Assembly (NCBI RefSeq): GCF_000189635.1
Contig: NW_002476414.1
Location: 1 to 64,000, forward strand
DNA: 64,000 bases
From: Tetrahymena thermophila SB210
Lineage: Eukaryota; Ciliophora; Oligohymenophorea; Hymenostomatida; Tetrahymenidae
Direction: 5' to 3'
The notes under the pieces are model-generated. The model was given only the letters and a program-made list of their open reading frames with translations, was not told where the DNA came from and did not search any database. Shown here piece after piece: positions 1-64,000 of the stretch. Both the position numbers and the translations under genes were made by a program. Numbering within the stretch: the stretch's first letter is position 1; each line of letters starts with the position of its first letter.

Positions 1-620
1 AATAAAAACTGAATTAACTTTCATATTCTAAATAGTTAGTAATTAATATTTTAGAATGATTTTTGATGAGAAAATAAATAAATACTGAATTAACTTTCAT
101 TTTCAAAATAGGCAGTAATTAATATTTTAGAATGATTTTTGATGAGAAAATAAATACTGAATTAACTTTCATATCCAAAATAGGCAGTAATTAAAATTTT
201 TAAATGATTTTTGATAAGAAAATAAAAACTGAATTAACTTTTATATTCAAAATATAAAATAATTAATATTTTGGAATGATTTTTGAAGAGAAAATAAATA
301 AAAACTGAATTAACTTTCATATTCAAATAGTTAGTAATTAATATTTATAAATGATTTTTGATGAGAAAATAAATAAAAACTGAATTAACTTTCATATTCA
401 AAATAAGAAGTAATTAAAAATATACATTTAATTAGCTTAAATACTTAAAATAGGAAATAAATAACAAATATAATCAAATGATTTTTTTTAGTTAATAAAT
501 ACTCAATAAACTTTTATATACAAAATAACAAGTTGTTAATATTTAAATTTGAAAATAAATAATAAATAAAATTGAATATCGTTATTAAAATTGAGGATTT
601 TACATAAAATAGTGGTATCT
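1..620 (+). pseudogene. Decayed micro-exon array, relative of the array at 5445-9782
   Basis: Imperfect units of about 70-75 bp match the intron consensus of the intact array (5445-9782). Predicted 3-nt exons flanked by AG and GTAA remain at 36-38 (TTA), 112-114 (GCA), 184-186 (GCA) and 331-333 (TTA). The unit near 250-260 has lost both splice sites. The one at 406-410 leaves only 2 nt between AG and GT. Near 455 and 610 the AG survives but the GT is lost or shifted. I read this as the 3' part of a paralog whose 5' end lies outside the window, now degenerating. A purely repetitive origin without splicing cannot be excluded. Confidence 0.6.
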
Positions 621-1239
621 TTAATTAATTACTAGAAAATAAATAAAAGAGTTATGATATAATATTTATGTTAATTATAGAAATTTAACTTTTAATATAT
701 TAAATTGAATAAATAATCTAAGATAATAATTATAAAAATAGATAAAAATTGTTTTGAAAGGTTTTAAAGTGGATATAAAATAAATAAATAATAAAATGAT
801 TAAAAATTTTAATAAATAATAAGTTTAGTATTTTCAATTAATTTAAACTTAAAATGGAATTGTAAATTATTTAAACGATTTTATAAGAAAAATATATAAA
901 AATTAAAATAAAATATAAAAAAATATTGTTTAATAACTTAAATTGAAATATAATTAATGAATATAAATATAAAATATAGTTGGTACTAAATTTTCGAAGA
1001 ATACAATTAACTAATATAGTCAACTTATATAGAAAGTAAATATAATATTTATTTTCTCATTAAGTATTCAAATAAATTAGGGTACTTTCATAAAAATATT
1101 TGTAATATAAGACTATTACATATCTAAAATAAATTAAAAAATTAAAGTAACTTAATTAATATAATTTAAATTATTTTTTTAATTTATCATAAAATATTTC
1201 AAAAACTGTCTGACATAAATAATTTATTTTTCTAAAGCA
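621..1239. other. AT-rich stretch, no gene seen
   Basis: Only AT-rich sequence with runs of A and T. I find no coding exon with consistent splice sites on either strand. Confidence 0.5.
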
Positions 1240-1480
1240 TAGAGACTGCACATAAAATTTGTTAGAATCAGGCAACAAAATTCAAGAAACCAGATATACA
1301 TACTCTTTTTTATTTGTTTTTTTGTTTGCTATCAAGAAACTAATAACTTGAATAATACTGAAATATTAAATATAATATGATTTTGTGATATAAAATTTCA
1401 TGTTTCTATATTGTAGTATCAATTTTAAATTTTTTTTTTTTTAAACATGAAAAAAAATAGTGTTTTTATATAACTTTTGT
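1240..1480 (+). repeat. Block shared with 9965-10190, downstream of both micro-exon arrays
   Basis: The stretch around 1256-1400 (GTTAGAATCAGG, CAAGAAACCAGATA, then CTCTTTTTTATTTG and TATCAAGAAACTAATAAC) is close to 9988-10140. In both places it lies just 3' of a micro-exon array, so it was probably copied with the array gene. In 9965-10112 one frame stays open up to a TGA; here that frame is broken. It could be a 3' UTR or an old terminal exon. Confidence 0.55.
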
Positions 1481-2269
1481 AGATCCAGATATATTATTTA
1501 CTGAAAAATTATGTTTTTAATTATTTAAATTGATAAAATAAAATTTCAAAATTATTTCTTTCTCAAAAATCATATCAGAATATAGTCAAAATTATCAATC
1601 AAAAATTTTATTATCAAGTTAGCTAGCACTCTTATAGTTTAAATATAAAAATTTAATAATAAAATTTTACATAAAGAGATTTAATTGAAATTTTTGATTA
1701 TATAAAAATTATATCACTTGATTAGTTAGAAGATAATAATAAACATTATGAAGAATTTTAGAAAATGAAATAGGGATATTTACATTTTTTAAAAATTTAC
1801 TTTTTATAATCAATAAAAAATATGGAAAATATATTAATAAGAAATAAAAACTACGAAAACTTAAAACAGTATATATTAAATTTGAAAAGTAAGATTAAAA
1901 ATTTGACAAAAATAACAAGAAAATTAGTAAAAAGGTCAAAGAACTCACCAAAACAAAAATAGATGGAGAAATATTTTAACTAAAAAATGTTTAGACAATA
2001 TTTTAATAGAAATATTTAGATTTAGATAATACATTTAAAACTTACTTTTAATAACTCACTCACTCTTTTAAAGTAGATTATAATTAATTATTTGTTATAT
2101 TCGATATTTAATAAAACTTTTTTAAATGAAAAATAAATGTAAAATTATAATAAGCAGAAATTTAGAAAAATTATAAATATAATCTCAATATGAGAAAAAG
2201 TAGCAAAATATAAAGGTAACAATTTGAATAAATAAGAGCTTTTCATTTTTTTCTACGATTAATAAATTT
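1481..2269. other. No gene seen
   Basis: AT-rich sequence without recognisable exons, RNA genes or repeats. Confidence 0.5.
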
Positions 2270-3060
2270 AATTATTTTAAAAATATTTACATAAATATTA
2301 AGAAAAATCCATCTAATATTCATTAACTCTATATTGTATATTTTAAGTTTATTTTGTTGATTTAAATTCATATTTAAAAGCTAACAGAGTAATTAACAAT
2401 ATTTTCATTTTAAAGATGAATTTATTAAAAAGATCAAATAATATTGGTTTAAAAAGTAGTAAAATACTAATCTTGTTTTTATTCATAAACTTTTCTCCTT
2501 TTAAATTAAAAATTGTAAGAAATTTTATAAACAAGTTTTATTAATTAGATGAACTATGTTATAAATTAGACTTTTGCTTTTCTATTATATTTTATAATTC
2601 TAAATTAGATTCCAAATATCATTTACTTATTTTTTTTTTGTGAAATAAAATGGTTATTTTTATTCAGAATATAAAATGCTTAGCCTTTATAGGTGAAATA
2701 TATATGTAAAACATTTATTTTAAGTAAGAAATATTGTCGTTTTATACTGTTTAATGGTGAAAAATTTGAAGAAGAAGATTTTTCACTTGCTAATTATTTT
2801 ATAAATGAGTGTTTGATTTGTTTTTTATTTAGTATTCACTAATTTTATAGATGATGTCATCTTATATTGTATGATCATTTTTAATATAATTGAAAAGTAA
2901 TCAGATTAAATTTAATTGATATACTAATCAAACAAGTGATACGTCATATTCATAAATTCTGTTTTAGAAAATTTTTGTTTTTAAATTTTCTATTCTCAAA
3001 TTAATTAATTTACACCAGTTTTTAACAAAAAATATTCATTTAAAAAGTTAAGAAATATTG
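2270..3060. repeat. Copy of the segment found 5' of the two TPR genes
   Basis: Sequences at about 2540-3060 (for example TTTTGCTTTTCTATTATATT and TTAACAAAAAATATTCATTT) recur at 10200-10560 and 16330-16850, upstream of the TPR genes. Here the segment is followed by the kinase gene instead of a TPR gene. It marks a rearranged third copy of the duplicated neighbourhood. A Glu-rich stretch near 2758-2810 that looks coding is matched by non-coding sequence in the other copies, so I do not call it a gene. Confidence 0.55.
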
Positions 3061-3514
3061 CTTATTGGAATATAATTAATTTATTCAAATAAATTTGTTA
3101 GATTAATAAAAATATTGCGATATTAAAATATGGATATTATCAGCTAAAATTTAAACGCATCTTAAGAGGCCAAATAAAAATTGGTATTGCATGTTCAAAA
3201 CAGGAACAAATTCAAAGAAATGTATAGAAATAAAAGTGTTCAAATGCTTGATAAACCTGAACTAGTCTGTAAATGATATTTAAATCAATAATAATATTTT
3301 TATGAGCTCAACTGAGAATTATTTTATCTCTTGAAGCATTCTGATTACCAGTGCTACCTTTATAAATTAAAAAAATTTTAATCATTAAAACAATCAAAAA
3401 TTAACTAGTTAATCACTTTTTACCAAATTTAACAAATTTTTAACTTGATAAACCAAAGTTTCTGACATCAAAGAACCTAAGTTGAACCCTTAACAAGCTT
3501 CAATTTATTAAACT

Positions 3515-6500
3515 ATGAAAATCGAATTAACTGAAAAAGGCTACTCTGATTTTAGGTTTTTAGGGTAAGGAGCACAAGGATTGGTCTTGTTAGCAAAAGA
3601 TTCTAAAACTTAAATGAGATATGCCATCAAAGGTGTTTAAGTGAGAGATATTTAGGGAAATCTTTATGATGATGTTTAAAATAAAGTGAAATAAGAAATA
3701 GATATACTCGAACAATGTAGAGGATCTCCTTATGTAGTCAGCCTTTTAGACTCATTTGAAGGAAAATAGTTCATCTACTTAGTTCTAAATGAGTGTTAGG
3801 GTACAAAATACTAATTTATTATCTATTTTATTTTATTGTTAAATAAAAATATATTTTTAAATTAATTATTAAACATTAAAAAAAAAGGAACTCTCACTGA
3901 AATCATAGATATGAACTAAAACAAAAGACTGAATGAAATATCAGCAATAAAATATGCTAAAGATATTACTGAAGGCCTTTACTATATTCACTCTAAGAAC
4001 TGTCTAGTTAATGATCTGAAAATGGACAATATCTTAATTGACTACAATGGAAATGCAATTGTTTGTAAATTATTGACAAACCTAAAAAAGACTTAACACT
4101 CTATAAAATTAATATTATAGCTGATTTTGGATTAGCAGATAAACTGACAGATAAATCTGGTTATTCAGCCAATCAATATGTATAAATAAATATTTTCACC
4201 CACATTAACAACAAGAAGTTTGATTAATTCAATTAAAAAATTTTAAGTTGGGAAACTTTATTTATCAAGCGCCAGAATGCTATGACCCAACTGACAAAAT
4301 CATAGGTAAGGTTTATTACGATGAATATTAAAAATTAGGGGTTAAAGTAAAACAAGAACCTAGTAACAGAGTAAATACTTTAGTTAAATAATAATATTAA
4401 TTATCTTGTTTTTGTAAATTAATTAATTAGAGCGAAGCATGCTCTTTAGGTATTAAATAAAATTAAAAATCTAATGGCTTAATTTAGTTAATTTAAAATA
4501 AATAAATAGGATATATAATTTATTCTCTTATCTAAGGAATAGATTTCAACTTAGTATTTAATAAGCATAAGCCACTAAATTATGATAGTGAGTTTTAAAA
4601 TTTTGTTTATCGCAAATAGCTTAAACAACTTATTGATGAATTAACTTAATTTATCCCAAGAAATAGATTACCCATTAAAGAAGCTTTAATTGTTTTAAAA
4701 GGAATTATTTGTTTTGAATTTTAGTTAGATGATATGCTTATTGAGATGATAGATAGAGATACTCAACAGCTCGCTAGTTCACTCGAAAATGAAATTGAGT
4801 TTGTTTAGGATTTATCAAATAAGTTTTATCCTATCATGTAAGAAGATTTTTTCAAATATACTATATTTTCTAAGTTTTTTTGAAGTAAAAACTAGCAGAG
4901 CTTAATCTAAGAGTTGAAAGAAGAAACTCAAAAAATAGTTTATGTGATTTATCAAAATTTTGCTAAAGTTATTCTTAATTTACTCAAAATAATTAATAAA
5001 AAAGGAGGCAAAAATAGCAGATTTATAGTAAGCAAATCTCATGCTTAAAGAAAATATTAGTTAATTAGAAGAAAAAATAAAAGTTTTATTAGAGAAATAA
5101 AAAAATTAGGGAGAAATACAAAAAAATTAACCGTACTTACAAATGTTTTCACATAAAGAGCTGAATAAAAATATTATTTAAATAGAACATATTCACTGTT
5201 CATCATTTCAACAGAACAAATCATTTTACTTTTTATACTTAAAAGCATGTAAGTTATTTTTCAGCATTCTTTATTATGAAAAAAAACTAACTTTCACTTA
5301 TAAATAAGTTTTCATTTAAAACTGATTAGAAAATAATATCTTTCAATTATTTTTATTTTTTTTATTTTAAATTCATCTTTAAATAACAAGTACCTTACTT
5401 TAATAATATTTTTCCTTTTTTTAATTAATTCAAATTTATTTTAGTATACAAAAAAATAAGTAGCTTTTTTTAACTAATTTATATTTAATACCGAATCTTT
5501 TGTTTTTATATTAATAGGAAGTAAATAAATTCTAATATCAAGATTATTAATTAACTTTCATATTATTTTAGAGGGTCACATTTTTTATCATCACTAACTA
5601 TTACTCAATTTAAATCTTTCACCAAAATAGATTGTAATCTCTCATATATTCCTTAAAATAACATACTAAGTCTACTTATATTTTCAAAATAGGATGTAAA
5701 CTTTATTATCTCAAATTTATGAATTTATTATCTAAATAAAAACAGGTAATCAATTATTAAATAATTTTTGATGTGAAAATAATTGTTTAATTATCTTTTA
5801 TATTCAAAAAAGCTAGTAAAAAATTTTAGAATGATTTTTGATGAGAAAATAATAGCTGAATTATCCTTAATATTCAAAATAGTTAGTAATCAATTAATAT
5901 TTTAGAATGATTTTTAATGAGAAAATAAATGTTGAATTAACTTTCGTATTCTAAATAGCAAGTAATTAATATTTTAGAATGATTATTAATGAGAAAATAA
6001 ATACTGAATTAACTATCATATTCAAAATAGGTTGTAATAAATATTTTAGAATGATTTTTTGATGTGAAAACAAACACTTACTTAATTAATTTTCATATCA
6101 AAATAGCGAGTAATTACTTTTTTATAATAATTTTTGATAAGATAAATGCTAATTTAATTTTGATAATCAAAATAGCTAGTAATAATTAATATTTAATAAT
6201 TATTTTTTGATGGGAAAATAAATGCTGAGTTAACTTTCATATTCAAAATAGAATGTAATCAACTATTTTAGAATAATGCTAAATTAATTTTCATATCGAA
6301 AATAGATAGTAATTAATATTTTAGAATGATTTAAATGAGAAAAAATTCTGAATTAACTTTCTTAAAAGATAGTAATTAAAATTTTAGAATTATTTTAATG
6401 AGAAAATAATTGCTGAATTAACTTTCATATAAAAACAGCAAGTAATTAATTAATATTTTAGAATGATTTTTAATGAGAAAATATTTGCTAGAGTAACTTT

Positions 6501-9500
6501 TATATTCAAAACAGAGTGTAAAATTGTTGATATGCAGTAGGTGAATAAAATAAATTATTGAATAAACAGCCAGTAAAGAATATTTTTAGGATTTTTTACG
6601 AAAGAATTTCTAAATAAAATAATAGAGAGTATCATCTTTTGAATATTTTTTTAAAAGAATACTATTCAATTTATTTAGTATTAACAAAAAGAAGTAATAG
6701 TTTTGAAGCTATTGACAATGTTTAAAGATTTATAAAAAATTCTAAAAGGATGTAAAATAAATATTTTGGTTTTTAAATACCAGATTGAGAAATAAATGCT
6801 TTTTTATTTGAATTTAGTGGGTATTAATTAATTTATTTGATATTTTATTATTTAATTATGTGCGTTTAAAAAATAGATAGTAATTAATTGATTTCAAGAT
6901 GGTGAATAAAATTATGATTTTAAATAGCATGTAAATATCCTTTTATACTCAAAATAAAAAGAAGCTATTAAAATTATAAAAAGCATGTAAATTTTAGCAG
7001 AAATTATCATAAAAGTAGATGAATGTATTGTGATAAAAAATTAAATTAGGAAGTAAATTTTAAACAATTTTATTAGAAAATAAGAAAGAAATTCGATGTT
7101 ATTAGGGAAGATTGGTAAATAGATTTGAATATACTTAAGAAAACATAAGAATAATCTAAAAAATTCATAAGGAAGTAATATTCTTAAGTACTCTTTTAGA
7201 AATTTATAAATAAAATTTAACTTTAAAAATAGCGAGTAATATTTTTAAGGAGTGATGGCGATTTTTTAAAAAAATTAAATTAAATAGAGAGGAGTAAATT
7301 ATTATTTAAAATAAATAAGTGAATATGAATTATTTAATCAATATTGGTAAAAAATTAGAATGTAACTAATTTAAATTATTTTAGAAAACTAATGCTTAAA
7401 TTCAATAAATAAATAAATGAATAATCAAATAGGATGTAAATGTTATTAAATATATCAGATTTAAAATATTTATTAAATTTAATATGAATAGGACGTACTA
7501 AAGATTCATTTTATACTAAAATGAAATAGAAATTAATTAATTTAATTTATGAATCAGATTGTAAGATTTAAATTTTCGATGTAAACAATTACCAAGCTAT
7601 ATCTTCAATAAAATAGATAGTAAGGCTTTCATTATCTTTTTTTATTCTTTATTAATTTATTTTTTTAAACAGTGAGTAGCATTTTTACATCATTTTACTA
7701 TAGAAGATGACGAAATATTTTAAAAAGGGAGTAAATCTTTAGTGCAGTGAGTGTCATTCTTAAATTCTAAATTATCTTATTTTTTTAGAGAGTATAATAT
7801 TTACATTATATTTTATTAGAAAACCCTAAAATATATTTAACTTTTAATTAAGCGATTGGTAATTTTAATTTTAGCTTTTTAAAAGTTTAATAAAAAATAT
7901 TTAAATAGGAAGAAGTAAGGATCTATTATATACTTGGCTTGAGCTATCTTTTGTTTTATTAAAAAAAATTAATAGGCAGTAATTTTTTGAACTAATTTTT
8001 GAACAAGATGGTTAATTAATTAAAACTAAAAATATAGAATGTTAAAAGTTTATTGAATTATCATTAGAAAATTCAAATTAAATTTTAAAATAGTGGGTAA
8101 CCTTATTACTAAAGTGTTTCTAAACAAATTTGTTTTCATTTTACATTTAAAAAAGCAAGTACAAATATTTAGTTATTCCATCTAACTTTGGAAACTCTTA
8201 CTTAACTTTTAAATTTATAAAGAGTGTAAATTTGTAAATTGATTACATTCTAAATAGTTAAATCTCTCTATTAATCCAAATAGCAAGTAATATTCAGGCC
8301 ATACCTTTAAACTATAAATAAAATTTTATATTTCAAATAGACTGTAAAAAATTATTTACTTTTGATTAAATAATACTTATTTAAATTTATTACATTAATT
8401 AGTGGGTAATTTTGAACATCTTTAGGAGACATTCTTTGATAATTTTTTATATCACTTAAAGAAAGTTATATTCAATTATTTTTATCAACATAAGATGTTT
8501 TATGAACTTTTATATTCAAAATAGCTTGTAATTAATATTTGAAATTATTTTTGATGAGAAAATAAATAAATAAATAAAATGATGATTTAACTTTCATAAT
8601 CAAATTAGTCGGTAATTAATATTTTAGAATGATTTTTAATGAGAAAATAATGCTGAATAAACTTTAATCTTTAAATTAGACTGTAATTAATATTTTAAAT
8701 TGATTTTGATGAGAAAATAAATGCTGAATTAACTCTAATGTTCAAAATAGTTCGTAATTAATATTTTAGCAAGAATATTAATTCGAAAATAACACTGATT
8801 TAACTTTAATATTCAAAATAGGTTGTAACAAATATCTTAGAATGATTTTTGATGAGACAATAAAAACTGAATTAAATTTAATATTCATATAGACTGTAAT
8901 TAACATTTTAGAATGATTTTTGGCGAGAATAAAAATGCTGAATTAATTTTCATATAAAAATAGACTGTAATTATAATATTTCAAAATGAATTTTGATGAT
9001 AAAACAAATGCTAAATTTACTTTTACTTTCAAAAATTAGTGAGTAATTAATATTTTAGAATGATTTTTGATGAGAAAATAAATGTTGAATTAACTTTCAT
9101 ATTCAAAATAGTTCGTAATTAATATATTAGAATGAAAATAGATGCTTAATTAACTTTCATATATAAAATAGATAGTAATTAACATTATAGAATGATTTTT
9201 GATGAGTAAACAAATGGTGAATTATTTTCATATTCAAAATAGCTAGTAACTAATATTTTTAAAGAGAAAATAAATGATGAAAAAAATAAAAATTGAAAAT
9301 AGTGAGTAAAATCGGCGAATTTTTTTAATTCAAAATTAAATAATTTTATGAAAAATAAATAGGTGGTAATAATCAGTAGAAGATAAATAAAAGAGATGGA
9401 ATATAAGTTTTTATTAAATAAAACAGCTAGTAAAATTTTATTATATTAATTTGGATGATTTATCTAAGTTAATATTTAAAAAAATAGATAGTAATAGTTT

Positions 9501-9780
9501 TTAAAGCTTTTAAAGAGGAAATAAAAATAAATTCTAAAATCTAAAATAGTGAGTAAGAATTTAGTATCAATCAATTAAAAAAAAATAATTAATTTAAACT
9601 CTAAATTAGATTGTAAAATACCTGATTGATTTAAAAAGAAAAAGATAGAAAAAATAAAATAGGAAGTAATATTGTTGAATAGCTTAAATTGAAATAAGAT
9701 CAATCAATTTAAATATCAAAAATAGTTGGTAATAAATTTACTAAGAATCAACATTAATTAATATCTTCCACTTAATTAGA
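3515..9780 (+). CDS. Protein kinase with coiled coil and a C-terminal tail encoded by 68 micro-exons (471 aa predicted)
   Basis: Serine/threonine-type kinase. Exons 1-9: 3515-3800, 3888-4064, 4121-4179, 4248-4310, 4431-4449, 4510-4802, 4896-4937, 5005-5197 and 5265-5307. The 68 micro-exons follow (see 5445-9782). Visible motifs: glycine loop GQGAQG (17-22), YAIK with Lys39, Glu61 (alpha-C), VND in place of HRD with Asp138 kept, DLKMDN with Asn143, DFG at 156-158, APE at 182-184 and SLG at 200-202. The catalytic Lys, Asp and DFG Asp are present, so activity is plausible. Residues about 300-350 form a Glu/Lys/Leu-rich coiled coil. Residues 392-471 come from the micro-exons. Hand-chosen exon phases all agree and sum to 1416 nt (472 codons with TGA). 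A TGA at 4881-4883 lies inside the intron 4803-4895 of this model. Exons 6-9 are less certain than 1-5. Confidence 0.72.
5816..6514 (+). repeat. Run of similar 51-76-nt introns, left wing of the array
   Basis: Introns share the pattern GTAATTAATATTTTAGAATG, then TTTTTGATGAGAAAATAAAT, then TGAATTAACTTTCATATTCA and AAATAG. Similarity falls off sharply towards 6570-8460, where only the AG-NNN-GT junctions persist. This suggests recent copying of an intron plus 3-nt exon unit. Confidence 0.7.
8465..9302 (+). repeat. Run of near-identical 57-81-nt introns, right wing of the array
   Basis: The same intron consensus as at 5816-6514, mostly 68 nt long. Five consecutive introns (8683-8750, 8754-8821, 8825-8892, 8896-8963 and the preceding 8612-8679) are exactly 68 nt. 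The 3-nt exons between them differ (ACT, TTC, GTT, ACT, ACT). Confidence 0.75.
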
Positions 9781-9782
9781 CA

Positions 9783-10199
9783 GTAAAATATTTGAAATCA
9801 TTTTTATTTTCTCTCTAAGCATTTGAATAAATAAGGGTAAATTTTTTATAAAATATTTGAAGCAGAAGAGTAAGTAAGATATAATTAAAATAATTAAGAT
9901 TAAGATGATATTAAATATATATTTTATTTATCCAAAAATATTTTATAACTTACTTTTGTTTTTAAAAGAGCCAGGTTACACACAATATTTGTTAGAATCA
10001 GGGAAAAGAATTCAAGAAATCAGGGATAGATAGATGCTCTTTTTTATTTGTTTGTTATCAAGAAATTAATAACCTAAATTTTATTTAAATATTAAATATA
10101 ATATGATTTTGTGATATTATTTTTTATGTTTGATATATTGTAGTTTTAATTAAATTTTTAAACTTTTTTTTTTAAACGTAAAAATAAAAAATAAAAAAA
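9783..10199 (+). other. Probable 3' UTR of the micro-exon gene and shared downstream block
   Basis: Two more splice-like junctions (AG then G then GTAAAT near 9835; AG-TAA-GTAAG at 9869-9875) follow the predicted stop. From 9892 a frame is open to TGA at 10110-10112. This block is duplicated at 1240-1480. It may be 3' UTR. It could be a terminal exon if the micro-exon reading is wrong by a phase. Confidence 0.4.
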
Positions 10200-11565
10200 A
10201 TGTAAAAAGCTGATGCTTTAAAAGTGAAATATAATCTGTATGTTAATATTTATTTAAAGTAAGAAATTTTATCCTTTTTATTTTTTTAATAATAAAATGA
10301 ATGAAATCTAAGATTTGTCATTTTACTTATTGTTTTGTAAATTACTTTCTTGCTTTGTATTAGTTAATATGATATATTATATCATCATATGTTATGATGA
10401 TTCGAAAAATCATTAAAAAATAGGAAAATATAAATTTTATTAATATAATGATATAAGATACTATATATAATGTTAATAATTTCATTTACACTTGTTTTAA
10501 CAAAAAATAAACATTTAAAAAGCTAAGAAATATTATTTATTAGAATATAATTAAATAAATATTTCTTACAAAACAAATAATTATTCATAGCTATATATAC
10601 TTTCAAAATTTAGAAAGAGTTAGGTGTGGGTGATATTACTTTTTATTACATATTCAGTATTCTTCTGAATATGTTTTTCTAATGTTATAAAAGTAAACAA
10701 TTAAGATCTCATTTTTAGTCTTTAAATATTTTATACTCATGTTAAAAACAAAAAATTAATACTTAAATTATTTTTTAAATTTAAAACAATTTAGTAGTTT
10801 CTTTTTAGCTATATATAAAATATGTTATTTTCGAATATTGAAATTAAACGATAATTGACTTTGATCACACTGATTTAAACTACAAATTAATTAAACTAAG
10901 CTAAATTTTATTATTGATATATTTTTCTTCTTCTAAATAATACATCAATAAATTTCCAATTTTCTTCAGAATTTATTTTTTATATTTTTTTACCATAAAA
11001 AATAAAGATAGATCTCTTAATTCTATCTATTATTAAAAATAGTTTATATTAAAACTTTAGAATAAAAAATTAATTTTAAAATATTCTATTTTTATATTTT
11101 ATACTATCTAAATATTTTAATTTTTTTATTTATTTCTTGTTTGATTAATTTTAAGTACTCTTTAATATATAGTTAATAAAAAGGGAAGAACTAATTAAAT
11201 TAAATCACTAATCATATTTAGATTTATAAAATATTAATGGACATCAGAAAAATACTGACATTCAATTCTACCCACCACTATTATTTGATAATTAATTAAT
11301 AAATTTATATCTTTTCAAAAATTTAATATTTAGGGATTAATTTATTAGAAAAAATTTTTTGTTTTTGCTACAAAAAATTAGTCAGAAATTAACTTTTCTG
11401 AAAATCTTGCTACAAATAAATATCTGATTTTTAAAAATCAATTAATAATAATTAATTAAAAGAAAAAATTTATTCAAAACTAGGAAAATGAGAAAATTAG
11501 TTAAGCTGTTTAAAAATTGCTAGATAACCTAAAAAGCTTTTTGCTAGATAACCTAAAAAGCTTTT
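10200..11565. repeat. Upstream region of TPR gene 1, duplicated at 16330-17868
   Basis: No gene seen. The last kilobase is strikingly similar to 16860-17868, including GATCACACTGATTTAAACTA, ATAAAGATAGATCTCTTAAT and GCTACAAAAAATTAGTCAGA. A 24-bp unit (GCTAGATAACCTAAAAAGCT plus TTT) occurs twice in tandem at about 11518-11565, directly before the ATG. TPR gene 2 has it once. Confidence 0.7.
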
Positions 11566-14500
11566 ATGTTTCATTCACTGAATATGAATTAAAGGTATTT
11601 CTTTTCACAACCTAGCTCAAATACAAATTCTTTCAATCAGAATATTGAAGTAGATTACAAAATATCTTAAGATGAGAGAAAAACAGTTGATCTTAATCTG
11701 CTATCAAGAAATTTAGACCTATAAAATTTATCTTAAGAGAGTGCTAAATAAAAATACTTGATTCATATATAAAAATATCCAAGAACAACAGAAATTCATA
11801 TGCTTTACGGATTAATATTTTAGTCAATGAAAATGATTGAAGATGCTAAAAATTGCTTTTAAGAGGCTATAAAAATTGATTCCAATAGCACTTTAGCTTA
11901 TTAATGTTTAGCAGATATTTATGAAGATAGCTGGAATTTTTCAGAAGCTGAAAAGCATTTACTGAAAGCTTTAGAAATTAGCTCAAATTAAATTCATTTA
12001 AATTATAGGTTAGGAGTTCTTTATTAAAAAACTGGGTAGCTTGAAAAATCTAAGACATTCTTTCTTATTTATGAAGGCCAAGAGAAAGCTTTAAAAATGA
12101 AAAGTTAAGACTAATAATCTAAGATTTAGTTAGGATAATTTTACAAAAAGATAGGAAAAATTGAAGAGGCTGCTTAGTTTTTCTAAAAGGCAGATGAGAT
12201 TCAACCTTTTTAAGATAGTGAACTAAATTACAATATAGGTTTACTCTTTTATTAAACCAAATAATTTCAAGAGTCAATAAAGTGTCTACTGAAATATAAA
12301 GAAAAATATCCATAACATTTTAATACCAACTATGTTCTGGGGTAAGCTTACTTACAACTAAAGTAATTAAAAGAGTCTGAAATTTGCTTTCTTTAGGCTC
12401 TCGAAATTTAACCATAATCAGCAGACGTGTGCTTTTCTCTAGGATTGATTTATTTTAATTTAAAGATGAATGAAAAAGCTTAAAAATATTTTTTAAAAGT
12501 TTAAAAAACTGATCCTAAAGATTTAGATTCAGCTTTTTATTTAGGGTGTTTGTATTAAAGCGATAATAAATAAGAAGACGCAATTTATTGTTTCTAAAAG
12601 GTTTTAGAAATTATTCCTTAATGCTTCGAAGCTAATTTTTAATTAGGATTTTCTTTAGAGTTAATTGGAAAAGTAGAAGTGGCTAAAGAGTATTTCTAAA
12701 AGGCTTTTGAAATCAAACCGTAATCAGTAGAAGCATATGTCTAATTAGGAATTTTTTACTTGAAGTTTGGTAGGAAAGATGAAGCCTAATAGTGTTTCAT
12801 AATGGGTTTTAACAATAATCCTAAAGAATTTGAGTCATTGATTTCAGAAAATGTTGATTCTTAATTATTCACAAATTTAAAAGTCCAAAAAGATTTAGAT
12901 CAAGTAAATGAAAAAAATTTTTATTCTAGCCTCTATCTAGGATATGTTTATGAATTAATTGGAAGGTTAGAAGATGCCAAAAAACATTACTTTAAAGTTC
13001 TAGAATTGTAGCCAAATTTATTGAATGTGAACTTGTAATTAGGAATACTTTACATGAATGAAAAAAATGAAAAAGAAGCTGAATCGTTTTTAAAAAAGGC
13101 TTATAATATTGATCCTAACAATTTTGATACTAATACACAATTAGGGTTATTTTATTTATAAAATAATAGAGAAAATGAGTCTAATTAGTATATTTAGAAA
13201 GCCTATGAAATCGATCCTGATAATTATTTAATTAATTATTAATTAGGAATTTAATATAATGAAAAAGGAAATTATGAAATTGCAAAAAAATATTCCTAAA
13301 AGGCTTTAGAAATTAAACCATAATGTGAAAAGGCATATATACTATTAGGAGATATCTATTTGAATTAAAATATGAAAAAAGAAGCTGAATTTTATTTGAT
13401 GAAAGCTTATTAAATTAATCCTAACAGCTTGGAGTGTAATATTCTACTTGGAAGATATTATTTCACGATTTAAAAATATGAAGATTCAATAAAACAATAC
13501 CTAATAGCATCAAAAATAAACCCTTCAAATTTTGAAATTAATTTTTTTTTAGGAATTTTATATTTAGATGTGGAAAATCTAGAAAAGGCAGAATAATACT
13601 TATTGAAAGCTTCATAAGCATAGGGTCAAGAATAAAATATATATCTTTTTTTAGGATCTATCTTTTTAAAACATAATAAAATGAAATAAGCAGAATATTA
13701 TTTTTTAAAAACTATTGAGTCTGATCCTACAAATTTTTAATATTTATTTTAAATTGGAGATTAATACTGTAATTTTGAAAAATTTGAAGAAGCTAGATTT
13801 TATTATCAGAAGGCTTTAAATTTAAAACCATCATCAGAAGAAATAATTTTAAAATTAATAAGTGTTTACAAAATGTGCAGCAGTACTTAAGAGATTTAGC
13901 AGTTTCTTTTTGAATTCTTAGAAAAAAACCCAGAAAATTAATATGCATTTACTTTAATAGGAGGTTATTATGAAAATATAGGAAAATTTACAGAAGCTAA
14001 GTAATACTACTTGTAAGCTCTATAGATCAATCCTGATAACTTTATTACGATTTGCCACTTGATTTAGAATTATATTACTACTGGAGAAATAGAAAATGCA
14101 AAATCTTATTTTGAGAAACTTTTAAAATTAAAGATAAGTAAAGATGAAGAATATATTAGTATTGGTACATTTTAAGTATAATTTTAAATGATAGAAGAAT
14201 CTATTTAAAGTTTCTTGAAAGCTTTAGAAATAAATCCTTAAAATAGCTAAGCTCACTATAAATTAGCAAAATCTTACATGTAAATTGGAAGAAATGAAGA
14301 GGCAAAAAAAAGCTACTTCAAGGCTTTTAAAATGTATCCTGAATCTGAATAAGCTTTACAAGATGTTGGTGACAATAGCAATAATAATATACCAGTTGAA
14401 GCCTAAAAATATTTTAAAAAGGTTTTATCAATGAATAATCCTCGAGAATTAAATTGTGATATTAAATTAGCATATATTTATTTGGAATTGAATTAATTAG

Positions 14501-14607
14501 AAGATGCAAAATCATATTTCCAGCAGGCTTTAAAAATTGATCCTAAGCTTATAACTGAAATCTTGTAGGATAAAGAAGCCAAAAATTTCTTTGAAAAACT
14601 ATTATGA
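11566..14607 (+). CDS. Tetratricopeptide-repeat protein 1 (1013 aa, single exon)
   Basis: One uninterrupted frame (TAA/TAG as Gln) from ATG to TGA. After a polar N-terminus of about 75 residues it is nearly all tandem 34-residue TPR units. Recurrent positions are LG..Y, EA..YF.KALEI.P and related forms, for example EDAKNCFQEAIKIDSNS and EAEKHLLKALEIS. TPR solenoids are protein-binding scaffolds. No other domain, signal peptide or membrane segment is visible, so the partner and pathway are unknown. The start follows a long AT-rich leader and is matched in the paralog at 17869. The gene is the first of a tandem pair about 6.3 kb apart. Relative to copy 2 it has about one extra TPR near 13160-13270. 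Confidence 0.93.
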
Positions 14608-16329
14608 AACTCATTACTAATTAAATTTAGCTTTCATTTAATTTTTTAATACTAAAATATACATTTCATATTTTTTCTCCGTTTTATATTTGTATTATAT
14701 AAAAATGATTTTTTTTTGTTAAATTAAATTCTAAAAAAATAACTAATTTAATCATTTAACTTTTTTATTTGTAATAAATAAATTTTCTAATTTTTTTGGA
14801 ACATCATTTATTTCATTTATAATTTTTTCCTTTAGTGTTATATTTTTAAAAAACCTAATGAAAATATTTTCATTTTTAAGCTCAAAAAGATAATTTATTT
14901 GCTTTATAAAATGGAATAATAATGAAAAAACACAATTGAATAATTTTTTTTCGAATTTAAATAAAATGAATAAAATATTAATTTATTTTTAAATTAATTT
15001 TAAAGAATTATCAAGAATAATTACATGATAAAGTAAAATAAAATAAGCAATCATAAAATAAATTAAACTTATAAATAAATCAAATTTGTGTAAAACTGTC
15101 TCAATAAGATCAAAAGCTGAAGACATAAAAAATGTAGAAATTATCTCATTAATAATTCCTTGTTTTGATTTCATGCAAATTTATGAATAAGGTATCGTTA
15201 ATTATATTTCTAGTATTTTTCAATTTAATTATTTAAACAAAGATACTCTGATCCACTAGATAGATATTAGAGATGATATATTAAATAAATTAAGTTAACA
15301 AATTTATGAATCTAGTGATGAATTTGGATTTATTTACTTTCAAAGCTAAAATTAAATATCTTAAATTAATAATATCAAATTTTATATGATTTTAATATTT
15401 ATTAGAGTTTTTAGAAATATATCAGGAAAATAATTTTGTGTATTTAGCATAAATAGGAAAAGTGCCTTTTAGCTATAATTTTTTTTGGAATTAATTTTTT
15501 TTGTTCTTTTTATTCCTTTTTTTTTGTATTTTTTTATTCGTTTTTTACTTGTATTTTTTTTTATTTTTAAAAATAATTTTATAAAGAATACTGTAAAATA
15601 AAATAAAATTCAATTATTAAATATTATTTTTGTGAAAAAACATATAATGTTTCAAAATTTTAGACTCTGTTCTCGGATCGGATCTACGAGGGATATTTTT
15701 ATCAAGAAATTACAATAATAGTTAGTTATTAGATTATTTTTCAAATCAAATTTTCCTTCTCATAATCTTTTGATAGAATATATAATTGCTACATATGCTA
15801 TAACTAATAACTGCATATATTATTATATAAAATTTTTATGATATAAATAGATGAGAATTTATTTTTGAGTAAATAAGATAATACGAAAAGTATTTAAAGC
15901 AGTAAAAAGTTAATAGTTTAGATTTTGAAGACATTTTATCAGTTAAATAGATAAATTATTTAGAGTTAGTTTCTTACATAGAGTCAGTTTAAGGCAGAAA
16001 AACGTGTTATATTTTGTATATTTCTTAAGTAAGTTATTTGATTCTTAACATTCAAATAATCTATTTAGTTACATGTAGTGGTGTTTTATTAAAAATAAAT
16101 TTTATTTATTGATAAATTTTTAAAGAAAAAGAAAAACTTTTGGGTTTGATTTTTTACTATTTACTGCTGTGAGGAACAGCTGCTTTTTAAAAATAATTCT
16201 TTATTTGATCTAACTTCTGGTTATTTTTAATAGGAATTTAATTCTTTCTGAGAATAAAAATGGTTAAAGAATATTGCTTCTAATATTCGTTAATTCTATT
16301 ATCTATATTTTAAATTTCAAGATTAAAAT
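14608..16329. other. 3' flank of TPR gene 1 and spacer, no gene
   Basis: 14608-15430 is duplicated 3' of TPR gene 2, in two pieces: 20833 to about 21352, and about 24932-25330. 15480-16250 holds nothing recognisable apart from a GC-richer patch at 15668-15692 and a small hairpin (GCTG/CAGC) near 16165-16182. Confidence 0.6.
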
Positions 16330-17868
16330 TATACTTTTGCTTTGCTATTATATTTTATAATCCCAAATTAGATTAGATTCCTAATATAATTTGCAGATAT
16401 GTTATTATTATAAATAAAAATGGTAAATTTAATTCAGGATATAAAAATTTAGGATTTAAAAGTTAAATGTATTTGTGAATATTTATTTAAAGTTAGAAAT
16501 TTTGTCCTTTTTGCTTTTTTGCTGTTTAAATGATGAAATAAATGAGGACTAAGATTTTTCATTTTACTAGTTGTTTTGTAAGTTGCTTTTTTTCTTTGTA
16601 TTAGTTAACATGATATATGATATCATCTTATGTTGACTAATGATTCGAAAGATGATTGAAAAACAGTCAATTATAAATTTTATTGATATTATGATCTAAG
16701 ATGCTATATATAATATTAATAATTTCTGTAAATAAAATTTTACTTGTTTATTCTAATTGCAAATTAATTAATTTACACCAGTTTTAACAAAAATAAACAT
16801 TTAAAAAACTAAGAAATATTATTAATAGGAATATAATCAAATAAATAATATTTCTTACAAGCTAAATAATTATTTGAGTGAGAATAGCTATATATACTTT
16901 CAATTTTAAAAGTGAAAAATTAGGTGTGGATGTTACTTTTTATAACATATTCAGTATTCTTTTCAATATTTATTTTTTTATAATATTATAACAAACAGTA
17001 AATAATTAAGATCTCATTTTTAGTATTTAAATATTTTATACTAAGATAGGTACTAAATAAAATAAAAAAATTAATGCTAAAGTGTTAGTTTTTATATTTA
17101 TACAATTTAGAGGTTTCTTTTTAGCTATATATAAATCTGTTCTTTTCAAATATTTAAATTAAAAGATAATTGACTTTGATCACACTGATTTAAACTACAA
17201 ATTAATTAAATTAAGCTAAATTTTATTATAGATTTGTTTTTCTTCTTCTTAAAAACCAATCAATCTAGCAATAAATTTCCAATTTTCTTCAGAATTTATA
17301 TTTTATATTTTTTTACCATAAAAAATAAAGATAGATCTCTTAATTCTATCTATTATTAAAAATAGTTTATATTTAAACTTTAGAATAAAAAATTAATTTT
17401 AAAATATTCTATTTTTATATTTTATACTATCTAAATATTTTAACTTTGTTATTTATTTCTTGTTTGATTAATTTGAAGTACGCTTTAATATATAAATAAT
17501 AAAAAGGGAAGAAAGAATCGAATTAAATCACTAATCATATTTAGATTTATAAAATATTAATGGACATCAGAAAAATACTGACATTCAATTCTACCCATCG
17601 TCATTATTTGATAATTAATCAATCAATTTTAATACTTTTCAAAAATTGAATTTTGAGGGATTTATTTATTAGAAAAAATTTTTTGTTTTTGCTACAAAAA
17701 ATTAGTCAGAAATTAACTTTTCTGAAAATCTTGCTACAAATAAATATCTGATTTTTAAAAATCAATTAATAATAATTAATTAAAAGAAAAAATTTATTCA
17801 AAAAAACTAGGAAAATGAGAAAATTAGTTAAGCTGTTTAAAAATTGCTAGATGACCTAAAAACCTTTT
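16330..17868. repeat. Upstream region of TPR gene 2, duplicate of 10200-11565
   Basis: Closely follows 10200-11565, including the conserved kilobase before the start codon. No gene seen. The conservation of non-coding sequence next to the start suggests either recent duplication or shared promoter function. Confidence 0.7.
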
Positions 17869-20832
17869 ATGTTTCATTCACTGTATATGAATTAAAGGTA
17901 TTTCTTTTCGCAACCTAGCTCAAATACAAATTCTTTCAATCAGACTATTGTAGTAGATTACAAAATATCTTAAGAAGGTTAAGAAGGGAGAAAAAATATT
18001 GATCTTAATCTGTTATCAAGAAATTTAAAGCTATAAAATTTATCCTAAGAGAGTGTTAAATAATAATACTTGATCAATATATAAAAATAACCAAGAAAAG
18101 CTGAAATTCATATTATTTATGGATTAATATTTTAGTCAATGAAAATCATTGAAGATGCTAAAAATTGCTTTTAAGAGGCAATCAAAATTGATCCAAATAG
18201 CATTTTAGCTCATTAATTTTTAGCAGATATTTATGAAGATAGCGGGAATTTTTTAGAAGCTGAAAAGCATTTACTGAAAGCTTTAGAAATTAACTCAAAT
18301 TAAATGCATTTAAATTATAGGTTAGGAGTTCTTTATTAAAAAACTGGATAGCTTGAAAAGTCTAAGAAATTCTTTCTTATTTGTGAAGGCCATGAGAAAG
18401 CTTTAAAAATGAAAAGTTAAGACTAATAATCTTGTATTTAGTTAGGAAAATTCTACAAAAAGATAGGAAAAATTAAAGAGGCTGCTTAGTTTTTCTAAAA
18501 GGCAGATGAAATTCAACCTTTTTAAGATAGTGAACTAAATTATAATCTAGGTTTACTCTTTTGTTAAGCAAAATAATTTCAAGAGTCAATAAAATATCTA
18601 CTGAAATATAAAGAAAAATATCCATAACACTTTAACACCAACTATGTTCTTGGGGAAGCTTACTTACAACTAAAGTAATTAAAAGAATCTGAAATTTGCT
18701 TTCTTTAGGCTCTCGAAATTGAACCATAATCAGCAGACGTGTGCTTTTCTCTAGGATTGATTTATTATAATTTAAAGAAGAAAGAAAAAGCTTATAAATA
18801 TTTTTTAAAAGTTTAAAAAATTAATCCTAAAGATTTAGATTCAGCTTTTTATTTAGGGTGTTTGTATTAAGGTGATAATAAATAAGAAGACGCAATTTGT
18901 TGTTTCTAAAAGGTTTTAGAAATTATTCCTTAATGCTTCGAAGCTAATTTTTACTTAGGATTTTCTTTAGACTTAGTTGGAAAAGTAGAAGAGGCTAAAG
19001 AGTAATTCTAAAAGGCTTTTGTAATCAAACCGTAATCAGTAAAAGAATATGCCTAATTAGGAAATTTTTACTTGTAGTTTGGTAGGAAATATGAAGCCTA
19101 AAAGTGTTTCATAAAGGGTTTTAACAATAATCCTATAGAATTTGAGTCGTTTATTTCATAAAATGTTGATAGTTAATTATTCACAAATTTAAAAGTCCAA
19201 AAAGATTTAGATAAAATAAATGAAAAAAACTTTTATTCTAGCCTCTACCTAGGATCTGTTTATGAATTAATTGGAAGGTCAGAAGATGCCAAAAAACATT
19301 ACTTTAAAGTTCTAGAATTGTAGCCAAATTTATTGTATGTGAACTTGTAATTAGGAATACTTTATATGAATGAAAAAAATGAAAAAGAATCTGAATCGTT
19401 TTTAAAAAAGGCTTATAATATTGATCCTAACAATTTTGATACTAATATAAATTTAGGATTATTTTATTTATATATTGAAAGATAAAATGAGGGAAATGAT
19501 GAAATTGCAAAAAAATATTTCTAAAAGGCTTTAGAAATAGAACCATTATCTGAAGATGGATTTATTTATTTAGGAATTATCTATTTGAATTAAAATATGC
19601 TAAAAGAAGCTGAATTTTATTTAACGAAAGCTTATTAAATAAATCCTAATAGCTTTAAGTGTAATTCTCAACTTGGAAAATATTATTTTGCAATTTAAAA
19701 ACTTGAAGAATCAATAAAATATTACCTAGTTGCTTAAAAAATAAAACCTTCAGATTATGAAATTAATTTTAATTTAGGAATTTTATATTTAAAAATGGAA
19801 AATCTAGAAAATGCAGAATAATATTTCCTGAAAGTTTTACAAGCATAGGTTCAAGAATAAAATGTATTTTTTTATTTAGGATAAGTCTATTTAAACCAAA
19901 ATAAAATGAAATAAGCAGAATATAATTTTCTAAAGGCTGTTGAATTTGATCCTTAAGAATTTTAATGGCCAAAATTTATAGGAGATTTATATTTAAGCTT
20001 TAAAAAATTTGAAGAAGCTAGATTTTATTATCAGAAGGCTTTAAATTTAAAACCATCATCAGAAGAAAGTTTGTTAAAATTAATACATATTTACTATAAG
20101 TGCAACATTTCTTAAGAGATTTAGCCATTTCTTATTGAATTCTTAGAAAAAAACCCAGAAAATTTATAAGCAATTATTTTACTAGGAGGTCATTTTGATG
20201 ATATTGGAAAATTTACAGAAGCTTAGTAATACTACTTATAAGCTCTATAGATCAATCCTGATAGCTTTAAAGCGATTTGCCACTTGATTTAGAGTTATAT
20301 AAGAACTGGAGAAATAGAAAATGCAAAATATTATTTTGAGAAACTTTTAAAATTAAAGATAAGTAAAGATGAAGAATAATATATAAATATTGGAATTTTA
20401 TAAGTATAATTTCAATAAATAGAAGAATCTATTTAAAGTTTCTTAAAAGCTTTAGAAATAAATCCTTAAAATAGCTAAACTCATTATAAATTAGCAGATT
20501 GTTACGAGAAAATTGGAAGGAATGAAGATTCAAAAAAATACTACTTAAAGGCTATAGAAATTAACCCTGAATTTGAAGAAGCTTTATATCAACTTGGGGA
20601 TTACTATTTCAAAAACTGTAAGCCAGTTGAAGCCTAAAAATATTATCAAAAGGTTTTATCAATAAATCCTCAATAATTAAATTGCCATATTAAATTAGCT
20701 TATATTTTTTAGAAATTCAATTAATTCGAAGATGCTAAATACCATTTCCATAAAGTTTTAAAAATTGATCCTAATTTTTTGAGCTAGTTGCAGGATGAAG
20801 AAGCCAAAACTTTCTATGAAAAACTATTATGA
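17869..20832 (+). CDS. Tetratricopeptide-repeat protein 2 (987 aa, single exon)
   Basis: Paralog of the gene at 11566, open from ATG to TGA with no internal TGA seen. It shares the N-terminus, the TPR register and the C-terminal ending (AKTFYEKLL compared with AKNFFEKLL). Substitutions are spread over the whole length and one TPR-sized stretch is missing around 19480, giving 26 fewer residues. Both copies stay open, so both are probably functional scaffolds. Upstream sequence is nearly identical, but the downstream flank is interrupted by another gene (see 21542-24591). Confidence 0.93.
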
Positions 20833-21352
20833 AATTCATTAATAATTAAATTTCAACTTTAATTTAATTTTTTAATGTTAAAATATATATTTCATAATTA
20901 ATTGTTCAACTTTTTCATTTGTATTTTGTAAAAAAAATTTTTTTTTTTGTTGATAAAATAAATTAAATTCATAAATAAATAACTAATTTAATCATTTTAA
21001 TGTTTGTTTTTAATAGAATTTTATAATTTTAAATTCAAAAAAATTTGTTTACTTTTTATATATTTTAGGACACCATTTATTTTGTTGATAATGTTTTGTC
21101 TTTAATAATTTTTTTTATAAACATCATAAAAAAATCGTTTATTGTTTTAAGCTCAACCAACAAAATAGTTTGCTTTATTGAAGGGAATAATTAATGAAAA
21201 AATACAATTTGAATATCTTATTTTTTTCGACTTTAAATTTAATTAAATAGATGAAATATCAATTTATTTTTAAATAAATTGAAAACAATTGTCAAAAATA
21301 ATTACATGGTAAAGTAAAATAAAATAAACAATCATGAAATATTTGAAACTTA

Positions 21353-24300
21353 TAATTAAATGAAATATAAAATATTTTATGATTGATTAATATGTTATTA
21401 TTAGAGATTATTAATTAGTAAGGAAGGATGAAAAAGTAAATATTTAATTGTTGATTATATTTTTATGTTTTAGTTGTAAATTTTTTGTTAGTAGTTGATT
21501 ATAGTTAATTTTTTAACTAACTATAATTTATTAGAATTTTTTCATTCAAATTTTTTATTAAGGATTTTTTAAAAGAAATCAATAGGTTTAGCAGAGCTAG
21601 GTCTTAGCTTGACTTAGCTATTAAAATGTTAATTCTAAGATAAATTGTTGCTTTTGTTATTTATTGATGATAATGGCCTTTTTGTTTTAATGAATTCAGA
21701 TGAGGGATTGTGATTATTAATATTTTTTAAAGGGCTATTCAGTTTAGATGTTGAAATAGTTTGATTTATTGAGTTATTTAAGTGAGAAACTTCGTTTTTC
21801 TTCAACTGCATAGAAGGAGAGCGGAATACTTTTATAATAAAAAATGTTAAAATTGAAATAATACAAATGAAAAATTACTTTGCTATGAGCTGTTATTAAG
21901 TTTAAATGCAGGTTGAATACCTTTAGGTGATAAAATTTGAGATAAAGCTCTATCAAATTTCAGATGGCTTTTAGATTTAAATTATGGGATAGTAAACTCG
22001 GTATTGCCTTACATTTATTGGTTTTTCTTACTTAGTTTTTTGATATTTTCTTCGGATTCCATTTATTCGAATTTATATACAGGTTTTGACTTTGACAGAG
22101 AAAGCTTTTTTCCTCCTGAACTTCTGTAAAATATTTTGTTATCTTACTTTGGCTTACAAGAATTAATATTTTCTACCTATGAGAGCATATCAATAATAAT
22201 TTGAGAAGGATTTTTCTTTGCTTCTTCAGATATTAGATTTGCATTTACTATATCTCCAAATGAAGTTCGAGAATTAAAGATCAATGTTTCTTGTTTTTTG
22301 GATGGAGAAAAAGTTTGCATTCTCTTTAAATTTTGTTGTGAGTGAATGCGTTAGCTTATAAGTGAAATATTGTTTTTGCTGCTTTGTTTATTTAATTTAT
22401 CATTGTTTTTGGATTGCTCTTAAAAAGGATATTCTTATATTTCATAAATAGGTATTGAATTTGTTGAGTCTCTCTTTAAGCTGTTAAAATAGCTATTGCT
22501 AATACCATTACCATATACCAAGCTTTTGCTTTACATATTAGAAATGAGATGTTTTTTAATATCATCAGTCTTTTAATTGTTGACATCTTGGAGATTTTCG
22601 TTGGTGAATAGATGAAAATTTTCAGTTTTATTATTGATTTGATTTTATGACAGGTTTGAGTTACTTTAATTGTAAATATTGCTTTCAACGAAATTTTGCA
22701 TCGAAATTTAGTAATGATTTTGGGAATTTAGTGGGCTTAAAACAGAATTGTTAGACATTTCGTTGTCCTTCTCTTATTAGTCTAGTTGATTTCCCTATCT
22801 GCTTAAACCTAACGATGAAGCAGAAGTTGTTTGCAAGTATTTTGGTTTCTAAATATGATTTTTCTTAACCCCAGAGGATATCATATATTTAACTTCTTTT
22901 TCCAAATATTTATCTTTGAGAGAATTTTTATTCGATTCAATGTTAGAAATATCAACTTGGGAAAATGTAGAAGAAATGTATCTTGCTTGATTTTGTTGAT
23001 AAGGCTTAAACAAAGAGCAGTAATTAGAGTTACCTTTAGATTTGTGTGATTAATTAGAATCATTACTATTAGAGTGTTAGAGTTATTAAATTTTATTGGT
23101 AATATTATTATTGTTATTGCTTGGAGAGTAAGAAAAATTAGGACTGAGAGTATTATTTCTTTAAATATTATTAATGATATTATTATATTTATTTTATTAA
23201 GATATTTTCTCAATATTATTGTTTGCGATCTATTCGATTTAAATCTAGCTGTTGTTTTATGATAAACTTATTGGAGTTTATGCAATTTGAGCTTATTGAA
23301 TGCTCCACTATATGCTTGAAAGATTAGGTGAATCGCTTACTTACTAATGAGTGTTTTTATTTGAATTAAAGTTTGAATCTTAAGTTATCTTAATTTAAAG
23401 TTATTTGTTGTTGTTGTTATTTAAATCTTCTAAATCAAAATTATTTTCTTAGATGGATTCTATTTTTTAAGCTTCATGCATTGAGTTTGTATTCTTAAGA
23501 TTTTTCTTCTTTTTTAGATGAATTGATTCAAAGATTTAAAGTTTTTATTATTTATTTTAGGGTTATTTCAATTCATTTTTACTTGACTAATCTTCTTCTC
23601 CAAATATATTTTTTTCATCTATATTATTTACTTGTCTGTTGCTTTCGCTGTGAAACGAATGAGTCTTTTTGTTGAAATTATAATTATCTCCCCAGACTTA
23701 TTAGTTCCCTGTTTATAAATCTTAATAGAATTAAGGTCTATTTTCTTTTAAGTCGTTGCTATTGATTTCGTAATTCTAAATTTAAATAAGTTCTGATTGA
23801 TGTCTAACTCTTTTATCTTATTGTGAATTCAAATTAAACTAAGAATAATTTTCTATCTTAGACTAAGTTTTATTTTATAACTCATCTATTTCCTCAATTG
23901 ACTAGGGTAGAGAGATATTTGAGTGCAGTGCCTTTTAACTTACAAAAAGGAATCGCTTAGATGATTAAGTAGTTTTAATTGGTGATTCAGAGATGTAATC
24001 TTGATGGTGACTCTTCGCAGATAACATAGGAGATTGTAAATATCCTAAAGTTGGAGAATTTTAAAGTGATTAATTTTTGAATTCAATTGTTGCAGATTAA
24101 ATTTAAATTGGAGTGCTAAATTCTTTAGTAGAAGAAATTAATGAAGACTAGCTCTTATTTTAAATGAGTTAACCAATATTTCCTGTCTTAAATTTGACAT
24201 AGTCTAAAACAGAGTTGCTTAACTAAGGAGGTGATTTTTCTACATTTAGTTTTTTCTGTTTATTCAACTTATAATTAACTTCTTAGACTATTTCCTGAGG

Positions 24301-24931
24301 AACATGAACTTTAAGCTTAGACATTTCAGTATTTCCAAATTTTTCGTGATAATTTTTTACAATTTTGCTCTTAAAGTCCTAGCTCAATTCATCTTTGAAA
24401 TGAGAAAGCTTAGAGTGAACTTTATTGTACTTAAATTGTTTGTCTTCTTTTTCCTAAGCCTTAGCTTTTTCAACAATTGTTTTAGGAATATCAAGCTTGA
24501 TTCCAGATGAATTAACGCACATTTTTGTGATAAGCTCAGCTTTATCCTGTTAAGAATCCTATTCAAAATAATATTGTGTAAAACCTTCCATACTGCGAAC
24601 AATCGTAGCTTCTCTATGTTCTATATAAAAATAATAAAAACTTTAGGTTGGTTTTTGAGAAATTAGTGTGAAAACTTTAAAAAACAAAATTGCATTGATA
24701 TTAAATTAGTTTTTTGATAGAATAAAATTAATAATTTGATTTCATATTAACTCTTTAGTCTTACTAAAATTAATAATTAATTTATATTTTTTATTGTGAA
24801 TTAAAAGTAAAATTTGCGTTATTGTCTTTGAAATCAATTACTTAATTTAAATTTTAATTGTCAAATTTCAAAATTAATTGAACGGAAAAAATATTTTTCT
24901 AAGCTTTTACTTTCTTTAAATTTTGCTAATC
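21353..24931. other. About 3.6 kb insertion relative to the TPR-1 flank
   Basis: The 3' flank of TPR gene 1 runs on without break through 15077/15078 (CTTATAAATAA then ATCAAATTTGTG). In copy 2 the matching halves end near 21352 and resume near 24932. The intervening DNA holds one complete minus-strand gene. I see no terminal inverted repeats or transposase. Deletion from copy 1 is the alternative. Confidence 0.65.
21542..24591 (-). CDS. Gln/Asn/Ser-rich protein of unknown function (996 aa, one intron)
   Basis: Complement of 24591-21865 joined to 21805-21542. The 59-nt intron (21806-21864, GTATTA...TGCAG) restores the frame; without it the frame hits TGA at 21802-21804. The N-terminal 110 residues are charged (SGIKLDIPKTIVEKAKAQEK) and look folded. 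The rest is low-complexity Q, N and S with short basic patches such as GGKKLSLSKSKP and RPSSAKPIDF near the C-terminus. I recognise no domain, signal peptide or membrane segment. The gene lies inside the insertion that splits the TPR-2 flank, opposite in orientation to its neighbours. The start is the first in-frame ATG; an upstream non-coding or short exon is possible because the preceding sequence resembles a 3' splice site. Confidence 0.82.
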
Positions 24932-25443
24932 GATAAATCAAATTTGTGTAAAGTTGTATCAATAAGATTAAAAGCTGAAGACAGCATAAAATATATAAAA
25001 TATGTAGAAATTATCTCATTAACAAGTTGAAAAAAACTTCTTGTTTTGTATTCATGAAAATTTATGAATGAGGTATCATTAATTATATTTCTACTAAATT
25101 TGAGTTAAATTATATTAAAAAAGATATCTGATCCACTAGATAGATATTAAAGATGATATTTAAAAAACTAAGTTAACAAATTTATTTATCTAGTGATTAA
25201 TTGAGTTTTATTTACTTTCAAAAGATAAAAGTAAATAAATATCTTAAATTAATCATATCAAATTTTATATGATATCAATATCAATTAGAGTTTTTAGAAA
25301 CAAATCAGAAATCAAATTGCGTAAAAGATTTCAATTTTTTGTTGTTTTAAAAAAGATTTTTGTCATTAAAAAGCCTATTTTTAAATAATTTTGTGCATTT
25401 AGCTAAGAAACTCCACAAATAAAAATTCTTTCACTATTTTATC
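24932..25443. repeat. Resumed TPR 3' flank, no gene
   Basis: 24932-25330 continues the copy of 15078-15430 (GATCCACTAGATAGATATTA is in both). 25330-25443 is AT-rich spacer before the convergent end of the next gene. Confidence 0.65.
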
Positions 25444-27776
25444 TCAAAATAGACTAAAAAAAAGTTTACATATGTAATTTATTTATAGATTCATCTATTG
25501 CCTGAGGTAAATCATAGTTAACTTGTCTGACATTAGCCTTTTTCTAAAATCATTTGCCCTGATCATAATCACTTCACCTGCTTCTTTACACACAATTCCG
25601 TAGCTATAAACGCTGTTTTTTTATAGAAAGTCTTCATATCCAAATATCTGTCCCTTTCCCAAATCTAAAATTGAGATAAGTTTTTTCTTCTGTTTCTAAA
25701 GCTGCAAAAAGTACTTATCTTAATTCAAAACTTAGTATTCTTTCTCTTCATGTTCTTCGTCTATTTCTTAATCCTCGTTTAATATCGTCTTTCTGTTGTA
25801 TTCTTTCACCAGCTATTATAAGAAATGTTTTATTTATTTAATTTTTTTTATTTATTTCAATCTTAAAATTATTTTTAAAATTAATAAATAAATTCAAATT
25901 CATCGAATATTTATTTTTTAACTTTAAACAACATCTTTAAAAAGGTTTTTGCTGCTTAATAACAAATAATATTTATTTTTATTAAATTTTTGAATTTCTG
26001 TTGTTTGAGTTAACATGAAATATCTATCTATCCAATTTAGAGTTGCATATTTGTTTGGAATTTGGTGTAAATAATTTTTAGTATAAAGATAATTAAAATT
26101 TGATATCTAAAACAAATTAAAATTTATTGTAAATAGTAATGAAAATTATTTGTGATTAACAAGGCAATCATATGAAAATAAAAAAACTTTTGGATAAAAT
26201 TTAGTTTTCCTGCTCAAAATTTTATAAAATGATTTTGTTTCTTCATAAAAAATTAAAAATAATGCTTTTAATTTCGAAACTTTTTTCTAAAAAATTTGTT
26301 TATTTAGCTCTTTGTATTACCATTTTATGCTGTTCGCTCTAACTGAAATAGCCACAAATTATTTTTAGATTGATATACGCACTTGTTTTTAGATAAGAGT
26401 TAATATCATTTAATATTCATAATTTATAATTTTAAAATGCGACTGACTTAATTAATGGTTTAATTGACAAATTAAATAATTTGTTTGTTTATTAATTTAA
26501 TTATCTAATCACAAAATAGATAATTAAATCAGTAATATTTTCTTTATTTGTTAATTTAATTTGTAAATTTATCTGAGGCATGTTTGCTGTTATAAATTTC
26601 TCAACGCTAAAGAATATCCATTCCAATAATTTAGTTTTTATTGGTAAATGAATGAAAATATGTTAGTAATTACACTAAATATTTATTTACTCATTACTAA
26701 TAAACAATTTTTTTTGTTCTACCAAAAGAAATAAAGAAAGAAAAATTTTAGTATATAAAAATCTCTCAACTATTCAGTAATAATTTATAAAACATTGTTT
26801 TGGAGCAGTAAATACTAATTATTTCTGAGATTATCTAAAGAAAATACTATTCTTAATGTGTGTTTAATTAAATCTCAAATAATACCTTATACTACCCAGA
26901 TTTTATGATGAATATTGCCTCTAGAGAGTCACCACTGATTATTACAAACTCATTTGGAGCATACTTTTTGAAAATGGCATTGAAGTAGAGCTGCTTTATT
27001 GTGTGCTTCGAGCTAAATTTTAAGAGGGGATTTTCATTACCAAACGCATCAATTCTTTCCTATAAAATATCTTATTCTAGCTTTTTTAATATCTTGTCGA
27101 AGCTCGCTTTATCAATCACAGCGAAAAAGCAGTCTGTCAAGCACTAAACAGTAGCTGACCTAGTCTTAAAATTGAGCAAGCCTAGCTCACCAAAGTAATC
27201 GCCATCTTCTAAATTTTTGACTTGCACTAAATTGTCAAATTTGTTGCCTGGACCTTCTTCTACTTTTTTAGTAAAGAGTCCTACCTCTCCCTAAATTATG
27301 ATGTAAAACTTGTTGCCTTCAGTATCTAAATTAATTTGAATTATTCAACAAATAAATAAATAAATAAAATTATTTTTATTTTATCTAGCAAATAATTATT
27401 TCAATTTATTCAATTTAAATTTCAATTGCATTTTAAGTTAGTGTGAAAAATCCACCTAGTTTTTATAATTTTAGTTCAAAAAAAGCCTTTTACTAATATA
27501 AAAAACGATGTCTCCTTTCTTCATTTCAAGGGGTTAAAGAACTTTGCAGCATTCCTAAGGGATATTTTTATAACCTGAGATGACATATTTTTAAAAAAAG
27601 GAAATGCTTGATGTATAATTATATAGCAATTGCCACTCAGTATCAGTTCTTTCTTCAATTTTCTTGCTTAATATGCTAATTATTTCCTAATAAATTAATA
27701 ATTACAATTATCTCACAAAAATATCTTTTTAGGATTATTTTTATTTTACTGCCTGTACAAGAGGGTCCTTTTCCAT
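25444..27776 (-). CDS. Cyclic-nucleotide-binding-domain protein (342 aa, four exons)
   Basis: Complement of 27776-27750, 27686-27494, 27325-26886 and 25812-25444. All junctions are GT...AG and in phase. After KKIEERT, a motif common before such domains, comes a canonical cNMP-binding beta-roll: KKGDIVFYINTEGNKFYIII (residues 65-84), then the phosphate-binding cassette FGELGLLNFKTRSATV with Glu120 and Arg129. These are the residues that hold the cyclic phosphate and ribose in PKA regulatory subunits and related proteins. A second, degenerate roll (GQIFGYEDFLQKNSVYSYGI) lacks the Glu/Arg pair. There is no kinase, channel or membrane segment, so a PKA-regulatory-like or orphan cNMP sensor is likely. 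ATG 27776 is the only in-frame start before a TGA upstream; a further 5' exon is possible. Confidence 0.87.
25813..26885 (-). other. Unusually long intron (1073 nt) inside the cNMP-binding gene
   Basis: Donor GTATTA after FIIKSGQYK; acceptor ATAATAG before LVKEYNRK. The protein reads well across the junction. Nothing coding is seen within. The other introns in this gene are 63 and 168 nt. Confidence 0.6.
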
Positions 27777-28600
27777 GTAATAGTCCTGGTATTATTTCTA
27801 TTTAAATAAAAGCTATTCTATGTTCAAAATAATTATCTATCTTTGTATCTAAGTACTTAGTTACTCACTCTATTTATATATTTATGTATGTCTTTCCTAT
27901 GAATTATACTAAATATTATTTTGCTATAATTATTATGATAGATTGATTGATATTCTTTTTAGATTTAATATTACTAAGTATGCTTATTTATTGATTAATT
28001 AATTGATTTATTATTAGCATAACTAAATGATCTTAAAATAGCAAGAAATAAATCACAATTACTATCATTTCAATTATTTGAATTTATATCTTTACAACCA
28101 TTTATTTTCAATCAATTACCACTAAATACTATCTCTCAAAAAATCTAAAATTATAAGATAAGCTTACATTATCCTTTGATAAAGGATATGTTCTATTTTT
28201 TATAAGCAATTTTTATCTTATTTTCATAAAATTTATTTTAATAGAGAAAGAAAAAAATATTTTTTAGGTATGTTTTAGATTAACAATATAGTTTTAAAAC
28301 TAAAGTGAGACTTTCAAAATAGCTATTGATATCTCTTAACTGACTCTTAAATGGAATCAGCAGAACATAATTACAAAATTATGCAATTAAAATAATAAAG
28401 AGAAGAAAACTTTTATGTTCTAATTACTTGAATTTAGCTTACTAAATAAAAAGTATAAATGTGCATATAACCAAAATTAATTAAAAAAAGGGTGAAACTT
28501 TACAATAATGCAATTCAACTGAAAATAAAGAATATGTTTATAAATCCATCAAATAAAATAAAATTATTATTAACTAAAATTTAAAATAATATTTTTTTTT
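27777..28600. other. AT-rich spacer, no gene seen
   Basis: No exon, RNA gene or repeat recognised. A short frame continues upstream of the ATG at 27776 without another Met until TGA at 28053-28055 (minus strand). Confidence 0.5.
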
Positions 28601-29405
28601 TAAATAATGATTTGGAATATAAACTCAACCAACAAATTTAAAACAAAGTGATTATTTAATTATGATACAAAAAAAACAAAACAAAATGAAATAATTATTA
28701 AATTAAAAAAAATTATTTATTTATTTTATTTTTTTATCAATTTAATTTATTATTAATTAAATAATGATTTGGAATATTAACTTAACCAACAAAATTAAAG
28801 CAAAGTGATTAATTAATTTTGATATAAAAAAAACAAAATAGAATGAAATAATTATTAAATTAAAAAAAATAATTTATTTGTTTTATCTCTTTATCAATTT
28901 AAATTATTATTAATTAAATAATGATTTGGAATATAAACTCAACCAACAAATTTAAAATAAAATGATTAATTAATTTTGATACAAAAAAAACAAAATAGAA
29001 TGAAATAATTATTAAATTAAAAAAAATTATTTATTTATTTATTTTATCTCTTTATCAATTTTAATTATTATTAATTAAATAATGATTTGGAATATAAACT
29101 CAACCAACAAATTTAAAACAAAGTGATTATTTAATTTTAAAATTAAAATTAAAAATAAAACAAAATGAAATAATTATTAAATTAAAAAAATAATTTATTT
29201 ATTTATTTCATCTCTCTATCAATTTAAATTATTACTAATTAAATAATGATTTGGAATATTAACTCTACCAATAAATTTAAAACAAAATGGTTATTTAATG
29301 TTGATATACAAAAAACAAAACAAAATGAAATAATTATCAAATTAAAAAAAGTAATTTATTTATTAATTTTATCTCTTTATCAATTTAAATTATTTATAAT
29401 TGAAT
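28600..29405 (+). repeat. Five tandem copies of a repeat of about 160 bp
   Basis: The marker AATGATTTGGAATAT starts at 28606, 28763, 28920, 29081 and 29245, a period of 157-164 bp. Each unit continues with AACTCAACCAACAAATTTAA or a variant, then CAAAATGAAATAATTATTAA, and ends with a TTTATCTCTTTATCAATTTA-like stretch. It lies between the cNMP-binding gene and the 3' end of the LRR gene, and shows no coding frame. Confidence 0.9.
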
Positions 29406-29434
29406 GCATTTTTTCCAGCAGATAATATTTATTT

Positions 29435-32400
29435 TCAATCAAAGTAAATATTTTTTTTAACTAATCTTTTAAACTTTGTTATACAAGTATTTATCGTAAA
29501 CTTGAAATGTTGATTAATAAGATTATTTATTGAAAATGATTTTTTACTATAGTTAAAAATAATTAATTAAATAAAATAATTTGAATTACACTTAATAAAT
29601 TTACCTTAAATCCAACGATAAATAGATTAATCTAATACACTTTGATATACTTTTGGTTAATTCTAAAGCACATTATCCGCTAATTTTATTGTCTCTTTTA
29701 ATCATATTTAGATTTAAATGAGAGAATTAATAAAAATAATATTAGAAAAAATTTAATTTATTTTTTAGAATTTAAAAAAACAAATAAGTTATAATAATAA
29801 ATTATTATTTACACTAAATAAAGCTTTAGAATCTATAAATTTAGGCATTTTGCTAATCCAGAACCTAACGCTGATACTCCTTCCTCAGAGATCATATTTT
29901 AACTTTGGCCAATTTTAAGATTTTATAATTAAATAAATAAATTGATATTGAAAAAAATTAGAATTATTGTAAGTTAATTAATGTTTATTATAAGAACTAA
30001 AAAAATACACACAACTTAATTATCACTTTGTAAAATTTTGAATAGCAGCTAAAGTAATATAACTATATATCACTTTTGCAAATTTATATTCTACAGTGAT
30101 AAGGATAATTTTTTTTATTATTTTTAAATATTATTATAAATAATAATGTTTAAAAATAAAATTATGAGTAAAATTATTCGTTAAATATATATATATACCC
30201 TGTAGTTTATTAAATAAGATTTTATTGATAGCAGAAATAAATAAATATATTAACTCCTTTTTGAAATAAATAATGTAAACATTTTTACTTGAGATTGATA
30301 GTTAAACAAGAAAGAGAAGGGAAACTTTCTAATGCATTACCTAAAATAGATACACTAATAGAATCAGGCAAACTATAATTGTAATTCATTTTGTATTATT
30401 TAAAATTATTTTATTTACAATATTTAAAAATAAAATTTTTCACTTAAAGAGTAAGAGTGAGAAAATTAATTAATTTAAAAGATAAACAAGATCATGTAAA
30501 ATTTGTTTTACTTCAGTTATAAATTCAAACTTTTGAGATTATGATTTTAGTTAATAACTAAATTTTATTAAGTTTCATTCGTTTCTTTTATAGGTTTTCC
30601 CCTTTTAATATATTATTATTTAAATTATTTCTACCAAATCTTACTTTGAATATGAAAAAAAAAATGAAGCATTAAAACATTATCTTAATTTTGAGCATTA
30701 ATAAATTTAATGAAAATGAATGTTTGTTTGAACTAATTCAATTGCTTTTAATTTATTTTTTTAAAATAAATAATATTAAAAAGATTAAATCATAAAATAA
30801 GGAAAAACTATTTATTTTTACCCTATTCCAAATAGATTAGCAGTTAAAAGACTACTACATTTACCTAAAGATTAAAGTAATCTAGCAAAACCCCACATTT
30901 AAATGTCATTATTTCTTTATGTGTTTGTTAAACAAAATAAATTGTAAATCATTTTAAAGAAGTAAAATTTGAATGATTATCAAAATAAAAAGAAGGTTTT
31001 TAAAAAGAAAAAACAATGAAAATAATTTTTACTTTAAAAATAAATTTAAGGTTTATAGACTTGAGTATTTTTCTAAATTAGAGCATAAGAATATAACTCC
31101 TTGGTACTTAATATCATTATTACTATAATATATAAATAAAGTAATTAAATGACTTATCCTTCAGTTTAAACCTGAATTTATATATATTCATTAAAAAGTT
31201 TATTCATAATTTTTACCACAAGTTAAAATCTAGGCTCTACAGCTAAGAACAGCTAACTAGTGGAGAAAATAATTCCTATACAAATAAATCAGATATCTTA
31301 TTTTAACTTTTTAATTAATTATAATATTTTATTAACATTTTAATTCATTTAATATAGTTTTTTTAAATGAAAAGATAGATAGATATTCTTTGTAAAATAA
31401 ATTTTCCCATAAAATAATCAATCAATGAATCAATAAAGTATTTAGTAAACAAGAGTATAATTATATAATAAAAAGCTTTACCAAAGGTCAATTTTTAAAT
31501 CTTAAAGACCTTTGCAAGTTGCTAAAGCTTAGCCCAAATTATATGCACTTACAACTCCTATGTTGCTGAATCTTTGAATTATAAAAAAATAGATTAATCA
31601 ATTTTAATTTTAATTATATTATTTATTTATAAATATTTATTATTAAATTTTTTAAATAAAAAATTATTCATTTTTGTTGCTTTAAAAATTAAAATTAATT
31701 TCTTACAGTTTGTTCTAACAAATTTATGATAATTTTTTAAACAAAATTTATTATTTCTTTTTGATAAATTAAAAATGAGTAAGAAATGATTTTACGCAAG
31801 ATCAAGAACTAAAACAGAGAGATTAACACATCTTGATATTGCTTAAGAAAATTTAAGTATATTGCTTAGATTCATTATTTTTCCACTTAACATTTATTGT
31901 AAAAATGATAATGTTTAATAATAAAATAAATACCTAATTTAAATAATTTTACCACAAATTGATATAAATCTTATTATGCTGAGTAAGAGGAGATTTTACA
32001 AACTTTTAATACATAAAATCATATTAATATATTAAAAATAAATGAATAAGTTACTGAGTCTAAATCCAAAAATTAATCTTAAGATTTTAAAACCTTTTAT
32101 TATTTATTTCCCATTTTTTATTACTTATTTTTAATCAATAATAGACTGATATTATTTTTAATCTTTAAATATTAATTACTTTATCTCAACTTAGAAAATT
32201 GATCAAAATTTAATCTTATTGTTTTGATTTTACATTTTTAATAATAAAAAAATCATTGTTAAATTTTCAATTTTTCAGAAGTAAAAAAGTATTTATTCAA
32301 AAATTTAGAGCAAGTAATATCATGAATTTATAAGGAAAAAAAATTAATTATGATATTTTTAGTTTTATTGTAAACGTAATTCAAAATATTTTTATAAAAT

Positions 32401-32628
32401 CTAATTTATTATTTAATATAATGGAATAAGGAGGGTTAAAAAAATTATTTTTTACAATTTCTCCTCCAATTTTAAAAATACTTCCTCTTTGAATACAGTC
32501 ATCGTATTAGTTCCAAAAATTAAAAAACCCCCGGTTCACTTAATGTTATTTAAGATCATTAACAACAATATGTAGGCAGATTATATCCCTCTGCTCTCCG
32601 TTGTATAGAAAAACTTAAAGGTAACGGA
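29435..32628 (-). CDS. Leucine-rich-repeat protein, one LRR per exon (partial model)
   Basis: Minus-strand exons, in gene order: 32628-32456 (possible N-terminal exon, weak), 31864-31796 (69 nt), 31571-31482, 31306-31217, 31122-31033 (90 nt each), 30914-30822 (93), 30372-30289 (84), 29902-29813, 29694-29605 (90 each) and terminal 29546-29435 ending in TGA. Each internal exon starts after AG in the same phase, ends before GTAAA or GTAAAT, and encodes one ribonuclease-inhibitor-type LRR, for example EGVSALGSGLAKCLNL and SISKCIRLIYLSLDL. The last exon reads KFKRLVKKNIYFD. The family matches the LRR genes at 53500-64000, with the same 90-nt phase-2 exons. Function: protein-protein interaction, partner unknown. 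The first exon(s) and start are not resolved; phase requires at least one unseen exon between 32456 and 31864. Confidence 0.72.
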
Positions 32629-33050
32629 CTATAATAAGATATGCTTTTATTTATGAAATTGACAAATCAATGTATAAAAGTTCTTGATTGTATTAATAAT
32701 CATTTTTAGAATAAAATAAATAATGTTTTTAGTTAGAAGTAAATAAATAAATAAATAAATAAATGATGCATATTTTTAGTATTTAAATGCTATAAGATAG
32801 CAAATTAATTAATTAATAGTACTTTATTATTATAGTTTATAAAGTTGAATGAAGTATATTTAAAATAAAATCTATGAGAATGTAGAGTTAGTTATTAAAT
32901 ATATCTTTGAGTATATTGATTATTGTTTTGTTAGTGAAAATAAATTAATCGTTGATTAAGTATCTTGCTTAAAACTAAAGTAAAGAGATTTAAAAAATAA
33001 GTAAACAAATAGAGTATTATTAACACTTATCTATTTATTAGAATATATAA
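32629..33050. other. Divergent intergenic region
   Basis: Lies between the start of the minus-strand LRR gene and the plus-strand cysteine-rich gene. It contains an (AAAT)n microsatellite at about 32740-32764. No further gene seen. Confidence 0.5.
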
Positions 33051-36000
33051 ATGAAGTTCAACTATTTTTTATTACAGCTTCTTTTAGTTTTTAATTTAGC
33101 TAAAGCACGATAGCAAATCGAAAATTGCATCTCTTACTTGGTAGTCTACATGGATCCCTAAAACTAGTAATTGACTTTGATTTGCTAAGAGTGCTTGGAA
33201 GGATATATTGTTGCATCAGATTTCCAATCATGCATCTCTAATAAAAACTTTCTCTACGATTACAAATATTGTAAAAGATTGGATTCAAATAATTAGTGCG
33301 ATGAAGGACTGTGCTCTATTTACATAGATTAATATGGAAATTTTTTTTCAGAAACTGAATACTACGATCCCAGATGCGCAAAGGTGGATAAAATTAATAA
33401 CATTTGTCTCAGACCAAGATTCCCTTTCACTTTGGTCTAAGATGATAACTCTTTTTACTACGAAGATAACTACTTTTGCTAAATATAAAATGCAAATAAA
33501 GATTGTATCAAGAGATATGGAGGCTTTTAGTAACAGAACGGGTATAAAAGTTTTATAATGCCTATAAACAACAACTTTCCAAATTAAAATTGTTAGATTT
33601 CTAACTGCAAAAGATGCGGATTAATTAACAATTTATAAGAACTGCAATATTGTCAAGAGTGCTAAAGCAATTTTTACTCAAACTACAATCTTTTGTGTGA
33701 TGTTAATTGCATATAAGACCCTGTAAGCTAAAAATGTATTTATTGCATATTACCAGATAATATTCTTAGGGTAGGGGATCAATGCTAAAATAAATTGAAA
33801 GAAGTTCCAAATTGCATAAAGAGTAATTCAATAGGAGTTTGTATATAATGTAACGAAGGTTATTTTTACCACATTTAAAATCAAGCATGCTAAGAGAGAG
33901 TTGCATCGAAATAAAATTGCAAATTGGTCAATCCTATTTCTGATTAATGCTTAACTCCTGAATGTTAAGTAGGTTTTTCGCTTAGTTAACAATTCGAAAA
34001 TGACTTTTATTATACATAAAGCTAATAATATGATAGCATAAATGTATTTCTTCTACCTTCTGAATATCTCTAAAAAATACTCCAAGATCCCAAATAATAT
34101 AAATTATAAAACTAAATTATTAGCATTGACATTCCTGACAATTAAGATGTTAAAATGATTATGCAAGACTTTTATTACACTAACTCAATTAACCAAATGT
34201 GTGTAAATACTCCAAATTTAATTGATGGCTGTATATAATATTTAGGAAATTTATGTGTCTAATGTGAAAACAATAAGATTTATTATTAATATATGCCAAA
34301 AACAGATTCAAATGGATTGTTTTACAAAAGCTATTGTGGTGAATCTTAAAATTTAGGAGTAGAAAACTGTTTGCTTTTTAAAAATAATTAATGTTTAAAA
34401 TGTATCGACACATTTTATTTAGATGGTGGACAATGCTTATAGAATCCGATTTCTAACTGCATGATTATTGTAAAAGGTTCTGATGGCTAAACTTTTTAAT
34501 GCTCATAATGCCAAAAAGGATATTAATATAACTCTTAACTAAATAGTTGTGTTATTATACCAAAAAACTGTATAGATTATCAATGCTCTTAATGTATCGA
34601 TAACATAAACTATTAACTAAATATAAATACTTAACAAAATACACGTTCCTGTTTTCAAATTAAATAGTAATAACCCCAATTTGAGCCTTGTTAACAAAAA
34701 ACTGATGGATAATGCACTCAATGTAATTATGGTATGTATTTGATTTATTAAATTATTACTTTTCAATTTAAATTAATTTACAAAAAGATCCTAATTTATT
34801 CTTTCTCCCTTACCTTTTTTTTAAAAAAATGAGTCAGCCTTATCAAATTTAAAAAAGATATTTATTTTTTAGATATCAATAGAATATATTTACATAATAA
34901 GCTAGACGGTTTTTCATTATCTTAATATAATAAAAACAATCACCATAATTATTTCCTTACAATTAATTAGCAAACACTTACTTAAATTTATCAAAGTATT
35001 TTTTAAATTTATAAAAATATTCTGATTTTTTAAGCATTAATAACTTTAAAATAAATAATTTATTAGCAAAACTTATATTTTCTGATGAAATAATATACAT
35101 GACTTTAATATTCTAGAGTATTTTTAAAAACAAACTCATCGTTTTTCCAAATTGTCTATTTTAGAAATATTTAAATTTTACATAGTTGAGTTATACATTA
35201 ATTGGAGACTTTTTTTTATTAACTAAAATTAAAAGGAACTTTATTGTAAAATGGGCAGTGCGTATTAAATTAGTCACCTTGCTTAAGATTTTCAGATAAT
35301 AAGAAATGCTTAGAATGTTAAGCTAATTATACTTTATTTAAAGGAATGTGCTACTACTCAGATCCTCTGTCTTATTGCAATAAATCTAGATATTACTAAA
35401 ACTCCTCTGGATATGTGAGTAATAAATAAATCATTAAATTAGTTTTTTTAAATTTTATCACCACCAAATTTATTTTAATTTATCTTTTGAAGATTAAAGA
35501 AGAATTTTAATTGAGTTAATATTCATATTTAACAAAAAAGGCAAATGTGATTTTAATCCAAATGCATATGAAACTGAAAATGGACCTAATTGCATTGAAA
35601 ATTAAAATTGCAAAGAAGGAGAGTATAAAGATGAAACAGGATAATGCTAATAATGTAAGTTTAATACTCCGAGTAGATAAATAAAAAAATGCTATAAAAA
35701 CTTCAGTTTAGATATTAATGCTTACTATGATGAAAAAACTAACTAAGCATGGAATGAGCTTTATAATAAATATTTTCCGATATGTTTAAATGGGAGACAT
35801 TTAATAAATAATAACAGTGTATGCTCATATAATGTTCAACTGAAATACCCAAAAATTATTAAAAATTAAATAACACAAAAATACATTAATTAGTTTCCAA
35901 CAAGTGATGACGATATCAGCTAAGAAATTTAGTTCGATGACAAAAAAAATTAATATTTTTGTCCTCAAAAGGTATGGCTTTAACAGGCTTGGTAGGATTC

Positions 36001-36956
36001 TCTAAGTAAATGTTAAATTTAAGTATAAAATTTTTGTTACTAGGGTTTTGTTTTTGAAGGTGGCATATGCTAATTTAAGTGTGGGAATGGACTTATATCT
36101 TTTTCAGAAGATGGCTGCGCAACTTCTGAACAATGCCAATAAGGTATGTAGTGGTAAAATGAACTAAAAACTTGTATATATCTTTGTGGTGATGGTTTAG
36201 TTGCTTTTAATAACATGTCTTGTGCAACCACAACAACCTGCTAAATGAGTGATTAGAATGAAAAGTCACCTGAAAGATGCTTCAATTATATATAAATTAA
36301 TAAAAGTTATACTTACTCAGCGGGCAATTCTTATGGATATTTATATGCTCTAATTGCATTTCTAGTAATTGCTTTGTTATTATCAATCCTCTACATTAGA
36401 AAGTTGAAATAGGAATAAAAAATTTTTAAAAATACCACAGTTGCTTCCACATAATAAGAAAATAAAGACACTGAGTCAAATAAAGAATCAGAACCATTAA
36501 ATCAAAAAGAAATTATTTATAATAATCAAGATAATTTAATTACTATTTAGGTAAATCAAGATGACTTACCTGAAATATAAAGTTCTAATGAAGATTTTAG
36601 AATTGAAAGTAAAATTTAAAGATATAACAATTAAAAAACCTTAATAAATTAGATAGAAAATAAGTTAAAGTAAGATCTTGAAAAGCAAATTAACAATCAA
36701 TTTGAAATAGAACTACCATCTGACCCCTCCTCTTAAATCAACTTCAATGGTATTCCTAAATATAACCTTAAACCTGATCATAGATATTCTTAAAGCTCAT
36801 ATATTCAAAATAGTAATCAGCATATGAAATAAAAAGAAGAACTTTAAAGTAAATTATTTTATTTTTATTATTAATTTTTATTTTTATTGTATTTTATTAA
36901 AAGGGCAACACTCACTACATCTTAATTTGCAGTTTATTGATTAAAAATAAAAATGA
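33051..36956 (+). CDS. Cysteine-rich type I membrane protein 1 (about 1081 aa)
   Basis: Exons 33051-34731, 35236-35414, 35516-36848 and 36904-36956. Residues 1-19 form a signal peptide (FNYFLLQLLLVFNLAKA). The extracellular part has dozens of CxxC and Cx2-4C units of the furin-repeat/EGF-like kind (KRCGLINNLQELQYCQEC, NCIDYQCSQCID). A single membrane span (GYLYALIAFLVIALLLSILY) precedes a 170-residue acidic, Gln-rich cytoplasmic tail. Such proteins are common ciliate surface proteins; ligand and role are unknown. The acceptor before exon 3 (TTGAG) is the only phase-compatible one I found and is weak. Without the last 55-nt intron the frame would instead stop at 36938-36940. It is paralogous to the next gene: first intron at the same CxxCxxG position and near-equal length. 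Confidence 0.85.
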
Positions 36957-37603
36957 AAAAAACTCTTCTTATACAAATATAGATTTATTATATGCCATAA
37001 TTCTAATAACATCTTCGAAAACTTTATTCAAAATTTTCAAACTCAAAATATTTTTAATAATTAAGATTTAGAAAAAAAAAAAATTCATTAGTAATATAAA
37101 ATGAAGGAACAGCAATATATATAATATTTGATTACTTAAAAAATAATTTAATAAAAAATTAATATTATTATTTAGAAAATTATATTTATAATTTTTAACT
37201 TTTAATAAAGTTTTTAATTTATTATTATCATGGAAATAATTTATTGATAACTAAAAATTTTTCTATTTTTTTGCTTTCTTTCATTATTTTAATATAATTT
37301 TTTAATCTTTTTTGAAATAATTTACTTGTTTTTTTTTCTAATTAATGCAAAAATAAATTAAATATATTTATTTGAATTAAAATAAAATAATTAAAATAGC
37401 TAAAAAATTAAGGCTTCAAATACTTAAATTATTGATTGTTTTATATATATATACAAACCTCTATTATTTCATAACAAATTAGTATATTAATCTTAAAATA
37501 TTGTTATATAAGATCATATTTATTGCTTTTTTGCATAAGTATTTATATAATTTTATTATTTAAAAAAGAATAATAATAATTAAATTCAACAAAATATAAG
37601 AAT
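36957..37603. other. Spacer between the two cysteine-rich genes
   Basis: AT-rich, including a TATATATATATAC run near 37443. No gene seen. Confidence 0.5.
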
Positions 37604-40600
37604 ATGCAGAAATTAGGTCGTTTATTAGCTATTACTTTTTGTATACTTTATTTAATTAAAGGAAATTAGTAAATTAATAATTGTGGAATTTAATAGATTG
37701 TTTACTCAGATCCTCAGCATTTAAATCCTTATATTATTTGCACAGAATGCTCATAAGGGTATATAGTTAATTATGATTTTAAGTCATGTATTAAGGCAAC
37801 CACTCTTCCATTGGGTATATTTTAATATTGTAAAAGACTTGATAGAAACAGATAATGCGATGAGGCTCTTTGTACTATTTAAATTGACTAAAATGATCTT
37901 TTTGTAAGGGAAAACCCATATTAATATGATCCAAGATGTGCAAAGATAGATACTATAAATTAAATATGTATATCACCCAGATTTCCTTACACTCTTGAAA
38001 TAGCAACAAATCAAATATTTCATTACGCTAATAGTTTTTGCAAAATACAATATTACAATGGCTGTAGGTAAAACTACGAAACATTCTACTAATCCATATC
38101 GAATTAACTATATTTTACTCTGGTGAATTTTATTAATCCAGATCTAATTGATTAAAAAACCATTTACAAAGAATAAATAAAATGCCTGCCAAATTTTACT
38201 TACCAACAAGTAAGCAAATAATTCATTGTTGAAGGATGCTATCCAGTTTCATAAACTTGCTCAAATGTAGACATTAACGGTTTTTGCAAATGTCCTGATG
38301 ATCAGGCAGTTGATTCAACAGGCTCTTAATGTTTAGCTTATTAGAATTGTTAGATTGGATATGCGAATAATATAAATTAAATAAAGTATTGTATTTAATG
38401 TAAATATGGATACATCAAATAACCTTATTAAGCAGATTGTACCCTACGATGCATTGAAGATACTGCTAATTAAATATGCAAATACTGCTATACTGGTGAT
38501 TAAGGATAGTTATACTATGGATAGTTTTGTGATTAAGTTATTGTAAGTAGAACTGATTCTAATTGTTAAATTACAAATTCTTCAACTGGAGATTGTGTTA
38601 AGTGTAATGAATAATTCTTCTACTCTATAATTGACAAAATTTGCAAGTATAGAGCGAGATCTAATGGCTGTTAATATCTAAATCCTGTTTCTGACTAGTG
38701 TTTAACTTTGTAATGCGCTTAGAAATATTAATTAAGTGATTAACTAGCATAAATTTTGTGGTAGAAAATTCCAAAGAATCTAAATTCACAATTCTCAGAC
38801 CCTCAAAATGTTATCCTTTTGAAATATTACTTAAATTAATACTTTGCTTAACCAGACACTGTGAAAAGTGGGTTCTTTTAAATCTCAAATAACCTCATTG
38901 AAATATTTAGCGAAAAAATTGATTTAACTAATTTAAACTTACTTTCAGATATTTACTACTACAACGATATCGGTACAAATATTTGTTAGCCTATATATTA
39001 CAATAATTAAGTACCAAACTGTAAAACATTTTTTGCAGGTTTGTGCATTGAATGCGAAAATAGTGATGTCTATTATTAGTAAATTGGTCCTGCTAATCCA
39101 GTGTAAACTTTTTTATATGTTTATAATAGCTTTTGTGGGTAATCTGAGGATTGGTACATTCCGAATTGTAAAGTTTTATCAGGTGATATGAGTAGCTGTA
39201 TGGTTTGTAAGGAAGGTTATATTTTTAATAGCAGTAATTAATGTGTGCTTGGAAATATTCTGAATTGCATTTTCTAAGATAGTCAAGGAAATTGTGTTTT
39301 CTGCAAATAGCAATATGTACTTAGTAATAATAAATGCTACTTTATTTCTAAAAACTGTGCATAATATACCTTTGATGACTAAAAAAATGTTTTATGCACA
39401 GCATGTAAAGACACAAATACTTTTTAATTAGTTTAAAATACCTTACAAAAAGTTTAGTCATGTTAGCTTTTGAATCCCTTAGTTTATCAGCCTTGTCAGT
39501 TTAAAGTAGATGGAACATGCAAATAATGCGATAAGGGTAATTTCCAATTAATTTATAATGAATAATTTAAGTCTTATAAATATAAATATAATTATAAATT
39601 TTAGGAACAACATTAAATTAGTAAACCTATCAATGCGATATTAATCAAGATAATCCATATTATTGCTAATCACCAGTAGGCAGCAATTCTAATTTATGTA
39701 ATTAATGCTAGAATGGTTACATACTAGATAAGGGAATTTGCTTTCCTTAAAGTGGAAGTTGTTCCTATTATAAGCCTTTATCAACCTCATATTAAAGTAA
39801 ATATTAGGATAAAATTATCTCATTAAAAAAATTATTCCAAAATATTTTATTTTAAACCCTTTTAAAAATCTAATTAGAATTTTAATGCTAAATATTTTGA
39901 AAATGAAAAAAGATTGTTGAATATTGATAATTTGAATAAATATATTTTTGTTTTATTAATAGATATTTGTGATTACGAAAATCCTCAAAATCCATAAAAT
40001 CAGCTATGTTAATTCTTTAATTAGTAAGGCTAATATTTAGCCTATGACTAAAATTATAAGATTTTTGTTTAGAAAAGCTGTAATATCACTGATAGTTAAA
40101 ATTGCTTTAAGTGTTCTCTGAATATGTGCTTAGACACTCCTGATACATGTGGTGTTGGAAAAGGATGGAGTAAAACTTTCAATCAATGCTTTGAATAATG
40201 CTTAGATGATAAACTCTTGATTGATTTGCCTCAAAATCCTTAAAAGATGTGTAATTATAAAAGAAGATGTGATATATCCAAAAATATTATTTCTAATATG
40301 TTTTAATGCTCTGATTGTAGTTTGGTAAAAACTATATATGAATGCATCCCACAATAACAAAACAGTGTTTAGTGTCAAAATAATTACTTTTTCTAAAAGG
40401 GTTAATGCATGTATAACTGTGGAAAAGGAAAAATTTCTTATGATTAATCTTAATGCCAATATTCCTAGCTTTGTTAGGAAGGTTTAACATGGAGTTATGA
40501 ATATAATCAATGTGTTTATAAAGAGTGTAATAAAAATATTACAGCTGTTAATTAGTCATGCCTAAAACAATAAAAAATCTAAATTATATAATCTTAGTTA

Positions 40601-41086
40601 CCTAATGATTATAGATTTTCAAAATACTACGTCGGACTAGCAGTTATTCTTGTTTTTTTAGTATTACTACCAATTTTTTATTTTGTGATATTGAAAATGG
40701 CTACAAAATTACATCAATAAACAAGAACTTTTATCAAATAATTAAGATTAGTTAAAAATGCTTAACAAATGAATAATGTCTAAAATTCTGATAAAAACAT
40801 ATAAACGAGTTTTTCATATAAGTAGAATTCTTAGGATAAAATAGAAGTACCACTTGATGAACAAAACATAACGGGAATCATAGTGTAAACGTCATCAAAT
40901 AATATTCCCAGCAAATAAAACATAGTTGAAGAAGCTAAAAATAAGTAAAATTAAATAGAGATCAACATTTAAATGTATACGGAGCAAGATTAAGATGTTG
41001 GTAGTCCCAGCAATTTAGTATAAATTCAATCTCATAGAAGAGAAAACAGTGGATCACTTTTTAATTAAGTTGAAAATTAGAGTTGA
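37604..41086 (+). CDS. Cysteine-rich type I membrane protein 2 (1082 aa)
   Basis: Exons 37604-39536, 39605-39796 and 39963-41086, all in phase. Signal peptide KLGRLLAITFCILYLIKG. The N-terminus matches the paralog (CxxCxxGYIV, YCKRLDxNxQCDEALC, YDPRCAK compared with YCKRLDSNNQCDEGLC, YDPRCAK). About 100 cysteines in CxxC-type modules are followed by one membrane span (YYVGLAVILVFLVLLPIFYF) and a tail of about 150 residues rich in Gln, Ser and acidic residues. Probably a surface receptor, adhesin or antigen-type protein. It is arranged head-to-tail with paralog 1. Divergence is high in the middle, while cysteine spacing and the ends are kept. Confidence 0.9.
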
Positions 41087-42619
41087 ATCAACTCTCAATA
41101 AGGATTCTTTTAAGTATAAAATGAATTGTTCGTTTATAAATTCATTTATTTGTCTTAAAATTTTTTTAACTTTTTTGTATTTTTAAGATTTAATTTTTTT
41201 TTATTTCATTAAATTTTCAAACAAAATAAAGATTAAAAAATAAAATAAAACATATTTTTATGATTTTAAATTGCAATTTTTCAAAGAACTTATTTTTCAT
41301 TTTTTTAATTTTAAAAAAAAAATAAACTTTTTTTATGTTTACTTTTTTAATTTTGTTATCTTAGAATTTTTATTTTTAATGATTTTCTGTAATTGAAAAA
41401 AAAAGAATATCCTAATTTTTTCTAATATAAAAACAAATTGTGGCTGATTGTTTTTTTTTAAATTAAATCTAATTTAAAAATATTTTTAGTTATTTTTATA
41501 AAACTTAAAATAATAAAAAGATTGGAAAGGAATTCATAGTAAAATTAAATTTAGATAATAAAAAAGAATTTTTGTTATTCTAATCTGAGAAAACTTAGAA
41601 TTTTTTTATTCTTCAAGTCAAAATCAATTATATTATTTAAAAAACATATATACCAGATATTTGATTGATATATGAATTTATTTTTACTTAATTACTAAGT
41701 AATTTCTTAATCAATTGCTTTAAAATAATTCAATTTAAACAGCAAATTTTTTAAAACATTAAATGTTCAAATGTATAAAATTAATTGAAACAATATCTTG
41801 TTTTAATTTATAAAAATTTGATTCAATAAATTAGCATTTTCTAGCTTTATTGTTTTTAAGTAATATATAAAATGAAAGAAAAGGATTAACCTTAAAATAT
41901 CAAATATTTTTTTTATAAATTGCACAAAAAGGCTAGTGACTACGATAAGAAAGATTTTACATATTTATTTGAATGATATTTATATAAAAATACCATTTAA
42001 TTTAGCATTTTTAATTACATTTACTTCAATATTGTTTAGTTCTATTAAAGAGTTACACTCAAATCAAAAATAAAATTTATTCCTTGAATTGTCTATAATT
42101 ACATAAAATTTAATTATCTAATTGATGTTTTAATAATCATTGGTTTACATTATTACATGGTCTGTTATAATTAAAAAAACTAGCCATTCAAAGGACATTA
42201 TTTGATTTTTCTTATACCATTGAATATTTTATATTTATTACCTATATTTCTAAATTTATTTAGCTAGATTTTAACAATCTAGAGAAAACACTAAAGTATA
42301 TATCTCATAAAAATATCTTTTGAAGTTAACTTAAAGTCAATTTTGTTCACAAAAAAATCATTTTCACTGGAGCACGTTCGCAAAATAAAAATAGAAATTA
42401 TATAAGTTAAACTCATTATATAAAATAAATAATAAATTAAAAAATACTATTTAATATATATAAGTTGAAGTTTTAGTGAAATTTTAGTAACTAATATATC
42501 ATAAAAATAAATATTCATTATTTTAGTATTAAAGTTAGAACTATCATGAAATAAAATGAACTCAATGATAATTATTGAATATTATTTAAATAATATAATA
42601 TTTTTTCATTTTTTTATTA
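41087..42619. other. No gene seen
   Basis: AT-rich intergenic DNA with no convincing exons on either strand. Confidence 0.5.
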
Positions 42620-43608
42620 AAATTTTAAAATAAATGTAAAAATGATATATTAAAAATGAATAGCCAACATTCTGAAAGTCTAAAAAGTTACTAATGAACT
42701 AATTAATAATTGACTCAGCTAATTAATAATTGACTCAGCTAATTAATTACTATTTTTAACTAGAACCTCTGAAAATGTGTAAAAAAGCAAATTTTAATAA
42801 ATAATAATCATACCAATTAGATACTAATTGTTACTTTAATTAATAGTGATACATTTTTGATGACATAATTAATTACGCTCCATTAAATCTGCTCTAAAGA
42901 TCATTTATTATTTATATTTTAATTCATAAAAATATTCAAACTTATTTTTATTTGTTAAAATTTTGTTAAGTATACTTTATTATTGAACTTCATATTTTAA
43001 AATTTATGAAAAACTTTATTAGAACACAAATACTATGTTTATTTTTTTAAATGTTGATCGATGTTAACTAATTAATGCTCATATCATGTTTTCATGTTTT
43101 TTGTTAAATTAAAATGAAATTTTAAGAAATAGATAAATATGATAATATTTAGTGGATAATTTAAATTAAATTTCCAAGAAAAATGATATTAAAACTATTC
43201 TACTCAAACACACAAAAATATATAACAAAATTAATTGAAAATATATAATTTTCTTACAATTTGATATAAATTTATTTATTTATTTACTAGAAACTCAATT
43301 CTAATCTTCTAAAATGCTCTTTTCAATTATTATTATTATGATATCTTTTTTTATACTTTTTTTATCAAAAACTTTACATATGTTGAGTAAGTTGGTAGTA
43401 AAATACTGATTAATAAGAAATTAAAAAATAAATTAAAAAAATAGATTCTTCTGATGAAAAGTGATATGATTATTTTAAAATAATGCCATTAAAGTTATAT
43501 TTTTACTTATATTTTAAAAAATCGGGCTTTATCATATTTAAATACAGACCAACATTTCTAATCAATAATTAAAAAAATATAAACTAAAAATAAAAAATTG
43601 AAAATAAA
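42620..43608 (+). promoter_or_regulatory. 5' region of RNase T2-like gene 1, one copy of the upstream module
   Basis: Begins with a block (TTCTGAAAGTCTAAAAAGTT) also found at about 45580 and 49800. One copy of a module of about 400 bp starts near 42815 (AGATACTA..TTGTTACTTT, then ATACATTTTTGATG). About 85 bp before the ATG is the element AAATCGGGCTTTATCATAT, followed by TTTAAATACAGACCAACA, conserved before all three genes (near 43521, 46808 and 51409). That element is a promoter candidate only by conservation. A 21-bp unit (AATTAATAATTGACTCAGCT) is tandemly duplicated at about 42700-42741. Confidence 0.45.
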
Positions 43609-44316
43609 ATGAATTAAAATAAAATTTTAGCTTTACTTTGCATTGCTTTCTGCATCTTCCAAATTTCACAAGCTACCTAAAAGGATGCATTTGTTTTGAG
43701 CTACCTCTGGCCTGTTTATGGAAATTACTAAGGTGATTAAGTGTTCACTAAGTAGGACTTCCCATTCTTCGATGGATCAAACTTTGCTATTAACTATTTC
43801 TATCCTTTGCCTGATTAATCATATGTATGTTCTCCTCCTATCTGCAATAACCATCATACCTTTAATGCCACCAACATTAAAGAAAAAGATTACATCTATC
43901 TTGAAAAATACTTCCTTCGTTTTGGTTAGAATAACTCATAGACAAGCTAAGATCTCTGGAGAGAATATGGAAGCTGTTTTAACCACTCCTAAACCTAATA
44001 TTTCCACTAAATGTCATAAGCTCATCAAAAAATCAATATTATTGAAGCTCTTAAAGCTGAAAATATTGTTCCTAGTGAAGAAATAGTTTATGATAGAGAA
44101 CAAATTTAAGAAGCTCTCTCCAAGAAGTTTAATGGATTAAGACCTTATCTTTTTTGCTCTAATTTTTCTTTTGACGAATAAAAAGGTGAATCTTATTCCT
44201 ACTTAAGACGTTTTGAGATTTACTTTGATAAAGATCTTAACCCTACTCATAGTACTTATTTGTGCACATTTGAATACTGCCCTGATAAAATCAAGATTCC
44301 TCCTTTCAAATTTTGA
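43609..44316 (+). CDS. Secreted RNase T2-like protein 1, catalytic histidines absent (235 aa)
   Basis: Signal peptide ILALLCIAFCIFQISQA (1-22). RNase T2 landmarks follow: LSYLWP (30-35), NFAINYFYP (58-66) at the place of the WTIHGLWP motif, QDLWREYGSC (114-123) at the place of the HEWEKHGTC motif, YFHQMSQAHQKINIIEALKA, the IVPSEEIVYDREQIQEAL helix region, LFC, and an FEIYFDKDLNP...C end. Length and cysteines fit the family. By this alignment the first catalytic His is Asn62, the Glu is Leu116 and the second His is Tyr120. The protein is probably a non-catalytic T2 fold, perhaps an RNA- or glycan-binding decoy. Single exon, first of three tandem copies. Confidence 0.85.
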
Positions 44317-45274
44317 GGCATTTAATCAAAAATATTTAAAATATTGATTTTAGATTAGATTTATTGTACATTAAATATTTTATGTCTGCTAATTTATTTT
44401 TATCATTCATTCTCATTCACATAAAAAGAAAATTATTTGATGTAAATAAATATATCCTATTTTTACAAAAAATGTAATTAATTGTTAATTAAATTTGCTT
44501 TCTTATTTGTACATACTAATAAAAGAAACCAAATTAAGATTAATCAAATAAAATTCTTCTTTGATTAAAATATAATTCAAATTATTAAAGCATACTTACT
44601 TTAAACTTATATTATAGCCTTTCAATAATTAAAAATTCCACAATTTTTTCTAATTTTGAAAAGCTACTGTATTTTTAAAAGAAAATAAAATAGTAGAATT
44701 TGAATAAACATTATAAACAATAAACAAATTATATGTATTCATAATATATCTATGTACCCTAGCCTAATACCTTTTTTAAGGCTATACACTGAAATTTTAG
44801 ACACTAATTCAATTTTTAATTATTAAAAAATCAATCAGTTTTATTCTTTTAATACAAAATTTATATTATTTTGATTTTTAATTCAAAAATAAATACTATT
44901 TTTAAGTAAACCCTTTGATTTATTTATTTGGTTAAATAAATTTTTTTAAAAATGTTCACAACCATAAAAATGATAAAAAAGATTACTTCGCAAAGATTAA
45001 AAACCTATATTACAAACATTTTTCCTGTTCGCAATCTACACAAGAATTCAGTTAAATATTCATAAATTTATAAATTTATTCAACTATTTTATTTTTGTTT
45101 ATATAATTTTACATTATAAAAACTAATTTATATCAAAAAATATGATATGTTTTCAATTTACTTTTAAATTTTAAATTTAAAATAGTTTCATAATAAATAA
45201 GCGTAAAATCAAATATATTTTATAATATGTAATTTTTAGTTTCATAAAATTAAATTCATTCAAAATTTATTGAA
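44317..45274. other. 3' flank of RNase-like gene 1 up to tRNA-Ala
   Basis: The first 240 bp match the 3' flanks of copies 2 and 3, and 45040-45274 matches 49210-49510. No gene seen in between. Confidence 0.6.
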
Positions 45275-45347
45275 GGGGATCTAGCTCAAATGGTAGAGCG
45301 CTCGTTTAGCATACGAGAGGCACTGGGATCAATGCCCAGGTTCTCCA
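45275..45347 (+). tRNA. tRNA-Ala (anticodon AGC)
   Basis: 73 nt with discriminator A. The A box (TAGCTCAAATGGTAGAGCG), the anticodon stem CTCGT/ACGAG around loop TTAGCAT, and the T stem CTGGG/CCCAG with loop ATCAATG are clear. The loop starts with A rather than T54, as is seen in many eukaryotic tRNA-Ala. The acceptor stem GGGGATC/GTTCTCC has one T-T mismatch at the sixth pair. A short T run follows as Pol III terminator (TTCTTTTTTC). Confidence 0.95.
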
Positions 45348-46896
45348 TTCTTTTTTCTCTCTATTAAGATATAAAATTTATTTATTTATGAAAATTAATG
45401 TTTTTGATTTATTTATCTATGTTTAAGAAGAAAATTAGAAATATAACTTTTATAAGACCTAATTAAAAGCAAATAAAAGAAAATAAATTTAAATAAAATA
45501 AAATCTATAAAGTTCAAACATTAAAAAAGAGAACTATTTTTGAAAAATAAAGTAAAATTAAAAACATTTTTATAAATTCTGAAAGCATAAAAAGTTACTA
45601 ATGAACTATTTAATAATTGACTCAACTTTTTAATTACTATTTTTTCACTAGAACCTATGCAAATGTGTAAATAAAGCAAATATTAATAAATAATAATCAT
45701 ACCAATTAGATATTATTTGTTACTTTTATTAATATTGATACAACTTTGATGTCATAATTAATTACGCCTTCTTCATCAAACCTACTGTAAAGATCATTTA
45801 TTTATATTTTAATTCATAAAATGTTTATCCTTATTTTTAACCATTAAAATTTTATAAAGTGTAATTTATTATTGAAATTCATATTTTAAAATGAATGAAT
45901 AATTTTATTTGAGTATAAATATATAAATATATTTTTATTCATTGATACCAATTAATATTCCAAACATCTTTTCATATTTCTACTCAGCAGAGTAGATGAA
46001 AATTTTAAAAATAGAAAAACACGATAAATTTATATGATAACGTAGACAAAATTACAAGAAAAATGATATTAAATTTGTTCAACTCAAAACAAAAAAACAT
46101 TTAACAAAATTAGATTCTATTTGTTACTTTTATTAATTTTGATACATTTTTGAAGTCGCAATTAATTGCGCTTCTACAAGCCTGCTATAGAGGCCATTTA
46201 TTTATATTTTAATTCAAATATGCTTAGCCTTATTTTTAACCATTAAAATTTTATTAAGTGTAATTTCCTATTGTAATTCATATTTTAAAATGAATGCTAA
46301 ACTTTATTAGAATATACATATAAATGTTCATCTTTATCAACTAAATCTCCAATCATCTTTTCATGTTTCTTGTTAGAGTATATGGAAATTTTAAGAAATA
46401 AAAAAAACTTTTTAGAATTATTTGGATAATTGGTATAAAATTTCCAAGAAAAATGGTATTCAAGCTTTACAACTCAAACTCACAAAAGAGTTTAACAAAA
46501 TTAATAGAAAATATCAAATTTTCATACATTTTGATATAGATTTACTAGAAACTTACTTCAAATCTTAAAAAATGCCTTTTTCAGCTGTTGTTATTATTAT
46601 AATTATGCTATCTATTTTTTATGCTTTTTTTTAAGAAAAACTTTACACAGGATGAGTAAATTGATTGTAAAATGCTAATTTATAAAGAAATTTATAAAAG
46701 AAATTTTTATTTAACCAAGTAAAAAAAATGGATTTTTCTGATGAAATGTGATATGATTATTTTAAAATAATACCATTAAAGTTATATTTTCAATTATATT
46801 TAATTAAATCGGGCTTAGTTATATTTAAATACTGACCAACAGTTCTAATCGATAATTTAAAAAAATATAATCAAAAAGTAATTAATTGAAAACAAA
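45348..46896 (+). promoter_or_regulatory. 5' region of RNase T2-like gene 2, two copies of the upstream module
   Basis: A segment after the tRNA (about 45440-45560) recurs after the second tRNA. Two modules of about 400 bp follow, starting near 45704 and 46112, then the AAATCGGGCTT element near 46808. No gene seen. Confidence 0.45.
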
Positions 46897-47604
46897 ATGA
46901 ATTAAAATAAAATTTTAGCTTTACTTTGCATCTCTTTCTGTATCTTCCAGATTTCTCAAGCTACCTAAAAGGATGCTTATGTTTTGAGTTACCTCTGGCC
47001 TGTTTATGAAAATTATTCCGGTGACAAAGAATTCACTAAGTAGGACTTTCCTTTCTTCGATGGATCAAACTTTGCTATCAACTATTTCTATCCTTTGCCT
47101 GATTAATCATATGTATGCTCTCCTCCTATCTGCAATAACCATCATACCTTTAATGCCACCAACATTAAAGAAAAAGATTACATCTATCTTGAAAAATATT
47201 TCCTTCGTTTTGGTTAGAATAACTCTTAAACAAGTTAAGATCTCTGGAAAAATTATGGAAGCTGCTATAACCACTCCTAAACCTAATATTTCCACGCTAT
47301 GTCATAGGCTCATCAAAAACTCAATGTTGTTGAAGCTCTTAAAGCTGAAAATATTGTTCCTAGTGAAGAAATAATTTATGAGAGATCACAAATTTAAAAA
47401 GCTCTCTCTAAAAAATTAAATGGATTGATGCCTGATCTTTTTTGCTCAAAATTCACTATTGATTAAGAAAAAGGTGAATCTTACTCCTACTTAAGACGTT
47501 TTGAGATATACTTTGATAAAGATCTTAATCCTACTCAAAGTACTTATTTGTGCACATATGAATACTGTCCTGATAAAATAAAGATTCCTCCTTTCAAATT
47601 TTGA
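46897..47604 (+). CDS. Secreted RNase T2-like protein 2, catalytic histidines absent (235 aa)
   Basis: Same length and architecture as copy 1. Signal peptide (ILALLCISFCIFQISQA), LSYLWPVYENY, NFAINYFYP in place of WTIHGLWP, DLWKNYGSC in place of HEWEKHGTC, and the same helix and C-terminal motifs. It is over 85% identical to copy 1 by eye. The frame is intact and differences are mostly conservative, so it looks maintained rather than decaying. Catalytic positions again read Asn62, Leu116 and Tyr120. Confidence 0.85.
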
Positions 47605-48479
47605 AGGTTTTGATTAAAAATATTTGAAATATTGATTTTAAATTAGATTTATTGTACATTAAATATTATATATTTGTTAAATATTATCATTAACATAAAA
47701 AGAAAATTATTTGATATAAATATATCCTTTTTTATCAAAACAACATAATTATTTGCTAATTAAATTTGCTTTCTTATTTGTACTTAAAAAAAAAGTAACC
47801 AAATGAATATTAATCAAATAAATTTCTTTAATATAAAGTTTAAATTAAATATTCACTGTAACAAGTATTACTTACTACCTTTAAGCAATTAGAAATCCCC
47901 TAATTGCTATTCATTTATAAAAATTTACATAATAGAAAAAATTAATAAGTTAGAAAGATGTTAATAATTATTTTATACAATAAATAATAAAAATTTTATG
48001 CATAGAGCATGATAAGATTAAAAAAAACTATTTTTTATTCAGCTATGGTAACAATTCAATCTTACAATCTACTAAAACAATAAATAGTTCAAATATGCAA
48101 GTAGATATACCATAAAATATTATTTCCTAGCAAGAAACAGCTAGACAAGTAGATAAACTAAATTAGACTGTATCATGTTAGAACCTCAATATTATTAACT
48201 CCAAAAGATGGTATCTTAGTATATTCTATAACTTGGTTTTGATTGCTTTATATAATAGATATTATTTGTTTTAGTTAGTAACGAAATCATATTTATCTTT
48301 ATTATGTATGTCATTTTCTAAAAAAAATAAGAGCCATAAATAAAGATCATAAAACATAAATAAAATAAACTTAAGAGTGTTATTTAAGAAAATCTTACTT
48401 AATAGATGTCAAGTATGCTGTAATACATTCAAATTATTTAAAGGAGCAACTTATATTTGCTTATCTCACTACTTATAAA
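47605..48479. other. 3' flank of RNase-like gene 2 and spacer
   Basis: 47605-47850 matches the flanks of copies 1 and 3. 47880-48480 has no counterpart in unit 1 and no recognised gene. Confidence 0.55.
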
Positions 48480-48990
48480 ATTTATTACTTTTTCTTTCAG
48501 ACTTTATTATTAAATTTGTTATTTTCATTTATTAATATATTAGAACTAAAAAACTTTTAAATAAGTATTTTATTTTAATCTAGATTTATTATATTAAAAT
48601 AGGGATAATAAATTTAATAGACTCTATAATATAAATGATTAAAGTAACAAAGATGAAGATTGTTGGTTAAAATAAATACTTTACATTATGGTGAGATTTT
48701 ATAAAACTAAAAATTTACTAAATTAAAAGTTATTTATGATGATTAAAGTAGTTTGTATTTAATATATTACTGAATAGGTCTTAAATTTTTAACGATGATA
48801 AAAAATATAATAATAAATAATATCTACTTTAATAATATCATTAAGAAATTTAAACTCAAACTCTAATTTACTATTAGCATCATTATTAAAATTACTTTAT
48901 GAAACATAAATCTTTATTTTTATGTGTTGTTATATTTTCAGACTTTATTATTAAATTTGTTATTTTCTTTTATATTTATTTGGTTAGAAA
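48480..48990 (+). pseudogene. Relic of the 3' end of an LRR gene
   Basis: CAGACTTTATTATTAAATTT..., a TTAATCTA intron end, AAGATGAAGATTG, GATTAAAGTAGTTTG and CTGAATAGGTC parallel the last intron and exon of the LRR gene at 55766-56180 and its other decayed copies at 56160-57720. No intact frame. It lies in an insertion of about 1.2 kb into the repeated RNase unit. Confidence 0.5.
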
Positions 48991-49510
48991 GTTTTTAAAT
49001 AATTTATTTATAATGTGATTAACAGCATAAAATATTGCTTATATTAAATTGAAAACTAAATTACTAAAAATAAATCTTTTATTTTTTTTATCAGATAAAA
49101 TTTATTTGTGAAAAATATTTTAGAGGATAAAAATGGTAAAAAAATTTTTCGAAAAGATCCAAAACAGATAATGCTAAAAAAAGCAATTTATGTGCTTTTT
49201 ACTTTTGTTTTTATAATTTTATATTGTTAAAAACTATCTTTTTTAAAAATATATTATAGGTTTTCAACAAATTATTTATTTGTTATTTAATAAAAAATAA
49301 ATACAAAATTATAAAAAATTTGATCTTAAATTGTTTTTTTGCCTATTGTAGACTTAAATTTAAAAGAGTAAACATAATGAATATAAATTAATTTAATTTT
49401 ATAATTTAAAATAGATTAATAATAAATAAATAAGCTTATATCAAATTTATTTACAGTTAATAAATATATTTTTATTTTCATAAAATTTAATTCATTCAAA
49501 ATTTATAGAA
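48991..49510. other. Spacer and 5' flank of the second tRNA
   Basis: From about 49150 to 49510 the sequence repeats 44940-45274. No gene seen. Confidence 0.55.
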
Positions 49511-49583
49511 GGGGATCTAGCTCAAATGGTAGAGCGCTCGTTTAGCATACGAGAGGCACTGGGATCAATGCCCAGGTTCTCCA
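49511..49583 (+). tRNA. tRNA-Ala (anticodon AGC), second copy
   Basis: Identical over all 73 nt to the tRNA at 45275-45347, with a T-rich terminator. It was duplicated together with the RNase-like gene unit. Confidence 0.95.
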
Positions 49584-51497
49584 TTTTTATTTCTCTCTAT
49601 TAAAAAACAAAACGCATGAATGAAAGTTAATATTTTTTATTTATTTAATTTAAGAAGAGAGATAAAAGTATAATTTTTATTAGACCTAATGAAAAGCAAA
49701 TAAAAGAAAATAAATTTAAATAAAATAAAATCTATAAAGTTAAAACATTTAAATAGAGAACTATTTTTTGAAAAATTTAAAGTAAAAGAGTTTTTATAAA
49801 TTCTGAAAGTCTAAAAAGTTATATTTGAACTAATTAATAGTTGACTTAGCTTTTTAATTACTATTTTTTCACTAGAATCTATGCAAATGTGCAAATAAAG
49901 CAAAATTTTATCAATAATAATCATACCAATTAGATACTTTTTGTAATTTTATTAATTTATTGATACACTTTTGATGTCTTAATTAATTAATTAATTTTGC
50001 TTCATCAAACCTGCTCTAAAGATAATTTATTTATATTTTAGTTCATAAAAATGTTCAACTTTATTTTAACCATTAAAATTTTATTAAGTGTAATTTCTTA
50101 TTGAAATTCATATTTTAAAATGAATGTAAAACTTTATTTAAGTTTAAATTTTTTTGTTTTCTTAAATATTCTTCAATTTCAACTAATATTAAAATCATCT
50201 TTTCATTCGACTAGATGGAAATTTTAAGAAATAGAAAAGCATGATAAAATATATTGATAATTTAGATAAAAATTCCAAGAAAAACGATATTAAAATTGTT
50301 CAACTCAAACTCAATAAAACATTTAACAAAATTAGATACTATTTGTTACTTTAATTAGTATTGATACATTTTTGGTGTCATAATTAATTATGCTTCTTCA
50401 TTTCTGCTCTAAAGGCCATTTATTTATATTTTAATACACAAAAGTGTTCAACCTTATTTTTAACCATTAATATTTTATTAAGTGTAATTTCTAATTTAAA
50501 TTCATATAAGCCTTAATATTATATTTCTCTTAAATATTAATCAATGTCAACTAATGCTTGAAAATTTTTTCATGCGTCTTGTCAAAGTATATGGAAACTT
50601 TAAGAAATAGAAAAGCATTATTTAAATAATAAGATAATATAAATTAAATTTCCAAGAAAAATTATATTAAATTATTTAACTGAAACTCAAAAAGGCATTT
50701 AATAAAATTAGATACTATTTGTTACTTTTATTAATTTTGATATATTTTTGATGTTGTATTAAATTACGTTTCTACAAATCTGCTCTAGATGCCATTTATT
50801 TATATTTTAATTCAAAAATATGTTCAACCTAATTTTTAACCATCAAAATTTTATCAAGTGTAATTTCTTATTGAAATTCATATTATTTTAAAATGAATGC
50901 AAAACTTTATTAGAGCATAAATATTTTTTTTTTTAATATTCATCTTTATGAACTAATGCTCCAATCACCTTTTTATGTTTCTTGTCAGCGTAGATGGAAA
51001 TTTTAAGAAATAGAAAAACTTGATAAAGCTATATGTATGATGTAAATTAAATTTCCAAGAAAAATGGTATTAAAATTGTTCAACTCAAACACACAAAGTT
51101 ATTTAACAAAATTAATTGAAAGTATCAAATTTTCTTAGAATTAATATAAATTTACTAGAAACTTACTTCAAATATTCAAAATTGATCTTTTCAATTTTGT
51201 TATTATTATGCGATCCAATTTTTTATACTTTTTTTATAAAAACTTTACACAAGTTGAGTAAATTGATAGTAAAATGCTAATTTATAAAGAAATTTATAAA
51301 AGAAATTTTTATTTAACCAAGTAAAAAAAATGGATTTTTCTGATGAAATGTGATATGATTATTTTAAAATAATACCATTAAAGTTATATTTTCAATTATG
51401 TTTAATTAAATCGGGCTTTATTTAATTTAAATACTAACCACCAGTTCTAATCAATAATTAAAAAAATATAAACAAAAAGTAAATAATTGAAAACAAA
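49584..51497 (+). promoter_or_regulatory. 5' region of RNase T2-like gene 3, three copies of the upstream module
   Basis: Modules start near 49929, 50333 and 50709, each with TACTTTTATTAATTTTGATA-like, TTTATATTTTAATTCA and TTTAACCATTAAAATTTTAT-like blocks. The AAATCGGGCTT element follows near 51409. No gene seen. Confidence 0.45.
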
Positions 51498-52205
51498 ATG
51501 AATTAAAATAAAATTTTAGCTTTACTCTGCATCTCTTTCTGCATCTTCCAAATTTCACAAGCTACCTAAAAGGATGCTTATGTTTTGAGCTTCCTCTGGC
51601 CTGTTTATGAAGATATGTTTGGTAACAAAGTTTTTACTAAGTAGGACTTTCCTTTCTTTGATGGATCAAACTTTGCTATCAACTATTTCTATCCTTAGAC
51701 TCCATAACCAGGGATATGTAATCCCCGTATCTGCGCAAATAACCATACCTTTAATGCCACAAACATTTAAGAACAAGATTATATCTATCTTGAAAAATTC
51801 TTTGTTCGTTTTGGTTAGAATAACTCTTAGACAAGTTAAGATCTCTGGAAACATTATGGAAGCTGTTATAACCACTCCTAAGCCTAATATTTCCACACTT
51901 TGTCATAGGCTCATCAAAAATTCAATCTTGTTGAAGCTCTCAAAGCTGAAAATATCGTTCCTAGTGAAGAAATAATTTATGACAGAGAACAAATTGAAAA
52001 AGCTCTCTCCAAAAAGTTAAATGGATTGATACCTGAACTTTATTGCTCAAAATTCACTTTTGATTAAGAAAAAGGTGAATCTTACTCCTACTTAAGACAT
52101 TTTGAGATTTACTTAGATAAAGATCTTAATCCTACTAAAACTTCTTATTTGTGCACATATGATTACTGCCCCAATAAAATAAAGATTCCTCCTTTCAAAT
52201 TTTGA
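51498..52205 (+). CDS. Secreted RNase T2-like protein 3, catalytic histidines absent (235 aa)
   Basis: Third tandem copy, same length, signal peptide and motifs. It is the most divergent around residues 36-45 and 66-82 (YPQTPQPGICNPRICANN in place of YPLPDQSYVCSPPICNNH), keeping the cysteines. The second catalytic motif reads DLWKHYGSC: a His is present but one position early, with Tyr in the usual place. The first motif is again NFAINYFYP. The frame is intact to TGA. Confidence 0.85.
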
Positions 52206-53499
52206 GGGATTTGATCAAAAATATTTATTTTAAATTCCATTTCTTGTACATTAAATATTTTATGTTTACTAGTTTTTATCATTCATTATTATTTACATAA
52301 AAAGAAAATTATTTCATGTAAATATATCCTTTTTTTATTAAAACAAAATAATTAGTTTGTTATTAACTAAATTTTTTATCTTATTATTATCAAAAAAAAG
52401 AAAAAATATTTATTTTATTTATTATTTCAAATAAAACGGCACTTTTAAGAAATGTATTTAAACAAAGAATATCATACATTTACTGAAACTAATTTATTAA
52501 ATTATTTCATACATTTTCAATTATTTTATAATAATAGAAAGATAATTTCTATTTAAGCAATCAATTAAAATAAATTTATATAAAATGCATTTTAAAGACT
52601 GTTTCCTTATTTAAATTATATTTTTTCCTTAATAAATTTAGAAAAGTTTGAATTAAAATTTTTTAAACGTTATTTAGTCTCTCTTTCTTTCTTTTATTTT
52701 TTAAGTAAACTAATTTTCAATTTTAACTTTTTACAATTCTTCCTTAGGCTCTAATACTACATTTAATTTAATTAAAGTTACCCTTTTAAGATATTTATTT
52801 AAAAATTGAATTTTTGTATTACTTATAAATTATTAGAAGCTATAAAGATATTTGTCTACTTAGTTTATTAAATAGTCTATGAGGAAATAAAAAAATAAAT
52901 GATCTCATAGGCATTTTAAATTTTGTAAATGATTATTTCAATTAATTAAAAATAGTGATGAATAAGGTTTGAATTTTGGTATCCCTTTTTAATTTTTAGA
53001 CAGACACTCGAAAGATATTTGTCTATTTAGTTTATTAAATAGTCTACGAGCAAATAAAAAAAATAAATGATCTCACAGGAATTTTAAATTTTATAAATGA
53101 CTATTTAAGTTAATTAAAAATAGTGAAGGATACCATAATTCCTTGCTCACAAGGAGGGTGTGCCAATATTTAGGAATATTTAAAAAATTTTTAAATTAAA
53201 AAATGGCCATTCACTCAAAAAATTTTATGGAAAAATGAAGCGATTTAATGAAGATTGATAGTTTATTTATTATTAATTAATTGAAATATATTTTGATCTT
53301 ATTTTTAAATGATCATTTGTAAAATATTGAAATATTTGTGAGATCAAATATTTTTAATAAATAAATTTATCAATTAAAACGTCTTTAACTTTTTTATATT
53401 TATCATTTTAATTTTTGATTTAAATCTGATAAAGGTCAATCAATTATACGTGATATAATTAATTAAAAAAAAAAACAACAAATAATATTTTCTTTAAAA
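52206..53499. repeat. 3' flank of RNase-like gene 3 and a two-copy direct repeat; no gene
   Basis: 52206-52400 matches the flanks of copies 1 and 2; no third tRNA follows. A repeat of about 125 bp (GATATTTGTCTACTTAGTTT... to AATTAAAAATAGTGA) occurs at about 52846-52970 and 53014-53127. No gene seen. Confidence 0.65.
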
Positions 53500-56159
53500 A
53501 TGGAATAAAACTAACTAGTCATTGAAGATCTTAAAATTTAAAATTTAAACTTTGATGCTACAAAGGTGATTGCTAATCTTAGGTATTTTTTTTTGTTGAA
53601 AATTTGTTAATAAAATAGAATTATTATATTCTATTTTATAAATTTCTGTAAAAAAGAGAAAAGATCAAAAAATCATTTAATTTATGAGGAAAAAAAGCAC
53701 TCTATTTACCTAATATTAGTTAAATACATAAAAATAGCAAAATAAATAAGTTCAAAAACAATATTTAATTTCTAAAAATAAATAAATTTTAGCAGAAGAA
53801 GAAGAAAAAAAATGAGTATACATACTACAATTTTAATCAACTAAATATTCTTGCTTATTTATTTAACTAATTAATATTTTTCTATCTATTAATAGTTGCT
53901 TATCAATTAAGCCCTAATAGGCTACAAAATACTTTTCTGAATTCGCGAACTTCAAAAACTTATAAGAATTGAGAATATTTATAGGGTAAATATTTAAAAT
54001 TAGCATAAATAACTAAATTTAAAATTAACAAAGTAATAGCTATTAAGACCANNNNNNNNNNNNNNNNNNNNNNNNNNNNNNNNNNNNNNNNNNNNNNNNN
54101 NNNNNNNNNNNNNNNNNNNNNNNNNNNNNNNNNNNNNNNNNNNNNNNNNNNTTATTTTTATTAATATGAAATATTTAAGAATTAATTTAATTAAAAATAT
54201 TTTTATTTCAAATATTCCCTCTCATAATACATATAATAAAATAAATTAATAAATAAATTAAGAACTTTTTCTTCTAATTTACCTAATTTTTTTAAACTTT
54301 AGTTTTGAATTTATTTCATCTTGTTTTTTTTTTTATCTTTAACTTTCTAATATTTAATAAGTTCCAATTAAATCGAAGATAATGGAATTCAATATTTAGG
54401 AAACGCTCTGAAGAACCTTGTTAATCTTAAATAATTAAAGCTTTTATTAGAGTATCTTTTTTATTTTGATTATTAAAAATTTAAAAATAAATAATGCTCT
54501 GAAAAGAAAAAATTAAATTTAGTTTTATTTTAAACTATTAAAGAAACAATAAAAAAACATACTACGGCAATGAAAGTTAATATGGATTAACCTATTTAGG
54601 ATAGGCTTTAGAAAATTTAATTAATATAGAGAATATAGAGATTAATCTGAGGTAAATTTTTTAAAAATTTAAATAAGTGATTTTTAATGATAAATTAATC
54701 AAAAAACATAAATAAATAAATAAGTTGGTTGCTTTAAAAAACAATTTTTTTTACTATTTTTTAAGAAATTATTCACACTTATGTAAATAAAAATAAAATA
54801 TTTATAAATAATATGTTAAAGCGAAAATTATTTAGTAGAAAAAGAGTTACTTGCATTGTATTAAGGGTTTTCTAAATGCTTGAGTTTAAAATTTTTAAAT
54901 TTGAGTTTAGTGTAAATTATTTACTTATTTACTTTAATTGGGTTGCTTTTTGCATACTAAAAAACATTCTATCTATTTTTCGTTTTTAAATTTTTTTAAT
55001 ATTAAAATATTTGAAGAATCTGCTACATAAATAGTAAAGGCATATCTGATTTATTCTATGCATTAGTAAGCTGTTAGTAATTATCATAATTAAATCTAAG
55101 CTTTTTGTAAATTTTTATTTATTTTTTATTTCTAAAAATATATAATCAAAATAAATAAAAAAAATGATTTTATTATAATTTAATTATATGTAATATTTAA
55201 AAAGTTAAAATAGAATAGATAATAAATTTGACTGCTTTTTTGCTTTAAAAAAGTTAAAAAATTTACAATATTTCACACTATGGTTCAAGTAATTAAAAAT
55301 TTAAATAATTTATTGAATATAAAACTAACTTTTTCAAATTTCAAACTTTTTTTAATTTATTCAAAAAAATAGTTTTAAATATTAATAAATTTTATTATTA
55401 AATAAAATCAAAGTGAAAGTAAATTAAATAACGAAGTGGCAGGCAGTTTAGGTTCAGCTATTGCAGATTTACATCAACTTAAAGTTTTATAACTTATTCT
55501 TGAGTAAATTTAACTCAATATAATAAATTTATATTTATAATAATTTTTATATCAATTTTTTAATTTTTAATTATTCATTTTACATAATTAAATAATTATT
55601 AAACAAAATAAATAAATAATTAATTAAAAATATAATAATTTTATTTTTTGAAATAAATATTTTATATTAAAATAGTCGCAATAAAATTAGTTTTAAAGGA
55701 GCATCTTTTTTAGCTTCTAGCATAGCAAAATGTGTTAATCTCTAATATTTATATTTAAACTTAGAGTAATTTTATTTATCTGTTATTCTTCTTACTTGTT
55801 TATCTAAAATTATTTTTTTCTCTTTAAAAATTAATGTTATTAAAAATCTTATTAAATTCATTATCAAAATTATTTTTATTAGAATTATTTTATTTTAATC
55901 TACATTTTTATTATTTTAAAATAGTAATAATAAATTAGATAAACTAGAAAATAATGAAAGCAAATAATCTTAATAATTTGACATCATTCACTAAGATGAA
56001 AATGAAGATGAAAACGATGAATATGAAAGTGAAGATGAAAACGATGACTATGAAAGTGTGTATTATGATAAGGCTTTAAAAAATATAATTTTAAAAACTA
56101 AAAGATTAATTAGATTTGAAGTTAAATGGAATGATTAAAGTAGATATTATGATTACTGA
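53500..56159 (+). CDS. LRR protein A with acidic C-terminus (spans assembly gap)
   Basis: Exons: 53500-53582 (MEQNQLVIEDLKIQNL), 53896-53985, then probably at least one in the gap, 54362-54451, 54544-54651, 55035-55106, 55414-55503, 55676-55765 and 55925-56159. Internal exons are 72, 90 or 108 nt, all in phase 2, and each encodes one ribonuclease-inhibitor-like LRR (IEDNGIQYLGNALKNLVNL, GASFLASSIAKCVNL). The last exon is strongly acidic (repeated DENDEYESEDEND) and ends with TGA. An LRR scaffold with unknown partner. One exon per repeat permits gain or loss of repeats without frame damage, consistent with the varied copies nearby. Confidence 0.8.
54052..54151. other. Assembly gap, 100 N
   Basis: A run of exactly 100 Ns, probably a gap of unknown true size, inside LRR gene A. 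Confidence 1.
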
Positions 56160-57720
56160 TAGATCATAAATTTTTAAGAGCTCTATAAGCTATAATAATA
56201 AATAAAAATCAATAATAATAATTTATTCAAGAAGAAATTGAAACCTAATCACTTATTTACTTAATTACTTATATTAGCATCATTATTAAAATTAATTAAT
56301 GAAAAATAATTATTTTTATGTTACTTATTTAAGATTTTTACTTTTACAAACCTTATTATTAAATTTGTTGTTTTCATTTATTTATTCAAGCTAAAAAAAC
56401 TATTAAATAAACATTTTATATTAATTAATCTATATTTATTATATAATAATAATATAATCAATTAAAAAAACTAGATAATAAAAACGATTAAAGTAAGGAA
56501 GATGAAAATAATTAGTTTCAATACTGTATGTATGTATGTATGTATGTATGTATGTATGTATGTATGTATGTATGTATGTATTCAAACTTCATGTGGTTGT
56601 TGAATATTCTACCAAATTAGAAAATGATTTCATAAAATATTGAGGTATATAAAAATAACTTATTGATAAAAAAGAAATAAAAAAGTGGCAATAACATTTG
56701 TTTAAAAAGAGCATCTTTTTTAGCTTCAAGCATAGCAAAATCTGTTAATCTCTGAGATTTATATAAAGCTTAAAGTAATTATATTTATCTAATCTTTACT
56801 ATATTTTTCTATGCATATTTAAAATTATTTTTTAATCTTTTCAAATATATTTTATTATTTTTAATTAAAAATCATATCAATAAATTCAAGCATAATAAAA
56901 ATTATTTTTAATTATTAATTTTGTATTTTAATATGCAAATACTATTTATTATTAAATAGTCATAATCAATTAGTAAACTAGATAGATACAGGTAAAAAAA
57001 AAATGAAAATATAGCTAGCTATATTACTGTATATTATGATAAAACTTTACAAAATGTAATTTTAAAAACTAAAAGATTAATAAAATTTTAATCTGATTGG
57101 GATTATTAAAGTAATTTGTATTACTGAATAGGTCATAAGTTTTTAAGGATGCTAAAAGTTTTTATAATAAATGAAAATCTAAAATAATAATATCTTCTAG
57201 AAATTGAAACTCAATCTCTTATTTACCTTTTTATGAGCATAATTATTAAAATTACTTTATGAAAAATAATAATTTTATCAAGTTACTAATTCAAGTTTTT
57301 TTTTTCAGACTTTATTATTAAATTAGTTATTTTCATTTATTTATTTATTTCAACTAAAAAGAATTTTATAATTTTTTTTTTTAATTTTTATCTATCTACA
57401 TTTATTATATTTAAATAGTAAAAAATAATTAATTATATAAATCCAAAAATAATTATATAAGCTCTAAAAAAATTAAGGTAAATAAGATAAAAATAACGAA
57501 ATTAACAAAGATGAAAATAGTTAGTTAGTTAGTTAGCAAATTTCTTTAAATTGTGATAAGATTTTAAAACTAAAAATTTAATAAAATCGAAAGATATTTG
57601 TGATGGATAATTAAAGAAGTTTTTATTTCAAATATTACTGAATTAAATGATTAAGGATTATAAAACTATAATAATAAATAAAAATCTAATATATTTTTGA
57701 TACTTCTTTTATCACTTAAT
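56160..57720 (+). pseudogene. Tandem decayed copies of the last two exons of LRR gene A
   Basis: 56690-56790 resembles exon 55676-55765 (GAGCATCTTTTTTAGCTTC, then ATAGCAAAAT) but carries an in-frame TGA at CTCTGAGAT. 57000-57180 resembles the last exon (TATTATGATAAAACTTTA, AAAACTAAAAGATTAAT) without a clean frame. 57300-57680 repeats the intron and exon once more. An intron-like piece also recurs at 56330-56520. No complete gene. Confidence 0.6.
56526..56581. repeat. (TATG)n microsatellite
   Basis: About 14 perfect tetranucleotide units inside the decayed LRR region. Confidence 0.95.
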
Positions 57721-58197
57721 CTTCTAATAATTTTTTGTATTTTTATTAAATCCATTACATTCATAGCTTTTCTATTTTATCATGATAAATGCTGTTTCAA
57801 GTACATAAAAATAAATAAATAAATAATCTAATATTGTTTTGTAAAAAATCACTCAAGTTAAATATATGTGTGAATCTAAAGTTGAATAAATTACTTTTGA
57901 CAAAAGTTTTATTATCTTGTTAGATATCAAAATATATATAGCTAGTTAATATAAGTATTATCATATTGTTTTTCAAAAATGAAAGATTATTACTTTCTGA
58001 CATTCAATTATCTTTTTAATATTTTATCTATTTTCATAAATATAAAAAAGTTCTAATTTATTTATAAACATGATTAATAAATAACAAATAAAAATTTGAA
58101 ACAAAATAATTAATTATTTATTAAATAGAAGAAATATTATTTATTTAGTAAATTTTAAAACAAAAATAAAATCAAGCCATCTATCTATATATCTATT
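57721..58197. other. 5' region of LRR gene B1, shared with 61100-61546
   Basis: Sequence such as ATATATATAGCTAGTTAATA and GATTAATAAATAACAAATAA recurs before the next copy. No gene seen. Confidence 0.6.
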
Positions 58198-60919
58198 ATG
58201 GATAAAGAAAATATTGATTTTTCAGATGTTGAAAAATTTTTATTAACTCACTATATTAAATGTCCTACTCACAAAAGGTCTGTAATATATTTAAGACTAG
58301 ATGATGAGGAAGATCCTTAAGTTATTAAATGCCAAAAATGCTTAGATGAAAAGAAATATAAATGCTTTATTGATATGATTGAATTGCTTTAAAGCGATAA
58401 TCACTTTATTTTTTAGAAATGGCCTATTCATGATGATGATTAAATCTATGAAAAGCTTGAATAAATTAGTCTATGGCCATTTGCTAAATACTGCCAAGAA
58501 ATAAATCTTTTATTTGATGAAATAATTGAAGCAATTTAATCAAAAAGAAAAAGTATTTTAAAAAATCTTGGATTGATTGAAGAAATAACATAAAAACCTT
58601 TAAATTTCTTTAAAGAAATATGCTAAAAGGAAAAGTTAATAGACATAATTAAAACATAATTTGGTGATTAAAAAAAACAAAATGAGATGATTTTAAATAT
58701 TATCAAATAAAATCAAGAGAATTATGAAAAAAACAAAAAGTTATTAGTAGAATTAATTAATTAAGCTAATAAAAACTTATTTAGTTTAAGTAAAATTTAA
58801 AATATTAAGGAGGAAGTGTTATCATCAATAAACAAATTAAACACTTTTGATGATTTATAAGTAATAGTTGATTAGTCTAATAATATAACTATCGAAAATT
58901 ATGACTAATGTAAAATTTTTTATTAAATATTAATAAATTTTGATTTAATTACTACTAATTTACTAAATAGGTTTTAAAAAAATAAAGATAACTAAAATTG
59001 AAGAATTCAATAAATATTATGATTACTAAAAAATTAAAATTGATTTTGGGTAACTAACTAATTAGCTTTTTTATCATTTATTCTCTTTTAAATTAAATTT
59101 ATTTATTTATTCCTTATTAACTAAAACGAAAATATTTATTTTTGTAAAATAGAGAATAATAATTAACATTTTAAGACATTTAAACCATTTCGCAGTCGCT
59201 AAATAAATTCAAAAAAATTAATGAATTTACACTTAGGATATCGTATTTTTATTAACTTTTTATGATACATATAATACAATAAACTATAAAAATATTATTT
59301 ATTAAAAATGTTTTGATATCTTTTAGTGGTATTTAAATTGGTAATGAAGAAATGTACGAAATCATCAAAGGATTATATAAGCACAAAACACTCACAAAGT
59401 TGAAACTTAAGTTTAAGTAAATCTTGCTTATATAAAATTAATAACTTGCTTTTTAAATAAATGAATTAATTAATAATTAAAAAAAAAAAGATTAAATGTA
59501 TTTAAATCTGCAGGAGCTCAATATATTGCAAAATTTATAAAATAAAATAAAAATTTAGTTAAACTACATCTCAATCTAAAGTAATTTAATTTTTTTTTTT
59601 CTACATTATTTCATTTAATATAATAAATCATTTTAATTTACACTTTGAAAGTCTTGATGATATTAAGTAAGAAGGAGCTTCAAGCATAGCTGATGCAATA
59701 GAAACATGCTAAAATCTAAATAATTTGGCTCTTTATTTTTAGTAAATTTAATTTTATAACTTATTATTTTAATTTATTTAACAAACTTATCATTAATAAC
59801 ATTAATAAGAAGAAACTATTATGATGCTGAAGGAATCGAAAACATTGCAAGAGCGATCGAAAAACATTAAAAATTAGAAATACTAAAAATAGATTATTAG
59901 TAACAAATTCATTCTGTTTGTCTTTTAAATTTTAATTTAGTTTTTGTAAAATTTAAAATATTATTTATTATAAATATTATATAGATCAAATTATATGGAA
60001 GATGAAATAACTTAAATTATATCTAATGCTTTAGGAAAAAATAAAAATCTTACAGAGCTCGATCTTAATTTTGAGTAATTAATTATAATTTGAATCTTTT
60101 TATATTTCTACTTAATTTTTTTATATTTCAATTTGTTTAAAATTTAGATTTGTCTAAATAAATTTGATTGATATAATATTAAACCAAAATATAAATAAAT
60201 AAATAAATAAATAATATATTAGTTATTTATGCGTTTTAATAATTATTATAAAATTGGTTTAGTCATAATTAAATCCAATTTAAATTTCTTTTAAAAAGAG
60301 TTTTAATAAATAACTTAAAGAATAAAAAATATATCACCAAATGATTTTAAAATCTTTATTAATTGATTTCTAAAAATTAAATATAGCTCTTGTAGTATTG
60401 AAGATGAAGGAGCTTTCTATATTGGAGATGCATTAGCTAAATTATTAAATCTTTAAATATTAAAACTATCTCTTAGGTAAATAAATAAATAATTATTTAA
60501 ATTTAATTTAATATTCTGAATAAAATAACTTTTTATGAATAATTTAACTAAATTTTATTGAATACTTTCTTTCAATTTAAGTTTTTATAATTATTAAAAA
60601 TTTTAGAAATAATGAAATCGGAGTTAAAGGTGCTTAAAAAATAATAAAAGATTTAGAAAATAATAGAAAAATTTAAGATCTTCATATAAACTTAAGGTAA
60701 TTTTATCATAATTTAATGAATGCTTATTTAATAATATTAATTGGTGTTAAATAAAAAGCGATTCTGAAGAAATTTGCCAATTAGGTAATAGAAATTTAGT
60801 AAGAAATACATTTAATGAGTTCAAAAAAAAACTAAAACAATAAGTAAATTTATTTTTACTATTTTTTTAATATTAATTAATTATTTTTTTTTCTTTTATA
60901 GTTATAGTTGCTTCTTTGA
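58198..60919 (+). CDS. LRR protein B1 with N-terminal zinc-binding-type motif (507 aa, 11 exons)
   Basis: Exons 58198-58909, 58971-59049, 59327-59416, 59491-59580, 59652-59741, 59810-59899, 59985-60074, 60387-60476, 60607-60696, 60759-60843 and 60902-60919. Exons 3-9 are all exactly 90 nt, phase 2, one LRR each (GNEEMYEIIKGLYKHKTL, GAFYIGDALAKLLNL). The N-terminal exon has Cys22-x2-His25 and Cys45-x2-Cys48 (CPTH...CQKC), a likely zinc site of B-box or zinc-ribbon type, followed by a charged helical region (residues 110-230). An LRR scaffold of unknown partner. The last two small exons are the least certain part. A near-identical copy follows 3349 bp downstream. Confidence 0.85.
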
Positions 60920-61546
60920 AATAAACTTATGAAAGTTTCTCTTAAATAGAAAATTTAAATTTTAAATGTAATTGAAAAGAAAACTTGTGTTATTTAAAAT
61001 AGAACTTATTCTAACAAACAATTAATTAAGCAAATTAATATATTTGTATTTCTTAACAATTTAAATCTTTAAAAAATAAAAGAAATTTTAAGTCTTATAA
61101 ATATTTGTATATTAATATATATATGTGTATTGGTGTCTAATTGGTATAAATCATTCAAATTTAAGATATACGTGAATATAAAGCTGAATAAATTTTATTT
61201 TTACAAAAGTTTTATTATCTTCTTAGATATCAAAATATATATAGCTAGTTAATATAAATAAGCATTATTAGGTAGTTTTCTAAAATTCAAAAGTTAATGA
61301 AAGATTTTTACGTTCGTTCTGATATTTAATTATCTTTTTCAAATATTTGAATTGATAAAAAATTTTCCTTTTAATAATTTATCTATTACCTAATGAATAA
61401 ATAAATAGAAAATTTCTAATTTATACACATGATTAATAAATAACAAATAAAAATTTGAAACCAAATAATTATTTATTAAAAATAAAGATTATTTATTTAT
61501 TTAGTAAATTTTAAAACCTATCTATTTATCTATTTATCAATCTATT
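60920..61546. other. Spacer between LRR genes B1 and B2
   Basis: 61100-61546 duplicates 57780-58197. No gene seen. Confidence 0.55.
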
Positions 61547-64000
61547 ATGGATAAAGAAAATATTGATTTTTCAGATGTTGAAAAATTTTTATTAACTCAC
61601 TATATTAAATGTCCTACTCACAAAAGGTCTGTAATATATTTAAGACTAGATGATGAGGAAGATCCTTAAGTGATTAAATGCCAAAAATGCTTAGATGAAA
61701 AGAAATATAAATGCTTTATTGATATTATCGAATTGCTTTAAAGCGATAATCACTTTATTTTTTAGAAATGGCCAATTCATGATGATGATTCAATCTATGA
61801 AAAGCTTGAATAAATTAGGCAATGGCCATTTGCTAAATACTGCCAAGAAATAAACCTTTTATTTGATGAAATAATTGAAGCAATTTAATCAAAAAGAAAA
61901 AGTATTTTAAAAAATCTTGGATTGATTGAAGAAATAACATAAAAACCTTTAAATTTCTTTAAAGAAATATGTTAAAAAGAAAAGTTAATAGACATAATTA
62001 AAACATAATTTGGTGATTAAAAAAAACAAAATGAGATGATTTTAAATATTATCAAATAAAATCAAGAGAATTATGAAAAAAACAAAAATTTATTAATAGA
62101 ATTGATTAATTAAGCAAATAAAAACTTATTTGGTTTAGATAAAATTTAAAATATTAAGGAAGAAGTGTTGTCATCAATATAAAAAGTAAATAATTTTGAT
62201 GATTTATAAGTAATAGTTGATTAGTCTAATAATATAACAATCGAAAATTATGACTAATGTAAAATTTTTTATTAAATATTAATAAATTATAATTTTATTA
62301 TGAATTTTATTTTTAAAAAGGTTTTAAAAAAATAAAAATAACTAAAATTGAAGAATTGAATAAATATTATGATTACTAAAAAATTAAAATTGATTTTAGG
62401 TAACTAAATAACTAGCTTTTTTATCATTTATTCTTTTAAATTAAAATTATTTATTTATTTAAAAAAGAGAATAATACTTATCATTTATAGACATTTACAT
62501 CATTTCGTAGTCGTTAAATAAATTCAAAAAAATTAATGAATTTTCACTAAGGATATCGTATTTTTATTAACTTTTTATGCTTCATATAATATAATAAACT
62601 ATAAAAACAAACATTACTTATTTAAAATTTTTTGATATCTTTTAGTGGTAATACAATTTATAATGAAAACGTGTGCTAAATCATAAAAGGATTATTTAAG
62701 TATTAAACACTCACAAAGTTGAAACTTAAGTTTGGGTAAATTTTTCAATTTTTAGTTTATATAAAATTAATTAATTAATTATGCCTTGTTAAATGATTGA
62801 ATTATTTATTTATAATTTTTTTAAAGAGATACATTTAATTATATTGGATCTGAAGGAGCTAAATGTATTGCACAATTTATAAAATAAAATAATAATTTAG
62901 TTAAACTACATCTCAATACAAAGTAATTTAATTTTTTTCTCCATTATTTCATTTAATCAAATAAACCATTCATTCTACTTTACAATCTGAAAGACTTAAA
63001 GATATTGATTAAGAAGGAGCTTCAAGCATAGCTGATGCAATAGAAGCATGCTAAAATCTTAATAATTTGACTCTTTATTTTAGGTAAGTTTAGTTTTATA
63101 TTTAATTTATTTAACAGACTTATCATTAATAACATATATAAGAATAAATTTTAATTCCGCTGAAAGATTCAAAAAGATTACAAGAGCAATTGAAAAACTC
63201 TAAAAATTAGAAATACTAAAATTAGATTGTTCGTAACAAATTCTTTTTGTTTATTAAATTTTAATTTAATTTTTGTAAAATTTATAATATTACTTATTAT
63301 ATATATTATATAGATCAAATTATATTGGAAATGAAATAGCTAAAGTTATATCAAATTCTTTAGAAAAAAACATTAATCTTAAAGAGCTCGATCTTAATTT
63401 GGAGTAATTAATTATAATCTTAATCTAAATATATTTCTATTTAATTTGAATTTTTTTATATTTCAATTTGTTTAGAATTTAGAGTAGTCTTAATATATTT
63501 GATTGATATAATATTCTACCAAAAATATATAAATATATAAATAAATAAAAAATATATTAGTTATTAATACGTTTTACTAATTACTATAAAATTGGTTAAG
63601 TCATAATTAAATTAAATCCAATTTAAATTTCTTTTAAGAAGAGTTTTAATAAATAACTTAAAAAATAAAAAAAATTATCACCAAATCTTAATTAGTTGAT
63701 TTAAAAAATTAAATTTTGATTATTAATAGCTATAGTAAAATAGAAGATGAAGGAGCTTTCTATATTGGAGATGCGTTAACTAAATTATAAAATATTTAAA
63801 TATTAAAACTTTCATTAAGGTAAATAAATAAATAATTTGTTAAATTTAATTTAATATTCTTAAAAAAATAACTTTATATAAATAATTTTAATAAATACTT
63901 TCTTTCGATTTAAGTTTTTTTTATTATTAAAAATTTTAGTTGTAATCAAATTGGAGTTAAAGGTGCTTAAAAAATAATAAAAGATTTAGAAAATAATAAA
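61547..64000 (+). CDS. LRR protein B2, partial (cut by window end)
   Basis: A tandem copy of B1. The first exon (61547-62258, 712 nt) and second (62321-62399, 79 nt) have exactly the B1 lengths, with only scattered substitutions in the CPTH/CQKC domain. The LRR exons follow in the same order with more divergence (for example FNSAERFKKITRAIEKL in place of YYDAEGIENIARAIEKH). All those checked keep phase 2 and stay open. The window ends inside the exon that corresponds to 60607-60696. Confidence 0.85.

Follow-up and report, generated by a model that had tools for sequence, protein, structure and literature searches.

The locus lies in a window of 64,000 nucleotides of Tetrahymena thermophila SB210 (contig NW_002476414.1, positions 1 to 64,000). 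The telomerase of this genome matches 6d6v, which we take to be from T. thermophila, in two stretches, of 103 and of 137 residues, whose inner ends hold all the mismatches; this agrees with the host being T. thermophila. The window gene comprises a protein-kinase part, a coiled-coil exon and a tail of very short exons, laid out as follows:

3515..4883, + strand: protein-kinase part, several ordinary exons (PF00069 profile match, ORFs)
~3515-3800, 3888-4060, 4121-4179, 4248 on, + strand: kinase exons, boundaries by eye
5005..5132, + strand: coiled-coil exon, ending after codon position 2; donor GTACTT at 5133
5246..5520, + strand: first micro-exons, CAT 5246-5248, 15-nt exon 5445-5459, GAA 5518-5520
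5631..6517, + strand: 5' repeat part, 3-nt exons between similar introns; first half ATT 5631, GAT 5693, CTA 5813, TTA 5883, CAA 5959, GTT 6031, CGA 6107; second half CTA 6176, AAT 6252, ATA 6306, ATA 6369, CAA 6439, AGT 6515; an AG directly followed by GT, with no exon between, occurs at 5744-5747
6570..8464, + strand: middle part, non-tandem; 3-nt exons and exons of 6 nt (7288, 7853, 7909), 9 nt (7106) and 15 nt (6679)
8525..9305, + strand: 3' repeat part, 3-nt exons from CTT 8525 to TGA 9303
9363..9782, + strand: terminal micro-exons GTG, CTA, ATA, TGA, ATT, GAA, TTG 9726-9728, ACA 9780-9782
9727-9728 and 9780, + strand: predicted stop codon TGA, split over two micro-exons; homologous position in seven complete loci
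9783..10200, + strand: conserved block 3' of the stop, from paralogue comparison

The upstream part of the gene is predicted to encode a protein kinase, since the window exons, joined by eye, match the PF00069 profile (E 5.1e-37, profile positions 1-168 of 263). Kinase exon 1 is stop-free across 20 loci, with a median dN/dS of 0.31 (188 of 190 pairs; the other two, with dS undefined or not above 0.03, were dropped). At the end of kinase exon 4 the window frame hits a TGA (4881-4883), just upstream of the donor at 4886, where the paralogous loci L010, L014, L017 and L024 are open. This exon end is readable in nine copies: the same four loci join the coil in phase 0, and the window, L012, L013, L015 and L016 end in phase 1, out of frame with the coil as drawn, so that either the boundary was wrongly drawn or these copies are broken. 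In L011, L018-L023, L025 and L026 the end is unreadable (no GT or another GT was taken, or the motif is not shown). Wherever a matching coil donor could be identified (11 loci), the first one is in phase 2; 7 other loci possess a coil but yielded no such donor, and L019, L024 and L025 carry a TGA inside the coil exon. By sequence comparison, the micro-exon tail is in frame with the coiled-coil exon behind the kinase. Further upstream, at 4881-4883, the copy in the window may be damaged. Because the coil exon seemed at first to end in phase 1, we considered a separate tail gene whose ATG would begin in the 15-nt exon and finish in GAA. The idea was dropped: this ATG is absent in the window, a phase-2 donor of the coil was located upstream, and what had been taken for the exon end is a further 3-nt exon. 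A 2-nt exon 'AT' from the first free-length chain was superseded by the 15-nt exon.

The tail is marked by closely spaced acceptor and donor motifs. Between 5445 and 9790 there are 66 AG-NNN-GT sites, compared with a mean of 7.7 and a maximum of 17 in 200 Markov shuffles, and 45 TAG-NNN-GTA sites, compared with 0.9. When the spacing in TAG-N{k}-GTA is varied, k = 3 gives these 45 cases and every other k up to 30 at most three; no k = 3 peak occurs in 10001-64000 of the window (3 cases on the + and 10 on the − strand). The final model contains 68 micro-exons (5246-9782; 243 exon bases), of which 62 measure 3 nt, three 6 nt, one 9 nt and two 15 nt, the very totals of an earlier note, which had listed 62 one-codon junctions and six of 6, 9 or 15 nt. 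That note placed the array at 5445..9782; its end stands, and its start has to move upstream, as a micro-exon is already present at 5246-5248 and paralogues have others nearby. Its estimates of about 31% exon GC and of introns mostly of 48-81 nt also agree with the model, in which GC is 30.5% in exons and 17.3% in introns and only three introns, of 110, 117 and 196 nt, depart from that range. The automatic model took in 56 of the 66 AG-NNN-GT sites; paralogue alignment served to add by hand five 3-nt exons (7172, 7673, 7789, 8038, 8462) and the 9-nt exon at 7106, six in all, and five sites (5572, 6538, 6899, 7748, 8008) stay outside the final model. The array exons lie within the ~30 nt of a micro-exon and have AG and GT flanks, and on this ground would be processed as micro-exons by the major spliceosome.

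Micro-exon arrays are found on the gene strand in 19 of 20 related kinase loci examined, the opposite strand giving 0 or 1 each. Many arrays lie near contig ends. Free-length exon chains, built with no frame prior, contain 719 exons of 3 nt, 27 of 6 nt and 8 of 9 nt; lengths of 1, 2, 4, 5, 7, 8 and 10 nt account for 7, 11, 2, 1, 1, 0 and 1 exons, and 13-nt (4) and 14-nt (12) exons also occur. The raw AG..GT distances on the gene strand display the same pattern, with 800 cases at 3, 42 at 6, 17 at 9 and 28 at 15, and 2-12 at each remaining distance up to 16 except distance 2 (33 cases); on the opposite strand, distance 3 occurs 15 times. The short exons thus come in multiples of 3 nt, independent of any frame assumption.

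When 23 arrays were joined in phase 2 (introns after codon position 2), no TGA was found in 1,087 codons, a count that leaves out L029 (no array), L032 (2 exons) and a cut-off tail at the window start, takes in L030 and L031 of another family as 17- and 19-exon chains, omits the 0-4 codons past the first stop in complete loci, and includes one hand-added terminal exon (aligned CGA/CCA) in L015, L018, L021, L022 and L026, which without it display an apparent extra TGA. Exon shuffles predict 12.0 TGA in this phase (minimum 4 in 2,000 shuffles). Phases 0 and 1 contain 34 and 53 TGA, which rules them out for the kinase-family tail; the window model has 4 and 5 in these phases, and its third phase is open for all 79 codons up to the shared stop, as the earlier reading of two TGA-containing phases and one open phase had it. 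In the omitted tail, which the start of the window cuts off, there are 7 exons, with one TGA in phase 2 and one doubtful 21-nt exon. Because introns follow the second codon base, each triplet would complete one codon with its first base and open the following codon with its other two, a net addition of one codon.

Seven complete tails have a common stop position, and eight aligned loci have in common the middle peptide (QDINKKKIGYIMKEDWNEEEMMTLYEEDDWKKQIGKVKLGN in the window) and column-specific splice sites, with the order of middle-part exons mostly conserved. The paralogues are not independent of each other, and the zero AG/GT mismatches in their comparison are built in, because exon-chain scoring demands AG and GT. 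Frame, splice sites and stop position are common to the kinase-family paralogues, and the joined triplets appear to spell a conserved protein. Examples of predicted triplet-spanning peptides are EDWNEEEMMTLYEEDDWK (window), IVIGIGR and FGGILLAAGTLLLMINK (L011) and, from the other family, DWESLATNNGQK (L031). The block at 9783..10200 is probably 3' untranslated with further introns; a coding reading, attempted by eye, was unsupported, its indels often not being multiples of three. A Pfam scan of four kinase-family tails and the window's returned nothing below E 0.1, and no uninterrupted relative of the middle peptide was found in a search up to E 1. The L011 tail contains 26 hydrophobic 19-aa windows, compared with 4.4 in shuffles (0 of 500 shuffles had as many).

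It is quite possible, though we lean against it, that this general reading is right and the window copy is itself a pseudogene or kinase-only gene, its tail poorly spliced or untranslated. The in-frame TGA in exon 4 points that way, as do several early micro-exon sites that have lost AG or GT (within 5246..5520, further exons of the paralogues lack a splice site in the window copy); the open tail points the other way, and the exon 4 boundary that brings in the TGA was drawn by eye from DNA.

In near-identical array pairs, divergence is 2.0% in the introns and 50-67% in the triplets; AG changed in 0 of 727 and 0 of 722 cases and GTA in 1 of 2,130, counts that come from overlapping, non-independent HSPs. 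Middle-section triplets change at about the intron rate in the 20-locus comparison. Tandem arrays, of period ~72-76, occupy only the flanks (5746-6515 and 8578-9259), which would suit a tandem satellite with chance AG-NNN-GT sites. We consider this very improbable: across ~6570-8460, where no tandem repeat was found, the junctions are kept amid unrelated introns, as the earlier note had observed, and triplets vary between frozen neighbours, on one strand only and with a TGA-free phase. The array is not a run of units without coding constraint, and a satellite without splicing is in our view refuted by the frozen sites around variable triplets, the coding phase and the uninterrupted exon described below. 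Ciliates excise germline DNA, and element joins could account for hypervariable 3-bp junctions that separate near-identical units; that the triplets are marks of DNA rearrangement (excised germline DNA or mobile-element junctions) nevertheless seems to us scarcely credible, as it leaves the 6-, 9- and 15-nt lengths, the open frame and the uninterrupted paralogue unexplained.

A second, unrelated family, B-box-like, is also micro-exonic, with introns between codons (phase 0). In searches of the 101-Mb genome, the micro-exon peptides of L031 and L035 each matched one uninterrupted exon of a paralogue on C112 (E 7.1e-6 and 1.5e-6), which was their sole match up to E 10; wrong-phase translations of L031 gave no alignment to it, and L030 alone did not align with it above chance (345 of 2,000 shuffles scored as high). 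The free-length chain of L036 includes one 7-nt exon. The same segment is graded among paralogues, from uninterrupted on C112 through partly divided in L035 and more so in L031 and L036 to nearly all 3-nt exons in L030. We regard the C112 matches as decisive support, at the level of sequence, for coding micro-exons. The splice sites might instead be real and the triplets non-coding relays, so that recursive splicing would take out the whole array as a single long intron. Ratcheting sites are similar to splice sites spaced by 3 nt, and the exonless AG-GT at 5744-5747 would suit such a process. We judge this unlikely, as relays require neither lengths in multiples of three, nor a TGA-free phase, nor a shared stop, nor a match to an uninterrupted paralogue.

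The preferred reading, then, is that the C-terminal tail of a T. thermophila protein kinase is very probably encoded by a series of ~68 micro-exons (62 being 3 nt long), separated by AT-rich introns mostly of 48-81 nt. The serial 3-nt exons of a ciliate proposed in the earlier note thereby gain support from the paralogue chain, the 3n lengths, the single TGA-free phase, the shared stop and the C112 exon. Each intron would be recognised individually (intron definition), and the introns would be removed one by one, each triplet first joining the growing upstream exon, because splice sites 3 nt apart could hardly be bound simultaneously. Exons of 3n length could be lost, gained or duplicated with the frame kept, so that arrays of intron-plus-codon units could grow by unequal exchange; in the B-box-like family, an ordinary exon would be, or would once have been, split by introns at one codon after another. 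More speculatively, and with the balance of our judgement against it, a genome-wide Tetrahymena process may make one-codon exons, with the kinase units multiplying as a codon-shuffling device and ~70-95 introns removed strictly serially. Introns would then build up between codons until an exon has been reduced to single codons, and frozen, near-identical introns with fast-changing codons would allow rapid tail diversification, up to membrane-spanning segments (L011).

According to models of splicing, recognition suffers when exons are very short, through competition and collision between splice sites. Here tens of introns appear to be spliced out serially in a standard model organism, with 3 nt from acceptor to next donor, which offers a testable system for the ordered action of intron-defined spliceosomes and for frame upkeep across ~70 splicing events. 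The arrays also bear on intron origin, because a paralogue segment has no, some or nearly codon-by-codon introns, and the fast-changing triplets suggest a source of protein diversity at the codon level. Such tails are probably missed by ordinary gene annotation and read mapping, and part of the Tetrahymena proteome may therefore be misannotated.

Nothing comparable to one-codon exon tails was found in the literature searched. Introners and mass intron gain place many near-identical introns in coding sequence; we know of no introner case with introns at every codon, and unlike introners, copies here would arise also by tandem unit duplication. Schistosome micro-exons measure 6-36 nt, and dozens of successive 3-nt exons are not known to us from schistosomes. 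As far as the available part of one account goes, schistosome micro-exon genes consist mainly of short exons in multiples of three, as here (PMC7263636). They are set apart by description, with longer exons and in a different phylum; most of their coding sequence lies in symmetric short exons, and in the window gene only the tail is micro-exonic. The single-nucleotide exon of Arabidopsis APC11 is, like ours, too short for exon definition, and the accessible portion of that report favours intron definition and recursive splicing with introns removed sequentially, giving the previously smallest exons as 6 nt (constitutive) and 3 nt (alternative); such single micro-exons, of 3 nt or 1 nt, are isolated within otherwise ordinary genes, unlike the serial arrays here (PMC4674806). 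Tetrahymena leucine-rich-repeat genes contain tandem arrays of 90-bp exons that, in the part of the paper available, expand by exon-unit recombination, the young genes lying near germline chromosome ends or centromeres (Xiong et al. 2019, PMC6564038). Their exons are 30 times longer than 3 nt and encode leucine-rich repeats, and 3-nt exons do not appear in that part; the window exons measure 3-15 nt, in tails with no Pfam match below E 0.1. Introns after codon position 2 characterise the 90-bp arrays and the kinase family, the B-box-like family being phase 0. As far as that part extends, the two Tetrahymena systems are alike in their tandem exons, similar introns, uniform 3n length and this intron phase, and the position of the 90-bp arrays near germline chromosome ends is paralleled by the contig-end position of many arrays here (PMC6564038).

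The junction AG-NNN-GT occurs 66 times in the micro-exon tail of the window's kinase gene (5445–9790), where 200 Markov shuffles give an expectation of 7.7 and never more than 17; for the longer junction TAG-NNN-GTA the count is 45 against 0.9 expected. TAG-N{k}-GTA occurs at most three times at every other spacing from 0 to 30, and positions 10001–64000 of the window have no peak at spacing 3 on either strand. The recurrence at 3 nt claimed in the earlier note is thus borne out, as is its remark that the central stretch keeps its junctions without being a satellite: tandem repeats of period ~72–76 lie at 5746–6515 and 8578–9259, and the part between is not tandem. Our model has 68 micro-exons totalling 243 bases, the number counted in that note, with exons GC-richer than introns (30.5% versus 17.3%). 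At 5743–5747, CAG abuts GT within a 117-nt intron, which may be a zero-length exon or a ratcheting site.

We searched the genome (101 Mb in 445 contigs, the window being the start of contig C133) and found 31 matches to the first kinase exon, the window included. Arrays were present in 19 of the 20 other kinase loci fetched for comparison, with 10–91 cases of TAG-NNN-GTA each against 0 or 1 on the opposite strand; a 21st locus, L033, also has an array, with 28 three-base exons. Genome-wide, AATAG-NNN-GTAA followed after 45–72 nt by ATAG-NNN-GTAA occurs 637 times, compared with 5 for the reversed pattern. Many kinase arrays sit only a few kb from the end of a contig (C9, C26, C29, C56, C161, C320 and others); such ends may be those of chromosomes or may be places where the assembly broke in repeats.

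Short exon lengths that are multiples of three prevail with no reading frame assumed. In chains for which every exon length from 1 to 45 nt was permitted, 3-nt exons number 719, 6-nt exons 27 and 9-nt exons 8, against 7, 11, 2, 1, 1, 0 and 1 of 1, 2, 4, 5, 7, 8 and 10 nt; exons of at least 13 nt (12 of 14 nt among them) are mixed with the kinase region. Plain distances from AG to GT give the same picture: in 71.5 kb of arrays, distance 3 occurs 800 times (15 on the opposite strand, whose highest count is 45, at distance 8), distances 6, 9 and 15 occur 42, 17 and 28 times, the others up to 16 occur 2–12 times each, and those above 21 occur 17–36 times each. The one exception, 33 cases at distance 2, is ascribed to the AAAAAAAG|AT|GTAA ending of a 15-nt exon.

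Translation used code 6 (TAA and TAG as Q, TGA as stop); the genome's telomerase gene product matches PDB 6d6v, which we take to be Tetrahymena thermophila telomerase, along 103 residues in one stretch and 137 in another, with differences at the inner ends alone. With the introns in phase 2, a codon being made up of the two final bases of a triplet and the opening base of its successor, the arrays read as protein. This phase has no TGA in 1,087 codons (23 arrays, 934 exons, two second-family arrays, L030 and L031, among them), compared with a mean of 12.0 and a minimum of 4 when exons are shuffled within arrays (2,000 trials) and with 34 and 53 in the other two phases. Ahead of this count, an exon missed by scoring (CGA, CCA or CTA, mostly after ACAG, seen at the same place in 7 of 7 complete loci) was put in by hand in five loci, each of which has one extra TGA without it. 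The window's coil exon (5005–5132) and tail read EAKIADLQQANLMLKENISQLEEKIKVLLEKQKNQGEIQKNQ-P-IIQKNKKLIYYKFDQIQYKVQDINKKKIGYIMKEDWNEEEMMTLYEEDDWKKQIGKVKLGNFRLSLLLDSYYECQYELN-stop.

The frame ends at one homologous position in the window and four relatives, where two micro-exons share the TGA between them (xTG|Axx), preceded by ECQYELN in the window, ECEYELN in L011, ECQYELF in L015, ECEYELL in L018 and ECEYELF in L021. In L015, L021 and L026 this stop requires that one exon be taken at 3 nt (TGA|GTAAGA), as it is in the other loci; the chain used for the TGA count took its 18-nt form, which contains a stop of its own (EQEL-stop). For L022 and L026 the exon recognised next is AAG, ~200 nt on and likewise A-initial. 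A conserved block follows eight tails: the seven complete ones and that truncated at the start of the window. Past the stop lies AG-G-GT, a possible one-nucleotide exon (AAG-G-GT at 9834–9838 in the window, TAG-G-GT in 7 of 8 aligned loci).

The decisive test came from a second family. The genome-wide pattern flagged Cys/His-rich genes ending in micro-exons on C4 and C13; we named them "B-box-like" by eye, and Pfam gave for the C4 gene only CDPF1, below its cut-off (E 0.0086). The members, L030 (C4), L031 (C13), L034 (C112) and L035 and L036 (C78), are unrelated to the kinase family; micro-exons in this family are in phase 0, and one member has the same segment in a single exon. The free-length chain of L031 has 30 exons. 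Each of the first 23 has a length divisible by three, whereas most of the final seven do not and these were treated as noise beyond the tail; that of L036 includes one 7-nt exon. The phase-0 peptide of the first 23, PTSLFWKDWESLATNNGQKWGIEGKHQIFPTSGW, has a single genome match up to E 10, at C112:560858–560947 (E 7.1e-6; 50% identity over residues 2–31 in one uninterrupted frame), with a paralogue of the family's N-terminal region lying ~1 kb upstream of it. The L035 peptide, from exons of 3–27 nt, matches the same place alone (E 1.5e-6), the two queries being homologous and so not fully independent. Aligned directly to the C112 exon, L031 and L035 score 98 and 103 against maxima of 48 and 54 in 2,000 shuffles, and L036 47 against 45; L030, at 22, is not above chance, and the wrong phases of L031 reach only 17 and 29. 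After the conserved ANxKGNH, L031 and L036 have a donor, and C112 continues as uninterrupted coding sequence. Thus the peptide assembled from micro-exons that were identified by their splice signals is one that a paralogue carries unbroken. The family can be arranged in a series, from a member without introns to members with an intron at almost every codon.

The triplets themselves change fast. In array stretches 94–97% identical, introns differ at 2.0% of sites and the three triplet positions at 67, 66 and 50%, while AG changed in 0 of 727 and 0 of 722 cases and GTA in 1 of 2,130; in this comparison site classes come from one sequence only, alignments overlap and many pair different units of an array. 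The contrast is smaller in colinear paralogues, yet still seen (8 of 33 triplet bases versus 7 of 638 intron bases in L019/L025; 11 of 36 versus 37 of 635 in L015/L016). Diversifying selection, unit shuffling and a local mutational process are all possible causes. Among 791 triplets, 6 are TAN (46.7 expected from position-wise base composition) and none GTA (21.7 expected); the rarity of triplets that make a new GTA at the junction is as expected if the splice sites are used. The tail of L011 (C320:9600–19500), made of 95 three-base exons, codes for extended hydrophobic, membrane-like segments: 26 hydrophobic windows exceed 1.6, while shuffles average 4.4 and none of 500 reached that number. 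The eight other tails tested have none, and the tails of the relatives tested are hydrophilic.

The middle part (~6570–8464 in the window) aligns across eight loci, L023 in part, as 30 columns of exons of 3–18 nt, most with their own splice-site flavour (aaag, taag, acag; gtaa, gtat, gtta); some cells have lost a site, for example L015 in two columns. The peptides agree (L018 IGYIKWKDWLKKDNEKMMIFYENNDWKKQIGKAELG, L016 IGWIKKEDWKIINQEKMMIFYETKNWDKQIGKAYLG, window IGYIMKEDWNEEEMMTLYEEDDWKKQIGKVKLG). Introns here diverge by 20.7% and triplet positions 1, 2 and 3 by 23.5, 20.8 and 17.4%, the order expected with position 1 as the wobble base, and strong purifying selection on the triplets is absent. 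Purifying selection acts on kinase exon 1, which has no stops in 20 loci and a median dN/dS of 0.31 over 188 of 190 pairs.

A coil-end donor, GTA[AC][AT]T, was found in 11 loci, the first such donor being in phase 2 in all 11; in five of them the motif recurs further on in other phases, at the positions of micro-exon donors. None was found in L011, L019, L020, L021, L023, L024 or L025, and L019, L024 and L025 have TGA at codon 82. The join between kinase and coil is less clear. Among nine readable copies, kinase exon 4 ends in phase 0, as the coil requires, in L010, L014, L017 and L024, and in phase 1 in L012, L013, L015, L016 and the window, where TGA (4881–4883) also stands right before the donor. 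Given this phase and this TGA, there may be damage in the window copy and perhaps in further copies; alternatively, the exon 4 boundary as drawn may be wrong.

Other features of the window are as follows:
1–~1040, a second micro-exon tail, cut by the contig start (tandem part 1–417); the conserved block found behind the other tails comes after it, at 1042–1457
11428–14607 and 17752–20832, an apparent tandem duplication: a pair of long open frames that resemble each other, look TPR-like by eye and have similar sequence upstream
28600–29405, a 157-bp tandem repeat, five copies ~88% alike
45275–45347 and 49511–49583, tRNA-Ala (AGC) genes of equal score, ~4.2 kb apart, each followed by an identical short 13-bp repeat (at 46677 and 51279)

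No title or abstract opening returned by searches of open-licence full texts concerned serial 3-nt exons; most subscription literature lies beyond that scope, and prior notice is possible. In the excerpts seen, PMC2612030 and PMC12615304 hold nothing on them, PMC3274533 merely names a mapping option, and PMC3276166 considers gene models improbable if they contain a tiny exon and discards them. The exon chain, its frame and its conservation are established here at the level of DNA, and the introns would be removed one after another, by intron definition. Losing a splice site would cost a single codon and leave the frame intact, which may explain the persistence of the arrays; lost sites of this kind are seen in the window copy and in others. 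Intron definition with serial removal is also what a paper on an Arabidopsis one-nucleotide exon, in the excerpt seen, favours for its own case (PMC4674806).
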